A stretch of 64,000 nt of DNA, taken from contig CANMUP010000001.1 of the NCBI GenBank assembly GCA_947501105.1, positions 372,001-436,000 of the forward strand, given 5' to 3'. Below, in pieces: positions 1 through 64,000 of the stretch (position 1 is the stretch's first letter; each line of letters begins with the position of its first letter). The notes under the pieces were generated by a model. The model was not told where the DNA came from, did no database searches, and saw nothing but the letters and a program-made list of their open reading frames with translations. The stretch is from an uncultured Flaviramulus sp. GTDB taxonomy: Bacteria > Bacteroidota > Bacteroidia > Flavobacteriales > Flavobacteriaceae. Made by a program: the position numbers and the translations under genes.

Positions 1-615
1 TCTTGAATTTTCTCTATGCCTTATTCGCTCTTTTATTATGTTGGCTCGTCTCAACGATTTATCATCTTCAACTTTTACAGAAACTTGCTCTTGCTTAATT
101 TCTTCTACAATGGTTATTCTTTCTGCATTAAGTTGTTTAGCTACATAAAAAGCTGTTTTAATAGTTTGCTCCGTTTTAGGGTCCTTTAATCCATTAACAA
201 CAATATGCTGACAGCGAATACGCTCAACAGAAGGCTTAATTAATAACAAAACAGAACATTTAGCGCTTCGGGTAATTTTTCTAGCAATAGACCCTACATA
301 ATATTTTAAAAAACGCTCACGTTGTACTGCTCCAAGAATTAACAGATCTATATTTTTTTCTTCAGAAGTTGATAAAATAACATCTACAGGGTCTCCAGAT
401 TTGTAAACAACATCATAGTCTAAATTATCTTTTTCAAAAGGTTTTAAAAAAACATTTAGCATTTTTGTTTTATCATCAGACACTTCCCCTACATGAATTA
501 AAATCAGTTTTGATTTAAAAAATAAAGATAATCTGGCTGCCTCACAAAGGTTAGCTTTTAAATTAGGTGAAAATGCTGCACCAATACCTATAGTTTTAAA
601 TGGATGTAAAGACAA
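1..615 (-). CDS. universal stress protein (Usp), C-terminus cut by the window edge
   Basis: This is a cytoplasmic UspA-superfamily protein that runs off the left edge, so only 205 codons are visible. The first domain (residues 1-127) has the alternating beta-alpha pattern of the family. It ends with a nucleotide-loop-like stretch starting at Gly95 and closing with Gly108-Ser109, followed by SVLLLIKP. The second glycine of the usual G-x2-G is missing, so ATP binding is uncertain. A second, incomplete Usp-like domain follows, which suggests a tandem protein. No ATG is available: the frame has a stop just upstream, and the best start is TTG at 615. It is divergent from the antiporter gene at 715, with about 100 bases between them. 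Family assignment is firm; the specific role is unknown. Confidence 0.85.
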   Translation of the reverse strand, partial: MSLHPFKTIGIGAAFSPNLKANLCEAARLSLFFKSKLILIHVGEVSDDKTKMLNVFLKPFEKDNLDYDVVYKSGDPVDVILSTSEEKNIDLLILGAVQRERFLKYYVGSIARKITRSAKCSVLLLIKPSVERIRCQHIVVNGLKDPKTEQTIKTAFYVAKQLNAERITIVEEIKQEQVSVKVEDDKSLRRANIIKERIRHRENSR

Positions 616-714
616 TTTTTAGTTTTTAGTTTACAAGAGCAGAAAGATAGCACTTTTTTAAAGACATAAAAATCATCTGTTTTTATTTAAATTAGTATTT
701 TTAAAAAAAAGCTT

Positions 715-2553
715 ATGTTAGAACTTGCAGGTATTATTATTTTAGGTATTCTTGCGCAATGGGTAGCATGGAAGTTAAAAATTCCAGCCATATTGCCACT
801 AATTTTAATTGGTTTAACAGTAGGGCCTATTGCTGCCGAGTTTTTAAGTGATGATGGTACGAAATGGATTGAACCTATTTGGAATGGTGAAAAAGGTCTG
901 TTTCCTGGCGAGGGGTTGTATTATTTTGTATCTCTAGCCATTAGTATTATTCTTTTTGAAGGCGGGTTAACTTTAAAACGTTCAGAAATAAATAACGTAG
1001 GACCTGTAATTACTAAATTAATAACCTTAGGCTCTGCAGTTACTTTTTTTGGAGCTGGTATTTTGGCACATTTTATTTTTGGACTAAGCTTTGAGCTTTC
1101 TTTTTTATTTTCTGGGTTAATTATTGTTACTGGCCCCACTGTGATTACACCTATTTTAAGAAACATTCCGCTTAAAAAAGATGTATCTACGGTTTTAAAG
1201 TGGGAGGGTATTTTAATAGATCCAATAGGTGCGTTAGTTGCAGTTTTGGTGTTTGAGTTTATAAGTGTTGAAGGTGATAGTGGTTTTACTAAAACAGCTT
1301 TAATAGAGTTTGGTAAAATTATTCTTTTTGGTACTACTTTTGGTTTTACGTTTGCACACGCCTTAGCTTTTGCAATAAATAAAAAACTAGTACCACACTA
1401 TTTACTTAATGTAGTGTCTTTATCAACAGTATTATTGGTTTTTGTTGAATCAGAAATTTTTGCTCATGAATCTGGTTTATTAGCGGTTGTTGTTATGGGA
1501 ATGGTTTTAGGTAATGGCAAACTTGAAAACATTAAAGAACTACTTTATTTTAAAGAATCATTAAGTGTGCTATTAATTTCTATTCTGTTTATTTTGCTTG
1601 CCGCAAATATTAATATTGAAGATTTAATGTTACTTAATACATGGAAAACGGTTGTTCTTTTTGCTGCGGTTGTATTTGTTATAAGGCCACTTGCGGTATT
1701 TTTAAGTACATCAAAATCTAAACTAAAAATTAATGAAAAAATATTTATTAGTTGGGTAGGGCCGCGAGGTATTGTAGCGGCAGGTATCGCATCACTTTTT
1801 GGAAGCAAATTAGTAAAACAAGGTGTTGAAGGGGCAGAATACATTACACCTTTAGTCTTCATGATTGTTTTAGGAACAGTTTTACTTAATGCGACTACTG
1901 CTAGAGCTTTTGCGAAAGTGATAGGTGTGTTTCTTAGAAGGTCTGAAGGTATTTTAATCGTAGGTGCTTCTCAGGTATCAAGATTAATTGGTCGTTACTT
2001 AGAAGACAACGGCCGACATGTTGTTTTAATTGATAGTAACCAAACCAATATACAATTGGCTCAAGATGTTGGTATTGAAGCAATTAATACTGATATTTAT
2101 TCTGAAACATTAGATGATAATATTGAGCTTAACGATATGGGTTTTTTAATGGCTTTAACAGGAAGCGAAGACATTAATAAATATGCAATTAACAAGTTTG
2201 GAGAACAATTTGGAGAGAATGGTTCGTTTAGGTTAATAACTGTTGATGAAATGCAAGATCCAACTAACAATCCTAAAGAAGGCTTATTTTCTCATACAGA
2301 TGACTTTATTTTGCTTACCGAAGTGGCTCGCAAATACCCAGAAATTCATGAATTAGAGATTGAAGACAGAAAGCATTACGAAGAGCTTATTGAAATTACT
2401 AATCGAGATACTGACATGATTCCTTTGCTGGTAAAGGATAATAAAGGTGTTTTAGAAATTATATCTTCTTATAGTAAATCCATTAGTAAAATAGAAAAAG
2501 GCTTTCGCTTAGTATACCTAGGAAAGCCCTTTAATAATGTAAATAAGATATAA
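715..2553 (+). CDS. cation:proton antiporter, CPA1 type, with C-terminal RCK/TrkA-N-like domain
   Basis: This 612-residue inner-membrane protein should exchange Na+ or K+ for H+. About twelve hydrophobic segments fill residues 1-405. They include TGPTVITP at 139-146 and the acidic pair E164/D169 in EGILIDPIG, which occupy the positions of the family ion-binding site, and a later GPRGIVAAGIASLFG motif typical of CPA1 exchangers. From about residue 412 a Rossmann segment (ILIVGASQVSRLIG, then VVLIDSN) marks a TrkA-N/RCK domain, which in relatives senses nucleotides or ions and gates transport. ATG at 715 gives a good N-terminal membrane helix. The gene converges on the GH31 gene with 4 bases between the stops. 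Ion selectivity cannot be read from the sequence. Confidence 0.9.
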   Translation: MLELAGIIILGILAQWVAWKLKIPAILPLILIGLTVGPIAAEFLSDDGTKWIEPIWNGEKGLFPGEGLYYFVSLAISIILFEGGLTLKRSEINNVGPVITKLITLGSAVTFFGAGILAHFIFGLSFELSFLFSGLIIVTGPTVITPILRNIPLKKDVSTVLKWEGILIDPIGALVAVLVFEFISVEGDSGFTKTALIEFGKIILFGTTFGFTFAHALAFAINKKLVPHYLLNVVSLSTVLLVFVESEIFAHESGLLAVVVMGMVLGNGKLENIKELLYFKESLSVLLISILFILLAANINIEDLMLLNTWKTVVLFAAVVFVIRPLAVFLSTSKSKLKINEKIFISWVGPRGIVAAGIASLFGSKLVKQGVEGAEYITPLVFMIVLGTVLLNATTARAFAKVIGVFLRRSEGILIVGASQVSRLIGRYLEDNGRHVVLIDSNQTNIQLAQDVGIEAINTDIYSETLDDNIELNDMGFLMALTGSEDINKYAINKFGEQFGENGSFRLITVDEMQDPTNNPKEGLFSHTDDFILLTEVARKYPEIHELEIEDRKHYEELIEITNRDTDMIPLLVKDNKGVLEIISSYSKSISKIEKGFRLVYLGKPFNNVNKI

Positions 2554-2557
2554 TAAT

Positions 2558-4957
2558 TTATCCTTTTATTTGAAGATTTGTAAATTCTTTAGAAATAACA
2601 AGAGAGTTATTGCCATTAAATTTAACATCTTTTAAATCAACATATTCATTATCAACCTTGATAGATTTTACCTTAAAAGGTAAGCCGATTAAATTAATTT
2701 TGAATGTATTATAAGAGGTCATATATTTTCCTCTTTTATGAATTCTAATTATTAATTTATTATCATTACCCGATAGGTTAAATTTCTTTAAACTATAACG
2801 TCCTTTGGTATAATCGTACCCATCATCAGCATCTTCATATAATTCAGAATCTTCTTTACCGTTTTTGTAATACACATCTAAAGTTAATTCTTCAATCGTC
2901 TTCTCCCCAACGTACTGTTGAATAGGATATTTTGGTATAATAGCACCAGCTTTTACAAAAATAGGCATGCTATCGATATCGGCATCAACCCAAGTTTCTT
3001 TACCGCCAGAAACCATGTCATTAGTCCAGAAATTATACCATTCTCCTTTAGGAATATACATGCGTCTTCCTTTAGCGTTTGGCTCGTTTATTGGGCAAAT
3101 TAAAAGTTGGTTTCCACAAATAAACTCATCAGTTCTATAATGTGTTTGAGAGTCTTCTTGATCAAACAACACTAACGATTTTAGCATTGGGACGTTATCT
3201 TGCGAATACTGATAAAACGAAGTATATAAATATGGTAATAACTCATATCTAATTTCAATAAACTTACGTACTACATTTGTTATTTCCTCATCAAAAGCCC
3301 AAGGCTCTTGATCGCCATGGTCTCCAGAAGAGTGTGTTCTACAAAATGGATGAAATGACCCTAATTGAATCCAACGCGCATATAACTCACCGTTTGGTTG
3401 TTCGGCAAAACCACCAATATCAGACCCAGCAAAAGAGAATCCAGACAACGCTAGTCTTTGCGCTTGAATGTTCGCAATTTGTAAATGTTCCCATGTGGCA
3501 ACATTATCTCCCATCCAAGTAGATGTATAACGTTGTGTACCAGAATAGGCAGAACGTGTGATAACGAATGGCCTTTTAGGGTAATTGAATTTTTTCAATC
3601 CGTGATATGTAGCACGTGCCATTTGCATCCCATAAATATTATGTGCTTTGTTATGGCTACAAGGATTTCCATCGTAATCATGCCTCACATCAGAAGGGAA
3701 TGTTTTTCCAGGAACATCCATAACTGCCGGTTCGTTCATATCGTTCCAAACTCCTTTTACACCAATATCTTCTATAAGTTCTTTAAATAAACCCGCCCAC
3801 CATGTTCTAACTTCTGGTCTTGTAAAATCTGGAAAATAACACTCCCCAGGCCAAACTTTACCCTTCATATAAGGGCCATCTGCACGTTTACAGAAATAGT
3901 CTTTATCTAGGCCTTCTTTAAAGACACTATATTCATTATCAATTTTAATTCCTGGATCTATAATTACAACGGTTTTAAACCCATCATCCGCCAATTCTTT
4001 CACCATACGTTTTGGGTCTGGGAAATGATCTTTACTCCAAGTGAAACAACGGAATCCTTCCATGTAATCAATATCTAAATAAATAGCATCACAAGGAATT
4101 TTTAGTTCTCTAAATTTTGCGGTGACTTCTTTTACATTTGATTCTGGATAGTAACTCCATTTACATTGGTGGTAACCTAGAGCCCATAAAGGCGGTAATT
4201 CTGGAGTTCCCGTTAAGTCGGTATAACTCGTTACCACATCTTGCATTTTAGGGCCATAAATGAAGTAATAGTTCATTTCACCTCCTTGAGCCCAAAAACT
4301 GGTTACATTTCTTCTTTCGTTACAGAAATCAAAATAGGTTCTAAATGTGTTATCGAAGAAAATACCATAGGATATTCCATTATGTAAGCCTGTATAAAAC
4401 GGAATGGCTTTATAAATTGGGTCAGTGTCTTTTCCGTAGGCATAAGAATCTGTTGCCCAATTTTCAAATCGCTTTCCTTTTAAATTTAAATGATTAGGCT
4501 TATCTCCTAACCCGTAATAGCTTTCTCCATTTTGAGCAGCTTTACTCATTTTAACAATATCACCACCTAACTCATAGCTTTCTTCCCAATGGAAGCCTAA
4601 TTCGTCTTCACAAATTATGGTATTGTCTTTGGCATCAAATATTGATTTTCTCAAATCTGCTTTAAAAATATGACAAATGAGTTTTGAGGTCGTAATAATG
4701 TATTTTTCATCATCATCAGAGATTTCTAAATGATTGTAACCTCTGCTAGCTTTTTCGTCGATAGCATATGAAAAATCGTTATCAAACTTCCCTACGGTAG
4801 TATATCGAAAACGAAGCACACTATCTCTTAAAACAGTAAGCTGAAGAATGATATTATTTGAAGTTGAAAAATGTAGTACATCTACATCTTTTTTGTAATC
4901 TATTATATTTGATGGAAACAAGTTTCCTTTGTATTCTAGTTCTGTATTTAAAATCAT
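2558..4957 (-). CDS. alpha-glucosidase, glycoside hydrolase family 31
   Basis: This 799-residue GH31 enzyme releases alpha-linked glucose from the non-reducing ends of maltodextrins or glycogen-derived oligosaccharides. An N-terminal beta-sandwich (about 1-240) is followed by the catalytic barrel. WNDMNE carries the nucleophile Asp406, WMGDN carries the probable acid/base Asp484, and GSDIGGF at 511-517 is another family hallmark. C-terminal beta domains follow. No convincing signal peptide is present, so it is probably cytoplasmic. It lies downstream of glgA-glgC-glgB on the same strand after a 129-base gap, which suggests glycogen or maltodextrin turnover, possibly from its own promoter. Start ATG 4957 fits the family. 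Confidence 0.93.
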   Translation of the reverse strand: MILNTELEYKGNLFPSNIIDYKKDVDVLHFSTSNNIILQLTVLRDSVLRFRYTTVGKFDNDFSYAIDEKASRGYNHLEISDDDEKYIITTSKLICHIFKADLRKSIFDAKDNTIICEDELGFHWEESYELGGDIVKMSKAAQNGESYYGLGDKPNHLNLKGKRFENWATDSYAYGKDTDPIYKAIPFYTGLHNGISYGIFFDNTFRTYFDFCNERRNVTSFWAQGGEMNYYFIYGPKMQDVVTSYTDLTGTPELPPLWALGYHQCKWSYYPESNVKEVTAKFRELKIPCDAIYLDIDYMEGFRCFTWSKDHFPDPKRMVKELADDGFKTVVIIDPGIKIDNEYSVFKEGLDKDYFCKRADGPYMKGKVWPGECYFPDFTRPEVRTWWAGLFKELIEDIGVKGVWNDMNEPAVMDVPGKTFPSDVRHDYDGNPCSHNKAHNIYGMQMARATYHGLKKFNYPKRPFVITRSAYSGTQRYTSTWMGDNVATWEHLQIANIQAQRLALSGFSFAGSDIGGFAEQPNGELYARWIQLGSFHPFCRTHSSGDHGDQEPWAFDEEITNVVRKFIEIRYELLPYLYTSFYQYSQDNVPMLKSLVLFDQEDSQTHYRTDEFICGNQLLICPINEPNAKGRRMYIPKGEWYNFWTNDMVSGGKETWVDADIDSMPIFVKAGAIIPKYPIQQYVGEKTIEELTLDVYYKNGKEDSELYEDADDGYDYTKGRYSLKKFNLSGNDNKLIIRIHKRGKYMTSYNTFKINLIGLPFKVKSIKVDNEYVDLKDVKFNGNNSLVISKEFTNLQIKG

Positions 4958-5086
4958 AAATGATTAGCAATTTAATGAATCGACGAAAGTAGTAAAAATA
5001 GCAATATTGAGAGGTTACTATTTATTAAAAAAACATAAAGATAATTGTATAAAATGCAATATATCAGCTATATAATTTAATATTTT

Positions 5087-6997
5087 TTATTGCTTAATTT
5101 TAAAAAGAGTAACAGCTAAAGGAGGTAATGTGATTTCTGCTGAATAATCTTTTCCGTTCCACGATGTTTTCTTTATAGTTATTTGATTTTTATTGACAAC
5201 ACCACTCCCTCCAAATGCTTTGGCGTCACTATTAAAAACCTCTTTTAATTTTCCTTTTGAAGGCACTCCTATCCGATATTTTTCTCTAATAGTTGGAGCC
5301 AAATTACAAACTACTACAACATTATCCTCAACCTTTTTTCCTTTTCGAATGAACGACATTACACAGTTTTCATGATCATCGTAACTTATCCATTCAAATC
5401 CATCGTTACTAAACCCTTTTTCATATAAAGCAGGTGTAGTTTTATATAAGCTATTTAACGATTTGAAAAAATTCTGAAAGTTTTTATGAGGTTCAAATTC
5501 TAATAAATTCCAATCTAAACTTTCTTGAAAATTCCACTCTTCATATTGTGCAAATTCGCCACCCATAAACAATAATTTTGTGCCAGGGTGGGTAAACATA
5601 TAGCAATATAAAACCCTTAGATTAGCAAAGCGTTGCCACTCGTCACCAGGCATTCTTCCTAAAATAGAATTTTTACCATACACAACCTCATCGTGAGAAA
5701 GCGGGAGCATAAAATTCTCGGTAAAAGCGTAGGCTAAACTAAAAGTAATATCGTTTTGATGATACTTTCTATAAATAGGATCTTTTGAAAAATACTCTAA
5801 AGTATCGTGCATCCAACCCATCATCCATTTCATGCCAAAACCTAAACCACCTAAAAACACGGGTTTAGAAACCCCTGGAAACGCAGTCGATTCTTCGGCT
5901 ATGGTTTGCACATCGGGGAATGACCTGTAAACCTCTTCGTTTAATTCTTTTAGAAAAGCAATAGCTTCAAGATTTTCTCTTCCACCAAATTCATTAGGTT
6001 CCCATTCGCCTTCTTCTCTAGAATAATCTAAAAATAACATAGAAGCTACAGCATCCACTCGCAATCCATCAGCATGATATTGCTCAAGCCAAAAAACGGC
6101 ATTACTTATTAAAAATGATTTTACTTCGTTTCGCCCATAATTAAAAATTAAGCTTTTCCAATCCTGGTGATAGCCTTTTCTTTTATCTGGGTGTTCGTAT
6201 AAAGCGGAGCCATCAAAAAAACCTAATCCGTGAGCATCTTCAGGAAAGTGTGATGGCACCCAATCAAGAATAATTCCTATATCGTTTTGATGTAATTTAT
6301 CTACTAAATATTTAAATTCTTCAGGATAACCAAATCGTGATGTTGGTGCAAAATATCCTGTTAATTGATAACCCCAAGAAGGATCATAAGGGTATTCCAT
6401 AATAGGCATGAGTTCTACATGAGTAAAATTCATATCCTTAACGTAGTTTACTAAATCGTCAGCTAGCTCGAAATACGATAAAAAACGTTTTTCCTCTATT
6501 TGCTTTTTCCAGGACCCTAAATGAACTTCGTAAACCGAGTAAGGCGCATCCAAAGCATTATGCTTTTTACGTTTTTTCATCCATTTGGTGTCTTTCCATT
6601 TATAGGAATCGCCCCAAACTATGGATGCTGTTTTTGGCGGATGTTCGCAACGTCGAGCATACGGGTCAGCTTTTTCAGAAACGTATCCGTTATTATTAGA
6701 ATGAATTTTATATTTATAAATGTTGCCTTTCCCAACATGAGGAATAAAGCCCTCCCAAATACCTGAAGAATCCCATCGCACATTAAGTTGATGGTTTTCA
6801 CCGTTCCAATAATTAAAGTCGCCTATTACAGATACTTGTTGTGCACTAGGTGCCCAAACTGCAAAATAAGTGCCTTCAATACCATTAACAGTTAATGGAT
6901 GTGACCCAAATTTTTCGTATAAGCGGTAGTGCTTTCCTGCTTTAAAGAGGCTTACATCAAAATCGGTAAAAAGACTGTGAACTATTATGTTTGTCAT
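5087..6997 (-). CDS. glgB: 1,4-alpha-glucan branching enzyme
   Basis: GlgB cuts alpha-1,4 chains and re-attaches them as alpha-1,6 branches during glycogen synthesis. At 636 residues it matches the shorter GlgB class. A CBM48 domain (about 35-115) precedes the GH13 barrel. DGLRVDAVASM holds the nucleophile Asp315, AEEST at 367-371 holds the catalytic Glu, and LPLSHDEVVYGK holds the third carboxylate. A C-terminal beta domain ends near ITLPPLAVTLFKI. It is third in a minus-strand operon glgA-glgC-glgB; only 3 bases separate its ATG from the glgC stop, so co-expression is very likely. Confidence 0.97.
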   Translation of the reverse strand: MTNIIVHSLFTDFDVSLFKAGKHYRLYEKFGSHPLTVNGIEGTYFAVWAPSAQQVSVIGDFNYWNGENHQLNVRWDSSGIWEGFIPHVGKGNIYKYKIHSNNNGYVSEKADPYARRCEHPPKTASIVWGDSYKWKDTKWMKKRKKHNALDAPYSVYEVHLGSWKKQIEEKRFLSYFELADDLVNYVKDMNFTHVELMPIMEYPYDPSWGYQLTGYFAPTSRFGYPEEFKYLVDKLHQNDIGIILDWVPSHFPEDAHGLGFFDGSALYEHPDKRKGYHQDWKSLIFNYGRNEVKSFLISNAVFWLEQYHADGLRVDAVASMLFLDYSREEGEWEPNEFGGRENLEAIAFLKELNEEVYRSFPDVQTIAEESTAFPGVSKPVFLGGLGFGMKWMMGWMHDTLEYFSKDPIYRKYHQNDITFSLAYAFTENFMLPLSHDEVVYGKNSILGRMPGDEWQRFANLRVLYCYMFTHPGTKLLFMGGEFAQYEEWNFQESLDWNLLEFEPHKNFQNFFKSLNSLYKTTPALYEKGFSNDGFEWISYDDHENCVMSFIRKGKKVEDNVVVVCNLAPTIREKYRIGVPSKGKLKEVFNSDAKAFGGSGVVNKNQITIKKTSWNGKDYSAEITLPPLAVTLFKIKQ

Positions 6998-7000
6998 ATA

Positions 7001-8263
7001 TTAAATTACAGTTCCGTTAGGAATAACAGCATTTTTTTTAATTACTACAATGCCATCTTTTACAGCGTAAGTTTCTGTTTCTGTATCTTCAAGATGTTTT
7101 CCTCCATTTATTCGTACATCATCACCAATACAGCAATTTTTATCTAATATGGCGTTTTTTACAAAGCACCTTGCGCCAATACCAAGTGTACTTATGTTAG
7201 AGTTTTCCACATCGCTCAGGGGTTGATAGTAATCGTTACCCATCATATAGGTATTAATTACAGTAGATTCATCACCAATTCTGGAGCGAATACCAATAAC
7301 AGACTTTTCAATTTTACCTGCGCTAATAATACAGCCTTCAGCAATTACAGTTTCATCTAATACGGTTCCTGCAATTTTTGTGGTTGGGAGCATTCTAGCT
7401 CTGGTGTAAATACGCTTCGACTTATCATATAAATCAAACTCAGGTATATCTTTTGTTAAACCAATATTGGCCTCAAAGAAAGAATCAATGTTTCCTATAT
7501 CTGTCCAATACCCTTCATATTGATAACTTAGTGTTTTGTGTTTTTCAATATTTTGTGGAATAATTTCTTTACCAAAGTCAATGGTAGAATCATCTTTCAT
7601 TAACTCTATTAATAAATCTCTATTAAAAATATAAATACCCATTGAAGCCAAGTAATTACGGCCTTGAGATTTCATATCATCACTTACATCTGATGTCCAA
7701 TCTGGTAATAAACCAGCATCTGGTTTTTCAATAAAAGAAGTAATTACATTTTTATCGTCAGATTTTAATATTCCAAAAGAAGTAGCATCTTTAGCATTAA
7801 CGGGAATAGTAGCAATAGATATTTTTGCTTTACTTTTTACGTGCGCATTAATCATTTCTGCATAGTCCATTTGATATAATTGATCTCCAGAAAGAATTAA
7901 AACATAATCAAAATCATGTCTTACAAAGTGATGCATGCTTTGACGAACAGCATCAGCAGTACCTTGAAACCAACCTTGATTTCCTGGCGTTTGTTCTGCA
8001 GCAAGTACATCAACAAAAGCAGAACTAAAAAAGCTAAAGTGATATGTGTTTTTTATATGCCTGTTTAAGGATGCAGAGTTAAACTGAGTTAACACATACA
8101 TGCGCTTTATATCTGAGTTAATACAGTTTGAGATGGGGATGTCTACCAATCTATATTTTCCAGCAATAGGAACTGCTGGTTTTGATCTTTGCTCTGTTAA
8201 CGGATGTAATCTGGAGCCTTGACCTCCTCCTAGTATTATAGCTAAAACATTGTTGTTAATCAT
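7001..8263 (-). CDS. glgC: glucose-1-phosphate adenylyltransferase (ADP-glucose pyrophosphorylase)
   Basis: GlgC makes ADP-glucose from glucose-1-phosphate and ATP and is normally the controlled step of bacterial glycogen synthesis. The 420-residue protein starts with the nucleotidyltransferase signature GGGQGSRLHPLTEQRSKPAV (residues 12-31). The substrate-binding stretch includes FIEKPDAG, and a left-handed beta-helix of hexapeptide-like repeats forms the C-terminus. The length is normal. It sits between glgA (5-base gap) and glgB (3-base gap). Allosteric properties cannot be predicted from the sequence. Confidence 0.97.
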   Translation of the reverse strand: MINNNVLAIILGGGQGSRLHPLTEQRSKPAVPIAGKYRLVDIPISNCINSDIKRMYVLTQFNSASLNRHIKNTYHFSFFSSAFVDVLAAEQTPGNQGWFQGTADAVRQSMHHFVRHDFDYVLILSGDQLYQMDYAEMINAHVKSKAKISIATIPVNAKDATSFGILKSDDKNVITSFIEKPDAGLLPDWTSDVSDDMKSQGRNYLASMGIYIFNRDLLIELMKDDSTIDFGKEIIPQNIEKHKTLSYQYEGYWTDIGNIDSFFEANIGLTKDIPEFDLYDKSKRIYTRARMLPTTKIAGTVLDETVIAEGCIISAGKIEKSVIGIRSRIGDESTVINTYMMGNDYYQPLSDVENSNISTLGIGARCFVKNAILDKNCCIGDDVRINGGKHLEDTETETYAVKDGIVVIKKNAVIPNGTVI

Positions 8264-8268
8264 AGTTT

Positions 8269-9675
8269 TTAGTTTATAGATTTATATAAATTGATGTATT
8301 GTTTTGCTGAAGCGTCCCATGAATGATCTATCTTCATAATTTGTCTTCTTATTTTTTTGAACTTGGTTTGGCTTTCATAAAGTTCGTTACCTCTTTCAAT
8401 AGCATTCGTTATTTCTGAAACCGTAACGTTATCATGACAAATACCAAAACCATTTTCTTCAGAGATATCTATAACCGTATCTTTTAAACCACCAATACTA
8501 CGAACAATAGGGATAGTGCCGTAGCGTAAAGCATACATTTGGTTTAAGCCACAAGGCTCAACACGCGAAGGCATTAAAAGAAAATCTGCCCCAGAGTAGA
8601 TGATATGTGAAAGCTTTTCATCGTAACCAATAAAGGCATTGTATTGTCCGTTAAAGTCTTCTTTTAATGCCTCTAATTGTGCTTCAGTTTCTTTATTGCC
8701 AGAACCTAAAAGCAGAATGGAAATATTTGGATTTTGTAACGCAATTTTAAAAGCTTCTGGAAATAAATCAGATCCTTTCTCACCAACTAATCGCCCAATA
8801 AATGCAAAAAGCGGTTTGTTAATATCTAGGTTAAACGTATCGCATAATTGTTTTTTATTAGCTTTTTTACCAGAAACAATAGTTTTTTCGTTGTAATTTT
8901 TTACTATATAATCATCAGTTTCAGGATTCCAAACTTTCGAATCTATACCATTTAAAATACCAACGCACTTGTCGCTCTCACTAGACAATAAGCTTTCTAA
9001 TCCATTAGCAGACACTTTCATTTCTTCCATATAACTAGGCGATACTGTAGTCACACTCCAAGCACATTTTATGGCTGCCGCTAACGGGTTAATTGTACCG
9101 CCCCAATCTAGCAAACCAACGTTATTAAAATTAAAAGCGGGTATTAAGTTTACGTTATCGTGCGAAAACCATCCTTGGTATTGGGCGTTGTGTATGGTTA
9201 ATATGTTAGGTGTTTTTCTAAAAGCTTTATATTTAAAACTTTCTTGAAGCATAAAAGGAACTAATCCAGTATGATGGTCATGACAATGAATTACATCTGG
9301 TAGTTTTTCCCATGAGAGCATCCAATCTAGAGCTGCAATTTGAAAGGCTAAAAAACGCTCGGTATCATCAAAAGAATAAACATAATCTTTGAAAATTAAA
9401 TCAGGGACATCAACAAAAAAGATGTCAAAATCTAATGATTTATTTTTTAGAGTTAGAATCCGATATTTATAAGCATTCTCACCTAAATTCAACTCAGATT
9501 CAAATATTGAAGAAAAGGTATTTTCTTTAGTAAATTTTATATCATAAAAAGGCATAATAACCTGAGAAGAAATGTCAGAATTATTTTGATACTTTGGTAA
9601 AGCTCCTACAACATCTGCAAGTCCGCCAACTTTAGCAATTGGATAGCATTCTGCACTTAGATGAATAATTTTCAT
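8269..9675 (-). CDS. glgA: glycogen synthase, GT5
   Basis: GlgA extends alpha-1,4-glucan chains from ADP-glucose. The 468-residue protein has the N-terminal ADP-glucose loop KVGGLADVVGALP (residues 15-27), HDHHTGLVP, and the GT-B C-terminal half with FIGRLVGEKG and the acceptor/donor motif MPSRVEPCGLNQMYALRYG. It is the first gene of the minus-strand glycogen operon. A TAnnTTTG-type minus-10-like box lies about 30 bases upstream of its ATG. Confidence 0.96.
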   Translation of the reverse strand: MKIIHLSAECYPIAKVGGLADVVGALPKYQNNSDISSQVIMPFYDIKFTKENTFSSIFESELNLGENAYKYRILTLKNKSLDFDIFFVDVPDLIFKDYVYSFDDTERFLAFQIAALDWMLSWEKLPDVIHCHDHHTGLVPFMLQESFKYKAFRKTPNILTIHNAQYQGWFSHDNVNLIPAFNFNNVGLLDWGGTINPLAAAIKCAWSVTTVSPSYMEEMKVSANGLESLLSSESDKCVGILNGIDSKVWNPETDDYIVKNYNEKTIVSGKKANKKQLCDTFNLDINKPLFAFIGRLVGEKGSDLFPEAFKIALQNPNISILLLGSGNKETEAQLEALKEDFNGQYNAFIGYDEKLSHIIYSGADFLLMPSRVEPCGLNQMYALRYGTIPIVRSIGGLKDTVIDISEENGFGICHDNVTVSEITNAIERGNELYESQTKFKKIRRQIMKIDHSWDASAKQYINLYKSIN

Positions 9676-10028
9676 TTATAATTTATGCGTTTTAATAAAC
9701 ATACAAAATTATACTTTACATTTTTATTGAAACTCGATTTTTGAAGAAAATGCAGTCTTTTACCTGATTGATTAATAATATCAGTAAAAATTTGATGTTA
9801 ATAACAAAAAGCTTGATAAAATCGTAATTATGCAATTGAATTATAGGCTTTGTTTTAATAAAAACGCTTATACATTAAGATTGGTTTAATCGTTTGTTGC
9901 TAAATGTCATTTTGTTTTATAGAATTAAAGTATTAATTCAACCTTTTTTTAACCCAATTCATCAGAAACTGTTTTAATAAAAAAAGGGATGAGGATACAT
10001 TTATCTCATCAATTTAAAACGAACAGTT
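9676..10028. other. 353-base divergent intergenic region between glgA and the outer-membrane receptor gene
   Basis: No open reading frame or RNA gene is visible. It must carry the promoters of both divergent units. The glgA-side box is described separately. On the right, TACATTTA at 9997-10004 is a one-mismatch -7 box for the gene at 10029. A 14-base direct repeat, TGTTTTAATAAAAA, occurs at 9851-9864 and 9971-9984. Confidence 0.5.
9704..9711 (-). promoter_or_regulatory. candidate -7 box of the glgACB operon promoter
   Basis: Read on the minus strand this is TAATTTTG, an exact match to the Bacteroidota -7 consensus TAnnTTTG, about 29 bases before the glgA ATG. No clear TTTG -33 box is seen at the right distance, so this is tentative. 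Confidence 0.35.
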
Positions 10029-12422
10029 ATGGATTCATTAATCAAGAGCATTCTAATTTACCTTTTAGGGACATTGTTTTTAAATTCCCAAAATCAAATT
10101 ACAGGAACTATTTCAGAAAACAATCAACCTCTAGAGTTTGCCGAAATAATATTGCTGACCAATCAATCTTCAGCTATAACAGGTGGCATTACTGATGAAA
10201 AAGGTGTGTTTAAATTAAGTGTTAAACAAGGAAATTATACATTACAAGTTATTTATGTTGGACAAATACTTTATACCAAATATATTACTGTAGCAGATAA
10301 ATCTATTGATTTAGGAGTTATAGAAGTTGAAAGCTCTCAAGAATTGGATGAAGTAATTATTGAAGCAAAAAAGAAGCTAATTCAACGAAAAATAGATCGC
10401 CTAGTTTTTAATGTCGAAAATTCGTCAAAAGCTTCAGAAGGAGATGCTTTAGAAGTTTTAAGAGTTACACCAGGAGTTCGTGTGCAAAATAATAGAATCA
10501 CGATGATAGGAAAAAGCAATCTTCAGGTAATGATTAATGATAAAATTGTACAATTATCTGATGAAGACTTAGCCGGCTTTTTAAAATCAATAGCATCAGA
10601 AGACATCAAAAATATAGAAGTTATTACAACCCCTCCAGCAAAATATGAAGCATCGGGAAATAGTGGATTAGTCAATATTACTTTAAAACAAGTGAAGAAA
10701 GATTCGTGGAATGCGCAATTAAAATCATCATATAGGCAAAGGCGTTATCCTTCAGGATCTTGGGGGGGAAGTTTTAACTTTAATAAAAATAAACTAAGTA
10801 TAGCTGCTTCATTTAACCATAGTAATGGAACTTATTATCAAGAACAAGACGACTATGCCTATTTCCCCGACGGCCTTTGGTATACTTCTTCTCCTTTTAA
10901 AGCAGATATTAAAAGGCTTTATGGGAGAGTAGATGTTAATTACCAAGTAACATCTAAATGGACAATGGGCGGGCAGTATTTATACAATAAAACAAATTTT
11001 GATGTAACAGACGCTCCTTACACACCTGTTTTTGATTATAATACTAATGAAATAATAAGGTATCTTCAGTCTGACGGAACAATGGCCTTAAACCCTGAAA
11101 TTCATTCTATAAACTATAATAATGAAGTTGCTATTGATACTTTAGGACGAAAAATAACATTGAATTTGGATTACTTTACATATAAAAACCCAGACACTAA
11201 AACATATAATGGAATTTCAATTATACAAAACCCTTCTTCAGAACAATTTTACAGAGGAACAAATACAAACAAACAGGATGTAACAAATACATCGGCGAAA
11301 TTAGATATTGAATATCCTCTAAATTGGATAGATTTAGATTATGGAGGAAAAATATCAAACTCAAATTCATTAAATGACATTTTGTTTTTTAATAGTGGCT
11401 TGGTAGATACTCCTATTACAAACCCACCATTATCTCAAAATGATTTTGAGTATAAAGAAAGTATTCAGGCACTGTACCTTTCTGCTAATAAAAAATTTAA
11501 TGATAAATGGAGTGTGCAATTTGGATTAAGAATGGAAGCTACTCAAACCGATTCTAAATCTAATAATTTAAATTTATCAACTAAAAATGACTACACAAAG
11601 TTGTTTCCAACATTTTATATTTCGTATAATGCTACTGAAAATTCTAATTTTTCATTTAATTATAGTAAACGAATTGAAAGACCTAGTTTTTTTGAATTGA
11701 ACCCAAATGTATATTTTGTCAATCCGTTTCAAACCATTGAAGGAAATGCATTTTTGCAACCAGCGTTTATTAATAATTTTGAATTAACAAATACATACAA
11801 CAACTTTGTAACAAAGTTATATTATACCGATGAAGATAATTTGTTTTCGCAAGTGCCATTGGCAGATACCACAACGAAGATTATTCGTTTTACTAATGAA
11901 AACTTTATAAACACAAATCGAATTGGAATTTCAGAAAACTATACATTCGATAAAATTAAATGGTGGAGCAGTAATAATAGTTTAGATATAAATTATTCTA
12001 AATCAGAATTCAATTTAGAAGAAGAACAAGAGGATCAAAAAGGAATAAATGCAACAATTTCAACTTATAATGATTTTAATTTGAATGCAGATAAAACACT
12101 GCTTATGGGAGTTAATTATTGGTATAGTTTTCCAGGATTAAATGGCGTTTATGAAACCAAATCATCAAGTTCTTTATCCTTATCCTTACAATATTTATTA
12201 CTAAACAAGGATTTAAACATAACTTTGAGAGGAAATGACATTTTTAAAGATTCGGCAGAGAGAAACGAAAGCAGAGTTAATGGCGTATTCCAAACAGCCA
12301 GATATTACTATGACAGTAGGTCGTTTCAATTATCTGTAAGCTATAAGTTTGGGAATAAAAATATTAAAGCCAAAAGGCATCAAACTGGGAATGAAGACGA
12401 GAAAGGGCGTACAGGAAACTAG
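10029..12422 (+). CDS. outer-membrane beta-barrel protein, TonB-receptor-like, with carboxypeptidase-regulatory-like domain
   Basis: This 797-residue protein has an N-terminal signal segment (about 1-20), then a CarboxypepD-reg-like beta domain (about 22-105). A plug-like region follows (about 130-215, including EVLRVTPGVRVQNN and SGNSGLVNITLKQ) and then a long barrel rich in aromatic beta strands. This is the architecture of the outer-membrane beta-barrel family common in Flavobacteriia. Import or signalling substrate is unknown. It is followed after 16 bases by a LytS-type kinase and a LytTR regulator, so it may be controlled by, or report to, that pair. A missing SusD partner argues against a classic Sus polysaccharide system. 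Confidence 0.85.
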   Translation: MDSLIKSILIYLLGTLFLNSQNQITGTISENNQPLEFAEIILLTNQSSAITGGITDEKGVFKLSVKQGNYTLQVIYVGQILYTKYITVADKSIDLGVIEVESSQELDEVIIEAKKKLIQRKIDRLVFNVENSSKASEGDALEVLRVTPGVRVQNNRITMIGKSNLQVMINDKIVQLSDEDLAGFLKSIASEDIKNIEVITTPPAKYEASGNSGLVNITLKQVKKDSWNAQLKSSYRQRRYPSGSWGGSFNFNKNKLSIAASFNHSNGTYYQEQDDYAYFPDGLWYTSSPFKADIKRLYGRVDVNYQVTSKWTMGGQYLYNKTNFDVTDAPYTPVFDYNTNEIIRYLQSDGTMALNPEIHSINYNNEVAIDTLGRKITLNLDYFTYKNPDTKTYNGISIIQNPSSEQFYRGTNTNKQDVTNTSAKLDIEYPLNWIDLDYGGKISNSNSLNDILFFNSGLVDTPITNPPLSQNDFEYKESIQALYLSANKKFNDKWSVQFGLRMEATQTDSKSNNLNLSTKNDYTKLFPTFYISYNATENSNFSFNYSKRIERPSFFELNPNVYFVNPFQTIEGNAFLQPAFINNFELTNTYNNFVTKLYYTDEDNLFSQVPLADTTTKIIRFTNENFINTNRIGISENYTFDKIKWWSSNNSLDINYSKSEFNLEEEQEDQKGINATISTYNDFNLNADKTLLMGVNYWYSFPGLNGVYETKSSSSLSLSLQYLLLNKDLNITLRGNDIFKDSAERNESRVNGVFQTARYYYDSRSFQLSVSYKFGNKNIKAKRHQTGNEDEKGRTGN

Positions 12423-12438
12423 AAGCAAATAATAACTA

Positions 12439-13449
12439 ATGAAAACTAAATTTAATAAATCAGATAGAATCTTATTGGTCATTTATTATTTGGTATTTAT
12501 CCTTATAATGGCAATTACATACTATTCAAAAAATGGTATGAATAAGGTTTTTTTAGCAGATACTTTTTTATCTATATTAGTTTCAGTAATTATCATTGTT
12601 ATTTTCTTTTATCTACTAATTCCAAAGTATTTATTTAAGAAAAGGTATTTATATTTTATTTTCTTCGGCGTTTTAACATTGTCTTTTTTTGGGGCATTGC
12701 TAGAAACTATTATTTTTTGGATACAAGGCCATAACTGGAGTGAATTCCCAAAATGGCATAAGGTTGCTGTTCTTGGAATTTCGACCGCTTCAGACAATAC
12801 CGGGTTTATTTTCGGATTGCTTTTAACCAAAAAATTCTACGAAAGTCAAACAGAATTAGTAACCGTAGAAAAACAGCAAAAAGAAAACGAACTAAAATTA
12901 TTGCGTTCGCAAATAGATCCGCATTTTCTGTTTAACAATTTAAATACTTTAGACTCCTTAATAGACTGCAATGCCGAAAAAGCAAAAGAATATATTAATA
13001 GGTTGTCCTTAATTTATCGATATCTAATTAAAACGAAGGATGCTGAGGTTATGGAGCTTTCTGAAGAAATTGAGTTAGCAGAAAACTATATGTTTTTAAT
13101 AAAAACACGTTTTGAAAGTGATTATGATTTTAAAATAGAGGTGAAAACTAAAACAGAAGATAAATTTATTCCAACAGGCGCCATACAAACACTTTTAGAA
13201 AATGTGATAAAACACAACAAACCAAAAAACGGGTGTGTGATTAAAACCACTATTTTAATAGAAGACACTTTACTAAAAGTAACAAATACAAAGTCGAATA
13301 TTCATTCTAAAAATGAGTCTTTTGGAACAGGATTAGAAAACTTAAAAGCTAGATACAAGCTGCTTTCTGATAAAGAAATGATTATTATAAATACAGATAA
13401 AGAGTTTAATATTTCAATTCCAATCATTAAATTAATTGATGAAAACTAA
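12439..13449 (+). CDS. LytS/YehU-type membrane sensor histidine kinase
   Basis: The 336-residue protein has about four membrane helices in residues 10-130, a short coiled linker, and a His_kinase domain with the phospho-acceptor His162 in QIDPHFLFNNLNT. The ATPase end carries ENVIKHN and GTGLENLKARY. It should autophosphorylate and pass phosphate to the LytTR regulator immediately downstream. The signal is unknown because there is no recognisable extracellular sensor domain. Its position just behind the outer-membrane protein gene suggests the three form one operon. Confidence 0.9.
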   Translation: MKTKFNKSDRILLVIYYLVFILIMAITYYSKNGMNKVFLADTFLSILVSVIIIVIFFYLLIPKYLFKKRYLYFIFFGVLTLSFFGALLETIIFWIQGHNWSEFPKWHKVAVLGISTASDNTGFIFGLLLTKKFYESQTELVTVEKQQKENELKLLRSQIDPHFLFNNLNTLDSLIDCNAEKAKEYINRLSLIYRYLIKTKDAEVMELSEEIELAENYMFLIKTRFESDYDFKIEVKTKTEDKFIPTGAIQTLLENVIKHNKPKNGCVIKTTILIEDTLLKVTNTKSNIHSKNESFGTGLENLKARYKLLSDKEMIIINTDKEFNISIPIIKLIDEN

Positions 13450-13453
13450 TGCG

Positions 13454-14218
13454 ATGAAAATTTTAATTTTAGAAGACGAAATACCTGCCTATAATAAATT
13501 AGTCTCTTTTGTAAATGATTATTTTGAAGAAGAAATTCCTCATGATTGGGCACGTTCTAACAGAGAAGGAAAAGCATTGCTTGAACAAAATAAATATGAT
13601 TTTATTTTGTCTGATATTCAATTATTAGATGGTGTTTCGTTCGATTTGTATAACGATATTTCTACGGAGTCTCCAATCATTTTTTGTTCGGCCCACGACG
13701 AGTATTTATTTCAGGCCTTTAACACAAATGGCATTGCTTATATTTTAAAACCGTATACACAATCAGATTTTAAAAAAGCTATAGAAAAGTATCAGTCGTT
13801 ATTTAAACAAGGAGGTTACAGTACGCTAAATCAGCAGACAATTTCTGAGTTAAAATCGGCAATAAAAGAAGAACACAATAGTTACAAAAAACGTTTTGTA
13901 ATAAAAAAATCCAAAGGTATTCAGCTATTAAATGTTTCAGATATTAGTACCATTGAAGCTTCTGGAGATTTTTGTATTGCATCAGATTTTAAAGGAAGAC
14001 GGCATACTATTTCTCAAAATTTAGGTACAATTCATCAGCAATTACAACCCAACAAATTCTTTAAAATTAACAGAAGCGAAATTGTTAGTATCGATTATAT
14101 TGAAAATATAGAAAACCATTTTAAAAACCGACTACTTATTACCATGACAGGCGTAAAAGAAAAAGCAATGACAAGTTCTTCTACAACCTCTGATTTTAGA
14201 AAGTGGTTGGAGCAATAG
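13454..14218 (+). CDS. LytTR-family response regulator
   Basis: The receiver domain (about 1-120) has the acidic pair E7/D8, the phospho-acceptor Asp54 in ILSDIQLLDG and the conserved Lys in LKPYTQSDF. A LytTR DNA-binding domain follows (about 150-254) with the stretch FFKINRSEIVSIDYIENIE. I chose ATG 13454 because it yields the standard MKILILEDE opening and leaves 4 bases after the kinase stop. TTG 13436 or ATG 13439 would overlap the kinase gene. It forms a two-component pair with the preceding LytS-type kinase. Confidence 0.9.
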   Translation: MKILILEDEIPAYNKLVSFVNDYFEEEIPHDWARSNREGKALLEQNKYDFILSDIQLLDGVSFDLYNDISTESPIIFCSAHDEYLFQAFNTNGIAYILKPYTQSDFKKAIEKYQSLFKQGGYSTLNQQTISELKSAIKEEHNSYKKRFVIKKSKGIQLLNVSDISTIEASGDFCIASDFKGRRHTISQNLGTIHQQLQPNKFFKINRSEIVSIDYIENIENHFKNRLLITMTGVKEKAMTSSSTTSDFRKWLEQ

Positions 14219-14402
14219 GCCTTTGGGCGTTCCCTTTTCAGGTCGGGCTTTCCGTCCCCAATCTTTTTAAAACGTCATAGCGAGAAGTGAGCGACGTGCC
14301 TATCTGTATATTAAAGACTTGAAAGGTAATTTTGTACTAGCAAATTTTAAAAAGGATTTCCACTACAATCCCTAACGCACTTATCCGCTATGGGTTGGTT
14401 TT
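14219..14402. repeat. composite intergenic repeat (REP/MITE-like), about 180 bases
   Basis: The stretch begins GGGCGTTCCCTTTTCAGG then TCGGGCTTTCCG (14224-14254) and ends with CACTACAATCCCTAACGC (14361-14378), so GCGTT and AACGC form inverted ends. Nested inside (14272-14297) is a second palindromic unit with CGTCATAGCG and GAGCGACG. GGTCGGGCTTTC followed later by ATCCCTAACGC recurs in intergenic regions of Flavobacteriia as I remember them. A shorter relative lies at 59041-59152. No ORF is present. Confidence 0.55.
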
Positions 14403-14485
14403 AATCATTCAACTTTAAAACCGTTATATAAATTTGCTTACAAGCTTAAGCCTTTTTCATATTTTAGCTTAACTCAAGTTTAAAC

Positions 14486-16534
14486 ATGCCAAAAGGACTT
14501 ATATATTTCGTATTATTTTTTCTTACTATAAATTCATATGCTCAAAGCAATAGGTTTAAAGAACAGCTTGATAGTATTCAAGAGTTAAGACAGTTGTCTA
14601 AAAATAATAATTTAGATTTAGATAAAAGAATGTTTTATGCAGAACAGGCGAATGACCTATCTCATAAAACAAAAGTAGACTCGACCGTTTTAAGATCAAG
14701 ATACAATCTTGCATGGCTATATATGCTTGATAAGAAGTACTCTAAAGAGTCAATAAGGTTAAATCATAAAAATTTAAAATTAGCACACAAACTTAATGAT
14801 TCGGTTTCGATAGCTTATATAAACATGCATTTAGGATACGTTTATCAGAACTTAGACAAAAGCGATAGTGCTTATTATTATTATTACAAATCATTAAAAA
14901 TATACAAAGATTTCAATAAACTTTTGAATAATGACTTTGATTTTTTAAATCAATCTATAGTGCTTTATAACATTGCTAGATTACAGGTAATAGAGCGTGA
15001 TTATGTGGGGAGTCAAGCTAGCATAATACAAGGCATAAATATATTACTTACCATTCCTGAAACCGAAGAGAGTTTAGATAATTTATGGTGCTTGTATGAT
15101 ATTTTAGGGAAGAACTTAAAGCACCTAAAAAAGTATGAAAAGGCTTTAGAGTATTATAATAAAGCCTTAAGTATTAGTGGTAAAATGAAGAATAATTTTG
15201 AATCGCAATTATTTACAAAGATTAATATTGCTGATTTATATAGAGAAGCTGGAAAATATAACAATGTATTTAGAATATATAACGAACTACTTGAAGATAA
15301 AACATTAGAAAAAAAAGATCCTACTTCTTATGCTGCCATATTGAATAATATAGCTTATACTATGTTTTTGGCAAAAGACAAAGATTACAATAAAATAGAC
15401 TCTTTATTTAATAAAGCCTATAACATTTTTAATGATCCGGAATTATTTTATGAACTCTCAGCAGTGGGGAATGACATGGCAGAGTTTTATTATGATACTA
15501 ATCAAAAAGATAAGGCTTTATTTTATTCTAAAAAATCGTATGAATATGGTAAAAAAGCAAATGAAAACTCAGAAGTATTAAGAGCCCTAAAAATGCTCTC
15601 AAAGTTAAAAGAAGGGAATGAAGGAAAAGCTTATTTATACGAACACATTAAACTTAATGATAGTTTAATTAGCCTGGAACGAGCTAATAGAAATAAATAT
15701 GCTAGAATTCAATTTGAGACCGACCAATATATAAAGGAAGCCAAACGTCTAACCACTCAAAACATTTTGATTGTGGTAATAGGCAGTATTTTAGTGTTTA
15801 CTTTAGGGTTATTGTATTTTATAAAGGTACAGCGTACAAAAAATAAAGCATTGGTTTACGAGCAGATGCAACAAGAGGCCAATCAAGAAATTTATGCTTT
15901 AATGTTAAACCAGCACGAAAAGTTAGAAATGGGCCGTTTATTAGAACGTCATAGAATATCCGAAGATTTGCACGATGGTATATTAAGCCAGTTATTTGGT
16001 ACCAGAATGGGTTTTGGGTTTTTACAAGTTGGAGGAGACAAAGAGACCTTAAAACAATACGAGCAATTACAACAAGAATTACAAAGCATTGAAAAGGAAG
16101 TAAGAGATGTTTCTCATGAGTTGAAAGCCGATTCCTCATTCTCAAAAACAAGCTTTGAAACTATATTAGAAAACTATGTAAAACAGCAAAGTGCTATAGG
16201 GAATTTTAAATACAGCATAAAAAAGGAGAGGCTATTATTGTTTGAAACCATTAGCAACTCTATTAAAGTGGCTATATTCCGTATTGTACAAGAAGCGATT
16301 CAAAATATAATAAAACATGCTAAGGCTAATGTTCTTACAATTTCCTTTAAAGAAAAAGAAAACATATTATATTTATCTATAGAAGATGATGGTATAGGTT
16401 TTGATGCTAAAACAAAACATAAAGGAATAGGACTTAAAAACATTGAATCGAGGGTTTTAAAATTGGGTGGAACATTTAATATTACCTCAAAACCCAACCA
16501 AGGAACCATAGTGAATATATCAGTCCCTACTTAA
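14486..16534 (+). CDS. TPR-containing sensor histidine kinase, NarL/DesK type (HisKA_3)
   Basis: The 682-residue protein has a signal peptide (1-20, ending SYAQ), a periplasmic array of tetratricopeptide repeats (about 60-400), one membrane helix (about 426-446), a coiled coil, then HisKA_3 with the phospho-acceptor His496 in SEDLHDGIL. The ATPase domain shows NIIKHAKAN (N box), DDGIGFD and GIGLKNIESRV. It probably senses a periplasmic or protein-interaction cue through the TPRs. The response regulator starts 11 bases after its stop, so they form a pair. It is separated from the LytS/LytTR unit by the repeat at 14219. Confidence 0.9.
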   Translation: MPKGLIYFVLFFLTINSYAQSNRFKEQLDSIQELRQLSKNNNLDLDKRMFYAEQANDLSHKTKVDSTVLRSRYNLAWLYMLDKKYSKESIRLNHKNLKLAHKLNDSVSIAYINMHLGYVYQNLDKSDSAYYYYYKSLKIYKDFNKLLNNDFDFLNQSIVLYNIARLQVIERDYVGSQASIIQGINILLTIPETEESLDNLWCLYDILGKNLKHLKKYEKALEYYNKALSISGKMKNNFESQLFTKINIADLYREAGKYNNVFRIYNELLEDKTLEKKDPTSYAAILNNIAYTMFLAKDKDYNKIDSLFNKAYNIFNDPELFYELSAVGNDMAEFYYDTNQKDKALFYSKKSYEYGKKANENSEVLRALKMLSKLKEGNEGKAYLYEHIKLNDSLISLERANRNKYARIQFETDQYIKEAKRLTTQNILIVVIGSILVFTLGLLYFIKVQRTKNKALVYEQMQQEANQEIYALMLNQHEKLEMGRLLERHRISEDLHDGILSQLFGTRMGFGFLQVGGDKETLKQYEQLQQELQSIEKEVRDVSHELKADSSFSKTSFETILENYVKQQSAIGNFKYSIKKERLLLFETISNSIKVAIFRIVQEAIQNIIKHAKANVLTISFKEKENILYLSIEDDGIGFDAKTKHKGIGLKNIESRVLKLGGTFNITSKPNQGTIVNISVPT

Positions 16535-16545
16535 AACTTACACCT

Positions 16546-17217
16546 ATGATTAAGCAGTACAATATTTTAATTATTGAAGATCATCCACTAATTATAGAAG
16601 CTTATAAAAATGCGTTGTTGCATATAAGTTCTGAAGACGATAAATTAAAATTTAATATTGATATTGCTAATGATTGTGATAAAGCCTTTTATAAAATTGA
16701 AGAAGCTGTTATAAGAAAAAACATAGACATTGTTTTTTTAGATATTAAACTACCTTCATCAAAAGATGGTAAAATAATTTCTGGAGAAGATTTAGGAATT
16801 AAAATAAGAGCACTCTTCTCTGAAGTTAAAATAGTAGTAGCTACAACATATAATGATAATTATATAATTAATACCATTTTTAAAAGCATTAATCCTGATG
16901 CTTTTTTAATTAAAAACGACTTAGACCCAAAGGAGTTAATTTTAGCGATAGAAACCGTTATTAAAAACCTCCCTTATTATAGTAAAACGGTTATTGAATT
17001 AATGAGAAAACTTACAACTAATGATTTTTATCTAGACGAATTTGATAGAAAAATATTATATGAGTTATCTAAAGGTTGTAAAATGAGTGAATTGTCAAAC
17101 ATGATACCTCTTTCTGTTTCAGCAATTGAAAAAAGGAAACGTGTTTTAAAAGAAGTTTTTAACGTAAAAAACGATAGAAATTTAATTAAAGTAGCTGAAG
17201 AAAAGGGTTTTATTTAA
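16546..17217 (+). CDS. NarL-type response regulator
   Basis: The 223-residue protein has a receiver domain with E11/D12 and the phospho-acceptor Asp66 in IVFLDIKLP. Its C-terminal LuxR-like helix-turn-helix spans about 160-223 (ILYELSKGCKMSELSNM, then SVSAIEKRKRVL). The HTH is somewhat divergent from classical GerE domains. It is the cognate partner of the TPR kinase directly upstream. It ends 22 bases before lepA, which is read in the opposite direction. Confidence 0.88.
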   Translation: MIKQYNILIIEDHPLIIEAYKNALLHISSEDDKLKFNIDIANDCDKAFYKIEEAVIRKNIDIVFLDIKLPSSKDGKIISGEDLGIKIRALFSEVKIVVATTYNDNYIINTIFKSINPDAFLIKNDLDPKELILAIETVIKNLPYYSKTVIELMRKLTTNDFYLDEFDRKILYELSKGCKMSELSNMIPLSVSAIEKRKRVLKEVFNVKNDRNLIKVAEEKGFI

Positions 17218-17239
17218 TAAACGTACGCTTTCTAAAACT

Positions 17240-19036
17240 CTAATCATTCAACTTCAAAACCGCCATAAACGCTTGCTGTGGAATCTCAACATTACCCACT
17301 TGTCTCATACGTTTTTTACCTTTTTTCTGTTTCTCAAGTAGTTTACGCTTACGCGAAATATCACCACCATAACATTTAGCAGTTACATCTTTACGAAGCG
17401 CTTTAATAGTTTCGCGCGAAATAATTTTGGCACCAATAGCAGCTTGAATAGGAATATCAAATTGCTGACGAGGAATAAGCTCTTTTAATTTCTCGCACAT
17501 TTTTTTACCAATATTCTGTGCATTATCAGCGTGTATTAATGCTGAAAGCGCATCAACAGGCAATGCATTAAGCAGAATATCTAAACGCACTAATTTTGAG
17601 ACTTTCATACCAATAGGATGATAATCAAAAGAAGCATATCCTTTTGAAACCGTTTTTAAGCGATCGTAAAAATCGAAAACAATTTCTGCTAAAGGCATTT
17701 CGAAAGTCAATTCAACACGCTCTGTTGTTAAATAGGTTTGGTTTATAACGATACCTCTTTTTTCAATACAAAGCGACATAACATTACCAACAAAATCGGA
17801 TTTGGTAATAATGGTAGCTTTTATATAAGGCTCCTCAACACGGTTTACGGTTGAAGGGTCTGGTAAATCAGAAGGATTGTTTACTATAAAAGCCTCATCT
17901 GGATTCTTATTTGTGAATGCGTGGTATGACACATTGGGAACTGTAGTAATAACAGTCATATCAAACTCGCGCTCTAAACGTTCTTGAATAATTTCCATGT
18001 GAAGCATGCCTAAAAAACCACAACGGAAACCAAAACCTAATGCTGCAGAACTTTCTGGAGCAAAAACTAACGAAGCATCGTTTAATTGTAGTTTCTCCAT
18101 AGAGTTACGAAGCTCTTCATAATCTTCAGTATCCACTGGGTAAATACCGGCAAAAACCATAGGTTTTACATCTTCAAAACCTTCAACAATATTGGTTGTT
18201 GGCTTAGCAAAATCGGTAATAGTATCACCAACCTTAACCTCTTTTGCAGTTTTTATACCAGTAATTAAATAACCAACATCACCAGTTTTTACGCTTTGTT
18301 TTGCAACTTGGTTTAGTTTTAAAGTTCCAACTTCATCAGCAAAATATTCTTTATCTGTGGCAACAAATTTAATTTTTTGTCCTTTTTTAATTTCACCATT
18401 AAAAACACGAAAATAAGTTTCTATACCTCTAAACGTGTTATATACAGAATCAAAAATCAAGGCTTGTAATGGCGCATCTGGATCTCCTTTTGGAGCTGGA
18501 ACACGCTCAATAATAGCGGCTAAAATATTATCGACACCAAACCCCGTTTTCCCACTAGCATGAATCACCTCTTCTGGGTCGCATCCTAAAAGATCAACAA
18601 TATCGTCGGTAACTTCTTCTGGGTTGGCGCTTGGTAAATCGACTTTATTAAGAACTGGAATAATTTCTAAATCGTTTTCTAAAGCTAAATATAAATTAGA
18701 AATGGTTTGTGCTTGTATACTTTGTGCAGCATCAACAATTAATAGAGCGCCTTCACAGGCAGCAATAGATCGAGATACTTCATAAGAAAAATCTACGTGA
18801 CCTGGTGTGTCAATTAAATTTAAAACATATTGTTCGCCATTATACTCATAATCCATTTGAATAGCGTGCGACTTAATAGTAATACCGCGTTCGCGTTCCA
18901 AATCCATACTATCCAGTAATTGGTCTTGCTTTTCCCTATCGGTTACTGAACCTGTATAATCTAACAATCGGTCAGCAAGAGTGCTTTTACCGTGATCTAT
19001 ATGTGCAATGATGCAAAAATTTCTGATGTGCTTCAT
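17240..19036 (-). CDS. lepA: elongation factor 4 (LepA), ribosome-associated GTPase
   Basis: LepA is a translational GTPase that acts on initiation or stalled ribosomes. The 598 residues match the family length. The G1 motif [14 protein letters not shown] (G3) and NKVDLP (G4) lie in the N-terminal domain. The LepA-specific C-terminal domain includes [20 protein letters not shown] and [20 protein letters not shown]. It stands alone, convergent with the response regulator gene. Confidence 0.98.
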
Positions 19037-19136
19037 AAGTGAATCTATACCTAGATTTAATTTGCAAATATAGAGGAATTAAGTGAAGTTTAAAGCGGTT
19101 AAGCCTAATAAAAACCTAATGGATTATTGAATTTGA

Positions 19137-19337
19137 TTACATCATCATACTGCCGCAAATGCCCAGACTTATTATTACGTATATGGCAGCGAGAATAAAT
19201 AGCACTTTTGCTGCTTTTTTGTTTTTTTTGAGTATTGCAAACCCAACAATAGTTAATAGAATTGCTGGACCAAACATAATGGCGATAATTAAATAAATCA
19301 AACCATCTAAATTCATGTTTGGGCTTAATAGAATCAT
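19137..19337 (-). CDS. small two-helix membrane protein, paralogue of its upstream neighbour
   Basis: With the start at ATG 19337 the product is 66 residues with two membrane helices joined by a Lys-rich loop (ILKKNKKAAKVL). It aligns along its whole length with the preceding 68-residue protein: GPAILLTIVGFAI matches SPAIIMTIIGFAI, and KAAKVLFILAAIY matches KSAKVLFIIATVY. I prefer ATG 19337, one base after the upstream stop, over 19370, which would overlap the upstream gene by 32 bases. It is the last gene of the Lgt-like/radical SAM operon. Function is unknown. Confidence 0.72.
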   Translation of the reverse strand: MILLSPNMNLDGLIYLIIAIMFGPAILLTIVGFAILKKNKKAAKVLFILAAIYVIISLGICGSMMM

Positions 19338-19338
19338 A

Positions 19339-19545
19339 TTAATTAGATAATATTGCGCCACAAACACCAAGTCCTATAATGGTATAAACGGTAGCTATTA
19401 TAAACAATACTTTGGCAGATTTAGGCTTATTTTTTTTAATTGCAAAACCTATAATTGTCATTATTATTGCAGGACTTAATGCAATAATTAGAAAGAATAG
19501 GACTAGCCATATAAAACCATCACCTATTTCCAGAAAACGTATCAT
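19339..19545 (-). CDS. small two-helix membrane protein
   Basis: The 68-residue product has two membrane helices (about 10-33 and 44-66) separated by the basic stretch KKNKPKSAK. Its ATG overlaps the stop of the radical SAM gene (ATGA), indicating translational coupling. The next gene encodes a paralogue, so this is a tandem duplication. I recognise no named family. Small paired proteins in such an operon could be subunits or adaptors for the membrane enzyme encoded upstream; that is inference only. Confidence 0.75.
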   Translation of the reverse strand: MIRFLEIGDGFIWLVLFFLIIALSPAIIMTIIGFAIKKNKPKSAKVLFIIATVYTIIGLGVCGAILSN

Positions 19546-20936
19546 ATCAATTCTTGTCTAAGTTCTTCTAACCGTTCTTTTTTGTCATCCCTATAAAACA
19601 AATTCATGGTTTCAAACGGAATAATTTTATTGTCTTTATCTACAATATGCACGCACGATTTTTTAATGGCCCGCACATCAAAATTGTAAGCATCAATAAA
19701 TTGCATGATAATAACACGAAATAAATTGTCGTAACCCAGGTTTGGCGCATCAATATTTGGTAAACAACACATAATAGATTTTAAATTTTCTTCAGCAACT
19801 TCAACGGAATTTCCAGTGCTAAACAGTTCAATCATCTTTCCGTGTAGACTTTCGTCTTGTTCATAAATGATGGTGTTTTTACTATTATCTAATAAATCAT
19901 TCGGATTGATATATCGTGTTAGGGGAAATACTTCACCGTCTAATTTTAAGGCATACCCCATAACTAAAGCATCAGGATTGCAAGGCACAGGTAATAAATC
20001 GTCTGGATTAAAAATAGTGGTTTGCTCTAATATTTTTCTTCTTACTTCAGTTAGGGTCATTCTATCCGTTTCAGGATTAAAATTATCTAACCGTCCTGCA
20101 ATTTGTGTAGGCTGTAGTGTGACACCTCGAACACATTTTTGTTGGAGCGCGTAGTCAATTATTTTTCCAATTTCGTGGTCATTCAAACCTTTTTGAAGAG
20201 TTACAACCAAGGTGGTGGACAAATTGAGCTTATTAAGATTTTCTAATGCTTGTTTACGAATATCATTCAAGTTTGCACCTCGTAATTCTTGTAGCACTTC
20301 ATTTTCAAAAGAATCAAATTGTAAATAAATTTCAAAATCTGGAGCATAACTTTTAAGTCGTTCTGCGAAAGCAAAATCTTTAGCAATTCTAATACCGTTT
20401 GTGTTTAACATTAAATGCCGAATAGGAAGCGATTTAGCATAATCTAAAATTTCAAAAAACTGTGGATGAATGGTAGGTTCGCCACCTGAAATTTGAACCA
20501 CATCAGGCTCTTTTTCATTTTTTACAATAGTGTCGAGCATGGTTTTTACCTCATCCAAAGTACGATGCCTTCCATAAGTTGGAGAAGACCCTGCATAGCA
20601 AGTTGGACAGGTTAAATTGCAACGATCGGTTACTTCAACAACGGTTAAGCAAGAATGTTGCTCGTGGTCTGGACATAAACCGCAATCGTACGGGCAACCA
20701 TAATGTGTTTTGGTGTTGAATGTGTAAGGTGTTTCGCTTGGCTTATTGTAGTTCCTTATATTTTTGTAATATTCAATATCATCAGCAATTAATACTTTAG
20801 AATTACCGTGTTCATTGCATCGTTTTAACATGTAAACCTTATCATTTTCAAATACTATTTTGGCATCAACCCGCTTTAAACATTCGGGACACAGACTTAA
20901 AGTAAAATCGTAGTAGGTATATTTTCTAACGGGCAT
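19542..20936 (-). CDS. radical SAM enzyme with extra N-terminal cysteine clusters (MJ0619/Tes-like)
   Basis: The 464-residue protein has an N-terminal zinc-ribbon-like module with C16, C19, C40 and H43. A second cysteine cluster follows (C81, C85, C88, C96; YGCPYDCGLCPDHEQHSC), then the radical SAM motif C106-x3-C110-x2-C113 in VTDRCNLTCPTCYAG and the SAM-binding QISGGEPTIHP. This order resembles the family that includes archaeal MJ0619 and tetraether synthase, enzymes that work on unactivated carbons of cofactors or lipids. The substrate here is unknown. Its start overlaps the Lgt-like gene by 11 bases, and its stop overlaps the next small gene. Family placement is from remembered motifs; radical SAM itself is certain. 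Confidence 0.87.
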   Translation of the reverse strand: MPVRKYTYYDFTLSLCPECLKRVDAKIVFENDKVYMLKRCNEHGNSKVLIADDIEYYKNIRNYNKPSETPYTFNTKTHYGCPYDCGLCPDHEQHSCLTVVEVTDRCNLTCPTCYAGSSPTYGRHRTLDEVKTMLDTIVKNEKEPDVVQISGGEPTIHPQFFEILDYAKSLPIRHLMLNTNGIRIAKDFAFAERLKSYAPDFEIYLQFDSFENEVLQELRGANLNDIRKQALENLNKLNLSTTLVVTLQKGLNDHEIGKIIDYALQQKCVRGVTLQPTQIAGRLDNFNPETDRMTLTEVRRKILEQTTIFNPDDLLPVPCNPDALVMGYALKLDGEVFPLTRYINPNDLLDNSKNTIIYEQDESLHGKMIELFSTGNSVEVAEENLKSIMCCLPNIDAPNLGYDNLFRVIIMQFIDAYNFDVRAIKKSCVHIVDKDNKIIPFETMNLFYRDDKKERLEELRQELI

Positions 20937-21669
20937 ATTTTATATTTTGAATGATGAATTTCGAATAATAGAACCAACAAATTACACATAAAAGTTGAAT
21001 AGTACTTAGCCCAAGAATATAAAACACATTCGGTTTTAAAAACTCTATGAAGAACCGAAAGCCAAAGTACAGTACCATAAACCATTTAAACAAGTCTCCG
21101 TTTTTTAAACTACTGCGTTTTTGTATATGTTTTAAACTAAAAAAAAGGATGCTTAGAAAAACCAATTCATATAAAGATGTTGGATGGCGTAATATGTTAT
21201 CACCTAGATTCATACCAAAAACGGATGCTGTCTCAATACCATAAGTGAACTCATTAATTCCAGACAGAAAGCAACCTATTCTACCTATAAAAATTCCAAT
21301 AATAATAGGGAGTACAAATAAATCTCCAGAAGATTGTGTTTCGCCAATGCGCTTTTTAGCAAATTCTACACCCAACAAACCACCAAATAACCCACCCATT
21401 ATGGTTTTAGTGTTGAGTAATTGAATGAAGATTTCTTTGGAAAATTCAATCATTGGGTTTTCTAAAAAACCAATTAACCGCGAGCCCACTAAAGCACCTA
21501 AAGCAGCACCTAGAATAATAGACAACCTATTGTTTGAAGAAATGACGTCATTACTTTTTCGCCTTAAAACCACATAATATCTATAAGCAACAAAAAAAGC
21601 TAAGTATTCTAAAACTAAATGGATATTGATATTAAAACCGAAGAGTTGAGGTTCAAATGGAATGTGCAA
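20926..21669 (-). CDS. Lgt-like integral membrane protein (prolipoprotein diacylglyceryl transferase family)
   Basis: The 247-residue protein has about seven membrane helices and the Lgt landmarks GSRLIGFLENP, TIMGGLFGGLLG, GRIGCFLSG, RHPTSLYE and FGFRFFIEFLKP. In E. coli Lgt the third motif reads GRxGNFxNG with an essential Asn; here that Asn is Cys and the next Asn is Ser. It may therefore bind a phospholipid without doing the standard diacylglyceryl transfer. The start is TTG (21669), since no in-frame ATG fits and the opening MHIPFEP suits the family. It is the first gene of a four-gene overlapping operon with the radical SAM enzyme. Confidence 0.8.
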   Translation of the reverse strand: MHIPFEPQLFGFNINIHLVLEYLAFFVAYRYYVVLRRKSNDVISSNNRLSIILGAALGALVGSRLIGFLENPMIEFSKEIFIQLLNTKTIMGGLFGGLLGVEFAKKRIGETQSSGDLFVLPIIIGIFIGRIGCFLSGINEFTYGIETASVFGMNLGDNILRHPTSLYELVFLSILFFSLKHIQKRSSLKNGDLFKWFMVLYFGFRFFIEFLKPNVFYILGLSTIQLLCVICWFYYSKFIIQNIKYAR

Positions 21670-21750
21670 GGCATGAATTTTTTATAAATATAACTGATTT
21701 TTATATGCTAATAATATCTTCCTTATTTTTGATAGAATCATAGACTTAAT

Positions 21751-22137
21751 ATGGCTTTCAAAAAACAAAGTTTCATTTTTAAAATACATTTAATCATTTC
21801 GGTAATTATTGTAATTCCTGTTGCTTTAATTTATGGGTTTGCACCCGATTCTGAGTTTGATATCCATTTAAATACCGTTGATGAGCTTAATGCTTTTAAA
21901 GCTTTTATGGGCATGTATATAGGGTTTTCATCACTTTGGATACTCGGTATTTTTAAAGCAAAATATTTTAAAATGGCTTTGGTAACCAATATGGTTTTTA
22001 TGCTCGGTTTAGGTTTAGGAAGACTCATTAGTATAGTAATCGATGGTGTACCAACAAATGCTTACGTATATGGGACAATAGCCGAATTGATACTAGGATT
22101 TTATGGTATTTGGGTGTTAACAAGAAAAAAATGGTAA
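21751..22137 (+). CDS. DUF4345-type membrane protein
   Basis: The 128-residue protein has four membrane helices and the pattern of DUF4345, including YGFAPDSEFDIHL, KAFMGMYIGFSSLW and LGLGRLISIVIDG. The biochemical role is unknown. It is divergent from the Lgt-like operon and 23 bases upstream of dusB on the same strand, so it may be co-transcribed with dusB. Confidence 0.78.
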   Translation: MAFKKQSFIFKIHLIISVIIVIPVALIYGFAPDSEFDIHLNTVDELNAFKAFMGMYIGFSSLWILGIFKAKYFKMALVTNMVFMLGLGLGRLISIVIDGVPTNAYVYGTIAELILGFYGIWVLTRKKW

Positions 22138-22160
22138 TTTTGCGCCAAAATTGAATCTAC

Positions 22161-23156
22161 TTGGTAAAAATAGATAACATAGAATTGCCAGATTTCCCAT
22201 TGCTATTAGCTCCAATGGAAGATGTTAGCGACCCACCGTTTCGTGCTTTATGTAAAGAGCAAGGTGCCGATGTGGTGTATACTGAATTTGTATCAAGCGA
22301 AGGCCTTATTCGTAATGCTGCTAAAAGTGTAATGAAACTTGATATTTACGAAAAAGAACGCCCTGTGGGAATTCAAATATTTGGTGCAAACTTAGATAGC
22401 ATGCTACAGACTATTGATATTGTTTCGGCTTCAAAACCAGACATTATCGACATTAACTTTGGCTGTCCTGTAAAAAAAGTAGTAAGCAAAGGTGCCGGCG
22501 CGGGTATTTTAAAAGATATCTGCTTAATGGAACAACTAACAGCAGAAATGGTTAAACGCACTAATATTCCAGTTACAGTAAAAACGCGTTTAGGCTGGGA
22601 TCATGATTCTATAAAAATAGTTGAGGTAGCTGAGCGATTGCAGGATGTAGGCTGTAAAGCGATTGCTATTCATGGGCGCACACGAGCGCAAATGTATAAA
22701 GGTGATGCCGATTGGAAACCCATTGCAGAGGTTAAAAATAATCCGCGAATGCATATTCCTGTATTTGGAAATGGCGACATAACTTCTCCAGAAAAAGCTA
22801 TGGAAATGCGTGATAGTTATGGACTTGATGGCGCTATGATTGGGCGTGCAAGTATTGGGAACCCTTGGTTTTTCAAACAAGTAAAGCATTTTTTTAAAAC
22901 AGGAGAACATTTAGCGCCAATCACTTTAGAAGAACGCGTTGATGCTGCTCGCAGGCATTTACAAATGGCTATAGATTGGAAAGGCGAAATTTTAGGTGTT
23001 TTTGAAACCAGAAGACATTATACCAATTACTTTAAAGGAATTCCACATTTTAAAGAATACCGAATGAAAATGGTAACAAGCGACGACTCAAAAGATGTGT
23101 TTGCTGCTTTTGATGAGGTACTAGAAAAATTTGCTGGTCATCAGTTTACAGAATAA
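22161..23156 (+). CDS. dusB: tRNA-dihydrouridine synthase B
   Basis: This FMN enzyme reduces uridines to dihydrouridine in the D-loop of tRNAs. The 331-residue TIM-barrel protein opens with LLLAPMEDVSDPPFR and has FGCPVKKVVSKGAGAGIL (containing the catalytic Cys), VKTRLGWD, AIHGRTRAQMYKG and GNGDITSPEKAM. No ATG is suitably placed; TTG 22161 gives the usual short lead before the barrel. The repeat at 23161 follows the stop and may serve as its transcript end. Confidence 0.95.
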   Translation: MVKIDNIELPDFPLLLAPMEDVSDPPFRALCKEQGADVVYTEFVSSEGLIRNAAKSVMKLDIYEKERPVGIQIFGANLDSMLQTIDIVSASKPDIIDINFGCPVKKVVSKGAGAGILKDICLMEQLTAEMVKRTNIPVTVKTRLGWDHDSIKIVEVAERLQDVGCKAIAIHGRTRAQMYKGDADWKPIAEVKNNPRMHIPVFGNGDITSPEKAMEMRDSYGLDGAMIGRASIGNPWFFKQVKHFFKTGEHLAPITLEERVDAARRHLQMAIDWKGEILGVFETRRHYTNYFKGIPHFKEYRMKMVTSDDSKDVFAAFDEVLEKFAGHQFTE

Positions 23157-23160
23157 TTTA

Positions 23161-23270
23161 TGGTTTGGCAAATGGCAAGCCACCGCGCTATCCGTTACTA
23201 GTTTTGGCTCGATGCACGCCTCGCCAAAAGCTAACCACTACTATCGCTTTTGCATGTGTTTGCCAAGGCT
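23161..23270. repeat. structured intergenic inverted repeat downstream of dusB
   Basis: Nested inverted arms are visible: TTGGCAAA (23165-23172) pairs with TTTGCCAA (23259-23266), and TTTTGGC (23202-23208) pairs with GCCAAAA (23223-23229). The sequences between them include CGCTATCCGTTACTAG and CTAACCACTACTATCGC. It resembles the dispersed short repeats at 14219 and 59041 in style (CTATCCGTTA / CTAAC-CACTAC words) but its arms differ. Confidence 0.5.
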
Positions 23271-23315
23271 TAGTGTTATTTCGAATGGAGATGTAATTTA
23301 GAAAGGCCTGCAGTT

Positions 23316-24548
23316 TTACTTGGTCATTTTGTTAATTAGCTCAATACCTTTTTCAAGCACTTCGTCCTTTTTGTTTGTTGATTGCTTTACATAATTTGTT
23401 GGAATATACTTTTCTCTTATTGTTCCGTTTACATGATACAATTTTGCTGTTGAAAGCTTGTAACCATACTTTTGGTGCTTGAAGCCAAAATCATAAACCT
23501 CGCCTGCTAATCGTCTCATTTCAGAGCCTACAACATCTGCTCTCCCCATTCCTTCAAAACCAATAGCGAGACCTTCGCCCATACTCCCTGTCCACCGACC
23601 AACTAATATTACTACTGGGTTTTTATACTGTTCATAGCGTGGACTAACATATTCAATCCAACTTCTTTCAACATCTGGATTGTTTTCTGATTTTGCAATG
23701 TATGAATGCTTTTGATATGGTTTTGGCTCATCTATAAACCTACTCATAATACCACGAGCTTCGTATGAGTCTCCACCAAATATTGTGTTTCTTAAATCGA
23801 TAATTAAACCTTTAGTATTTGACAAATCATTTAAGGCGTTATCAAATTCGCTTACCAAGTTGTCGTTTCCAAGTGAGTTGTTTATTCTTATTATCCCAAC
23901 TTCGTTAATAGTTTGGGTAGTTAGTAAGCCATTGTTATTCTTTATTTTGATTTTATCAATATCAAGTTTAATTTCTTTTTTATTGGATAACTTTAAGGTT
24001 AATATTCGGGGCTCATTGTAGCGACCTGCTAAAATTTTATTAGCAATCCACTCTTTGATTTCAGGAATGCTTTTGTTACTACAATGTGATGGAAAATCTT
24101 TGATGACTTGATCAAAATCAATACCATTAAATTTCATAATTTCAGCTCCAATTATATCTTCATTCAGGTTTTCTATTTGAGTTTGCCAAACATTTGAAAT
24201 TATAGGTTTTCCTCTTTCTATTGTAGAATAAATAGGCGAGAAAAGGCGATATGAAGAATTTCTATTGGTTCGTAAAGTGAGGTGATTATCATAGAACTCA
24301 TTAAGTAAATATTCAAAAAACAATACTGTTTCCTCTTCAGTTTTTATGTTTTTTATTTGATTAGTATAATAATTTTTGATGCATTTCAAGTCTACGTTTT
24401 TATCCTGTAGGTAAACATAATTTGACGATATATCGTTTAAGATTTCGTTTAAATCTTCTTTGATTTTATTTTGATCAATACTACTTTCTTGCGAATTAAT
24501 ACAAGAAAAGCTTAAAAGTATAATTAAATTTAAAAACAGTTTTTTCAT
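23316..24548 (-). CDS. S41-family (tail-specific-protease-like) secreted peptidase
   Basis: The 410-residue protein begins with a signal peptide ending near LLSFSC, so it may be a lipoprotein, although the residue three before the Cys is atypical. The C-terminal half has the S41 fold: GLIIDLRNTIFGGDS (246-261), then the probable nucleophile Ser322 in GRWTGSMGEGLAIGFEGMG. A helical N-terminal domain (25-100) is like that of periplasmic CtpA/Tricorn-core relatives. No PDZ domain is clear. The physiological substrate is unknown. Confidence 0.83.
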   Translation of the reverse strand: MKKLFLNLIILLSFSCINSQESSIDQNKIKEDLNEILNDISSNYVYLQDKNVDLKCIKNYYTNQIKNIKTEEETVLFFEYLLNEFYDNHLTLRTNRNSSYRLFSPIYSTIERGKPIISNVWQTQIENLNEDIIGAEIMKFNGIDFDQVIKDFPSHCSNKSIPEIKEWIANKILAGRYNEPRILTLKLSNKKEIKLDIDKIKIKNNNGLLTTQTINEVGIIRINNSLGNDNLVSEFDNALNDLSNTKGLIIDLRNTIFGGDSYEARGIMSRFIDEPKPYQKHSYIAKSENNPDVERSWIEYVSPRYEQYKNPVVILVGRWTGSMGEGLAIGFEGMGRADVVGSEMRRLAGEVYDFGFKHQKYGYKLSTAKLYHVNGTIREKYIPTNYVKQSTNKKDEVLEKGIELINKMTK

Positions 24549-24610
24549 CTATGCTACGATTATAGTTTGAAATTGAGTGAATGTAAAATGCATCAAACTA
24601 GCCCAAAATG

Positions 24611-25813
24611 TTAAGATTGGATTAGTTTTTTTGTAACTCTGTTTGATGCCACTTTAGAGGCGATAACCCCTAAAACAGTTATTGTAACAAATACAATCAT
24701 AAAATTTTCTAGCAAAATACTCATGGGATAAGCCAATGATGGTGTAATGGGTACAAAGCCAAATGTTTTTTGCAAAACCACAACTAATAAAGCTATTAGT
24801 AAACCAATTATACACCCAACAATGGTCATTATTGAGCCATGAATAAAGAATATGTTTCGTATTTTTTTTATGGGATGTCCTAGACTAAAAAGTGTTTTTA
24901 AGGATTGTTTTTTTTCTAATATCATCATTATTATTGAGCCAATAACATTAAAAATTAATAATCCAGATACGAGGGTTAGCAGTAAATAAACCAAAAGGTT
25001 TTCGCTATTTAACATTTTATATAGGGCATCATTAAGTTGTGCTCTGTTTTTTAAAATAATGGTATCGCCCAAAATGGCTTGAATGTCTTCTTTAACTTTA
25101 AGCTCGTCTGCGCCATTTTTAAGTTTAAACTCTATTGCAGATACTTGATTGGGTTTGTAGTTTAGAAGATTTTGTGCTAAACCGATAGGAGCAAAAACGT
25201 AGGTATCGTTTAAATTTTCATTAACATCAAAAACGCCAACATTAACCGCATTAACAGTGTTAAACGCATTTTTAACAGATGTGATTTGACCTTTCCCTGG
25301 TTTTGGAACATATAAATTTATGGCTTTAGCATAATCTAAAACGCCAAAAGATAGATTGTTTGAAATACCCCAGCCAACTACTATTTGATTGGTTTTTTGA
25401 TCGAACCAACTACCTTGAGATATTACAGAGTCTATATCGACTACCTTTTTAAACTGAGCATCGACACCTTTTATGGTGGCTAAATAGTTTTTATCGTTCG
25501 AGGCTACAATAACACGTTCTTCAATAACTTTTGAAAACACAGCAACATCTTCTAAATTATTTAGCCTAGTAAGATTTTCGTCTGTAATAAAAAAAGATTT
25601 CCCGACAGAGGCTTCGGCTTTTAAATCGGGATCTACAACGGAAGAAAATTGTAATGTATAATCTTTTAATCCTGCAAAACCAGATAGCACTATAAATAAT
25701 GCTGCTGCTCCTAATACAATCCCAACAACAGCAATTATACTAATAATGTTAATAGCGTTGTTACTGCTTTTTGAGCGTAGATAACGTTTTGCGATATATA
25801 GAGAAACATTCAT
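24611..25813 (-). CDS. FtsX-like ABC transporter permease (LolC/LolE or MacB type)
   Basis: The 400-residue protein has one N-terminal membrane helix (about 20-45, after IAKRYLRSKSSNNAINIIS), a periplasmic MacB/LolC-like domain (about 45-270), and three C-terminal helices starting at LLVYLLLTLVSGLLIFNVIG. The pattern fits LolC/LolE lipoprotein-release permeases. No ATP-binding gene is adjacent, so its partner must lie elsewhere. It lies upstream of rbfA in coordinate order on the same strand, 67 bases after rbfA stops. Confidence 0.87.
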   Translation of the reverse strand: MNVSLYIAKRYLRSKSSNNAINIISIIAVVGIVLGAAALFIVLSGFAGLKDYTLQFSSVVDPDLKAEASVGKSFFITDENLTRLNNLEDVAVFSKVIEERVIVASNDKNYLATIKGVDAQFKKVVDIDSVISQGSWFDQKTNQIVVGWGISNNLSFGVLDYAKAINLYVPKPGKGQITSVKNAFNTVNAVNVGVFDVNENLNDTYVFAPIGLAQNLLNYKPNQVSAIEFKLKNGADELKVKEDIQAILGDTIILKNRAQLNDALYKMLNSENLLVYLLLTLVSGLLIFNVIGSIIMMILEKKQSLKTLFSLGHPIKKIRNIFFIHGSIMTIVGCIIGLLIALLVVVLQKTFGFVPITPSLAYPMSILLENFMIVFVTITVLGVIASKVASNRVTKKLIQS

Positions 25814-25880
25814 GCTTTAAATATAAAAAGAAAAATGAGTTTTAATTTAAAGCATTTTGCTTTTGAAGATTTTAAACCAA

Positions 25881-26276
25881 TTACGATTTTTTTCGTTTGT
25901 CAAGAAAAGATGGGTCTTTTATTGGGTTTTCAGTTCTTTTCAAAGATTTGTCAATTTGATCAATATATTCTAAAGAATCATCAATAAAAAATTCCAATCT
26001 AGGCATACGCCTTAACTGATGCTTAGTGCGTTGTGCTAATTCGTGCTTAATTAAAGGCGCGTTAGATTTTATACCTTCAATAAGTGCTGCACCCTTATTA
26101 TTAGGAAAAATACTTAAATACACTTTAGCTACAGAAAGATCTACCGTTACTTTTACTTTGCTTACCGAGATTAAAACTCCTTGCATGCCACCTTGCGTTG
26201 CAGCCTTTTGTAAAACATCAACCAAATCGCGTTGTAATACAGATCCTATTTTTTTTTGTCTTTGACTTTCTTCCAA
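25881..26276 (-). CDS. rbfA: 30S ribosome-binding factor A
   Basis: RbfA binds free 30S subunits and helps mature the 5' end of 16S rRNA. The 131-residue protein shows the KH-like fold landmarks QRDLVDVLQ, VLISVSKVKVTVDLSVAKVYLSIFP and PRLEFFIDDSLEYIDQIDKSL. Its length is normal. It is divergent from the methylmalonyl-CoA epimerase gene. Confidence 0.95.
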   Translation of the reverse strand: MEESQRQKKIGSVLQRDLVDVLQKAATQGGMQGVLISVSKVKVTVDLSVAKVYLSIFPNNKGAALIEGIKSNAPLIKHELAQRTKHQLRRMPRLEFFIDDSLEYIDQIDKSLKRTENPIKDPSFLDKRKKS

Positions 26277-26418
26277 TTAATTATTTTTTATAAAGCACAT
26301 GTTTTAAATAAGTTAAAATAAATATTTGTGCTTTTTTACAGTGCAAAAATAAAGGATATTTAAAGATTATCTTACTTTTGATTTGTAAAATTTATATATT
26401 AAACAAAAAGAAGCATTA

Positions 26419-26823
26419 ATGAATAAGATTGAACATATTGGTATAGCTGTAAAAAGTCTTGATGATTCTAACAAGTTGTTTGCTAAATTATTTGGGGAAA
26501 CACATTATAAAATAGAAGAAGTTGCTAGTGAAGGTGTAAATACGTCTTTTTTTAAAGTTGGAGAAAACAAGATTGAACTGCTAGAAGGAACAAATGATGA
26601 GAGCCCTATTAGTAAATTTATTACCAAAAGAGGCGAAGGGATACACCATATAGCTTTTGATGTAGATGACATTAAAACTGAGATAAAGCGCTTAAAAAAA
26701 GAGGGTTTTAAAGTTTTAAATGAAACACCCAAAAAAGGAGCAGATAATAAGCTAGTGGCTTTTTTACACCCTAAATCGTCAAATGGTGTTTTAATTGAGT
26801 TATGCCAAGAGATAAAGAAATAA
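26419..26823 (+). CDS. mce: methylmalonyl-CoA epimerase
   Basis: The enzyme interconverts (R)- and (S)-methylmalonyl-CoA in propionyl-CoA metabolism. The 134-residue VOC-fold protein opens IEHIGIAVKSLDDSNKLF and contains GVNTSFFKVGENKIELLEG, GEGIHHIAFDVDDI and LHPKSSNGVLIELCQ, with the metal-binding His/Glu residues in place. It stands immediately left of the tRNA gene and the mobile element. Confidence 0.93.
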   Translation: MNKIEHIGIAVKSLDDSNKLFAKLFGETHYKIEEVASEGVNTSFFKVGENKIELLEGTNDESPISKFITKRGEGIHHIAFDVDDIKTEIKRLKKEGFKVLNETPKKGADNKLVAFLHPKSSNGVLIELCQEIKK

Positions 26824-26852
26824 TTTTTCTTGCTAACAATTAAAATAAGTAG

Positions 26853-26860
26853 TAATATTG
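26853..26860 (+). promoter_or_regulatory. candidate -7 box of the tRNA gene
   Basis: TAATATTG lies 13 bases before the tRNA and matches TAnnTTTG with one mismatch. CTTG at 26829-26832 is a plausible -33 partner. Confidence 0.35.
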
Positions 26861-26872
26861 CACTCCAATTTC

Positions 26873-26946
26873 GGTCCCATAGCTCAGTTGGTTAGAGCAC
26901 CTGACTCATAATCAGGTGGTCCTTGGTTCGAGCCCAAGTGGGACCA
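26873..26946 (+). tRNA. tRNA with CAT anticodon (Met elongator, or Ile2 if lysidine-modified)
   Basis: A full cloverleaf can be drawn: acceptor GGTCCCA/TGGGACC, D arm GCTC/GAGC, anticodon arm CCTGA/TCAGG with loop CTCATAA (anticodon CAT), variable TGGTC, T arm CTTGG/CCAAG with loop TTCGAGC, discriminator A, no encoded CCA. A G1-C72 pair excludes the initiator. C4-G69 and C5-G68 pairs are also present in E. coli tRNA-Ile2, so Met versus Ile2 is open. Its 3' end is the integration site of the mobile element. Confidence 0.95.
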
Positions 26947-26967
26947 CTTTTAGAGATTGTAAAGCCT
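26934..26967 (+). repeat. attL, left copy of the 34-bp direct repeat
   Basis: The repeat starts with CCAAGTGGGACCA (tRNA T-arm and acceptor 3' strand) and ends with TTGTAAAGCCT. It is identical to 34317-34350. Its right boundary falls after the seventh base of the terminator 5' arm. Confidence 0.92.
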
Positions 26968-26997
26968 TGTAAACGTTGAGTTTATGAGGCTTTTTTT
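26961..26997 (+). terminator. tRNA terminator rebuilt by the element
   Basis: AAAGCCTTGTAAAC (26961-26974) pairs with GTTTATGAGGCTTT (26980-26993): 14 base pairs with two G-U wobbles, a 5-base loop and a T tract. The first seven bases of the 5' arm belong to the att repeat; the rest comes from the element. Confidence 0.85.
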
Positions 26998-27002
26998 GTT
27001 AT

Positions 27003-27026
27003 AGGGGACGAATTAGGGGGCGAATA
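27003..27026 (+). repeat. two tandem 12-bp repeats at the left end of the element
   Basis: AGGGGACGAATT and AGGGGGCGAATA lie head to tail, 36 bases inside attL. Three near-identical units lie near the right end (34164-34199). They are candidate integrase or excisionase arm sites. Confidence 0.7.
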
Positions 27027-27118
27027 AGATTGTTTATTTGTAAATTAATTATAATTGAGAAGGATAATAAGAAAGATTAATACTACTTTTAATATTTGAA
27101 ATTATTATTTTTTAAAAC

Positions 27119-27730
27119 ATGTCAAAAAATCACAAAATGGAAATAATTGCGGGGTTATTTATTGTCGTTGGAACAGCTCTAGGAGTTTGGGCAAATGCAA
27201 TAAACAAGAAAGAAGCAAAAGTTTTGGAAGAAAAGAACGCTAGCTTATTGTCAGAAAACAACAATTTAGGAAAGGAATTGAAAATTAAGTCGCAAGAAAA
27301 CATTGCTTTATCAAAAAGAATTTCGAAAAGTATTGAGGCCGTAAATTATTTCAATACTATTGACTTTTCTTATTTAAAAAAAGATTTTCCATATGGGTAC
27401 ACAGTTGTAAGACAGAATAAAGATTTTGATGATTTTATTAAAGTTTATGGAGAGAAACGCGGATATGAATATTATGGTTCAGAAATATATTATGATAAAG
27501 AACAAAAAACTCATTTAATAAAATTTAGTGGTTTTAAAATTGAAATAATGGGGGGCTCGATGTCTGGAGGTGAGATGGCAGTTGGTTTAAACACTAATAA
27601 TTACAAAGATTTTCAGTTACTTATTCCAGAACAGCCATTATTTGATGTTAATTGGGTTGTTTTAATGATTGATGATGGGCATAAATATACTTATGCAATT
27701 GGATTTGTACCTAAAGAACCTAAAAAATAA
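27119..27730 (+). CDS. unknown membrane-anchored coiled-coil protein, element cargo
   Basis: The 203-residue product has one N-terminal membrane helix (about 8-27, IIAGLFIVVGTALGVWANAI), a coiled coil (about 33-70), and a globular C-terminal domain of about 130 residues that I do not recognise (for example KFSGFKIEIMGGSMSGG). The C-terminal domain should face the periplasm or the cytoplasm depending on helix orientation, which the flanking charges do not settle. It is the first of three plus-strand cargo genes, 31 bases before the HNH gene, so a shared transcript is likely. Confidence 0.75.
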   Translation: MSKNHKMEIIAGLFIVVGTALGVWANAINKKEAKVLEEKNASLLSENNNLGKELKIKSQENIALSKRISKSIEAVNYFNTIDFSYLKKDFPYGYTVVRQNKDFDDFIKVYGEKRGYEYYGSEIYYDKEQKTHLIKFSGFKIEIMGGSMSGGEMAVGLNTNNYKDFQLLIPEQPLFDVNWVVLMIDDGHKYTYAIGFVPKEPKK

Positions 27731-27761
27731 ATTCAAATATAAGATGATTTAATTTTATAAA

Positions 27762-28613
27762 ATGGCAAATTCAAATAAGCACGGGTTAAATAGAACTATT
27801 CCTCAGTCAGTTCAAAGAACAATAAGACAAAACTCATTTTTTGGTTGTGTAATATGTGGAGCAGGAATTTGTGAATTTGACCATGTAGACCCTGAATTTG
27901 AAGACGCAAAAATTCATGAAGCTGATTGTATGACTTTATTGTGCGGTTCATGTCATAGTAAAAAAACTAGAGGAATAATTGGAGTTAAAACAATAAAAGA
28001 AGCGATGAAAAAACCATTTTGCTATAATAATGAGGCATCGGATTTTCTCGATTTTGGTAATGGTACGCCTAAAATTCAATTTGGTAATACTTTATTCATT
28101 AACCCAAAAATTTTAATATCTATTGATGGAGTAAACATTTTATCAATAAAACCACCAGAAAATGCTGAGCAAGGCAAAAGGAGTTTATTAAATGCTATTT
28201 TTCACAATATTTATGGAGTAGAAACTTTTAGAATTGTTGACAACATCTGGTATGGTAGTTCTGTAAATTGGGACATTGAATCTAAAGGAAAAAGAATTAT
28301 TATTAGGACTAAAAAAGGGGTTTTTGCATTAAATATTGAAAACATTCCAGATGATAAATTTGTTATTCATAAGTTGAATATGTCATATAAAGGATATGTA
28401 ATTATAGCAGATTCTAATGAAGTTCAGGTAATTACTCCATCAGACAAAGAAATATTTGCTTTAAATGGTGGCGGCACAATAGAAGGAGACGTTGTATTGA
28501 ATATTGTGAATGAAAGATTAACTTTTTCTAATTTGGAAACTAATGATGTTAATTTAAAGTTGACAGGAGATGTTAGTCACAATGTATTTAAAAATGCTAA
28601 AATAACTTTATAA
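27762..28613 (+). CDS. HNH endonuclease-like protein with beta-rich C-terminal domain, element cargo
   Basis: The 283-residue protein has an HNH zinc finger near the N-terminus: C29-x2-C32, the Asp-His pair D40-H41 in CEFDHVDPEF, and C61-x2-C64-H65 in CGSCHSKKT. This predicts a metal-dependent DNA nuclease. Residues about 85-283 form a long beta-rich region (FGNTLFINPKILISIDG, later LNGGGTIEGDVVLNI) that I cannot assign. It lies between a membrane protein gene and an Abi-like gene in the cargo half of the island, which fits a defence role. Nuclease activity is inference from the motif. Confidence 0.78.
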   Translation: MANSNKHGLNRTIPQSVQRTIRQNSFFGCVICGAGICEFDHVDPEFEDAKIHEADCMTLLCGSCHSKKTRGIIGVKTIKEAMKKPFCYNNEASDFLDFGNGTPKIQFGNTLFINPKILISIDGVNILSIKPPENAEQGKRSLLNAIFHNIYGVETFRIVDNIWYGSSVNWDIESKGKRIIIRTKKGVFALNIENIPDDKFVIHKLNMSYKGYVIIADSNEVQVITPSDKEIFALNGGGTIEGDVVLNIVNERLTFSNLETNDVNLKLTGDVSHNVFKNAKITL

Positions 28614-28663
28614 TTGCAGTACTTAACTAAATTTTAATTGTCAAATCCTTGAAATATAGAATA

Positions 28664-29521
28664 ATGCTATCCATTAAAACTTGTATTGAACTAGCATATA
28701 TTATTGATAAATTTTCTAAAGAAGAAATTGAACGAATATTTTTAGTGTTTAATATCGATTTCCATTTATATCCAACTACTAATAGAAATAATTCAAATTC
28801 AAAAAGAGTTAATATTATTCTGTCTCATCTAAAATCAACTAAAACGAAAGGACCTTTTTCTAGTTCTTTTCAAATGGATTTATTGCAGTATGTTGTAGAA
28901 AATTATTACAGAGATAAAGAGAAAGCCAATGTTAATAGGCTCTATGCTTTTGCAAATGAGAAAATAGTTGAGTTCGAAGACTTATTTAGTTTTAAATTCA
29001 AAAAATTATCTAATTCACTTAAGCAAGATGGATTTGTTATTAAAGGGGATTATATCCAAAAGCTTTTACCTCAGGAGATAGAAGAGGCAAGGATTGATAG
29101 TGAGCTCATTTCTTTATTGATAAAGTTTAACTTTCATACTACAAAAGGACACCTTGAACAGGCTATAAATAATCATATAACGAGTAATTGGGCAGGAGCA
29201 AATTCTCAATTTCGAACTTTTATTGAGTCAATTTTAATTGAAATAGTTAAATATATGCTTCCAGAAAATAATTGCAACAGTGCTACTTCGGCAATTAACA
29301 TTTTATCTAAAACGGTATCTCCTCCTTTTTTAAAAGAGGATTTAAATGAAGTGGAAACTAGCAAATGTAAAAAACCTTTTGTTGAGGGGTTGTGGAAGAG
29401 GTTGCATCCCGAAGGGAACCATCCTGGTTTGTCTAACGAAGAAGATTCTACTTTTAGGTATCATATAACAATTGTTTTTGCCCATTACTTGTTAAAGAGG
29501 TTAGAAAAACGATTAGTTTAG
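28664..29521 (+). CDS. unknown protein with abortive-infection-like C-terminus, element cargo
   Basis: The product is 285 residues from ATG 28664 (TTG 28649 would add five). It is mostly helical, with no signal or membrane segment. The C-terminal third contains SNWAGANSQFRTFIESILI and then LWKRLHPEGNHPGLSNEED with a helix ending YLLKRLEKRLV. This recalls the Abi_C-type domain, where a buried RNA-binding or HEPN-like helical bundle carries a conserved G-x-H-x-G element. The match is by eye and remote. It is the third cargo gene and converges on the replication initiator gene, overlapping it by 4 bases at the stops. Confidence 0.7.
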   Translation: MLSIKTCIELAYIIDKFSKEEIERIFLVFNIDFHLYPTTNRNNSNSKRVNIILSHLKSTKTKGPFSSSFQMDLLQYVVENYYRDKEKANVNRLYAFANEKIVEFEDLFSFKFKKLSNSLKQDGFVIKGDYIQKLLPQEIEEARIDSELISLLIKFNFHTTKGHLEQAINNHITSNWAGANSQFRTFIESILIEIVKYMLPENNCNSATSAINILSKTVSPPFLKEDLNEVETSKCKKPFVEGLWKRLHPEGNHPGLSNEEDSTFRYHITIVFAHYLLKRLEKRLV

Positions 29522-30369
29522 GTCTTTTTAACTTTGCTCAAAGTTTGTTGGTTTTTATCATCTAACCTTTTATAAAGAGGTAGAGTTCGTCTATTCAAAT
29601 CAATCATTTTAATATCTATTACAGGGCTTTTTCGGTCTTTGTCTACTATTTCTTTTGAAACAGCATTAAGGCGTTTAAATTGGTCTGTAAATTCGGTTGT
29701 TGTATAAAAATCTGTATATAGTTCTGATACTTTTCTTGAACAATTCCATACTTGACATTTAAACTTTTCATTATTCTTGGTAACATACTTAGTTACATAA
29801 GATGTTACTCTTTTAATATTGCTCGCGTTTAATTGTTTCACATCAAAAGCAGAAGAGGGTTTAAAACTCTTATCTCTCGGAGTAATTCCATTTTTTTGTT
29901 GAAGTGTTAACCAATAATTCCACCATTTTTCAATTTTCCAATACTTATTGGTAATCATATGAAAATGAGGATTGCCTTTAAATTCATCATTTTTTGTCTG
30001 TCTTTCTACTACCCAAATATATTGAAAATCATCACTACGTTTTTTTACGTTATCAATGAATTTTCTTAAAATATTTACCGCTTCTTCGTCTGATACTTTG
30101 TTTAAAAAAGTGAGCGTAACAAAGCTTAACCTTTTTTGAGTTCTAGAAAAACAAGTAATTTTTTTTCTGATTTTTTGTTTCGAACGTTTGGACAAGGAGC
30201 GCTCCATTTTCTCCTTGTCCTTGCTTTCCTTTTTTTTTGCCTTAATATTTTTTGGTTTCTCTTGTTTTTTACGCTGTAATGCAGAGCCTGTGAACTCGCT
30301 TTTTGGTGTTATTCCAAATTTCGAAGTTGAAAAGGCAACACTAATTCCGTAAGTATTTTTGACTACCAT
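29518..30369 (-). CDS. HUH rolling-circle replication initiator-like protein
   Basis: The 283-residue protein has a Lys-rich N-terminal tail (31-72) and then the three landmarks of HUH endonucleases: FVTLTF (83-88), the His-x-His metal motif H135/H137 in GNPHFHMI, and candidate catalytic tyrosines Y191 and Y195 in TSYVTKYVTK. Such proteins nick one strand and start rolling-circle replication of plasmids and ssDNA phages. In this integrated element it could replicate the excised circle or act in mobilisation. It is the last gene of the minus-strand mobility operon. Confidence 0.82.
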   Translation of the reverse strand: MVVKNTYGISVAFSTSKFGITPKSEFTGSALQRKKQEKPKNIKAKKKESKDKEKMERSLSKRSKQKIRKKITCFSRTQKRLSFVTLTFLNKVSDEEAVNILRKFIDNVKKRSDDFQYIWVVERQTKNDEFKGNPHFHMITNKYWKIEKWWNYWLTLQQKNGITPRDKSFKPSSAFDVKQLNASNIKRVTSYVTKYVTKNNEKFKCQVWNCSRKVSELYTDFYTTTEFTDQFKRLNAVSKEIVDKDRKSPVIDIKMIDLNRRTLPLYKRLDDKNQQTLSKVKKT

Positions 30370-30458
30370 AATCTGAATCGTTGTATATTAATTAAAACCA
30401 TTAAAAGGTTATTTATTAAAGGTTTTTAGTTTTTAAAGGTTAAAAAAAAGAAAAATAC

Positions 30459-30674
30459 TTATTCGAGGAACGCAGGTACAAAAACGCCACGTTTAAACTG
30501 TTTCATAAATTGACCGCTTCGCCTGTTGTAGACATTCATGTATGACCAAGTAGGGTGCTTTTTTGATAAGAACATTGAGAAGCCATTTAGCTTATGAACG
30601 AACTCCCATTTCTTAGGTTTAGTTTCGTTTTCTAAGAAGACAATAACCGAGTAATCATTTTTCTTTTTTAGCAT
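30459..30674 (-). CDS. small basic element protein, unknown
   Basis: The 71-residue product is basic and aromatic (FVHKLNGFSMFLSKKH, WSYMNVYNRRSG). Its start overlaps the end of the HTH gene by 7 bases, indicating coupling. It resembles no family I can name. By position it could be a replication or excision accessory. Confidence 0.65.
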   Translation of the reverse strand: MLKKKNDYSVIVFLENETKPKKWEFVHKLNGFSMFLSKKHPTWSYMNVYNRRSGQFMKQFKRGVFVPAFLE

Positions 30675-30979
30675 GATTTACCCCCTCTCTTATTAGCAGT
30701 TTGAACTTCGGTTAAGGCTTCGTTAATGTCTTCAAGTCTGTAGAGAACACGATTACCAATTCTGTTCGCTTTAATAATGCCAGATTTAGTCCATTCGTTT
30801 AGAGTTGGCAATGAGATGCATAGTATTTCTGCAGTAGCCATTCTAGAGTAAAGTGAAAAATGTTTTTGCTCTGGGTTGATTTGGTCTTTGACTGCATCGA
30901 TAACAGCTTCGTGTAAAACGTTTTTTATCGCTTTTTCTAAATCTGCGATGTTGAAATTGTTGATTTGAATACTTTCCAT
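30668..30979 (-). CDS. excisionase-like helix-turn-helix protein
   Basis: The 103-residue protein ends with a MerR/excisionase-type winged helix (HTH_17): MATAEILCISLPTLNEWTKS, GIIKANRIGNRVLYRLEDI. The preceding 45 residues form a helix likely used for dimerisation. In Bacteroidota islands such proteins act as recombination directionality factors or repressors of the mobility genes. It lies between the integrase pair and the replication initiator on the same strand. Confidence 0.83.
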   Translation of the reverse strand: MESIQINNFNIADLEKAIKNVLHEAVIDAVKDQINPEQKHFSLYSRMATAEILCISLPTLNEWTKSGIIKANRIGNRVLYRLEDINEALTEVQTANKRGGKSC

Positions 30980-31062
30980 TATTTAATTCTATTTAATGAT
31001 TAATAATGGTGCAAATCAAATATTAAGCTACAGGAGTGTAACTACTGTGGTAACCACAACGT

Positions 31063-31770
31063 TTATTTTAAGTTTTCAATTTCGGTATTTATTATGCTAG
31101 AAACATCAGATATACCTGCGCTTTCGAACAGTTGAGAGATTTTATTAAGATTTTGTATTGTTCGAACTTCATTATTTTTCCCTTCAACATAAGAAAGATT
31201 AATTCGAATATTTTCCTCTCCTATTTCTAAGATTTGAGATAGAATTTTAGCAGTTTTGGTATTGTCATATTTGCTTAAATTTAATCCTAAGCAATTTAAT
31301 GCTAGCAATTTTTGTTTGTTGGTTAACTTTCTAGTATTTGGCTTAGATAATACGTTTTTGTTTTCATGTCTTTTTAGCCATAAAACATATTTCGCAAATT
31401 CTAAACCTTGTATATGATATTGCTTATAGCGTTCGTTGAACCTGTGTAATTCTGGTTGAGTAATATCTGAAGTTTTTTTGAACGGAGTAAATTCAATTTC
31501 AGTCTCATTATAATAATAATCTTCATATGATTCCGAAAATGTTTCCCAGCCAGAAACCACGTAAGAAAATATTTTATTGATTATTTCAATTTTTGGTTGA
31601 TAATTATTTTCTGAAGTAATTGAAATCAAACGTGTTCTACTCTCGTAATTTTTGTGGTTTAGAAAAACATCTATTTGTTTTAATTCGTCTTGAATGTATA
31701 ATTTTTTATTCGCTAATTTATTTGACCTAGATAAAAAGTCGGTTTGTAATTCTTCGTAAGTTAATATCAT
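31063..31770 (-). CDS. unknown element protein coupled to the integrase
   Basis: The 235-residue protein is helical and charged, without membrane or signal segments. A central aromatic stretch contains VSGWETFSESYEDYYYNETE. The C-terminal region (LTNKQKLLALNCLGLNL, then TKTAKILSQILEIGEENI and LFESAGI) looks like a helical protein-interaction or DNA-binding domain, vaguely like the RteC family of Bacteroides elements, but I would not assign it. Its ATG shares one base with the integrase stop (TAATG), so the two are translated together. Confidence 0.7.
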   Translation of the reverse strand: MILTYEELQTDFLSRSNKLANKKLYIQDELKQIDVFLNHKNYESRTRLISITSENNYQPKIEIINKIFSYVVSGWETFSESYEDYYYNETEIEFTPFKKTSDITQPELHRFNERYKQYHIQGLEFAKYVLWLKRHENKNVLSKPNTRKLTNKQKLLALNCLGLNLSKYDNTKTAKILSQILEIGEENIRINLSYVEGKNNEVRTIQNLNKISQLFESAGISDVSSIINTEIENLK

Positions 31771-33002
31771 TAGTTAAAAAATGGGTGCGTTAATAATTTA
31801 TCTGCGTTTTCCTTTTGTGATACTCGTATGTATTGTAAAAAAGAGCGTTCTGTTTTATGTCCTGTAATTTTCATTATAGAAATACTAGGAACTTCTGCTA
31901 AATACAAGTTCGTTGCAAAACTTCGTCTAGCAGTATGTGTTGAAACAAGTTTATATTTTGGCAACACCTTTTTTTCAATCTTGCCACCTTTTGTTATAGT
32001 TGTTTCAATTTGTTCTTTTATGCCTGCTAAACTAATAACTTCTTTTAAATAGTCATTCATGGTTTGGTTGGTATAGGCTCTTGGCAATCTGTTTTCATAT
32101 TTTTTTAAAATTGTCCTTACAGTTTTATGCAACGGAATAGAAACTCTTTGCCCTGTTTTCTTTGTTCTAACTTGAATGACAGTGTTGTCAGAAACAATGT
32201 TCTCTGGGTTTATTTGGGTGAAATCTGAAAACCTTAAACCAGTATAACAACCTATCAAAAACAAGTCTCTTACTTTTTCTAATCTTGGGCTAGCTGTTAA
32301 GGTTAAGTTTTCGATTTTATTTAGTTCTTCGAGGTTTAAATATACCGTGTCTGCTTCTTCTCGTATTGTCTTAAACTTTCTTTTTCTAAACTCTAGATTA
32401 TTATTATGTCCACGTTCTGTTGCTTCATTCATAAAAGACTTAATTGTTTTTATGTGTTTTCCAACAGTATTAGATGCTAAATTATGGTCAAGTCTTAAGA
32501 ATGATAAGTAATGATTATAAAATTCTAATGTGATTGATTCAAAACTAAGGGGCTTATATTTTTGCGCATACTCTTTTAAGTATTTGTATGTTGTTTTGTA
32601 AACTTTAATAGTCCCCTCTGTTTTGTTTAGTTTGCTTTCTTCTATATATGATTCAATAAAATTAAATAGAGTTATTCTTTTTGGTTTTAATAGAATATCT
32701 GAAAGTTCGTCTTCAAGTGCCTCTTTTAGGTTTATATTATTCGGCTGAATACTATCATTGAGCAATTTTCTAAAAGCATTATTTATCCCGTTTTCAATTT
32801 TATCTAATCTTGAATTAAATTCAGGGTGTTCGGGAAATTGTTTTGACCCTTTTGCTCGTTGTGAGCTCTTATTCCAAAATTTTGGATTTATTTTTTCCCC
32901 TGTGGAATACTTAAATCGTTTGTATTGATAATTATAGATTAAGTAGATTAGAGTTTCTGCTTTTGAGTTTGGTTCTTTGAGAATAAATTTTGCCTTTGCC
33001 AT
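31770..33002 (-). CDS. tyrosine recombinase / site-specific integrase
   Basis: The 410-residue integrase has an arm-binding N-terminus with the Bacteroidota-typical opening (FKYSTGEKINPKFWN), a SAM-like core-binding domain (about 105-210), and a catalytic domain. The catalytic residues are all visible: Arg in GCYTGLRFSDF, Lys in VRTKKTGQRVSIP, His and Arg in HTARRSFATNL, and His and Tyr in ITGHKTERSFLQYIRV. It should catalyse insertion into, and excision from, the tRNA site marked by the 34-bp repeats. Confidence 0.95.
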   Translation of the reverse strand: MAKAKFILKEPNSKAETLIYLIYNYQYKRFKYSTGEKINPKFWNKSSQRAKGSKQFPEHPEFNSRLDKIENGINNAFRKLLNDSIQPNNINLKEALEDELSDILLKPKRITLFNFIESYIEESKLNKTEGTIKVYKTTYKYLKEYAQKYKPLSFESITLEFYNHYLSFLRLDHNLASNTVGKHIKTIKSFMNEATERGHNNNLEFRKRKFKTIREEADTVYLNLEELNKIENLTLTASPRLEKVRDLFLIGCYTGLRFSDFTQINPENIVSDNTVIQVRTKKTGQRVSIPLHKTVRTILKKYENRLPRAYTNQTMNDYLKEVISLAGIKEQIETTITKGGKIEKKVLPKYKLVSTHTARRSFATNLYLAEVPSISIMKITGHKTERSFLQYIRVSQKENADKLLTHPFFN

Positions 33003-33018
33003 CGTTATAAGAATTCTT

Positions 33019-34101
33019 TTAGTGCATTATTGAATCAATTGCTACTCCATTCTTTCCATTTACAGTTTTTGTCAGCTTCCCTTTTTTGTCATAATATATA
33101 ACAGCACCATCAAACAAGTTATTCTTTAGGAGGCCAGTATAATGAAGCTCTCCTGTTTCATAGTAAACGTGAGCTATACCATTGTTAACTCCTTTAATTA
33201 TATTAATTTCTTGGGCTAGATTGCCATTTTTATAATATAGTTTAACAATCCCATTTACTTTTCCATTTTTTGTTGGAAGGATTTTTTCTAGCTCACCACT
33301 TTCATAATACCGATAGGTAATTCCAGTTGACTTTAAAGAAACAGTGTCTAAATCTACGATTGAATGTTTTAATAAATTTCCATTTTCGTAATAAAATTTA
33401 CAAGTATCTTTTATTTTACCTAACCAATAATTACATTTAGATTCTAATTTACCGCTACGATAATAACGAATTGACTTTCCGTGAACTTTATTGTCTTTTA
33501 AAAAGTTTATTTCCTGAACCTCTCCATTATCGTAATAATGGTATGTTTGACCATTTTGTAACCCTTTTAGATTTGTAGTAGAGCTTTTTAGTTTCCCATT
33601 CTCCCAATAATCTTTACGAATACCGTGTAAAGTGTCTTTTACATATTCTACAATTTGCTTTAATATATTACCATCTTCCCTATAGAATTTCCATTTTCCG
33701 TGATACATATTATTTTTAATCATCCCTTCTGACTGAAGTAAACCAAGGTTTGAATGATAACCATAATAATAGCCGTTTTCAAAAACTTGACTAACTAGAG
33801 AATCTAACGTGTATGTATTCGTATAAGTATGTTTTTTATTAGTGTCAAAGTGTTTGACTATTCTATTAGGGAAGCTATCTATTACTTTTAGTTCTGCATA
33901 TATATTTCCATTTGGAAAGAAATAAGTTGAAAGAGATTTAGGAAGCTTATTTTCTAAGGTGGGATTAATTTTTAACCACTCTCCTTCTTTACCATCTTCT
34001 TGATAGAAAACATAATTTTCATTTCTATATTTTCTATTAGAAATGTCCTGATTACAGGAGGTTAAAATAATTAATGAAATGATTAAAAAAGATGATTTCA
34101 A
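33019..34101 (-). CDS. lipoprotein with MORN-type repeats (YwqK antitoxin-like)
   Basis: The 360-residue protein has a lipoprotein signal (IISLIILTSC, Cys16), so it should be membrane-anchored outside the cytoplasm. At least ten copies of a roughly 23-residue repeat built on YYENGKL/GxxxG follow (for example KDYWENGKLKSSTTNLKG and KLYYKNGNLAQEINIIKG). This is the MORN_2/YwqK-antitoxin pattern. It lies 16 bases upstream of the integrase and probably shares its promoter. A surface lipoprotein in a mobility operon could give exclusion or immunity; that is inference. Confidence 0.82.
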   Translation of the reverse strand: MKSSFLIISLIILTSCNQDISNRKYRNENYVFYQEDGKEGEWLKINPTLENKLPKSLSTYFFPNGNIYAELKVIDSFPNRIVKHFDTNKKHTYTNTYTLDSLVSQVFENGYYYGYHSNLGLLQSEGMIKNNMYHGKWKFYREDGNILKQIVEYVKDTLHGIRKDYWENGKLKSSTTNLKGLQNGQTYHYYDNGEVQEINFLKDNKVHGKSIRYYRSGKLESKCNYWLGKIKDTCKFYYENGNLLKHSIVDLDTVSLKSTGITYRYYESGELEKILPTKNGKVNGIVKLYYKNGNLAQEINIIKGVNNGIAHVYYETGELHYTGLLKNNLFDGAVIYYDKKGKLTKTVNGKNGVAIDSIMH

Positions 34102-34138
34102 TTTAGTAGTTTTGGTTAAATGTGAATTACATATAACA

Positions 34139-34146
34139 CAAATATA
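34139..34146 (-). promoter_or_regulatory. candidate -7 box for the MORN-integrase operon
   Basis: On the minus strand this reads TATATTTG, matching TAnnTTTG, about 37 bases before the lipoprotein ATG. The -33 zone falls on the 12-bp repeats at 34164-34199, which could therefore act as an operator. No canonical TTTG -33 box is seen. Confidence 0.4.
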
Positions 34147-34163
34147 TATTAAAAAGAATTTGT

Positions 34164-34199
34164 AGGGGACGAATAAGGGGACGAATAAGGGGTCGAATA
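34164..34199 (+). repeat. three tandem 12-bp repeats at the right end of the element
   Basis: AGGGGACGAATA occurs twice and AGGGGTCGAATA once, head to tail with no spacer. The same unit occurs twice at 27003-27026, in the same orientation. One helical-turn-like spacing and placement at both ends suggest arm-type binding sites. Confidence 0.75.
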
Positions 34200-34316
34200 A
34201 TTTTGTTTTCGTTTAATTTCACTTAATTTCGTCTAACTGCTAAATACAGTGAAAACAGGAGTTAAACTCTTTAAATACAATAAAATAGAGTAAAATAGAA
34301 TAATAATTTATGTAGT

Positions 34317-34350
34317 CCAAGTGGGACCACTTTTAGAGATTGTAAAGCCT
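34317..34350 (+). repeat. attR, right copy of the 34-bp direct repeat
   Basis: It is identical to 26934-26967. It carries only the last 13 bases of the tRNA and so is not a second tRNA gene. Confidence 0.92.
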
Positions 34351-34378
34351 AAGCTAAATTTTAGTTTAGGCTTTTTTA
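34344..34378 (+). terminator. original tRNA terminator, now stranded beyond attR
   Basis: AAAGCCTAAGCTAA pairs with TTAGTTTAGGCTTT (one G-U wobble, short loop), followed by a T tract. Again AAAGCCT is inside the att repeat and the rest lies outside, so this is probably the terminator used before the element arrived. Confidence 0.85.
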
Positions 34379-34436
34379 TTTAGGGGACTGTCTAAGAGGT
34401 GGTTATTCTTTTTTGTTTGATTTTTTTGGAATAAAA

Positions 34437-35618
34437 CTAAGATTTAAGATCGGCTCGACAGAAGTTATAAAATATTTCTGCCCAATCGCCATCACCAAAA
34501 TCATCCATTTCCTCACCATTTCTTACAATAATAGTATTTGTTTGTGGTGATATATAAATAAATTGACCATACTTTCCTATAGCCATAAAATCGGATGGTC
34601 TGTCTTTTTCTGGAATTGACCACCAATAGTATTTATAAGTCCATCTGCGAGGGTTTCCGAATTCGTAATCTCCTGTTTTAGGCTGTGTAGAATTCAAAAC
34701 CCATTGTTTACTAATATACTGTCGGTCATTCCAAACCCCATTATTTAATGCTAATCTACCTATTTTTGCTAAATCGATAGGACGCGCATTAAAACCACTT
34801 TCTGTTTTTTGAAAATTCTTATCGTCTGAGCTCCAACTAGCATTAAATTCAGCACCAATTTTACTCCATATTTCTTCCTGAAAAAAATCAGATATTGATT
34901 GACCAGTAGCATGTTCAAGAATAAGCCCTATTAATAATGGATTATAGTCATTGTATTTGAACTTCCCTTTTAGACTATTTTCAAGCTCTGTATGCCGTAA
35001 AGCAACTCTTCTCAAATCAGGATGATAAAATGTTTTAGGGCTATCACTATTAACAAAAGGAAACGTTATATCATGAGAAAACTTAATGCCAGATCTCATA
35101 GAGATTAAATTGGCGATTGTAATGCTGTCAAATGCCTTATCTCTAATAGATAATTCAGGAAGGTATTTTGTAATTGGGTCTTCAATACTAGTTATGCTTC
35201 CATTCTCAATAGCAATACCTAATAACATTGAAACAATTGATTTTGTAACCGAAAACGATGCCTGTAATGATTTTCTTGTTTCGTCTTTATAATATTTCTC
35301 TAGAAGCAAGGTGTCATTTCTAACAACTACAAATGATCGTGTTTTTGTTTTTTCCATAAATGCATTTAATTCGTGAATAGAAGAATCTCTTTCAAACTTA
35401 GATTTTGCTAAATTTTCTTGTGAATGTGAACCCTTTGTAAAATAAAAAGGGTTTGTCGATTTTTTAATTATGGACGTTTTATGCTTCTTGTAATAATCAT
35501 AGGAAGGTTCTTGCTTAACCAATACTCTATAAATATATTTAGGCGTGTAAAAAGTAAATTGAAGACCTAAAAGGATTAACAGGAATACTGCGATAGATTT
35601 AATTAATTTTTTCTTCAT
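34437..35618 (-). CDS. serine hydrolase, beta-lactamase class C / esterase family
   Basis: From ATG 35618 the product is 393 residues with an N-terminal membrane anchor or signal (KKLIKSIAVFLLILLGLQF). The catalytic SxxK motif is SVTK in ASFSVTKSIVSML. The Tyr motif is YNDYN in KFKYNDYNPLLIG, and a C-terminal region around WSIPEKD and GKYGQFIYI takes the place of the third motif. These are the marks of the Beta-lactamase (PF00144) fold, which covers esterases, D-aminopeptidases and PBP-like proteins, so drug resistance should not be assumed. ATG 35672 is possible but adds an unlikely lead. It is the first gene right of the island. Confidence 0.85.
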   Translation of the reverse strand: MKKKLIKSIAVFLLILLGLQFTFYTPKYIYRVLVKQEPSYDYYKKHKTSIIKKSTNPFYFTKGSHSQENLAKSKFERDSSIHELNAFMEKTKTRSFVVVRNDTLLLEKYYKDETRKSLQASFSVTKSIVSMLLGIAIENGSITSIEDPITKYLPELSIRDKAFDSITIANLISMRSGIKFSHDITFPFVNSDSPKTFYHPDLRRVALRHTELENSLKGKFKYNDYNPLLIGLILEHATGQSISDFFQEEIWSKIGAEFNASWSSDDKNFQKTESGFNARPIDLAKIGRLALNNGVWNDRQYISKQWVLNSTQPKTGDYEFGNPRRWTYKYYWWSIPEKDRPSDFMAIGKYGQFIYISPQTNTIIVRNGEEMDDFGDGDWAEIFYNFCRADLKS

Positions 35619-35709
35619 TTTTGTATGTTTTAATAGGGCAAACATACTTTTATACGGCGCTATTTTTCTCAAAGATTAAAACAAAAGGGTGTTATCCAAT
35701 CGGAAAAAA

Positions 35710-36948
35710 CTATGACGACACTGTTTCGCAGTATTTTGAAGGCGTTAAACTTGTTTCTTTTTTAAATGCTTTAAAAAAAGTAGATTTTGATTTATATCCT
35801 AAATCAAAGGCTAGTTGTTCCATCTTTATGAATGAATCCTTTTCTGCTAGTCTCTTTTTTGCTTCAGAAATCCTATAATGATTGCTAATTTGAAAAAAGG
35901 AACTCTTAAGCTCTTCATTTAATATTTGTGAGATATGATGTGTGGATATTCCCGTTTTTTCCGCTAATGTTTTTAGTGAAAAATCTGAGTTTAAAAATAT
36001 TTTCTCGTTTTCTAATAACGATTTTATCAATTGAAGTTTTTGAACTTTGTATTCTTTACTTAAAGAAGATCTACTGTACTTTTTAGCGTTTAGCTTAAAA
36101 AAATCAGGGTTTAATAAGATAAATACTGTAAGCAAGTACATAATTATAGTTCCTAAAAAATCAGAAGAAAATTTTGGAAATGGACTAGTAAAAAAGACTT
36201 TTCCATTTACGACACCCCCGTGAGACAAAAATATAACTACGGATGATATTAGTATAATACCATTTATATAGATGACCCATCTGAATTTTTGTCCAGAAAC
36301 AAATGATGCTTTTTTAAAGTTAACAAATGTTTTATAGAGAGCAGAGCAGCAATAAATTAATAAATGAAGTGATATTAATTCTACAACAACCCATCCTTGA
36401 ATATTCCATGGATCAATTGAAAAATTGGCAGTAGCGTCAATCAAATCTATGTTTTGATGAAAGCCAGTAACGTATATATTGTACTTATAAGCAGCAGATT
36501 GTAAGAAAAAATTAAAAGAATATAAAAAATAGAATCCAAAAGCAACAAAATGTAACATTTTAGTTTTTAGTCCAGTTTTTTGACCTAATTGAGATAGTAC
36601 ATAAAAATAAGTTAATGGGCCTAAAAGAAACAGAAACGGCGTCGAGATGTTTAGAATATGTGGATGCTTAGACATAAATCCAGATCTTAAAAACAAAGAT
36701 TCTATCATGATAATAGTTATAACACAAACAATAAAAATTATAGGCTTGTGCTCTATAAATCGTTTTTTGGTAGCAAATAAATATATGATAACTACTGCTT
36801 GAACCAACCCAAATAGAATTACTATTGAAATACCATCAAAACTTACTAAATCTTGCACTATGAGGTGAATTATTTTGAATAATATGCAATGTAGTAGAAT
36901 TTTTAGAATTATAAAAAGAAGTGAATAATAGTGATAATTTTGGCACAT
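35710..36948 (-). CDS. membrane-embedded AraC-family transcription regulator
   Basis: The 412-residue protein has seven or eight membrane helices (to about residue 275) followed by an AraC-type HTH domain: FSLKTLAEKTGISTHHISQI, then LAFDLGYKSKSTFFKAFKKE with the usual ending TPSKY. Such proteins sense at the membrane and bind DNA with the tail. The first 30 residues are odd; GTG at 36858 would give 382 residues starting near QDLVSFDGISIVILFGLVQ, which looks more like the family. It is 91 bases upstream of the serine hydrolase gene, which it may regulate. Confidence 0.87.
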   Translation of the reverse strand: MCQNYHYYSLLFIILKILLHCILFKIIHLIVQDLVSFDGISIVILFGLVQAVVIIYLFATKKRFIEHKPIIFIVCVITIIMIESLFLRSGFMSKHPHILNISTPFLFLLGPLTYFYVLSQLGQKTGLKTKMLHFVAFGFYFLYSFNFFLQSAAYKYNIYVTGFHQNIDLIDATANFSIDPWNIQGWVVVELISLHLLIYCCSALYKTFVNFKKASFVSGQKFRWVIYINGIILISSVVIFLSHGGVVNGKVFFTSPFPKFSSDFLGTIIMYLLTVFILLNPDFFKLNAKKYSRSSLSKEYKVQKLQLIKSLLENEKIFLNSDFSLKTLAEKTGISTHHISQILNEELKSSFFQISNHYRISEAKKRLAEKDSFIKMEQLAFDLGYKSKSTFFKAFKKETSLTPSKYCETVSS

Positions 36949-37058
36949 CTTTTGGGGCTTAGTTTGTTAGAATAAATTTATGGTTCAGAGATACCTCTGC
37001 ATATAGGATGATATAATGTCTCCAAAAACAAATTCACTACTAAATAAACTAGCTTATT

Positions 37059-38438
37059 ATGAATCCAAAAACAATTTTATCTATCTTATTTTTATTTGCA
37101 AGTATAGGCATCAATTTTGCTCAGCAAAATGAAGAATGCAAAACAAAGCTTTCAATTTCTCATGTATATACAAAAGCAAATAATTATGATTCGGCTTATG
37201 AATCATGGCTATTTGTAAAAAATGAATGTCCAAAATTGAGTATTGCTATTTATACAGATGGTGAAAAAATATTAAACCATAAAATTAAAAAATCTGAAGG
37301 CATTGAAAAAAAAGAATTTATCGAAGACATGCTAATTTTATGGAAAAAGCGCAGTGAGTATTTTGGAAATAAAACACCAAACGGAAAATATGCTGCTAAA
37401 GCTTGTCAATTAATGTATGATAATAAAGAGATTCTCGAAAAGACCAATGAAGAATTATACGCTTGTTTTGATGCAACTTATAAGATTGACAAAAAAACAT
37501 TTACTCATCCTAAAAGTTTATACACTTATTTTTCTTTAATGGTTGATTTGTTTGATGCTGGTAAAAAACCAGAAAAAGAGTTATTTAACAAACATGATGA
37601 TATCGTTGAAAAAATTGAAGATGAAGTTAAAAACTACTCTAGCAATTTAAATGAGCTAATAATAAAGGAGGAGGAAGGAGCACTATTGACAAAAACAGAG
37701 AAAGGACATAAAAGACAATATGAGAGTTATCTCCTGAATTATGATTTAATTTCTAAAAATATAGATAGCAAAGTTTTTATTAGAACGAATTGTAAAAACC
37801 TGATCCCTCTTTATACTAGAGATTTTGATGCACATCAAAACGACTCCATTTGGTTAAAGCGTGCAGTAAACAGGATGTATTATAAAAAATGTACTGAAGA
37901 TGAATTATATGAGAAACTAGTAAAGGCATACGATAGGGTAGCGCCATCTGCGGAAACCAAACTTTATATTGTAAGGATTTTAATTAAAAAGGGAAAAATT
38001 TCAGAGATAGGTAAGTACTTAAGTGAAGCATACGACTTAGAAACAGTTCCTTTTGAAAAAGCAGATTTAGCACATAAAATTGGCTTAATTCTTAAGGGAG
38101 AAGGGAAGTATAGTCAAGCAAGAAAATATTTTAGAAACTCCATAAAGTTAAACCCGTCCAATGGGAAACCTCATTTAGCAATTGCAGTAATGTATGCAAA
38201 TAGTGCCAACGACTGCGGAGATACTATCTTTAATAAAAGAGCTGTTTATTGGTTAGCGGCAAAGGAAGCTAGAAAAGCATCTCGAGACCCTACCTTAAAA
38301 AAAGAGGCAGCTCAGTTTGTTGCAAGATATGAAGCACAAGCGCCAAGTAAGGAGGATATATTCAAATGTGCATGTTCTGGTAAAGTAATCAAAATTGGTT
38401 GTTGGATTAGAGCTTCAGTAATTGTTCCAAAAATTTAA
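37059..38438 (+). CDS. secreted tetratricopeptide-repeat protein, unknown role
   Basis: The 459-residue product has a clear signal peptide (1-21, ending NFAQ) and helical repeats. TPR units are best seen at YTKANNYDSAYESWLFVKN (about 35-55) and GEGKYSQARKYFRNSIKLNP (about 350-372). The C-terminus contains CACSGKVIKIGCW and may form a disulfide. It is periplasmic or surface-exposed. Similar proteins of Flavobacteriia are uncharacterised. It is divergent from the AraC-type regulator and ends in a hairpin terminator. Confidence 0.8.
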   Translation: MNPKTILSILFLFASIGINFAQQNEECKTKLSISHVYTKANNYDSAYESWLFVKNECPKLSIAIYTDGEKILNHKIKKSEGIEKKEFIEDMLILWKKRSEYFGNKTPNGKYAAKACQLMYDNKEILEKTNEELYACFDATYKIDKKTFTHPKSLYTYFSLMVDLFDAGKKPEKELFNKHDDIVEKIEDEVKNYSSNLNELIIKEEEGALLTKTEKGHKRQYESYLLNYDLISKNIDSKVFIRTNCKNLIPLYTRDFDAHQNDSIWLKRAVNRMYYKKCTEDELYEKLVKAYDRVAPSAETKLYIVRILIKKGKISEIGKYLSEAYDLETVPFEKADLAHKIGLILKGEGKYSQARKYFRNSIKLNPSNGKPHLAIAVMYANSANDCGDTIFNKRAVYWLAAKEARKASRDPTLKKEAAQFVARYEAQAPSKEDIFKCACSGKVIKIGCWIRASVIVPKI

Positions 38439-38463
38439 TATAAAACAGGTTTTAAAAATTGAT

Positions 38464-38498
38464 AAAGCCTTGCTGAGAAATGCGGGGCTTTTTTTAGT
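38464..38498 (+). terminator. terminator of the TPR gene
   Basis: AAAGCCTTGC pairs with GCGGGGCTTT (two G-U wobbles) and is followed by a run of T. Confidence 0.75.
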
Positions 38499-38650
38499 TT
38501 GTAACAATCTAAAAATCAAACTTGTATTTTAATTTTATATTCTTTCCAAATTATATATATTTGTTTTGTGGAAAAAAATTGAGGGATCATTTTTTTAATT
38601 CATATAATTTAATAGAGAAAAGTACGTTTTCTAGTAAGTTATCTTAAAAC

Positions 38651-38692
38651 AAAATATTGCATTTCATCGATAAAATATTGCATTTCATAGAT
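38651..38692 (+). repeat. tandem 21-bp duplication
   Basis: Two adjacent copies of AAAATATTGCATTTCATnGAT differ at a single base (C or A). They end 28 bases before the -33 box of the next gene and may be an operator or a slippage product. Confidence 0.8.
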
Positions 38693-38720
38693 GTTTTTTA
38701 ATGAAAAACAGTATATTTGT

Positions 38721-38750
38721 TTTGCTAACTCGCTTTTTTTTATACATTTG
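38721..38750 (+). promoter_or_regulatory. Bacteroidota-type promoter of the PID-CTERM-like gene
   Basis: TTTG at 38721-38724, an 18-base spacer, then TACATTTG at 38743-38750: both boxes match the consensus exactly. Transcription should start near 38754-38757, almost on the ATG at 38758. Confidence 0.6.
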
Positions 38751-38757
38751 CGTACCA

Positions 38758-38958
38758 ATGACGATACAAAATAAAAGAATATTTGCCTCAATCTTATTTG
38801 TATTAATAAGTTTTGTGTGTGTTGCCCAAGGTGGTACACCTGCGCCCCCACCTCCTTTGCCACCGCCCCCACCGGGGACTCCAATTGATGGAGGATTACT
38901 TGCTGGTGCTTGTTTTGCGTTATTTTATGGAGCTAAAAAACTACTGAAAAAAAGCTAG
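38758..38958 (+). CDS. small PID-CTERM-like protein with proline tract
   Basis: From ATG 38758 the product is 66 residues: a signal peptide (ILFVLISFVCVAQG), a proline-rich linker (PAPPPPLPPPPPGTP), the PIDGG signature, a second membrane helix (LLAGACFALFYGA) and a basic tail (KKLLKKS). This tripartite end matches the PID-CTERM sorting-signal class I know from Flavobacteriia. It would be exported and tethered or processed; the role is unknown. ATG 38701 would place a second hydrophobic segment in front and would overlap the promoter, so I reject it. Confidence 0.75.
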   Translation: MTIQNKRIFASILFVLISFVCVAQGGTPAPPPPLPPPPPGTPIDGGLLAGACFALFYGAKKLLKKS

Positions 38959-39558
38959 TTATTTGTTAAAGAAGTTCGATTCTAAGAGCTTTGTAACGTA
39001 TTTTCCTAAAACATCAAACTCTAAATTTACTACGGTTCCAATTTTAAAGGTATTAAAATTAGTATGCTCATATGTATAAGGTATAATGGCTACACTAAAA
39101 CTATCTTTTTTTGAGTTCACAACCGTTAAGCTAGTTCCGTTAATAGTTATTGAGCCCTTTTCAATAGTTAAGTTCTTTAATTTAGAATCATAATTAAAAG
39201 TAAACACCCAACTTCCATTATCCTCTTCAATGTTGGTGCAAACAGCAGTTTGATCGACATGACCTTGCACAATATGCCCATCAAGCCTATCGCCCAGTTT
39301 CATAGCGCGTTCAAGATTCACATTGTCATCAACTTTCAAAGTTTCTAAATTAGTTTTGTCTAAGGTTTCTTTGATAGCGGTAACCGTGTATTCATCATCA
39401 TTAATATTAACAACAGTTAAACAAACCCCGTTATGCGAAACGCTTTGATCTATTTTTAATTCGGAAGAGATTGAACTCTTTATTGAAATATGAAGATTAT
39501 TTAATTCTTTATTTAAATAGGTAATAACACCTACATCTTCAATAATTCCTGTAAACAT
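38959..39558 (-). CDS. ribE: riboflavin synthase, alpha chain
   Basis: The enzyme dismutates two 6,7-dimethyl-8-ribityllumazines to riboflavin. The 199-residue protein has two lumazine-binding repeats: MFTGIIEDVGVI...SVSHNGVCLTVV in the first half and HIVQGHVDQT...KGSITINGTSLTVV in the second. Its stop abuts the end of the PID-CTERM-like gene, which is convergent. It is divergent from pdxA. Confidence 0.96.
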   Translation of the reverse strand: MFTGIIEDVGVITYLNKELNNLHISIKSSISSELKIDQSVSHNGVCLTVVNINDDEYTVTAIKETLDKTNLETLKVDDNVNLERAMKLGDRLDGHIVQGHVDQTAVCTNIEEDNGSWVFTFNYDSKLKNLTIEKGSITINGTSLTVVNSKKDSFSVAIIPYTYEHTNFNTFKIGTVVNLEFDVLGKYVTKLLESNFFNK

Positions 39559-39732
39559 AATATTATCTGTTTATTTGGTTAAATTTGCCATACCTAATAA
39601 ATTTCAAAAGAAGCGATATTAGTTTGAAACATTTTTTATTTCAGATGAATAAAAAAGAATCAAATATAATAGCTTGTTTTGATGTTTGTTTAGTATAAAA
39701 ATCAAAATTACGAACAAAAGTTGTCATTTTTT

Positions 39733-40779
39733 ATGAAGAAAGCAGAAAATATAATTGTAGGGATATCTATAGGAGACTTAAATGGTATTGGTGGCGAAAT
39801 TGTTTTAAAAACATTTGAAGATAATAGAATTTTAGATTTTTGTACACCAGTAATTTTTGCTTCTGCTAAAACTATGGGGTTTTTAAAAACGCATTTTAAA
39901 TCGACAATAAATTTAAATAACATTAATAATATAGAGCAATTAGCGCTTGGCAAGGTTAATGTATTTAATTGCTGGAACGAACATGTAGAAATAGAATTTG
40001 GAAAAGAAGATGTTAAAATTGGAGAACTTGCTATAAAATCATTAGAAGCTGCGACTAAAGCATTAAAAAATAATACTATAGATGTTTTGGTAACTGCACC
40101 AATTAACAAACATAATATACAATCTGAAGTATTTAGTTTTCCAGGACATACCGATTATTTGGCAAAAGAATTAGAAGGAGAAAGCTTGATGTTTATGGTA
40201 AACGATACTTTAAGAGTAGGATTGCTAACAGATCATGTTCCTGTAAAAGATATTGTAGAGCATATATCGGAAGAATTAATTATTAAAAAGGTAAATACCG
40301 TTTATAAATCTCTTGAGAAAGATTTTAAAATAAGAAAACCCAAAATTGCCGTTTTAGGTATTAATCCTCATACAGGTGATAATGGAGTAATTGGTAGTGA
40401 AGATGATGATGTGTTAAGACCGACACTTGAAAAAATTAAAAATGAAGGCAAACTAGTTTACGGACCTTATGCAGCCGATAGTTTTTTTGGGTCTAATAAT
40501 TATAAAAATTTTGATGCCATTATAGCGGCATATCACGACCAAGGGTTAATACCTTTTAAAACATTATCTTTTGGGCAAGGTGTTAATTATACAGCAGGTT
40601 TAAATAAAGTCAGAACGTCTCCAGACCACGGCACCGCATACGAAATAGCAGGAAAAGGGGTAGCTGATGAAAACTCATTTAAAGAAGCTATGTTTACTGC
40701 CATAAAGATATTTAGAAACAGGTTTGATTACGAGCAACTTACTTCAAATCCGTTAAAAAAAGCACCAAAAAAGATGTAA
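39733..40779 (+). CDS. pdxA: 4-hydroxythreonine-4-phosphate dehydrogenase
   Basis: PdxA carries out an NAD-dependent oxidative decarboxylation in the DXP-dependent vitamin B6 pathway. From ATG 39733 it is 348 residues; TTG 39721 is a less likely start. Landmarks are ISIGDLNGIGGEIVLKTF, the metal-site His in FPGHTDYLAKEL, LGINPHTGDNGVIG, AAYHDQGLIPFK and TSPDHGTAYEIAGKG. It is upstream of the yceD-rpmF-fabH cluster but separated by a recognisable promoter. Confidence 0.96.
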   Translation: MKKAENIIVGISIGDLNGIGGEIVLKTFEDNRILDFCTPVIFASAKTMGFLKTHFKSTINLNNINNIEQLALGKVNVFNCWNEHVEIEFGKEDVKIGELAIKSLEAATKALKNNTIDVLVTAPINKHNIQSEVFSFPGHTDYLAKELEGESLMFMVNDTLRVGLLTDHVPVKDIVEHISEELIIKKVNTVYKSLEKDFKIRKPKIAVLGINPHTGDNGVIGSEDDDVLRPTLEKIKNEGKLVYGPYAADSFFGSNNYKNFDAIIAAYHDQGLIPFKTLSFGQGVNYTAGLNKVRTSPDHGTAYEIAGKGVADENSFKEAMFTAIKIFRNRFDYEQLTSNPLKKAPKKM

Positions 40780-40802
40780 ACAAAAAAATGTTTATAAGTA
40801 GA

Positions 40803-40831
40803 GTTGTGTAAATAAAAAAGTTATATATTTG
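40803..40831 (+). promoter_or_regulatory. promoter of the yceD-rpmF(-fabH-acc) cluster
   Basis: GTTG at 40803-40806 (one mismatch to TTTG), a 17-base spacer and TATATTTG at 40824-40831 (exact). The ATG of the first gene is 22 bases further on. Confidence 0.55.
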
Positions 40832-40853
40832 CAGGCTCAAAATAGATGTGATA

Positions 40854-41393
40854 ATGAAGCCATTGAAAGAGTTTACAATTCCATTTGTAGGGTTAAAGAT
40901 AGGTAAGCATCATTTCGAGTATAAAATTGAGCAAACGTTCTTTGAGCATTTTGAGTATGAGGAGTTTAATAATGTAAACATTCAGGTTGATGTTGAATTA
41001 GAAAAGAAAACAACATTACTAGAATTACATTTTAAAGCTTCAGGGTATGTTAATATTAATTGCGATTTAACAAACGAGCCATTTAATCAAACTATTGAAA
41101 ATGAATTTGATTTAGTGGTTAAATTTGGAGATGAATATAATGATGAAAACATTGATATTCTAATTGTTCCTCATGGAGCTTACGAGATTAGTGTCCAACA
41201 ATATATATACGAATTAATTGTGCTTTCTGTACCAATTAAGCGTGTACACCCTGGAATTGAAAATGGGACATTAAACTCAGAAATACTTGAAAAACTAGAA
41301 GAATTAAGCCCAAAGCTTAAAGAAAATAAAGACACTGACGAGGAAATTGACCCTCGATGGAATACATTAAAGAAATTATTAACGGATAAATAA
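40854..41393 (+). CDS. YceD/DUF177 family protein
   Basis: The 179-residue protein matches DUF177: an N-terminal beta region (KEFTIPFVGLKIGKHHFEY), a middle with NINCDLTNEPFNQTIENEF and an acidic C-terminus ending DPRWNTLKKLL. YceD proteins precede rpmF in most bacteria and have been linked to rRNA metabolism. Here rpmF follows after 8 bases. The Cys-x-Cys-type metal site of some members is reduced to a single Cys. ATG 40854 is preferred over GTG 40848. Confidence 0.9.
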   Translation: MKPLKEFTIPFVGLKIGKHHFEYKIEQTFFEHFEYEEFNNVNIQVDVELEKKTTLLELHFKASGYVNINCDLTNEPFNQTIENEFDLVVKFGDEYNDENIDILIVPHGAYEISVQQYIYELIVLSVPIKRVHPGIENGTLNSEILEKLEELSPKLKENKDTDEEIDPRWNTLKKLLTDK

Positions 41394-41401
41394 TATAAAA
41401 A

Positions 41402-41605
41402 ATGGCACATCCTAAAAGAAAAATCTCTAAAACAAGAAGAGATAAAAGAAGAACACATTATAAAGCAACTGCGCCACAGATTGCTACATGTCCAACAACT
41501 GGTGAAGCTCACTTATACCACAGAGCACATTGGCATGAAGGAAAACTATATTACAGAGGTCAAGTTTTAATTGACAACTCTGAAGAAGTAGAAAACGTAG
41601 CATAA
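41402..41605 (+). CDS. rpmF: 50S ribosomal protein L32
   Basis: The 67-residue protein opens [20 protein letters not shown] as L32 does, with [15 protein letters not shown] in the middle. The usual zinc CxxC is reduced to one Cys. That suggests a zinc-independent form, common in Bacteroidota. A strong hairpin follows, so the fatty-acid genes may be partly uncoupled. Confidence 0.98.
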
Positions 41606-41625
41606 GTATTATGCACGCATATTAT

Positions 41626-41653
41626 AAAACGCTCACCTGTGAGCGTTTTTTTT
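41626..41653 (+). terminator. terminator after rpmF
   Basis: AAAACGCTCAC pairs with GTGAGCGTTTT around a 2-base centre and is followed by T's. It could be a full terminator or an attenuator before fabH. Confidence 0.88.
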
Positions 41654-41786
41654 ATGATATGTGTTTTCTAAAAGACAAAAACGTATAATTTGTGTGTTAT
41701 TAAGCTAAAATTTAGTAGTTTTCACGAAATTTTGAACGTTTTTGTCCAATTTTAATGTTTTTTTTGGTCAAATTAACTATAAAGTT

Positions 41787-42782
41787 ATGAGTAAAACCTC
41801 AGCGGCGATTACAGCTGTAGGCGCATATGTGCCAGAATATGTATTAACCAATCAGATTCTTGAAACTATGGTTGATACTAATGATGAATGGATAACCAGC
41901 AGAACAGGGATAAAAGAACGTCGTATTCTTAAAGACGAAGGCAAAGGCACCTCTTTTTTAGCAATCAATGCAGCTAAAGATCTTATTAAAAAAAGAGGAA
42001 TAGATCCCAAAGATATAGAACTTGTTATTGTTGCAACAGCAACACCAGATATGAAGGCAGCGTCAACTGCGGCTTTTACGGCGAGTAATATTGGTGCAGT
42101 TAATGCGTTTTCTTTTGATTTAGACGCTGCTTGCTCAAGTTTTCTTTTCGGAATGTCAGTTGCAGCCAAATATATAGAATCAGGAAATTATAAAAATGTA
42201 CTTTTAATAGGGGCCGATAAAATGTCTTCAATGATTAATTATAAAGACAGAGCCACGTGCATTATTTTTGGAGATGGAGCTGGAGCAGTCTTGTTTGAAC
42301 CAACAGAAGAAAATGTAGGATTAAAAGATGAGTATCTTAGAAGTGATGGAACAGGTAGAGAATTTCTACAAGCTACCTACGGAGGTTCATCGTTTCCAAT
42401 AACACCAGAAGCACTAGAGAAAAGCGCTCATTGTGCATTTCAAGAAGGAAGAACAGTGTTTAAAAACGCGGTGTTTAATATGGCAGATGCCACAGAAAAA
42501 ATTTTAAAACGCAATAGTTTAACTAAAAACGACGTTGCTTGGTTAGTAGCACATCAGGCTAATAAACGTATTATTGATGCTACGGCCAACAGAATAGAGT
42601 TGGAAGAAGAAAAGGTAATGATGAATATACATAAGTACGGTAATACAACATCAGCTACCTTACCCTTACTTTTAAATGATTATGAATCACAATTAAAGAA
42701 AGGAGACAATTTAATATTTGCCGCTTTTGGAGGCGGATTTAATTGGGGGTCTATTTACTTAAAATGGGCATATAATTCATAA
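41787..42782 (+). CDS. fabH: 3-oxoacyl-ACP synthase III
   Basis: FabH starts fatty-acid synthesis by condensing acyl-CoA with malonyl-ACP. The 331-residue protein has the nucleophile Cys in DLDAACSSFLFG, His in WLVAHQANKRI and Asn in HKYGNTTSATLPLLL. I chose ATG 41787 because it gives MSKTSAAITAVGAYVP; the open frame extends to 41742 but adds no homologous residues. accB follows after 28 bases. Confidence 0.96.
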   Translation: MSKTSAAITAVGAYVPEYVLTNQILETMVDTNDEWITSRTGIKERRILKDEGKGTSFLAINAAKDLIKKRGIDPKDIELVIVATATPDMKAASTAAFTASNIGAVNAFSFDLDAACSSFLFGMSVAAKYIESGNYKNVLLIGADKMSSMINYKDRATCIIFGDGAGAVLFEPTEENVGLKDEYLRSDGTGREFLQATYGGSSFPITPEALEKSAHCAFQEGRTVFKNAVFNMADATEKILKRNSLTKNDVAWLVAHQANKRIIDATANRIELEEEKVMMNIHKYGNTTSATLPLLLNDYESQLKKGDNLIFAAFGGGFNWGSIYLKWAYNS

Positions 42783-42810
42783 AACTAACCACTAACTAAT
42801 AAGCAAAATT

Positions 42811-43296
42811 ATGGATATTAAAGAAATTCAAAATTTAATTAAGTTTGTTGCCAAGTCTGGTGCTAGCGAAGTTAAATTGGAAATGGATGATATAAAAATC
42901 ACTATTAAAACGGGGTCAGAATCTGATACTACGATTGTGCATCAAGTTCCGGCTACTCAAATACCTCAAGTAGCGGCAGCTCCTGTAGTAGTTGAAGCTA
43001 GCGCACCAGTTGCTGCTCAGCAACCAGCTGCTCCAGATGCAACAGAAGACTCAAAATATATAACTATAAAATCACCAATAATAGGAACGTTTTATAGAAA
43101 GCCATCACCAGATAAGCCTTTATTTGTTGAGGTAGGACAAACTATTGCTGAGGGTGATGTATTGTGTATTATTGAAGCTATGAAACTTTTCAATGAAATA
43201 GAATCTGAAGTTTCAGGAAAGGTAGTTAAGATATTAGTTGATGACTCTTCGCCTGTAGAATTCGATCAACCATTATTCCTAGTAGATCCATCATAA
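42811..43296 (+). CDS. accB: biotin carboxyl carrier protein of acetyl-CoA carboxylase
   Basis: The 161-residue protein has an N-terminal helix, an Ala/Pro/Val-rich flexible linker (about 50-78), and a biotinyl domain whose target lysine is in [12 protein letters not shown]. It carries carboxybiotin between the biotin carboxylase encoded next and the carboxyltransferase, which is not in this window. Confidence 0.96.
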
Positions 43297-43371
43297 CCAA
43301 ATTTAAAATTCCAAAATACAATTCCTAATTTATAGGGGTTTGGAATTTGAGATTTTAAATATTTAAAAGTT

Positions 43372-44724
43372 ATGTTTAAAAAAATATTAATAGCCAATAG
43401 AGGAGAAATAGCATTACGTGTTATTAGAACCTGTAAAGAAATGGGCATTAAAACCGTAGCGGTATATTCTACCGCAGACGCAGAAAGTTTACACGTTAAG
43501 TTTGCCGACGAAGCTGTTTGTATAGGCCCACCGGCAAGTAGTGAGTCATATTTAAAAATGTCTAATGTTATAGCTGCTGCGGAAATAACTAATGCAGATG
43601 CTATTCATCCTGGATACGGATTTTTATCTGAAAATGCTAAGTTTTCTAAAATTTGCGAAGAGCATGATATTAAATTTATTGGCGCTTCGCCAGAAATGAT
43701 TAATAGAATGGGAGACAAAGCCAATGCTAAATCTACTATGATTGCAGCTGGCGTACCTTGTGTTCCTGGAAGCGAAGGCGTTATTGAATCTTTTGAAGAA
43801 TGTGAAAAAATAGCAATAGAAACAGGTTACCCAGTTATGCTTAAAGCATCAGCTGGAGGAGGCGGAAAAGGGATGCGAGCTGTTTGGAACCCCGAAGATC
43901 TTAAAGATGCTTGGGATTCTGCACGTCAAGAATCTAAAGCAGCATTTGGGAATGACGATATGTATATGGAAAAGCTTATTGAAGAGCCAAGGCATATTGA
44001 AATTCAAATTGTTGGAGATTCTACTGGTAAAGCATGTCATTTATCTGAAAGAGATTGCTCAATTCAGCGTCGTCATCAAAAATTAACTGAAGAAGTTCCT
44101 TCTCCATTTATGACTAACGCGCTTCGTAAAAAAATGGGAGACGCTGCTGTAAAAGCATCAGAATATATTAAGTATGAAGGTGCAGGAACAGTAGAGTTTT
44201 TAGTAGATAAGCACAGAAACTTCTACTTTATGGAAATGAATACACGTATTCAAGTAGAGCACCCAATAACAGAGCAAGTAATTGATTTTGATTTAATAAG
44301 AGAGCAAATTCTTGTGGCTGCAAAAGTGCCAATTTCAGGTAAAAATTACACACCAAAATTACACTCCATTGAATGTCGAATAAATGCCGAAGACCCGTTT
44401 AACGACTTTAGACCATCACCAGGAAAAATAACAACTTTACATGCTCCTGGCGGTCATGGTGTCCGTTTAGACACTCATGTTTATGCAGGGTACTCTATTC
44501 CTCCAAATTATGATTCTATGATTGCAAAGTTAATTACAACGGCGCAAACCAGAGAAGAAGCCATTAACAAGATGAAACGTGCTTTAGATGAATTTGTAAT
44601 TGAAGGCATCAAAACCACCATTCCATTTCATAGACAATTAATGGATCATCCAGATTATTTAGCAGGAAATTATACTACTAAATTTATGGAAGATTTTGTA
44701 ATAGAAAAACAAATTGAAGAATAA
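43372..44724 (+). CDS. accC: biotin carboxylase subunit of acetyl-CoA carboxylase
   Basis: AccC uses ATP and bicarbonate to carboxylate the biotin on AccB. The 450-residue ATP-grasp protein shows [19 protein letters not shown], the glycine loop [31 protein letters not shown] and [18 protein letters not shown]. Length is normal. The cluster ends here with a strong terminator. Confidence 0.97.
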
Positions 44725-44732
44725 ATAATAGG

Positions 44733-44763
44733 ACTCCGAAAGCAATTTCGGAGTTTTTTTTTA
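44733..44763 (+). terminator. terminator after accC
   Basis: ACTCCGAAA pairs perfectly with TTTCGGAGT around GCAA, followed by nine or more T's. Confidence 0.92.
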
Positions 44764-44805
44764 ATTTAGATTTTTTAATCTAAAAAAGCCAAGGCACTAA
44801 AACTT

Positions 44806-46329
44806 ATGAAGACTTACAGTAAAATTTTGAGTATAATTTTTTTAATTGTTTTTGTAAGTTGTAAGGATGATTCTAAAAAAGATCCGGAAATAAACAAAAA
44901 GAAAAACCATCCTAATATCGTTATAATATATGCAGATGATTTGGGTTTTGGAGACGTAAGTAGTTATGGCTCCACAGAGTTATTAACCCCAAACATCGAC
45001 CGTATAGCTAATGAAGGGATTCGGTTTACAAACGGATATGCAACATCGCCAACCTGCACCCCTAGTAGATACTCATTATTATCTGGAACATATCCTTTTA
45101 GGTCAAAAAGAGCAAAGGTTTTACCAGGAAATGCACCTTTACTTTTTGAGTTGGGAAAACAGACACTACCTTCAATGTTACAAGGAGCTGGATATAAAAC
45201 AGGAGTTGTTGGAAAATGGCATTTAGGGCTAGGAGATGCTAATATGAATTGGAATAAAAAGGTCGCTCCAGGACCATTAGAAATAGGATTTGATTACGCT
45301 TATATCATGGCTTCTACTAATGATAGAGTGCCATCTGTATATGTCGAGAACCATAAAGTTGTTGGCTTAACCGATAAAGATTCTATTTATGTTAGTTACC
45401 AAAAGAATTTTGAAGGAGAACCTACAGGTAGAGAAAACCCAGAACTATTAAAAGTGCATCCAAGCCATGGTCATGACATGAGTATTCATAATGGAATTTC
45501 CAGAATTGGTTATATGAAAGGCGGAAAATCAGCTTTATTTACTGATGAAAATATGAGTGATGATTTTTTAAAGGAGTCAATTAAGTATATCAACCAAAAT
45601 AAAGACAATCCTTTTTTCTTGTTTTATTCGCTGCACCAGCCACATGTTCCTAGAATACCACACCCACGTTTTGCTGGAAAATCAGGGTTAGGCCCAAGAG
45701 GTGATGTTATTGTTGAAGCTGATTGGGCTGTTGGTCAATTTTTGGATGAGTTAGATAAATTAGGACTTTCTGAAAACACAATAGTCATATTTTCTAGTGA
45801 TAATGGACCTGTTTTGGATGATGGTTATAAAGATGATGCAGTTATTAAAATTGGAAAGCATACTCCTAAAGGTGGGCTACGAGGAGGAAAATACAGTCTT
45901 TTCGATGCAGGAACACATGTGCCTTTTATGGTTAGATGGAAAGGAACAATAAAACCAAGTGTTTCAGATGCATTAGTTTCTCAAATGGACTTTACGGCAT
46001 CTTTTGCATCTTTAACTGGGCAAAATAACACAACACCAGATAGTAAAAATATATTAAATGCTTTTTTAGGAAAATCTTCAACGGGAAGAAAAGGACTTAT
46101 TTTAGGGCAAAACGGTATTACAACATACAGACAAGATGATTGGGTTTTGATACCGCCTCATAAAGGGTCGAAAATAACTAACAAATGGGTAAATATAGAA
46201 ACAGGTAGAGACACGATATATCAACTGTATAATTTAAAAGAAGATAGAGCGCAGCAGCATAACTTGGCATTGACTTACCCAGATAAGTTAGAAGCATTAA
46301 AATTGGCTTTAGAGCAAGAAAAAAAATAA
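44806..46329 (+). CDS. lipoprotein sulfatase (arylsulfatase family, S1)
   Basis: The 507-residue protein has a lipoprotein signal (LIVFVSC, Cys19), so it is probably membrane-anchored. The metal aspartates D44 and D45 are in YADDLGFGD. The sulfatase signature C84-T-P-S-R, whose Cys becomes formylglycine, is followed by YSLLSGTYPFR, and WHLGLGD and SSDNGPV complete the site. It removes sulfate esters from an unknown substrate, likely algal polysaccharide or another organic sulfate. The FAD oxidoreductase gene starts 4 bases after it. Confidence 0.92.
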   Translation: MKTYSKILSIIFLIVFVSCKDDSKKDPEINKKKNHPNIVIIYADDLGFGDVSSYGSTELLTPNIDRIANEGIRFTNGYATSPTCTPSRYSLLSGTYPFRSKRAKVLPGNAPLLFELGKQTLPSMLQGAGYKTGVVGKWHLGLGDANMNWNKKVAPGPLEIGFDYAYIMASTNDRVPSVYVENHKVVGLTDKDSIYVSYQKNFEGEPTGRENPELLKVHPSHGHDMSIHNGISRIGYMKGGKSALFTDENMSDDFLKESIKYINQNKDNPFFLFYSLHQPHVPRIPHPRFAGKSGLGPRGDVIVEADWAVGQFLDELDKLGLSENTIVIFSSDNGPVLDDGYKDDAVIKIGKHTPKGGLRGGKYSLFDAGTHVPFMVRWKGTIKPSVSDALVSQMDFTASFASLTGQNNTTPDSKNILNAFLGKSSTGRKGLILGQNGITTYRQDDWVLIPPHKGSKITNKWVNIETGRDTIYQLYNLKEDRAQQHNLALTYPDKLEALKLALEQEKK

Positions 46330-46333
46330 TATT

Positions 46334-47443
46334 TTGAATTTATCTTATTGGGAAATTAAGTCATGGCTTACTAACATAGACTATACCATTGTTGGTAGCG
46401 GTATTGTTGGTTTAAATTGTGCACTGCAACTTAAAAAACGTTTCCCAAAATCCAATGTTTTAGTTTTAGAAAAAGGTGTTTTACCGCAAGGTGCCAGTAC
46501 TAAAAATGCAGGATTTGCATGCTTTGGAAGTTTAAGCGAAATCATAGATGATTTAAAGTCACATTCTGAAGAAGAGATTATTCAGCTTGTTAAAAAAAGA
46601 ATCGATGGGTTGCAATTAATGCGTCAAAATTTAGGAGATAAAACGATTGACTACTATCAATTTGGAGGCTATGAATTGTTTTCTAATAATGATGATTTAT
46701 TAGAAGAATGTTTGGTCCAAAAAGAAAAGATAAACACTTTATTAAAACCTTTTTTTAAAAAAGATGTTTATAGTTTAAAAGAAAATGTTTTTCAATTTCA
46801 GGATATAAAAACCAACTATATTTTTAATCAATTTGAAGGGCAAATAGATACTGGAAAAATGATGGAGGCTTTGCTTCATAAAACGCAAATGCAGGGCATT
46901 AAAATATTAAATAATATTACTGTTAAGAGTTTTTCAGAAGGTCTAAATGATGTAAAAGTAAAAACCAATCAGTTTGAATTTTCAGCTTCAAAATTATTAA
47001 TTGCTACAAATGGCTTTGCTTCGCAGCTTTTAAATGAAAATGTAAAACCAGCTCGAGCACAAGTTCTAATTACAAAACCAATTAAAAACTTACATATAAA
47101 AGGTACGTTTCATTTAGATAAAGGCTATTATTATTTCCGAAACATCAAAAATCGAATTTTGTTAGGTGGTGGGAGAAACTTAGATTTTAAAGCAGAAGAA
47201 ACTACAGAATTGAACCAAACTGATTTAATTCAAAATAAATTAGAAGACCTTTTAAAAAAGACTATTCTAACACATATTCCTTTTGAAATTGATTATCGAT
47301 GGAGCGGAATTATGGGTGTTGGTAATCAAAAAAAAGCAATAGTTAAGCAAATAAACAATAATGTGTTTTGTGGTGTTAGGCTTGGTGGTATGGGAGTTGC
47401 TATTGGGAGTTTGGTTGGAAAAGAATTAGCAGATTTAGTATAA
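46334..47443 (+). CDS. FAD-dependent oxidoreductase (DAO family)
   Basis: The 369-residue flavoprotein has the dinucleotide motif TIVGSGIVGLNCALQL (residues 18-33), a glycine-oxidase/DadA-like body (QGASTKNAGFACFGS, ILLGGGRNLDF) and a C-terminal RWSGIMGVG, VRLGGMGVAIGS. It should oxidise an amine or imino acid. Start is TTG 46334; no ATG fits and MNLSYWEIKSWL is a plausible native lead. It overlaps the next gene by one base (TAATG) and follows the sulfatase by 4 bases, so the three form an operon. Confidence 0.87.
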   Translation: MNLSYWEIKSWLTNIDYTIVGSGIVGLNCALQLKKRFPKSNVLVLEKGVLPQGASTKNAGFACFGSLSEIIDDLKSHSEEEIIQLVKKRIDGLQLMRQNLGDKTIDYYQFGGYELFSNNDDLLEECLVQKEKINTLLKPFFKKDVYSLKENVFQFQDIKTNYIFNQFEGQIDTGKMMEALLHKTQMQGIKILNNITVKSFSEGLNDVKVKTNQFEFSASKLLIATNGFASQLLNENVKPARAQVLITKPIKNLHIKGTFHLDKGYYYFRNIKNRILLGGGRNLDFKAEETTELNQTDLIQNKLEDLLKKTILTHIPFEIDYRWSGIMGVGNQKKAIVKQINNNVFCGVRLGGMGVAIGSLVGKELADLV

Positions 47444-47892
47444 TGACAATCAAAAAAGAATTATATAATCAATGTCTTGAATTTACGAACAGCAGATTAC
47501 AAACCATTCAAAAAACTATAGCCGAAATTCAAGAATCATTAACATCGGAAACCAAAAGTAGTGCAGGTGATAAGCACGAAACAGGACGTGCGATGCTTCA
47601 ATTAGAACGAGAAAAGGCGGGGAATCAATTAGCAGAAATCATCAAAATAAAAGAAACACTTTCTAGAATAGATATAAAGAAATCTAGAAAAACAGTAGGC
47701 TTAGGAAGTGTTATTTATACAACAAAGGCTAATTATTATTTAGCAATTAGCGCAGGTGAACTTAATTTAAATTCAGTTGATTTTTATGCTATTTCCCCAA
47801 GCACACCTATTGGGCAATTGCTTATTGGGAAAACAGTTGGAGATGAGATTGTTTTTAGAAATCAGAATTTTAAGATTAAAAAACTATTGTAG
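47443..47892 (+). CDS. GreA/GreB-like protein
   Basis: The 149-residue protein has a coiled N-terminal half (about 1-75, with GDKHETGRAMLQLEREK) and a C-terminal FKBP-like half (VGLGSVIYTTKANYYLAI, ISPSTPIGQLLIGKTVGDEI) as in Gre transcript-cleavage factors. The acidic tip that drives cleavage in GreA (two acidic residues in the loop) is not clear, so it may be a Gre-like regulator. It is translationally coupled to the FAD oxidoreductase gene and its last 9 bases overlap the end of the ABC gene on the other strand. Confidence 0.75.
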   Translation: MTIKKELYNQCLEFTNSRLQTIQKTIAEIQESLTSETKSSAGDKHETGRAMLQLEREKAGNQLAEIIKIKETLSRIDIKKSRKTVGLGSVIYTTKANYYLAISAGELNLNSVDFYAISPSTPIGQLLIGKTVGDEIVFRNQNFKIKKLL

Positions 47893-48807
47893 GTTATTTT
47901 TCTTGATAAAAAGAGATACTTTTAAACCTGTATTTAGGGCTTCAAAATGCTCAAAGAATATTGATTTATCGTCCAAATCCGCTTCAACCAAATAATAATT
48001 GCCTTTAAAATAACACCGAATTACGGTTGCTTTAAGTTCTGATTTTTCTACAACTTCAAGCTGATGAGCATAGACGACATTACCATTTATAAAATTAAAT
48101 TCTCCAAAAAATGAAGCGATTAAAGGTGTTTTCGGGTTATTATATATGTCTTTAGGTGTTCCTCTGGCTATAATTTCAGCATCGTGTAAAACAATCATTT
48201 GGTCTGAGAACGGAAGCACATCTTCTTTGTCGTGTGTGGCAACAATGCAAGTGATATTTTTTTCTTTGAGATATTTAAATAGGCTTCGTCGTAAAGATTG
48301 CTTTTTAAAATTATCTATGTGACTAAAAGGTTCATCCAATAAAATTATTTCTGGCTGCTTAGCAATAGCTCTAGCTAAAGCTACCCTTTGTTTTTGTCCA
48401 CCACTAAGATATTTCACTTTAGTATCAGCAAAAGACATCAACTCTACTACATCCAAAAGTTCTTTAATACGTTCCTGTTTTTCTTCAGGATAAAAATTAG
48501 AAAGAAAAGCGCCAATGTTTTCAGCCACAGTAATAAAAGGCATCAAATCAAATTCTTGGGCTACATACTTCATATATTCTGGACCAATAATAAGATTGTG
48601 TTTAGGGCCTAAAATGGCTTCACCTTTCCAGAGTATTTGCCCTTCGTTTAAATCATATGTTCCGTATAATAATTTTAGAAGCGTACTTTTGCCTGAACCG
48701 CTTTCCCCTATAATTGAATAGTGTTCACCTTGATTTACGTTAAAAGAAATAGCTTTTAAAACGGGTGTTTTTTTATAACGAAATAATATGTTTTTAACTT
48801 GAAGCAT
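47884..48807 (-). CDS. ABC transporter ATP-binding protein
   Basis: The 307-residue ATPase has Walker A GESGSGKST (34-42), the Q loop in VAQEFDLMPF, signature LSGGQKQRVALARA, Walker B IILLDEP and the switch His in VATHDKED. The C-terminal 80 residues look like a regulatory TOBE-type domain, as in CUT1/sulfate/molybdate importers. No permease gene is adjacent, so substrate is unknown. Confidence 0.9.
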   Translation of the reverse strand: MLQVKNILFRYKKTPVLKAISFNVNQGEHYSIIGESGSGKSTLLKLLYGTYDLNEGQILWKGEAILGPKHNLIIGPEYMKYVAQEFDLMPFITVAENIGAFLSNFYPEEKQERIKELLDVVELMSFADTKVKYLSGGQKQRVALARAIAKQPEIILLDEPFSHIDNFKKQSLRRSLFKYLKEKNITCIVATHDKEDVLPFSDQMIVLHDAEIIARGTPKDIYNNPKTPLIASFFGEFNFINGNVVYAHQLEVVEKSELKATVIRCYFKGNYYLVEADLDDKSIFFEHFEALNTGLKVSLFIKKNNLQ

Positions 48808-48831
48808 AAAGTTATAAGAGCCACAAAAATA

Positions 48832-48867
48832 GCATAAAAAAATTCGCCCAAAACTTGAGCGAATTTT
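48832..48867 (-). terminator. terminator of the prolyl oligopeptidase gene
   Basis: AAAATTCGC pairs with GCGAATTTT. The A run at 48832-48840 provides the U tract when read on the minus strand, away from the peptidase gene. Confidence 0.75.
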
Positions 48868-48889
48868 AAATATTCTTTAGATACAAATA

Positions 48890-51049
48890 TTACCCTTTTA
48901 TTTTTTCTTTTGTTTTACTTGGTAATACATCAAACCCCATATTATAAAGTGTAAAACCAAAAATATCTGCATATTGTTCAATAGTTTTACTAACAGGTGT
49001 TCCGGCGCCATGACCAGCATCAGTTTCAATACGTATTAAAGTTGGGTTTGTTCCAGTTTGTTTACTCTGTAATTCGGCAGCAAACTTAAAACTATGCGCA
49101 GGTACAACTCTGTCGTCATGATCTCCAGTTGTTACTAGAGTTGCAGGATATTCAACACCTTCTTTTACATTATGTACGGGAGAATATCCTTTAAGATATT
49201 CAAACATTTCTTTGCTTTGCTCGGCAGTACCATAATCGTAAGCCCAACCAGCTCCAGCTGTAAAAGTATGGTAACGAAGCATATCTAAAACACCAACAGC
49301 GGGCAATGCGACTTTGGCTAAATCTGGACGTTGAGTCATTACAGCTCCAACTAATAAACCACCATTAGAGCCTCCTCTAATAGCTAGATAATTTGAAGAC
49401 GTATAATTATTTTCAATCAAATATTCACCTGCAGCAATAAAATCATCAAATACATTTTGTTTCTTCATCTGTGTTCCTGCATCGTGCCAAATTTTACCAT
49501 ATTCACCACCACCACGTAAGTTAGGAACAGCTAATATGCCACCTTGCTCCATCCAAACAGCATTGGTTATACTAAAAGAAGGAGTTAGGCTTATATTAAA
49601 ACCACCATAACCATATAAAATTGTTGGGTTTTTTCCATTAAGCTCTAAGCCTTTTTTGTGTGTAATCATCATTGGAATTTTGGTACCATCTTTTGATGTG
49701 TAAAATACTTGATTACTTTCAAAAGCACCGCTATTGAAATTAATGCTAGGTTTCCAGTATAATTCAGATTCGCCAGTTTCGACATTATATTTATAAATAC
49801 TAGTAGGCGTATTGTAGTTGGTAAATGAAAAGTAATCTGTTTTTTCTTCTTTTTTACCTCCAAAACCATTTGCGGTCCCTAATCCAGGAAGCGATACGTC
49901 TCTTACTAAAGTACCTTTATAATCGTATTGTTTAACTTGGGAAATCGCATCAACCATATATTTAGCAAAGAAAAACCCACCTCCGGTTGAAGGGCTTAAT
50001 ACGTTTTCAGTTTCTGGAATAAAATCTTCCCAAACCTCTGGTATTGGATTTGAGGCATCCACGGTTACAACTTTTTTATTTGGAGCATTTAAATTGGTTA
50101 CTAAAAACAACTTGCTTCCTTCGTTTTCAATAACATAAGTATCGCTATCAGTGTGATCTAAAATAGTTACTAGTTTGCTATTTGGAACAGATAAATCTTT
50201 TATAAATAGTTTGTTTCCAGATGTAGATTTTTTGGCAGAAATTATTAAATAGCGATTATCTTCGGTTACACTAGCAAAAATGTAACGATGTTTTTCTTCA
50301 GGTGTTCCACCATAAACTAATACATCTTCTTTTTGAGGAGTCCCTAATTTATGATAATAGACTTTATGCTGATCGGTTTTTGCAGAAAGCTCACTTCCTT
50401 TGGGTTTATCGTAACTTGAATAGTAAAACCCTTCATTTTTATACCAAGAAATACCACTGAATTTTATGTCTTTAAGAGTGTCTTCAACAACCTCTCGTGT
50501 TTCAGGATTCATAACAATAATTTTTCTCCAATCGCTTCCGCCTTCAGAAATTGAATACGCCAGCATGTTACTATCTTTTGAGAAATTTAAACCACTGCCC
50601 ATAGAAATAGTACCGTCCTCAGAAAAAGTGTTGGGATCTAAAAATACTTCAGCTTCTTCATCTCCTTTCTTTCTGTAATAAACATTTTGATTCTGTAGAC
50701 CATCATTTTTTGAAAAATACGTGTATTCACCTTCAATAAATGGTGAGCCTACTTTTTCATAATTCCATAGTTTTGATAGACGCTCTTTAAGCTCGTTTCT
50801 AAATGGAATACTATCTAAATATCCATAGGTGCTTTTGTTTTGTAATTTCACCCAAGCTTCAGTTTCTTTACTTCTATCATCTTCTAACCAGCGGTAAGGG
50901 TCTTTTACTTCTACATCAAAATATGTGTCTACAGTATCTACTGTTTTCGTTTCAGGATAATTCACAATTACTACATTTTTTTCTTTTTTATCATTTTTGC
51001 ACGCCATAATAATGGTAAGTACTAAAAGATTAAGCATTATTTTTTTCAT
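48890..51049 (-). CDS. prolyl oligopeptidase, S9A family lipoprotein
   Basis: The 719-residue protein has a lipoprotein signal (LTIIMAC, Cys17), an N-terminal S9 beta-propeller (about 80-430) and a C-terminal alpha/beta-hydrolase. The catalytic triad is visible as Ser in [12 protein letters not shown], Asp in [13 protein letters not shown] and His in [12 protein letters not shown]. It cuts short peptides after proline. A bacterial-type KDPYRWLED opening confirms S9A. Function is probably extracytoplasmic peptide use. Confidence 0.95.
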
Positions 51050-51140
51050 GATTGATAAATTTATTCCTCAAAAATAAACAAAACCGATGAAAGTTGTAGT
51101 TAACATATTATATATTTGAGATTATAAAACCGGTGAGTTT

Positions 51141-52097
51141 ATGAGTAAGTTTTTTTTGTTTTTGCTGTTAATTGTTATTAACCATAATATGTATTCACAA
51201 TCTGATATTACAGAGGGCGAATTAAAAGATCACTTATTATTTTTAACTTCTGAAACAAATGCAGGGCGATACCCTGGTGGAAAAGAAAACAAACGTGTTG
51301 TTAAGTATTTAAAAAATGAATTTAAAAAAATAGGAATTATACCTTTTGGCTTAGGGTATAAGCAAGCCTTTAAAGCAACACTTAGAATAGAAAAAGGAGT
51401 TGATAAAAAACCTGTTGTAAAAACCTGTAATGTTGTAGGGTTTATTGAAGGAAGTGACGCGGTTCTTAAAAACGAATATATTGTTTTAGGCGCACATTAT
51501 GACCATTTAGGTTTAGGCGGACCATCATCAAAATCTGATAAGAAAAACACAATTCACTATGGAGCAGATGACAATGCTAGTGGAACAGCAGCTTTATTAG
51601 AAATTGCTGAAAAAATAGCTTCTAATAAAAGCCAGCTAAAACGAAGCATTATTTTTATTGCCTTTGGAGCAGAGGAGCAAGGTTTATTAGGGAGTAAATA
51701 TTTTGTTGAAAATCCTTTAGTGCCATTATCGCAGATTAAGTTAATGATTAATATGGATATGGTTGGCAGATTAAATAAAGAAAAACATGTTTATATGGGA
51801 GGAGCTGGCACTTTTCCTGATGGTGTAAACTTTATGCAAACCTTAGGGAAATCATTAGAGTTAAACCCTATTGTTCATGCAGGTTCAGTTGGCGGATCTG
51901 ACCATGTATCCTTTTACAGAAAAGGGATTTCGGTTTTGGGGATGCATACTGGAGGCCATCCTCAATATCATACACCTGAAGACACAGTTGATTTAATAAA
52001 TATTAATGGGCAAAAACAGGTTTGCGAATATATTTTTAAAACCATTATGAAACTTGCAACTACCAATTATGAAATGGAGTTTATTAAACAAGATTAA
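51141..52097 (+). CDS. secreted M28 zinc aminopeptidase
   Basis: The 318-residue protein has a signal peptide (1-19, ending MYSQ) and the M28 metal ligands: His and Asp in LGAHYDHLGLGG, Asp in GADDNASGTAALLE, the catalytic Glu pair in FGAEEQGLLGS, Asp in NMDMVGR and His in QYHTPEDTVD. It removes N-terminal residues from peptides. It is divergent from prolyl oligopeptidase, so the two may form a peptide-degrading pair. Confidence 0.94.
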   Translation: MSKFFLFLLLIVINHNMYSQSDITEGELKDHLLFLTSETNAGRYPGGKENKRVVKYLKNEFKKIGIIPFGLGYKQAFKATLRIEKGVDKKPVVKTCNVVGFIEGSDAVLKNEYIVLGAHYDHLGLGGPSSKSDKKNTIHYGADDNASGTAALLEIAEKIASNKSQLKRSIIFIAFGAEEQGLLGSKYFVENPLVPLSQIKLMINMDMVGRLNKEKHVYMGGAGTFPDGVNFMQTLGKSLELNPIVHAGSVGGSDHVSFYRKGISVLGMHTGGHPQYHTPEDTVDLININGQKQVCEYIFKTIMKLATTNYEMEFIKQD

Positions 52098-52107
52098 AAG
52101 TATGTAG

Positions 52108-54498
52108 CTAATTTACATCAAAATAAGCTTCAGATTTAAAAGGTGTTCCATTGGAAGTAATACCTTCTAGCAAAACTTTATAGGTAGCCGATTTATTAGC
52201 AGTGTTAAATGTTATTTTAGTGTTTTCAGATGGGTTTAATTTTAGATCGGGATTCCAATAGAGTGTTGTGGAGTTATTTTCATCTTGATTAAATTTTCTA
52301 GCTTGGTAAAACCCTGGGTGATAAAAACTAGTAGTTACATTCCTATTGTTTTTTTCCTCATTTTCTTCTGAACCATCTACAGTATAAACAGCTATAATGC
52401 CACCACCTCCTCTAGACCCATAAACTGATGCTCTTGCAGCTTGTATAATATCAATGAAATCTATATCAAAAATTGATAATGAAAGAATTTGATCACGATC
52501 AGTAGGTAAGCCATCAAGCAAAAATAAAGGTTCATTATTTCCTGTTAATGAACTCCTCCCTCTTAATGTTACATTATCTCCTATTACACGAATTCCAGGA
52601 AACTTACCTTGTAAAGCTTGAATTGGATTATTAGCCGATGGAGAAATCCGTAAATTTTTAAAATCTAAAGTATGAGATGGGCTTAAATATAATGATGCTT
52701 TTCTTTTTTTTGCAAACCTGTCTAAACGTTTTTTAATAGCATTAATCTTTACTTTGTCTAACTTAACTTCACCTTTTTGAGGTGCAAATCCTATATTCTT
52801 ATTTTGTGCTATTTTAGAATCTAAAACTATATTACCATTATTACCGTTAGAAGTACTAGCGTATTTGTGTTGAGGCGGAATAGTGGAGTCTAACACAATA
52901 ATAAAATCTTTACTATAATAGCTAGCTTTTAATCTTTTAGCTTTAATTGCTACAAAAGTTCTTTCGTCAAAATTAAGCCCATCAAAACTAAAGCGACCTA
53001 AATCATCGGTTACCGTTTTATCATGCCCAATTTCATTGCCATTTTTATATGTAACCGTTACACTGGCTTTTACAGGTTTGCTTTTATGTATTTCTTTAAC
53101 TGTTCCTTTTAAGTTAAAACCAGATTCAGGCAAAAATTTTAATTCATTATTTTTTGGACTGTCTTCACTTAAAATGAGTTTACCATCTTGAGAAATTAAT
53201 AATTGGTTTAATATTTTTTTTCTGTTTAAATCATTTGAAGAATAAATATCAAACTGTTCAATATTACCTCTTATTTTAGGGTTTAAAAGCAAATGAGATT
53301 TTATGTCTAAATCATTAGCATCATTCTTTGAAGGATTAACTTGTGTAACAGATATTGACATGTTTGCTTTTATGTTTTCCTTTAAGAGTTGGTCAAAATT
53401 AATTTCAATTTCGGCTATCTCATTCTTCTCATAAGTTTCTTTTAATGGGGTTAAGGTTACTTTTTGATCTAAATTATTAGCATCAATAAAGGCAAGTTCT
53501 TCACTTAATATAGCGCCGTTTTTATTTAAAAGTTGAAATTGTATTAACCCTTGTTCTAAATTGGATTTAGGTATATCTATAGCAACCTCAGCATTTTCTC
53601 CATTCAATTTAGCACGACAAACAATATCTCCTTTTTGCATACCTAATAACTCAAAATTATCCATGCCATTAGACAAAGAGGAATACACATTTACTCTGTA
53701 CCCATTATATGTTTTATCAATTCTAATTGTGGCACCATTATCTTTAACTGGAGGTAAGGGGTACGTGTTTTTTTCTCCATTAAGAGAAACAATTGCTGTA
53801 TATGTTCTGCCTTTTTGAGGAATAAATTGAAAGCTTCCCAAGCCTAATTCAGAAGTTTCAAAATGGAGGACTTTATTATTGGTATCATCAAAAATTTCAC
53901 CAGTTACAGTTGTACCTTTTTCTAAGGATTTTGTTGCTTTAACAACTATTCTATTTAAAAAACCACTAACTAGGTTTCCGCCTTCAGGCGAAAAACTAAT
54001 ATGAGGTTTTACAGATGTTTTACTGGTATTAAAACTGTGATTTGATTTTACGGTATTCAGATAAATTTTTTTCACAAAGAAATAAGAGTCATCAAAATTT
54101 CTCATAAAATTGGTATAGGCTCTTATAGTATATTCACCATTTAATAAGGTTGTAGATAAATTAAAGTCGCCATTACCAGTGCCTGCATTAATTTTAATTG
54201 TTTTAGTTTCTATTATTGTATGGTTTGGGTCAATTAAATCGACATAAACGATTTTACTTAAAGATTCTGGTTCATGATTTATAGCATTAACTAAGTATAT
54301 TTTATACCATATATTATCCCCTTGATTGTAAAATGTTTTATCAAAATGGATGTAAATTTTTTCTTTTGAAAAGGAAATATCTTTTGATTCATTATTATTA
54401 ATTAATAAATCTGCATTATATGAAAAAGCGGATAGTGATAATAAAACAAAAATCAGATTAATCCATACAGTGCTTAAAGAAGTGAAGATTGGTTTCAT
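52108..54498 (-). CDS. secreted MG2-type protein with TonB plug domain but no barrel
   Basis: The 796-residue protein has a signal peptide (to about residue 28), an alpha-2-macroglobulin MG2-like N-terminal domain (SKEKIYIHFDKTFYNQGDNI), further beta-sandwich domains, a CarboxypepD-reg-like module (ASVTVTYKNGNEIGHDKTV), and a TonB-receptor plug around 625-710 (IQALQGKFPGIRVIG, PLFLLDGLPTDRDQI, ASVYGSRGGGGIIAVYT). It then ends with about 70 residues of beta strands and no barrel. Such proteins are frequent and uncharacterised in Bacteroidota; they may dock at the outer membrane or bind a substrate. It converges on the M28 gene (10-base gap). Confidence 0.83.
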   Translation of the reverse strand: MKPIFTSLSTVWINLIFVLLSLSAFSYNADLLINNNESKDISFSKEKIYIHFDKTFYNQGDNIWYKIYLVNAINHEPESLSKIVYVDLIDPNHTIIETKTIKINAGTGNGDFNLSTTLLNGEYTIRAYTNFMRNFDDSYFFVKKIYLNTVKSNHSFNTSKTSVKPHISFSPEGGNLVSGFLNRIVVKATKSLEKGTTVTGEIFDDTNNKVLHFETSELGLGSFQFIPQKGRTYTAIVSLNGEKNTYPLPPVKDNGATIRIDKTYNGYRVNVYSSLSNGMDNFELLGMQKGDIVCRAKLNGENAEVAIDIPKSNLEQGLIQFQLLNKNGAILSEELAFIDANNLDQKVTLTPLKETYEKNEIAEIEINFDQLLKENIKANMSISVTQVNPSKNDANDLDIKSHLLLNPKIRGNIEQFDIYSSNDLNRKKILNQLLISQDGKLILSEDSPKNNELKFLPESGFNLKGTVKEIHKSKPVKASVTVTYKNGNEIGHDKTVTDDLGRFSFDGLNFDERTFVAIKAKRLKASYYSKDFIIVLDSTIPPQHKYASTSNGNNGNIVLDSKIAQNKNIGFAPQKGEVKLDKVKINAIKKRLDRFAKKRKASLYLSPSHTLDFKNLRISPSANNPIQALQGKFPGIRVIGDNVTLRGRSSLTGNNEPLFLLDGLPTDRDQILSLSIFDIDFIDIIQAARASVYGSRGGGGIIAVYTVDGSEENEEKNNRNVTTSFYHPGFYQARKFNQDENNSTTLYWNPDLKLNPSENTKITFNTANKSATYKVLLEGITSNGTPFKSEAYFDVN

Positions 54499-54614
54499 AA
54501 AAAGCGTTTTTTGGTTACATGTAGTCTTTATACCACAAAAATCATGCCGTTTTTATAGCTATGCTTTGAGCTAATTTTTCAAATAAACTTTGTTTATGAT
54601 ATGATATTGTTTTA

Positions 54615-54652
54615 AGCAAAAAAAAGCCCTTGTTAATTTACAAAGACTTTTT
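54615..54652 (-). terminator. terminator of asd
   Basis: On the minus strand AAAGTCTTTG pairs with CAAGGGCTTT through two G-U wobbles, followed by a T run. On the plus strand the same pairs would be C-A mismatches, so it serves the minus strand. Confidence 0.75.
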
Positions 54653-54682
54653 TTTAGTAATTATAATTTTAAGTTAAAAAAC

Positions 54683-55672
54683 CTAAACTAAATTATGTTC
54701 TATTAAATATTCCCCTATTTGCACAGCATTAGTTGCTGCTCCTTTGCGCAAGTTATCTGCAACTATCCACATATTTAATGTATTAGGCTGTGTCTCGTCT
54801 CGCCTAAGCCTTCCAACAAAAACATCATCTTTATCGTGAGCGTAAATTGGCATAGGATAGGTGTTTGTATCAGTATTATCTTGAACTACGATACCTGAAG
54901 TTTCATGAAGTAGCCTTCTAACATCTGATAAATTGAAATCGTTTTCAAATTCAACATTTACAGATTCTGAGTGCCCCCCAGCAGTTGGAATTCTAACAGC
55001 AGTAGCTGTTACAGAAAAGGTTCTGTCGTTAAATATTTTTTGTGGCTCACGAGCCAATTTCATTTCTTCTTTGGTATAACCGTTGTCTTCAAAAACATCA
55101 CAATGTGGTAGTGCATTTCTGCCAATTGGATATGGATAAGCCATTTCTCCATCAATTCCTGCTATTTCATTTTCTAATTGTTTTACAGCTTTTACACCTG
55201 TACCAGAAACGGATTGGTAAGTTGAAACAACAACACGTTTCATTTTGTATTTTTCATGAAGCGGCGCTAATGCCATAACCATTTGTATGGTAGAGCAATT
55301 TGGGTTAGCAATAATTTTATCGTCTTTAGTCAACTCGTTTGCATTAATTTCTGGAACAACTAATTTTTTAGAAGGATCCATTCTCCATGCAGAAGAATTA
55401 TCAATAACTGTAGTACCAGCTTCGGCAAATTTTGGCGCCCATTCTAATGAAGTGCCACCACCGGCAGAAAAAATAGCAATCTCTGGTTTTGCTGCAACTG
55501 CATCAGCTAGACCAATAACAGTATGTTCTTTATCTTTAAAGGTTAGTCTTTTACCAACAGAACGCTCTGAGGCAACTAATAATAATTCAGTAATAGGAAA
55601 ATTTCGCTCTGCTAATACTTTTAACATCACTTCACCAACCATTCCTGTGGCTCCAACAACTGCTACTTTCAT
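54683..55672 (-). CDS. asd: aspartate-semialdehyde dehydrogenase
   Basis: Asd makes aspartate semialdehyde for lysine/DAP, threonine and methionine. The 329-residue protein shows the NADP site VAVVGATGMVGEVM (residues 3-16), the active-site Cys126 in IANPNCSTIQM, STYQSVSGTG, and the His in RIPTAGGHSESVN. Length and start are standard. Confidence 0.97.
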   Translation of the reverse strand: MKVAVVGATGMVGEVMLKVLAERNFPITELLLVASERSVGKRLTFKDKEHTVIGLADAVAAKPEIAIFSAGGGTSLEWAPKFAEAGTTVIDNSSAWRMDPSKKLVVPEINANELTKDDKIIANPNCSTIQMVMALAPLHEKYKMKRVVVSTYQSVSGTGVKAVKQLENEIAGIDGEMAYPYPIGRNALPHCDVFEDNGYTKEEMKLAREPQKIFNDRTFSVTATAVRIPTAGGHSESVNVEFENDFNLSDVRRLLHETSGIVVQDNTDTNTYPMPIYAHDKDDVFVGRLRRDETQPNTLNMWIVADNLRKGAATNAVQIGEYLIEHNLV

Positions 55673-55731
55673 TTTTATATATTTATAAAATTACTGCAAC
55701 AAAACTAAGTATTAATTATATTTTAGTGCAT

Positions 55732-55768
55732 AAAAAAAGCCTTCATTTTTAGAAAACAAAGGCTTTTT
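55732..55768 (-). terminator. terminator between mscL and asd
   Basis: AAAAAGCCTT and AAGGCTTTTT form a perfect 10-bp stem with A and T runs on either side. It can act in both directions; it lies just after mscL on the minus strand. Confidence 0.9.
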
Positions 55769-55806
55769 GACAACAAATAACAAAATGTTATTTATTTAAC
55801 AAACAG

Positions 55807-56214
55807 TTATTTTTTAAGCAAGTCTCTAATCTCTGCTAATAAATCTTCTTGAGATGGTCCAGCAGGAGCTGCAGGAGCTTCTTCAACTGGTTTTTTAGTT
55901 TTATTGTAAGCTTTTATGATTAGGAACATAACAAAACCAACAATAATTAGGTTTACAATAGTATTAACCCAAGAACCCCACATAATGGCGTTTTCAGCAG
56001 ATGTAACTGCTCCGGTAGCATCAACTACAGCTTCGTCTAAAACAACTTTCATTTGTGAAAAATCCATTCCTCCAGAGAAATGTCCAACTACTGGCATTAC
56101 AATATTATTTACAAAGCCATTTACAACTCCGCCTATGGCACCAGCCATAATTACAGCAACTGCAAACTCCACAACGTTACCCGTCATGATAAAATCTTTA
56201 AACTCTTTAAGCAT
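55807..56214 (-). CDS. mscL: large-conductance mechanosensitive channel
   Basis: MscL opens under membrane tension to release solutes during osmotic downshock. The 135-residue protein has the N-terminal helix MLKEFKDFIMTGNVVEFAVA, TM1 with AVIMAGAIGGVVNGFVNNIVMP, a periplasmic loop (35 residues), TM2 (IMWGSWVNTIVNLIIVGFVM) and a C-terminal helical bundle. Length is normal. Confidence 0.97.
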   Translation of the reverse strand: MLKEFKDFIMTGNVVEFAVAVIMAGAIGGVVNGFVNNIVMPVVGHFSGGMDFSQMKVVLDEAVVDATGAVTSAENAIMWGSWVNTIVNLIIVGFVMFLIIKAYNKTKKPVEEAPAAPAGPSQEDLLAEIRDLLKK

Positions 56215-56285
56215 AATTTTAAATTTTAGTTAGTAGGATACTAATTTAGTTAAAAAAATCAAAATGTTAACATTTGTTAAAATAA

Positions 56286-57392
56286 CTATTTTAAAAGTAT
56301 GCGTTTTACACGCTGTGAAATTGCAGTTATAAGCTCGTAAGAAATAGTGTTAGCAGTTTCAGCTAGGTTTTCAGCGGTATGATTTGCATCAAAAACAATA
56401 ACTTCGTCTCCTTCTTTGCAATCTATATCAGTTATGTTTATCATAATCATATCCATACAAACATTACCAATAATATAAGCCTTTTGTCCATTAACAGTTA
56501 CAAAGCCGTTACCATTACCATATTGTCTACCAATACCATCGGCATGCCCTACAGGAAGTGTTGCTGTTTTTAAAAAACCATTACTTTTAAAAGCTCGATT
56601 ATAGCCAACAGTTTCATTTTTTTCAATAAGGTGAATTTGTGAAATAATAGTTTTTAAAGTTGCAATAGGTTTTAAATACTGGTTTTCTTTTGCTGAATTA
56701 CCAAAACCATATAGGCCAATGCCACTGCGAACCATATCAAAATGTGCTTCAGGGTAATTTAATATTCCAGATGTGTTGCACATATGAAGTATCGGTTTGT
56801 AATCAATAGCTTTTATAAAGTCTTCAGAAATAGATTTGAAGCTTTCAATTTGATTTAAAGTGAATTCTTTTTCATTTAAATCCTCGCTAGCTGCTAAATG
56901 AGAAAAAACGGAAGCGACCTTTACAGCTTTTGTTGCTCTTAATTTTGATGAAATATAATCAACATCATTTTCCCAAAACCCAAGACGGTTTAAACCGGTA
57001 TTAAATTTAATATGAATGGGATAGTCGTTTTGTTTTTCCGCAGAAGCGATAGTAATGAATTCATTAAAAACTTTAGCATTGTATAAACTAGGTTCTAAAC
57101 AATTTGCAATTAAAGTTTTAAAATTTACTGCCTGAGGGTGCAAAACTAAAATGGGCTTTGTAATGCCTGCCCGCCTTAAAGCAACGCCTTCATTTATATA
57201 GGCTACTGCAAAGTAATCGGCGTTTAATTCTTGTAGATAAGTAGCAATTTCGCAAGCTTCACTACCATAGCCAAAAGCTTTAACAACGGCTAAAAATTTA
57301 GTATTGTTTTTAAGTTTAGATTTTAAATGCTCAAAATTATACTTAAGTGCTTTTAAATCAATTTCAAGTACAGTCTCTTGCGCTTTAGGCAT
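56286..57392 (-). CDS. alr: alanine racemase
   Basis: Alr makes D-alanine for peptidoglycan using PLP. The 368-residue protein carries the PLP lysine K38 in [32 protein letters not shown], the catalytic Tyr in TVGYNRAF and [12 protein letters not shown]. Its start overlaps the tdk stop by 8 bases, so the two are coupled. Confidence 0.97.
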
Positions 57393-58032
57393 CTGAATTC
57401 TTTGGTTTAGAGATGATTTCTTCGGCGTCGTTAACCTTCATGCTTCTCACTTTATCACGCATCATTGCTTTATAATAAGCGGCTCTACTTAAAGGTTCGT
57501 ATTCGTCAACTTCACCTAAAAGCACCAAATTATCACTTTTAGATTTACGGTAACTATATTGTGCTAAATTTCCAGTTCTTGTACAAACCGCATGCACTTT
57601 GGTAACATATTCGGCAGTTGCCATTAAATTTGGCATTGGCCCAAAAGGATTTCCTTTAAAATCCATATCTAACCCAGCCACAATAACGCGTACACCTTTA
57701 TTGGCTAAATCGTTACAAACCCGTACAATTTCATCATCAAAAAACTGAGCTTCATCAATACCAACAACATCACAACCATCGGCCAAAATAGGGATATTTG
57801 CTGCTGCAGGCACAGGTGTTGAACGAATTTCGTTAGCATCGTGAGAGACTACCATATCTTCATCATAACGTACATCTATAGCAGGCTTAAAAATCTCAAC
57901 TTTTTGCCTTGCAAATTGAGCGCGTTTGAGTCTTCGGATGAGTTCTTCGGTTTTTCCAGAAAACATGGAGCCACAAATAACTTCAATCCATCCAAATTGT
58001 TCTTTATGATTTACTGTATTTTCAAGAAACAT
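57385..58032 (-). CDS. tdk: thymidine kinase, type II
   Basis: Tdk phosphorylates thymidine in the salvage pathway. The 215-residue protein has the P-loop GSMFSGKT (21-28), a Walker-B-like [14 protein letters not shown] with the catalytic Glu, and a lasso region with [14 protein letters not shown] and [13 protein letters not shown]. The family usually has two cysteine pairs for structural zinc; only one Cys remains here. It is divergent from the acidic protein gene at 58299 and coupled to alr. Confidence 0.95.
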
Positions 58033-58298
58033 TTCGTAATTTTAACATTGAACTTATTTCTACTTTTGTATTGAAGCGAAAATTAGTCATTTTGTAGCTA
58101 GTTAAAGGCTTTTTAAAGTTCCATAGCATAGCTACGAAATGTGAAAAAGACAAAAAATAGATGCAAAAGGGCAATTTTTAGCCAATAATAAAAGTTTAAA
58201 TAAGTACATTAAACAAAGGAATTTTTCGTTTGTATAAAGGTGGCGTAAATTTATTAAAAATCAAAAGCCTAAATAGCAATAATTTTAAATTATAAATA

Positions 58299-59036
58299 AT
58301 GAAGAAGAAGTTAGAGGCCGAACTCATTAGTATAGCACATAGAATTCTTAAATTAAAAGGAAAAGAAGATGTCATTAAAATGCATGCAGAAGCTGCTGAG
58401 CTACACGAAAAGCTATCGGTACTAAAATTTGCTCACGAAAATTTTGAGGATGATATTCCGTCTATTGGCAACGATTCTTCTTTTTTCGGCATGTTAGATA
58501 CCGCTTTTAATAATAAAGTAAGTGACAATATTGAGGTTGAAGACAAAGTATACATTAATCTTGATGATGTTGAAGAAGATGAAATTACTGAGCCCTTAAT
58601 GGAAACGATTAAAGATATGGTAGCTCAAATGCCACAAGAAACTTTGCAAGTCGATTCGGTTTTTGAAGAAGCCATTCCAAAACAAAAACACCGTAAAAAT
58701 GATTTAGAAACTATTACTTCTGGTTTTGAAGACATGCCAGTTTTTGAACCTGTTACTAAATCGCAAAACGGTAACGAAAAAAAAACGCTTAACGATAAAC
58801 TAAAAAAAGGTGAACTCAATATAGGGCTTAACGATAAAATAGCATTTATAAAGCATTTGTTTAACGGCAAAAGCGAAGATTACGACCGGGTATTATCGCA
58901 ATTAAATACATCGATGTCCTTTAGCGATGCCAAACGATTTATAGAAGATATTGTAAAACCAGATTATAACGATTGGGCAGATAAAGAAGAGTTTGAAGAG
59001 CGCTTTATACAAATAATAGAAAGCAAATTCCTTTAA
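58299..59036 (+). CDS. conserved acidic protein of Flavobacteriia, unknown
   Basis: The 245-residue cytoplasmic protein has an N-terminal helix pair (1-45; HAEAAELHEKLSVLKFAHEN), a long acidic disordered middle (50-165) and a folded C-terminal domain (about 170-245) with LNDKIAFIKHLFNGKSEDYD, RVLSQLNTSMSFSDAKRFIE and PDYNDWADKEEFEERFIQI. I know the C-terminal pattern from uncharacterised Bacteroidota proteins but not a function. It lies between tdk and rsmI, followed by the repeat at 59041. Confidence 0.78.
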   Translation: MKKKLEAELISIAHRILKLKGKEDVIKMHAEAAELHEKLSVLKFAHENFEDDIPSIGNDSSFFGMLDTAFNNKVSDNIEVEDKVYINLDDVEEDEITEPLMETIKDMVAQMPQETLQVDSVFEEAIPKQKHRKNDLETITSGFEDMPVFEPVTKSQNGNEKKTLNDKLKKGELNIGLNDKIAFIKHLFNGKSEDYDRVLSQLNTSMSFSDAKRFIEDIVKPDYNDWADKEEFEERFIQIIESKFL

Positions 59037-59040
59037 AATT

Positions 59041-59152
59041 AGGGTGTTCCCACGCAAAAAAGCGTGGTCGCGCTTTCGGTAGTCGCTTTTTTGTGTTGCA
59101 TAGGTGCAACAACACAAAAAGAGCTTCAACAATACCTCAATCGCTAACACAG
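59041..59152. repeat. structured intergenic repeat (relative of the one at 14219)
   Basis: The ends are GGGTGTTCCC (59042-59051) and CAATCGCTAACAC (59138-59150). GGTCGCGCTTTCGG (59066-59079) corresponds to GGTCGGGCTTTCCG of the first copy. Two hairpins are clear: CCACGC/GCGTGG (59050-59067), and TTTTTGTGTTGCA with TGCAACAACACAAAAA (59088-59120), with a 3-base bulge. Possible transcript end or processing site between the two genes. Confidence 0.6.
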
Positions 59153-59168
59153 TAGTACCGATTAATAC

Positions 59169-59840
59169 ATGAGTAAACTCTACATAGTACCAACACCCAT
59201 AGGAAATTTAAAAGATATTACTTTTCGAGCCGTTGAGGTTTTAAAAGAAGCCGATTTAATTCTAGCTGAAGACACGCGTACTTCAGGCAAACTGCTAAAA
59301 CACTTCGAAATATCTACTCATATGCAATCCCACCATATGCACAACGAGCATAAAACAGTGGAGGGCATAATTCAAAAAATAAAAAGCGGAACAACAGTAG
59401 CATTAATTAGTGATGCAGGAACACCAGCCATATCAGATCCAGGGTTTTTACTTACCCGCGCCTGTATAGAAAATAATATTGAAGTAGATTGTTTACCAGG
59501 AGCCACGGCATTTGTACCCGCTTTAGTAAACTCAGGACTGCCTAACGACAAGTTTGTATTCGAAGGTTTTTTGCCAGTAAAAAAGGGACGACAAACCAGA
59601 CTCTTATTATTAGCAGAAGAAACTAGAACTATGATTTTTTATGAAAGCCCACATAAATTAGTAAAAACCTTAGGGCATTTTTGCGAATACTTTGGTGAAG
59701 ACAGACAAGTATCCGTGTCAAGAGAACTAACTAAACTTTACGAAGAAACCATTCGGGGTACAGCAAAAGAAGTTTTAGAATATTATACCAATAAGCCACC
59801 AAAAGGCGAGATAGTTGTGGTAGTTGGAGGAAAGAAATAA
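59169..59840 (+). CDS. rsmI: 16S rRNA (cytidine1402-2'-O)-methyltransferase
   Basis: RsmI methylates C1402 of 16S rRNA in the decoding centre. The 223-residue protein opens with LYIVPTPIGNLKDITFRAVE, then LAEDTRTSGKLLKHF, ALISDAGTPAISDPGFLL, and LPGATAFVPALVNSGLP. Length is slightly short of the E. coli protein, as usual in Bacteroidota. Confidence 0.96.
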   Translation: MSKLYIVPTPIGNLKDITFRAVEVLKEADLILAEDTRTSGKLLKHFEISTHMQSHHMHNEHKTVEGIIQKIKSGTTVALISDAGTPAISDPGFLLTRACIENNIEVDCLPGATAFVPALVNSGLPNDKFVFEGFLPVKKGRQTRLLLLAEETRTMIFYESPHKLVKTLGHFCEYFGEDRQVSVSRELTKLYEETIRGTAKEVLEYYTNKPPKGEIVVVVGGKK

Positions 59841-59893
59841 ACACTAAAACATAATAAGAAAGAATATTAAAGCAATCAAAAATAAAATAGTCT

Positions 59894-61012
59894 ATGAAAT
59901 ATTTTAAAATATCATTTACCTTATTAAGTGCTTTTATGCTAATATTAGGTTGTAAACCTATAGAAGCAGAAAAAGAAGAAGTACAAAAAGCACCAAAAAA
60001 TGTCATACTTTTAATAGGAGATGGTATGGGAGTATCCCAAGTTTCAAGCAGTTTTTATTTTGGGAACAAAAACTCAAGTTTTGAGAGATTCAAGCAAATA
60101 GGTTTTATAAAAACATCTTCCCAAAGTGATTTGATTACCGATTCAGCTGCTGGAGCTACGGCTTTTTCAGCAGGGATAAAAACCTATAACGGAGCGATAG
60201 GGGTAGATCAAGACACACTATCAGTATCACTAATAACCGATAAGGCTTCAGAATCGCAGTTAACTACAGGAATAATAAGTACTTCGTCAATAACACATGC
60301 AACACCGGCTTCTTTTTTCGCCCATGTTAAAAGTAGAAACATGCAAGAGGAAATTGCTGCTCAGTTACCAGAGTCGACAATAGATTTCTTTGCTGGAGCT
60401 GGAAACGATTTCTTTTTTAAGCGAAAAGATAGTGCTGATTTAGGAACTGTTTTTTCAAAAAATAATTTTATTGTTGATACTGTTTCTTTGGAAAAACCTC
60501 AAAATTTTGATTTAAATAAAAAGTATGGATACTTGTTAGCACCAATACAAATGCCAAAAATGAGTGAAGGACGTGGCGACTTTTTAAGTCAGGCAACCCG
60601 TTTGGGTGTGGAATACTTATCTAAAAACGAGCATGGATTTTTTCTAATGGTTGAGGGGTCTCAAATAGATTGGGGAGGACATGCAAATGATTCTGATTAT
60701 ATTGTTGAAGAAGTAAAGGATTTTAGCAAAGCTATTGGCGAAGCTCTTGATTTTGCTGAGAAAGATGGAAACACACTGGTTGTTGTTACTGCAGATCATG
60801 AAACTGGAGGCTACACACTTGCTTCAGAGAATGGGAATTATAATAAAATTAAAGGAAGTTTTTCAACTGGAGGACATTCAGCAACTTTAATTCCAGTATT
60901 TGCATACGGACCAGGTTCTGAAAACTTCCAAGGGATTTATGAAAACAATCTTATTTATAATAAAATTATTCAACTAACTAATTGGGGAAGCAAGAAAACA
61001 GACGATTTGTAA
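59894..61012 (+). CDS. alkaline phosphatase lipoprotein
   Basis: The 372-residue protein has a lipoprotein signal (FMLILGC, Cys20), then metal-binding ILLIGDGMGVSQVS and the nucleophile Ser in ITDSAAGATAFSAG. Further ligands are the His and Glu residues in SSITHATPASFFAHVKSR, VEGSQIDWGGHAND and VTADHETGG, and GGHSATLIPVFAYGPG. It hydrolyses phosphate monoesters outside the cytoplasm. It lacks the large inserts of E. coli PhoA. The UDG-like gene follows after 3 bases. Confidence 0.94.
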   Translation: MKYFKISFTLLSAFMLILGCKPIEAEKEEVQKAPKNVILLIGDGMGVSQVSSSFYFGNKNSSFERFKQIGFIKTSSQSDLITDSAAGATAFSAGIKTYNGAIGVDQDTLSVSLITDKASESQLTTGIISTSSITHATPASFFAHVKSRNMQEEIAAQLPESTIDFFAGAGNDFFFKRKDSADLGTVFSKNNFIVDTVSLEKPQNFDLNKKYGYLLAPIQMPKMSEGRGDFLSQATRLGVEYLSKNEHGFFLMVEGSQIDWGGHANDSDYIVEEVKDFSKAIGEALDFAEKDGNTLVVVTADHETGGYTLASENGNYNKIKGSFSTGGHSATLIPVFAYGPGSENFQGIYENNLIYNKIIQLTNWGSKKTDDL

Positions 61013-61015
61013 TTA

Positions 61016-61585
61016 ATGGATGCCTTATTACGCAAAATAAAACAATGCACTATTTGTCAAAAGCATTTAGCATTAGGTCCACGACCCATAGTATCGGCAC
61101 ATCCAAACTCTAAAATTGTAATTATTGGTCAAGCACCAGGAACTAAAGTGCATAAAACAGGAGTTCCTTGGGACGATCCAAGTGGAAAGCAGTTACGAAA
61201 ATGGTTAGGTGTTACAGATGAGGTGTTTTATGATGAAACTAAAATAGCACTTATTCCTATGGGATTTTGTTATCCAGGAAAAGGAAAAACAGGCGATTTA
61301 CCACCACGTCCAGAATGTGCACCAGAGTGGCACAAACCACTATTTGATGAATTTAAAAATGTAGAGCTGGTTATTTTAATTGGGATGTATGCTCAAAAAT
61401 ATTATTTACAAAAAGAAGCAAAAAAAACATTAACAGAAACGGTAAAGAATTACAATCAGTATTTGCCTAAATATTTGCCTTTACCACATCCATCACCACG
61501 AAATAGATTTTGGTTAACTAAAAACCCTTGGTTTGATGTTGAGGTTTTGCCGGAGTTGAGGAAAAGAATCAAAGAAATGATGTAA
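61016..61585 (+). CDS. uracil-DNA glycosylase family protein
   Basis: The 189-residue protein fits the UDG superfamily: motif 1 VIIGQAPGTKVHKTGVPWDD (residues 35-54 approximately), GFCYPGKGKTGD, the second helix region and motif 2 LPLPHPSPRNRFWL. The N-terminal cysteine pair CTIC could be part of an iron-sulfur-like site as in other small UDGs, but the remaining two ligands are not clear. Substrate range (uracil or other damaged bases) is not resolved. Confidence 0.85.
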   Translation: MDALLRKIKQCTICQKHLALGPRPIVSAHPNSKIVIIGQAPGTKVHKTGVPWDDPSGKQLRKWLGVTDEVFYDETKIALIPMGFCYPGKGKTGDLPPRPECAPEWHKPLFDEFKNVELVILIGMYAQKYYLQKEAKKTLTETVKNYNQYLPKYLPLPHPSPRNRFWLTKNPWFDVEVLPELRKRIKEMM

Positions 61586-61605
61586 CTAAACATCATTATT
61601 TCTTT

Positions 61606-62457
61606 TCAAGAAATTGAATGTCGATAATCAATTGTGTTTTTAAAATTGGAATAATAAACCCCTTGATGGTTCATAAAAGTGTCGTCCTTTTTATTTAAAT
61701 CTAAGGTTTCGCCTTTAAAGTTTGTTGCTGGCAAACCCAGTTCTTGGTAAATACAAGCTGTGGCGGCAAAGTCCCAAACGCTGCCTCCTCCAAGGTCTTT
61801 TTTAGGAAGTTTTAAAAAACATGAGGGGCCATTTTCCAAAGCTAAAATGGCACACATTACTGCACCTGCTCCCGACATTTCTTTAATACCTTTTAATCCT
61901 AGATTAGCTTTATGAGTGTTAAGTATGTCTTGTATTTCAGTAGACTTAGGTGTATCTCTTAATTTTTTATCGGTTAGGTAAGTTAAATAGTCATTCGTGT
62001 TTTTAACTGTCCAAGACGTTCTATTTTTATATGCTCCGTTGCCTTTTATAGCATGGTATAGTATTTCGGTGCTAGGATCAAATACAACGCCAATTACAGG
62101 AGTGCCATCTCTGGCAATTAAAGCAATAGCAACAGAAAACCCAGGTTGTTTATTAATAAACGCTAGTGTACCGTCCATAGGATCAATACACCAAAAGAAA
62201 TCTTTTTCAAATCGGCTTCTATCATCTTTAGTTTCTTCAGACAATATCCCAATATCAAAGGTTTTACAGGTTGGCATTAAATACGATAAAATAACACGTT
62301 CGCATTCTCGATCTACTTTTGTTACTACTTGAGACGCATAGTTAGATCCTCCTTCTTTTTGTTCCACAACAATGTTATCATTCATATGTTTCTGAATGAT
62401 TTTTCCAGCTGAAAGTGCAGCTTCAATAGCTATATTTGCTAAATGTTGTAAATCCAT
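61606..62457 (-). CDS. 3'(2'),5'-bisphosphate nucleotidase / inositol monophosphatase family
   Basis: The 283-residue Mg2+-dependent phosphatase has the metal sites EETKDDR and the signature DPMDGTLAFINKQPGFSVAI, then a C-terminal VWDFAATACIYQELG with the last Asp ligand. CysQ-type activity on PAP or phosphoadenylate is likely but inositol phosphatase cannot be excluded. Its stop lies near the UDG gene; the APH gene is directly upstream with a 1-base gap. Confidence 0.88.
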   Translation of the reverse strand: MDLQHLANIAIEAALSAGKIIQKHMNDNIVVEQKEGGSNYASQVVTKVDRECERVILSYLMPTCKTFDIGILSEETKDDRSRFEKDFFWCIDPMDGTLAFINKQPGFSVAIALIARDGTPVIGVVFDPSTEILYHAIKGNGAYKNRTSWTVKNTNDYLTYLTDKKLRDTPKSTEIQDILNTHKANLGLKGIKEMSGAGAVMCAILALENGPSCFLKLPKKDLGGGSVWDFAATACIYQELGLPATNFKGETLDLNKKDDTFMNHQGVYYSNFKNTIDYRHSIS

Positions 62458-62458
62458 G

Positions 62459-63406
62459 CTATAGGTTTTTAATGACTTCAGCTGTTATACGTTCGCTATA
62501 ACTGTTAATTTTCCAATGGCTAGGGCTCCAGCCTTTTAAAAACCGATGAAAATCTGCCCAAGCCACATGATATAAAGACCGCCATTCTTTTTCAAGTGCT
62601 TCATTTTTTTCGCCGAGAGCATTTTGTAAATGTGTAAAGTAGGTGTCCAATAGTTTCGATTCTAAACGTTCACAATCACTTTCATTAAGGCAACTTCCAA
62701 TAAAATAGGCAACATCTTTCATGCCGCATCCACCACCTACATATTGAAAATCTACGCCAGCAACTTGTCCGTTTTCTGAAAAACAAAAGTTTGCCAATTT
62801 TGCATCGCCATGAACAAACGTTTTAAAGTTACAAGAATTCAGTTTTTTGTCAATAGCAGCAGCAGCGTTTTTTAATGTTTTATCTTCTAAAACTTCCAGT
62901 TCTTGTGGTCTAGTATCTAAATGCCAATAGGTGCCAACGTCCCAAAGTCCGTCGGGAACTTTTCCTAAATAACTAGCATGAAATTGTGCTAACCATTTTA
63001 AACATGTCTCTATGTCTTTCCATGCGACGTCTTGTTTTCGTAGCGGAAAACCTGCTTTATCTAAATCTTCAAGAACTATAAGTGTTTCATCATGCTTACT
63101 TTCAATTGCAAAACACTTGGGTAAACGTGCCATACTAAGTTTACTATAGTTGTTATACCAAGAGGTTTCTACTTTATATGACTTCAATTTTCTTTGATGC
63201 CCAATATCTGTATTCCAGCCTCTGGGATGATTATGGAGCATGGGTAATTGCACATGCTTAACAACAATACTTTCTATAGGAGCGTTTTCTAATGCAACTC
63301 GTATAATTTTACCATAACCACTCCATAATTCCTGAATGATTTCTTTTTCCTTTAAAGAAGAAGCACCAGTTTTTTGTAGAATGACAGATTTAAAATAATC
63401 GTTCAT
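62459..63406 (-). CDS. aminoglycoside-phosphotransferase-like kinase
   Basis: The 315-residue protein has the APH/ecdysteroid-kinase fold: [16 protein letters not shown] near the hinge, Brenner motif [15 protein letters not shown], and metal motif [21 protein letters not shown]. The substrate is unknown; it does not look like a classical aminoglycoside resistance enzyme. It is probably co-expressed with the phosphatase after it. Confidence 0.85.
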
Positions 63407-63451
63407 AGGGTTTCAAAGGTAGGAAATTGTGGTTTTTATTTTTAATCTTAA

Positions 63452-64000
63452 TTATTTTCTTCTTCGCTTTCTAATAAAAATATAAGCAGTTATACCAACA
63501 ATTAATAAGGGCCAAATGTTAATGAGAACAATAATAAAAGCCTCAATAAAAAACCAACCATTTGAAACGCCTTCTTTTGATTTGTCTAAAAACGTTTTGG
63601 TATAATTTTCTGGCTCTTCAACGTAATCAACAGATTCATATAAATCTATTTGAATAGTGCTAAAGGAAACTTTATTAGTAAGATATTTTAACCGTCCTTG
63701 GGCAGATTCTATTTCTTCTTGAATGATGCGTAATTTGTCTTCTGTTTTTAAAATGTCTTCAACCGTTTTAGCGTTTTTTCGCAGGATACTTTCATAACGT
63801 GCTTTTACCTCCAGTTTTGTTTTTAATCTTGTTTCTAAGTCTATGTATTCTTCAGTAACATCTTTCGTTGTAATATTTTCATATTCCACAAAGTCGACAA
63901 CTGCATTAACAGAATCCATGACTATATCAAAATACTTTTGTGGCACTTTTATAGTAAATCTATTTTCTTTTTTATAAAGATCGTTTTGAAACCTTAAATC
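63452..64000 (-). CDS. DUF4349 protein, N-terminus cut by the window edge
   Basis: 183 codons are visible. The reading frame is open to the right edge (the GTG at 63946 is internal, preceded by RFTIKV). The visible part has a region like DUF4349 (VPQKYFDIVMDSVNAVVDF), a long coiled coil (ETRLKTKLEVKARYESIL to EIESAQGRLKYLTNKV), then SFSTIQIDLYE and two adjacent hydrophobic stretches near the C-terminus ending in RKRRRK. It should be a membrane protein with a large extracytoplasmic domain, possibly a lipoprotein at its missing start. Confidence 0.85.
   Translation of the reverse strand, partial: DLRFQNDLYKKENRFTIKVPQKYFDIVMDSVNAVVDFVEYENITTKDVTEEYIDLETRLKTKLEVKARYESILRKNAKTVEDILKTEDKLRIIQEEIESAQGRLKYLTNKVSFSTIQIDLYESVDYVEEPENYTKTFLDKSKEGVSNGWFFIEAFIIVLINIWPLLIVGITAYIFIRKRRRK

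Follow-up and report, generated by a model that had tools for sequence, protein, structure and literature searches.

Among the known enzymes closest to those considered here are the canonical Lgt of E. coli (structure 5azb), the phosphatidylglycerol:prolipoprotein diacylglyceryl transferase by which proteins are lipidated, and the tetraether synthase Tes, also known as GDGT-MAS, which joins the lipid tails of archaea. In the available part of PMC4728403, His103 mutants of E. coli Lgt are reported to show no complementation. According to the accessible sections of PMC9433317, Tes is one and the same protein as MJ0619, although an earlier note on the present DNA had treated the two as separate, and, when expressed in E. 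coli, Tes binds phospholipids of bacterial origin. Furthermore, 456 bacterial Tes homologs have been reported, for which membrane-spanning lipids were put forward as a suggestion (PMC8941075, excerpt). Two systems that act on small proteins are also relevant to the cassette described below. As far as the available text of PMC11980579 goes, the MYXO-CTERM/myxosortase system resembles it in that a Cys close to the C-terminus is invariant and adjoins a helix, and an Lgt-like lipidating enzyme has been postulated for it; in MYXO-CTERM proteins, however, the helix comes after the Cys and the cytosolic C-terminus is rich in Arg, whereas in the cassette the Cys comes after a hydrophobic stretch with a positive loop in front, and an Lgt paralog dedicated to the system is accompanied by a radical SAM enzyme (rSAM). 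On the other hand, the DAG-RiPPs (DybA/DybH) have in common with the cassette small peptides, lipidated in their case and putatively so in ours, and an occurrence in Bacteroidota, but unlike the cassette they are lipidated at the N-terminus as ordinary lipoproteins are, and they involve an MNIO enzyme (PMC12636315, in the part available).

The window, i.e. the whole stretch of 64,000 nucleotides analysed from an uncultured Flaviramulus sp., contains four minus-strand ORFs (Table 1) whose junctions are, in turn, an 11-base overlap, a 4-base overlap and a 1-base gap, and the four-gene operon described in the earlier note was borne out in its place, ORFs and junctions. The start given for small protein B by the ORF lister is a TTG at 19370, with which it would overlap small protein A. 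A scan for promoters and terminators returned counts at the level of shuffled sequence.

Table 1. The four genes of the cassette in the window
Gene	Position	Strand	Start	Length (aa)	Description
lgt-like	20926-21669	-	TTG	247	Lgt paralog, GRIGC replacing the GRLGN signature
Radical SAM (rSAM)	19542-20936	-	ATG	464	Tes/TrsS superfamily
Small protein A	19339-19545	-	ATG	68	Two-helix membrane protein, Cys62 near the end (IGLGVCGAILSN)
Small protein B	19137-19337	-	ATG	66 (from ATG)	Small membrane protein, same Cys motif as A (ISLGICGSMMM)

It is well supported that these four genes are one copy of a widespread bacterial cassette. An lgt-like gene was linked to the rSAM gene in 104 of the 117 loci examined, a count from which the visible duplicates L096, L165 and L173 were excluded, and cassette loci occur in records labelled Bacteroidota, Cyanobacteriota and Bacillota, among others; 80 of the loci are the best 80 of 566 confirmed candidates, ranked by their likeness to locus L058. 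When rSAM loci of the full-length type were considered, 37 of 41 had an lgt-like match within about 1.5 kb. As to the 13 loci with no linked lgt, the contig ends near the expected site in six (L097, L101, L105, L142, L147 and L155), an lgt-like gene lies unlinked elsewhere in the genome in three (L062, L064 and L065), the gene is absent from the stretch examined at L149, L152 and L160, and L060 falls on the Tes side of the rSAM tree. At the level of whole genomes, both enzymes were present in 24 of 296 genomes of the window's phylum (26 and 25 when each was counted alone) and in 8 of 292 cyanobacterial genomes (9 and 8, respectively); the p values of 6e-32 and 8e-15 for this co-occurrence are uncorrected for the kinship of the genomes, and some of the genome samples overlap. 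The co-occurrence rules out that the two genes are chance neighbours. Single exceptions were also seen, genome G105 having the lgt-like gene and no rSAM, and the cyanobacterium G911 having the rSAM and no lgt-like gene. The pairing is conserved in relatives, and the system is not special to the group of the window, as judged from the best 80 of 566 candidate loci. Among the articles listed from a largely open-access literature, no description of an Lgt paralog paired with an rSAM was found; PMC8939145 and PMC3877243 name both enzymes yet do not treat the pairing in the parts available, and neither does the accessible portion of PMC12419801.

The lgt-like protein shares the fold of canonical Lgt. 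It matches Pfam LGT (PF01790) above the cut-off with 90.5 bits, and its AF2 model (pLDDT 90.8) aligns with E. coli Lgt 5azb over 237 residues at a Z of 14.7 and an rmsd of 4.8, the next entry reaching 7.6; Foldseek also returned the Lgt fold (E 5.8e-6). Its score against the Lgt equivalog TIGR00544, on the other hand, is 41.5 bits, far below the cut-off of 118.9. In 105 lgt-like rows, which still include the duplicates L165 and L173 and some fragments, the phosphatidylglycerol (PG) site is kept, with R143 and R239 in all rows, Y235 in 104 and E or D (75 and 30, respectively) at position 243, and G154 is also invariant. In contrast to canonical Lgt, Asn146 of the GRxGN signature is replaced by Cys in 105/105 rows, His103 of HGGL occurs in none of them (V 54, M 28, A 10, L 7, I 4, T 1, gap 1), and the head loop has a median length of 5 residues, compared with 28 in E. 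coli Lgt and 42 in the canonical Lgt that the window's own genome also encodes. Thus, of the PG-binding Lgt relative proposed in the earlier note, the homology and the PG-site residues stand, while residues needed by canonical Lgt are missing. The loss of His103 and Asn146 and the coexistence of a canonical Lgt in the same genome rule out an ordinary duplicate. A further, higher-scoring Lgt homolog was found in all ten cassette genomes tested (131-278 bits versus 66-135 for the cassette copy, judged on bits alone), and the paralog is therefore hardly the housekeeping enzyme. As His103 mutants of the E. coli enzyme fail and no row has the His, transferase activity of the paralog is not assured.

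The rSAM matches Pfam Radical_SAM (PF04055, 92.7 bits) and PF23545, the zinc ribbon of the MJ0619 family (71.2 bits), both above the cut-off, and phmmer relates it to MJ0619 with an E of 1.2e-71. The Tes-type order of cysteine groups noticed earlier is present (CX2CX20CX2H, CX3CX2C plus His, and CX3CX2C). The rubredoxin-type motif, the N-terminal cluster ligands and the RS cluster ligands are shared with Tes, being kept in 44 to 46 of 47 rows per position. On the other hand, the C-terminal Cys set appears altered, the putative equivalent of C456 being found in 47/47 rows and those of C455 and C470 in 2/47 each; the equivalent of Tes Tyr459, a position taken from the alignment, is I or V in 8/8 rows. 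An extra invariant Cys lies at residue 319 of the window's rSAM in the 47-row alignment. The best NCBIfam match is TrsS, a radical SAM (seleno)protein, at 333 bits with a cut-off of 490, and the Tes equivalog NF045702 gives 296 bits with a cut-off of 450, so neither is reached; these two are the nearest by score, far above MoaA and other cofactor enzymes, and neither of the outcomes named in the earlier note as refuting came about. In a quick tree, for which 47 cassette loci were selected (eight without linked lgt), with long branches for L059, L060, L272 and L273 and with MJ0619 as the sole named Tes row, MJ0619 fell in a set of 14 rows (support 98) without any cassette row, TrsS was separate (support 99), and the branch dividing the 47 cassette rows from all others had a support of 82. 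Nine TrsS stretches read (L262-L270) had no Lgt gene, and their neighbours differ from those of the cassette. By its sequence, the rSAM is a relative of Tes and TrsS that appears to lie outside both groups; score, tree and gene context rule out a true TrsS and speak against a true tetraether synthase, tetraether-synthase-like enzymes having been the comparison drawn in the earlier note.

The small membrane proteins are the most telling part of the cassette, since they carry a conserved Cys, which had been overlooked when two tiny membrane proteins were correctly noted in the window. Neither of them matches any Pfam family above the cut-off. AF2 predicts for small protein A a helical hairpin of residues 10-36 and 41-67 (pLDDT 79.0, pTM 0.52), and a fold search returned nothing significant, the best match being an ATP-synthase c-subunit hairpin (E 2.2). 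A small TM ORF is adjacent in 98 of the 104 lgt-linked loci, and in 97 of these 98 a Cys ends the hydrophobic stretch; the remaining TM ORFs of the same loci, many surely spurious, had such a Cys in 258 of 1374 cases (18.8%). The small proteins vary widely in sequence otherwise, and in a cluster of 113 members the Cys (112/113) is the sole column with at least 95% conservation. When the BLAST limit is relaxed to 1e-3, 136 of the 154 small proteins merge into one cluster; many may therefore be genuinely homologous, which may lower the number of independent cases behind the conserved Cys. The loop leading into the Cys helix holds 485 K+R versus 97 D+E, with a net positive charge in 137 of 154 proteins, some ORFs in the charge and conservation counts being DUF4395 or spurious, and beyond the Cys most proteins extend for another 3-14 residues. 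The charge pattern puts the Cys outside, and it is therefore unlikely to be a cluster ligand of the rSAM. The lipobox, taken as [LVI][ASTVI][GAS]C, matched 1 of 134 small proteins, which rules out a canonical lipoprotein precursor, whereas [GS]x[GSA]xC was present in 101. By the filter, 24 of 172 adjacent TM ORFs lack the Cys; several of these appear spurious or are DUF4395, and in L073, L157 and L169 the Cys is present by eye. Seven lgt-linked loci fail the filter: L059 has the Cys by eye, L126 has it at the end of helix 1, the small gene of L085 is 2 kb away, the contigs of L112 and L145 stop at the rSAM gene and about 300 bases past it, respectively, and L109 and L119 have no Cys-bearing small ORF nearby. 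In loci of the Reyranella type, the Cys closes the first helix and not the last.

Modification of a lipid or of a lipoprotein anchor, which the earlier note had offered as a guess, is the likely business of the cassette. Whether the cassette is a dedicated lipidation module, with the Lgt paralog and the rSAM acting for the Cys of the small protein, we regard as an even call; in the arrangement judged most likely, the Lgt paralog would put a diacylglyceryl group on the Cys and the rSAM would alter the lipid. In the topology and the reactions that we infer, the small protein would fold as a helical hairpin, its last helix crossing from the inside to the outside and closing with Gly-x-Gly-x-Cys; this would bring the Cys to the outer face of the inner membrane, the place of action of Lgt enzymes. 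The Lgt paralog is predicted to bind PG via the equivalents of Arg143, Tyr235, Arg239 and Glu243, and to move the diacylglyceryl group to the hairpin Cys rather than to an N-terminal lipobox; such a changed acceptor site would fit the loss of His103, the shortened head loop and the invariant Cys at 146. The rSAM, with its Tes-like layout, is predicted to be cytosolic and to abstract H from a lipid tail. Since no export is predicted for it and the Cys would lie outside, the two cannot share a site directly; the target of the rSAM may be the lipid once attached or the phospholipid that donates it, and the modification possibly consists in C-C coupling of tails. The outcome would be a small integral membrane protein whose Cys near the C-terminus carries a specially processed lipid. 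Points against this reading are the missing His103 of the paralog, the changes at Tyr459 and among the C-terminal Cys of the rSAM, the loci and genomes in which one of the two genes or their linkage is lacking, and the Cys position in the Reyranella type. It is doubtful that this amounts to a new lipoprotein class in many phyla, with the hairpin Cys joined by the Lgt paralog to a C-C-coupled lipid, either membrane-spanning or macrocyclic. There are hints that the cassette provides a new route to the lipid modification of a membrane protein. If this is true, part of the bacterial Tes homologs would gain a function, Lgt-type chemistry would serve a second kind of acceptor, and there would be a candidate enzyme type for the lipidation step postulated at Cys anchors near the C-terminus (PMC11980579, available text). 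The proposal is directly testable, as the presumed substrate, site and enzymes all lie in one short operon.

Protein lipidation need not be involved if the Lgt paralog, lacking His103 and Asn146, only binds and presents PG to an rSAM that couples or alters the tails into an unusual membrane lipid, which would suit the resemblance to Tes and the membrane-spanning lipids suggested for its bacterial homologs in the seen part of PMC8941075. The hairpin would then be a scaffold and its Cys would serve otherwise, in a disulfide or a contact. We consider such a complex unlikely, because it leaves unexplained why conservation in the small proteins falls on the Cys alone and why this Cys is placed at the end of a helix like that of a lipobox signal peptide.

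Radical SAM enzymes that modify Cys-containing peptides are common, and this favours a RiPP-like maturation in which the small protein serves as precursor, receives a thioether or C-C crosslink from the rSAM at its Cys or close by, and is lipidated or anchored by the Lgt paralog. Two or three Cys-bearing small ORFs were detected by an automatic filter in 30 of 99 loci, and 22 of 141 small proteins share an LLEVGNL-like N-terminus. However, a leader common to all small proteins is absent, the Cys is predicted outside, in the membrane and away from the cytosolic enzyme, and among the best 25 of 61 NCBIfam matches of the rSAM no peptide-maturase model was above the cut-off, the top two being TrsS and Tes. 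Such a maturation is improbable.

Lipidation of the hairpin Cys is also favoured by one more gene of the anaerobe-type cluster, an ICMT-family methyltransferase. In eukaryotes, this family acts on lipidated cysteines; ICMT/PEMT relatives also methylate lipids and thiols. A CAAX-like anchor, in which lipidation is followed by clipping of the tail beyond the Cys and, in the anaerobe type, this enzyme methylates the carboxyl so exposed, accords with the short tails, the position of ICMT between rSAM and lgt, and the proposed parallel of the MYXO-CTERM proteins (PMC11980579, as available), but is very improbable given that no protease gene was noticed in the cassette on reading, that no ICMT gene was seen beside rSAM in the Bacteroidota, Paenibacillus and cyanobacterial cassettes read, and that its relatives have the other substrates named above. 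The methyltransferase scores 48.4 and 49.0 bits against a cut-off of 24, and the gene order of the anaerobe type is rSAM-ICMT-DUF4395-lgt-small.

The window's lgt-like gene (encoding an Lgt paralog), radical SAM gene (rSAM, a relative of Tes/TrsS) and two small membrane-protein genes form the four-gene overlapping operon that the earlier note had claimed, with the junctions it described (see the table). The small proteins, here called A (encoded at 19339-19545) and B, are a key part of this cassette. An ORF equal in size and orientation to the adjacent DUF4345 gene stands at the matching place in a sister genome (G002).

Genes of the cassette and its immediate upstream neighbour (window positions)
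Feature	Position	Strand	Remark
lgt-like gene	20926-21669	-	gene 1/4 in transcription order
radical SAM gene	19542-20936	-	11-base overlap with lgt-like gene
small membrane-protein gene (A)	19339-19545	-	4-base overlap with radical SAM gene
small membrane-protein gene (B)	19137-19337	-	1-base gap from gene A
DUF4345 gene	21751-22137		PF14248, 85 bits; divergently transcribed, directly upstream of cassette

The gene pairing, for which a co-occurrence check had been proposed, holds in both phyla sampled. Among 296 genomes of the window's phylum, 26 have rSAM (E 1e-40 or better), 25 the lgt-like gene (E 1e-15 or better) and 24 both; for 292 genomes from the cyanobacterial phylum that includes locus L110, the numbers are 9, 8 and 8 (Fisher p = 6e-32 and 8e-15, respectively, uncorrected for kinship). 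rSAM occurs without an lgt-like gene at threshold in G424 and G446, the rSAM neighbour in the latter being a divergent lgt-like gene (25% identity), and in the cyanobacterial genome G911, while G105 has the lgt-like gene without rSAM. Of 31 genomes in an initial sample, 5 (the window's own among them) have rSAM at no less than 68% identity; of 345 genomes sampled from the class, 22 have it at E 1e-40 or better, and 37 of 41 loci at the latter threshold have an lgt-like match within short flanks. After removal of visible duplicates, an lgt-like gene is linked to rSAM in 104 of 117 loci, and the cassette is kept while its flanking genes vary from locus to locus. The best 80 of 566 loci in a scan of species genomes, many of them MAGs, are labelled Bacteroidota, Cyanobacteriota, Bacillota (Paenibacillus, Clostridium, Bacilli), Chlorobiota, Ignavibacteria, Elusimicrobiota, Coriobacteriia, Patescibacteria and Pseudomonadota (Reyranella). 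None of the three components (cassette-type rSAM, lgt-like gene, small protein) was found in the congeners G001 and G003. Because its spread is patchy, the cassette is suggested to be an accessory trait.

Of 60 relatives, 11 gave strong matches (E below 1e-15) to a profile of window-type small proteins (A3); ten of these have rSAM, and in the eleventh, G006 (80% complete), rSAM was not found. Two rSAM-bearing relatives, G022 and G323, gave weak A3 matches, and their small proteins are of a different type, encoded between lgt-like and rSAM. An automatic filter, some of whose ORFs are spurious, found one Cys-bearing small ORF (40-150 aa) adjoining the enzymes in 69 of 99 loci, two in 25 and three in 5. 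By BLAST at 1e-6, 154 small proteins fall into clusters of 113, 10 and 3 (DUF4395), five pairs and 18 singles; at 1e-3, 136 of them form one cluster. A Cys ends a hydrophobic stretch in 97 of 98 linked loci with an adjacent small TM ORF, compared with 258 of 1374 other TM ORFs of the same, non-independent, loci, and is the only column conserved at at least 95% in the 113-member cluster (112/113). It is retained in distant cassettes with rSAM near 40% identity, and lies at the end of the first helix in Reyranella-type loci. Position -4 from it is Gly in 100 of the 154 proteins, and position -2 is Gly, Ser or Ala in 134. The pattern [GS]x[GSA]xC fits 101 of 134 small proteins and the canonical lipobox 1 of 134. 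Since the loop preceding the Cys helix is net positive in 137 of 154 (negative in 5, neutral in 12), the positive-inside rule predicts that this helix runs from the inner side to the outside, with the Cys at the outer face of the inner membrane. Pro25, Gly60, Cys62 and Gly63 are invariant in 16 window-type rows, and AlphaFold2 models protein A as a helical hairpin (pLDDT 79, pTM 0.52). A short LLEVGNLxGL-like N-terminal motif, a possible recognition sequence, recurs in 22 of 141 otherwise unlike small proteins (window 19500-19545; loci L068, L093, L094).

The modelled Lgt paralog (pLDDT 90.8, pTM 0.88) matches E. coli Lgt with Z 14.7 across 237 residues, the next entry scoring 7.6. In E. coli numbering, Arg143, Gly154 and Arg239 are invariant in 105 lgt-like rows, Tyr235 is retained in 104, and position 243 is Glu (75) or Asp (30). 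In contrast, Asn146 of canonical Lgt is Cys in all 105 rows, Tyr26 is His in 92, His103 is replaced (V 54, M 28, A 10, L 7, I 4, T 1, gap 1), and the median length of the head loop preceding RHP is 5 residues versus 28 in E. coli Lgt. The crystal paper (PMC4728403) gives Arg143 and Arg239 a role in activating PG, places His103 on the peptide side and reports that His103 mutants fail complementation. As the two arginines are kept and His103 is lost, the predicted donor site looks conserved and the acceptor site altered. An additional, higher-scoring Lgt homolog is present in 10 of 10 cassette genomes tested; the single further homolog in the 4.19-Mb host genome (185.7 bits) keeps His103 and Asn146.

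The closest NCBIfam families to rSAM are TrsS (333 bits, cut-off 490) and Tes (296 bits, cut-off 450), and its closest PDB entry is 7tol (E 1.2e-71). The rubredoxin motif, N-terminal cluster ligands and RS Cys of Tes are kept in 44 to 46 of 47 rows. With numbering inferred, C456 of MJ0619 is matched in 47/47 rows, C455 and C470 in 2/47 each, and an additional Cys (residue 319 of the window's rSAM), new relative to MJ0619, is present in 47/47; Tyr459 of Tes is I or V in 8/8. The likeness to MJ0619-type enzymes put forward earlier stands for the layout. In a quick tree of 63 rows, 47 from cassettes, MJ0619, locus L060, nine TrsS and three other rows form a 14-row set (support 98) without any cassette row. 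The cassette rows separate from TrsS alone with support 99 and from all other rows with 82. The nine TrsS stretches have no Lgt gene, and their neighbours differ from those of the cassette. The Bacillota genome G818 (L272-L273) has an rSAM and lgt-like pair preceded by a small protein ending VVLCF, and two more divergent rSAM genes ~35 kb away near a gene ICMT-like by eye.

A five-gene form, in the order rSAM, ICMT-family methyltransferase, DUF4395, lgt-like and small Cys protein (assigned mostly by eye, the Pfam names ICMT and DUF4395 resting on loci L098 and L099), occurs in Ignavibacteria, Chlorobaculum, Elusimicrobia, Clostridium, Bacilli and Coriobacteriia loci. In eukaryotes, ICMT enzymes are chiefly familiar as methyltransferases of prenylated C-terminal Cys, and the presence of such a gene hints at lipidated cysteine as the theme of the cassette.

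Directly established are the module, the charge pattern, the conserved Cys, the kept donor site and the Tes-like layout. From sequence, the cassette is predicted to carry out Lgt-type protein lipidation, a reading to which we give even chances as a whole. The Lgt paralog would probably move diacylglyceryl to the small-protein Cys; more tentatively, rSAM might alter the lipid tail of the donor or product. Both enzyme families are already known, and no description of the Lgt/rSAM pairing was found in the literature searched for it; as far as searched, three things appear undescribed: the Cys acceptor and its motif, the subfamily of altered Lgt, and the combination of both with a Tes-type enzyme.

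A contig titled Limnohabitans (L115, Pseudomonadota) holds a cassette whose rSAM clusters with Flavobacterium, and is probably from a misbinned MAG. Single in-frame stops within the rSAM match, representing decayed copies or sequence errors, occur in L253 (TAA; G623, Clostridium lacusfryxellense, the genome of L099), L029 (TAG; G162) and L295 (TGA; cyanobacterium G1036). In L085 (5678-7952, minus strand), rSAM is separated from the small Cys gene by two genes, one RloB-like (PF13707, 88.7 bits) and one encoding an AAA_21 ATPase (104.5 bits); the arrangement looks like an insertion of a defence-like pair into the cassette. In the Bacillota genome G737, whose rSAM clusters with Paenibacillus, a small protein encoded upstream of the lgt-like gene (L275:6448-6744) has a Cys-rich zinc-finger-like N-terminus followed by a helix ending LLAICGAMIFSY.
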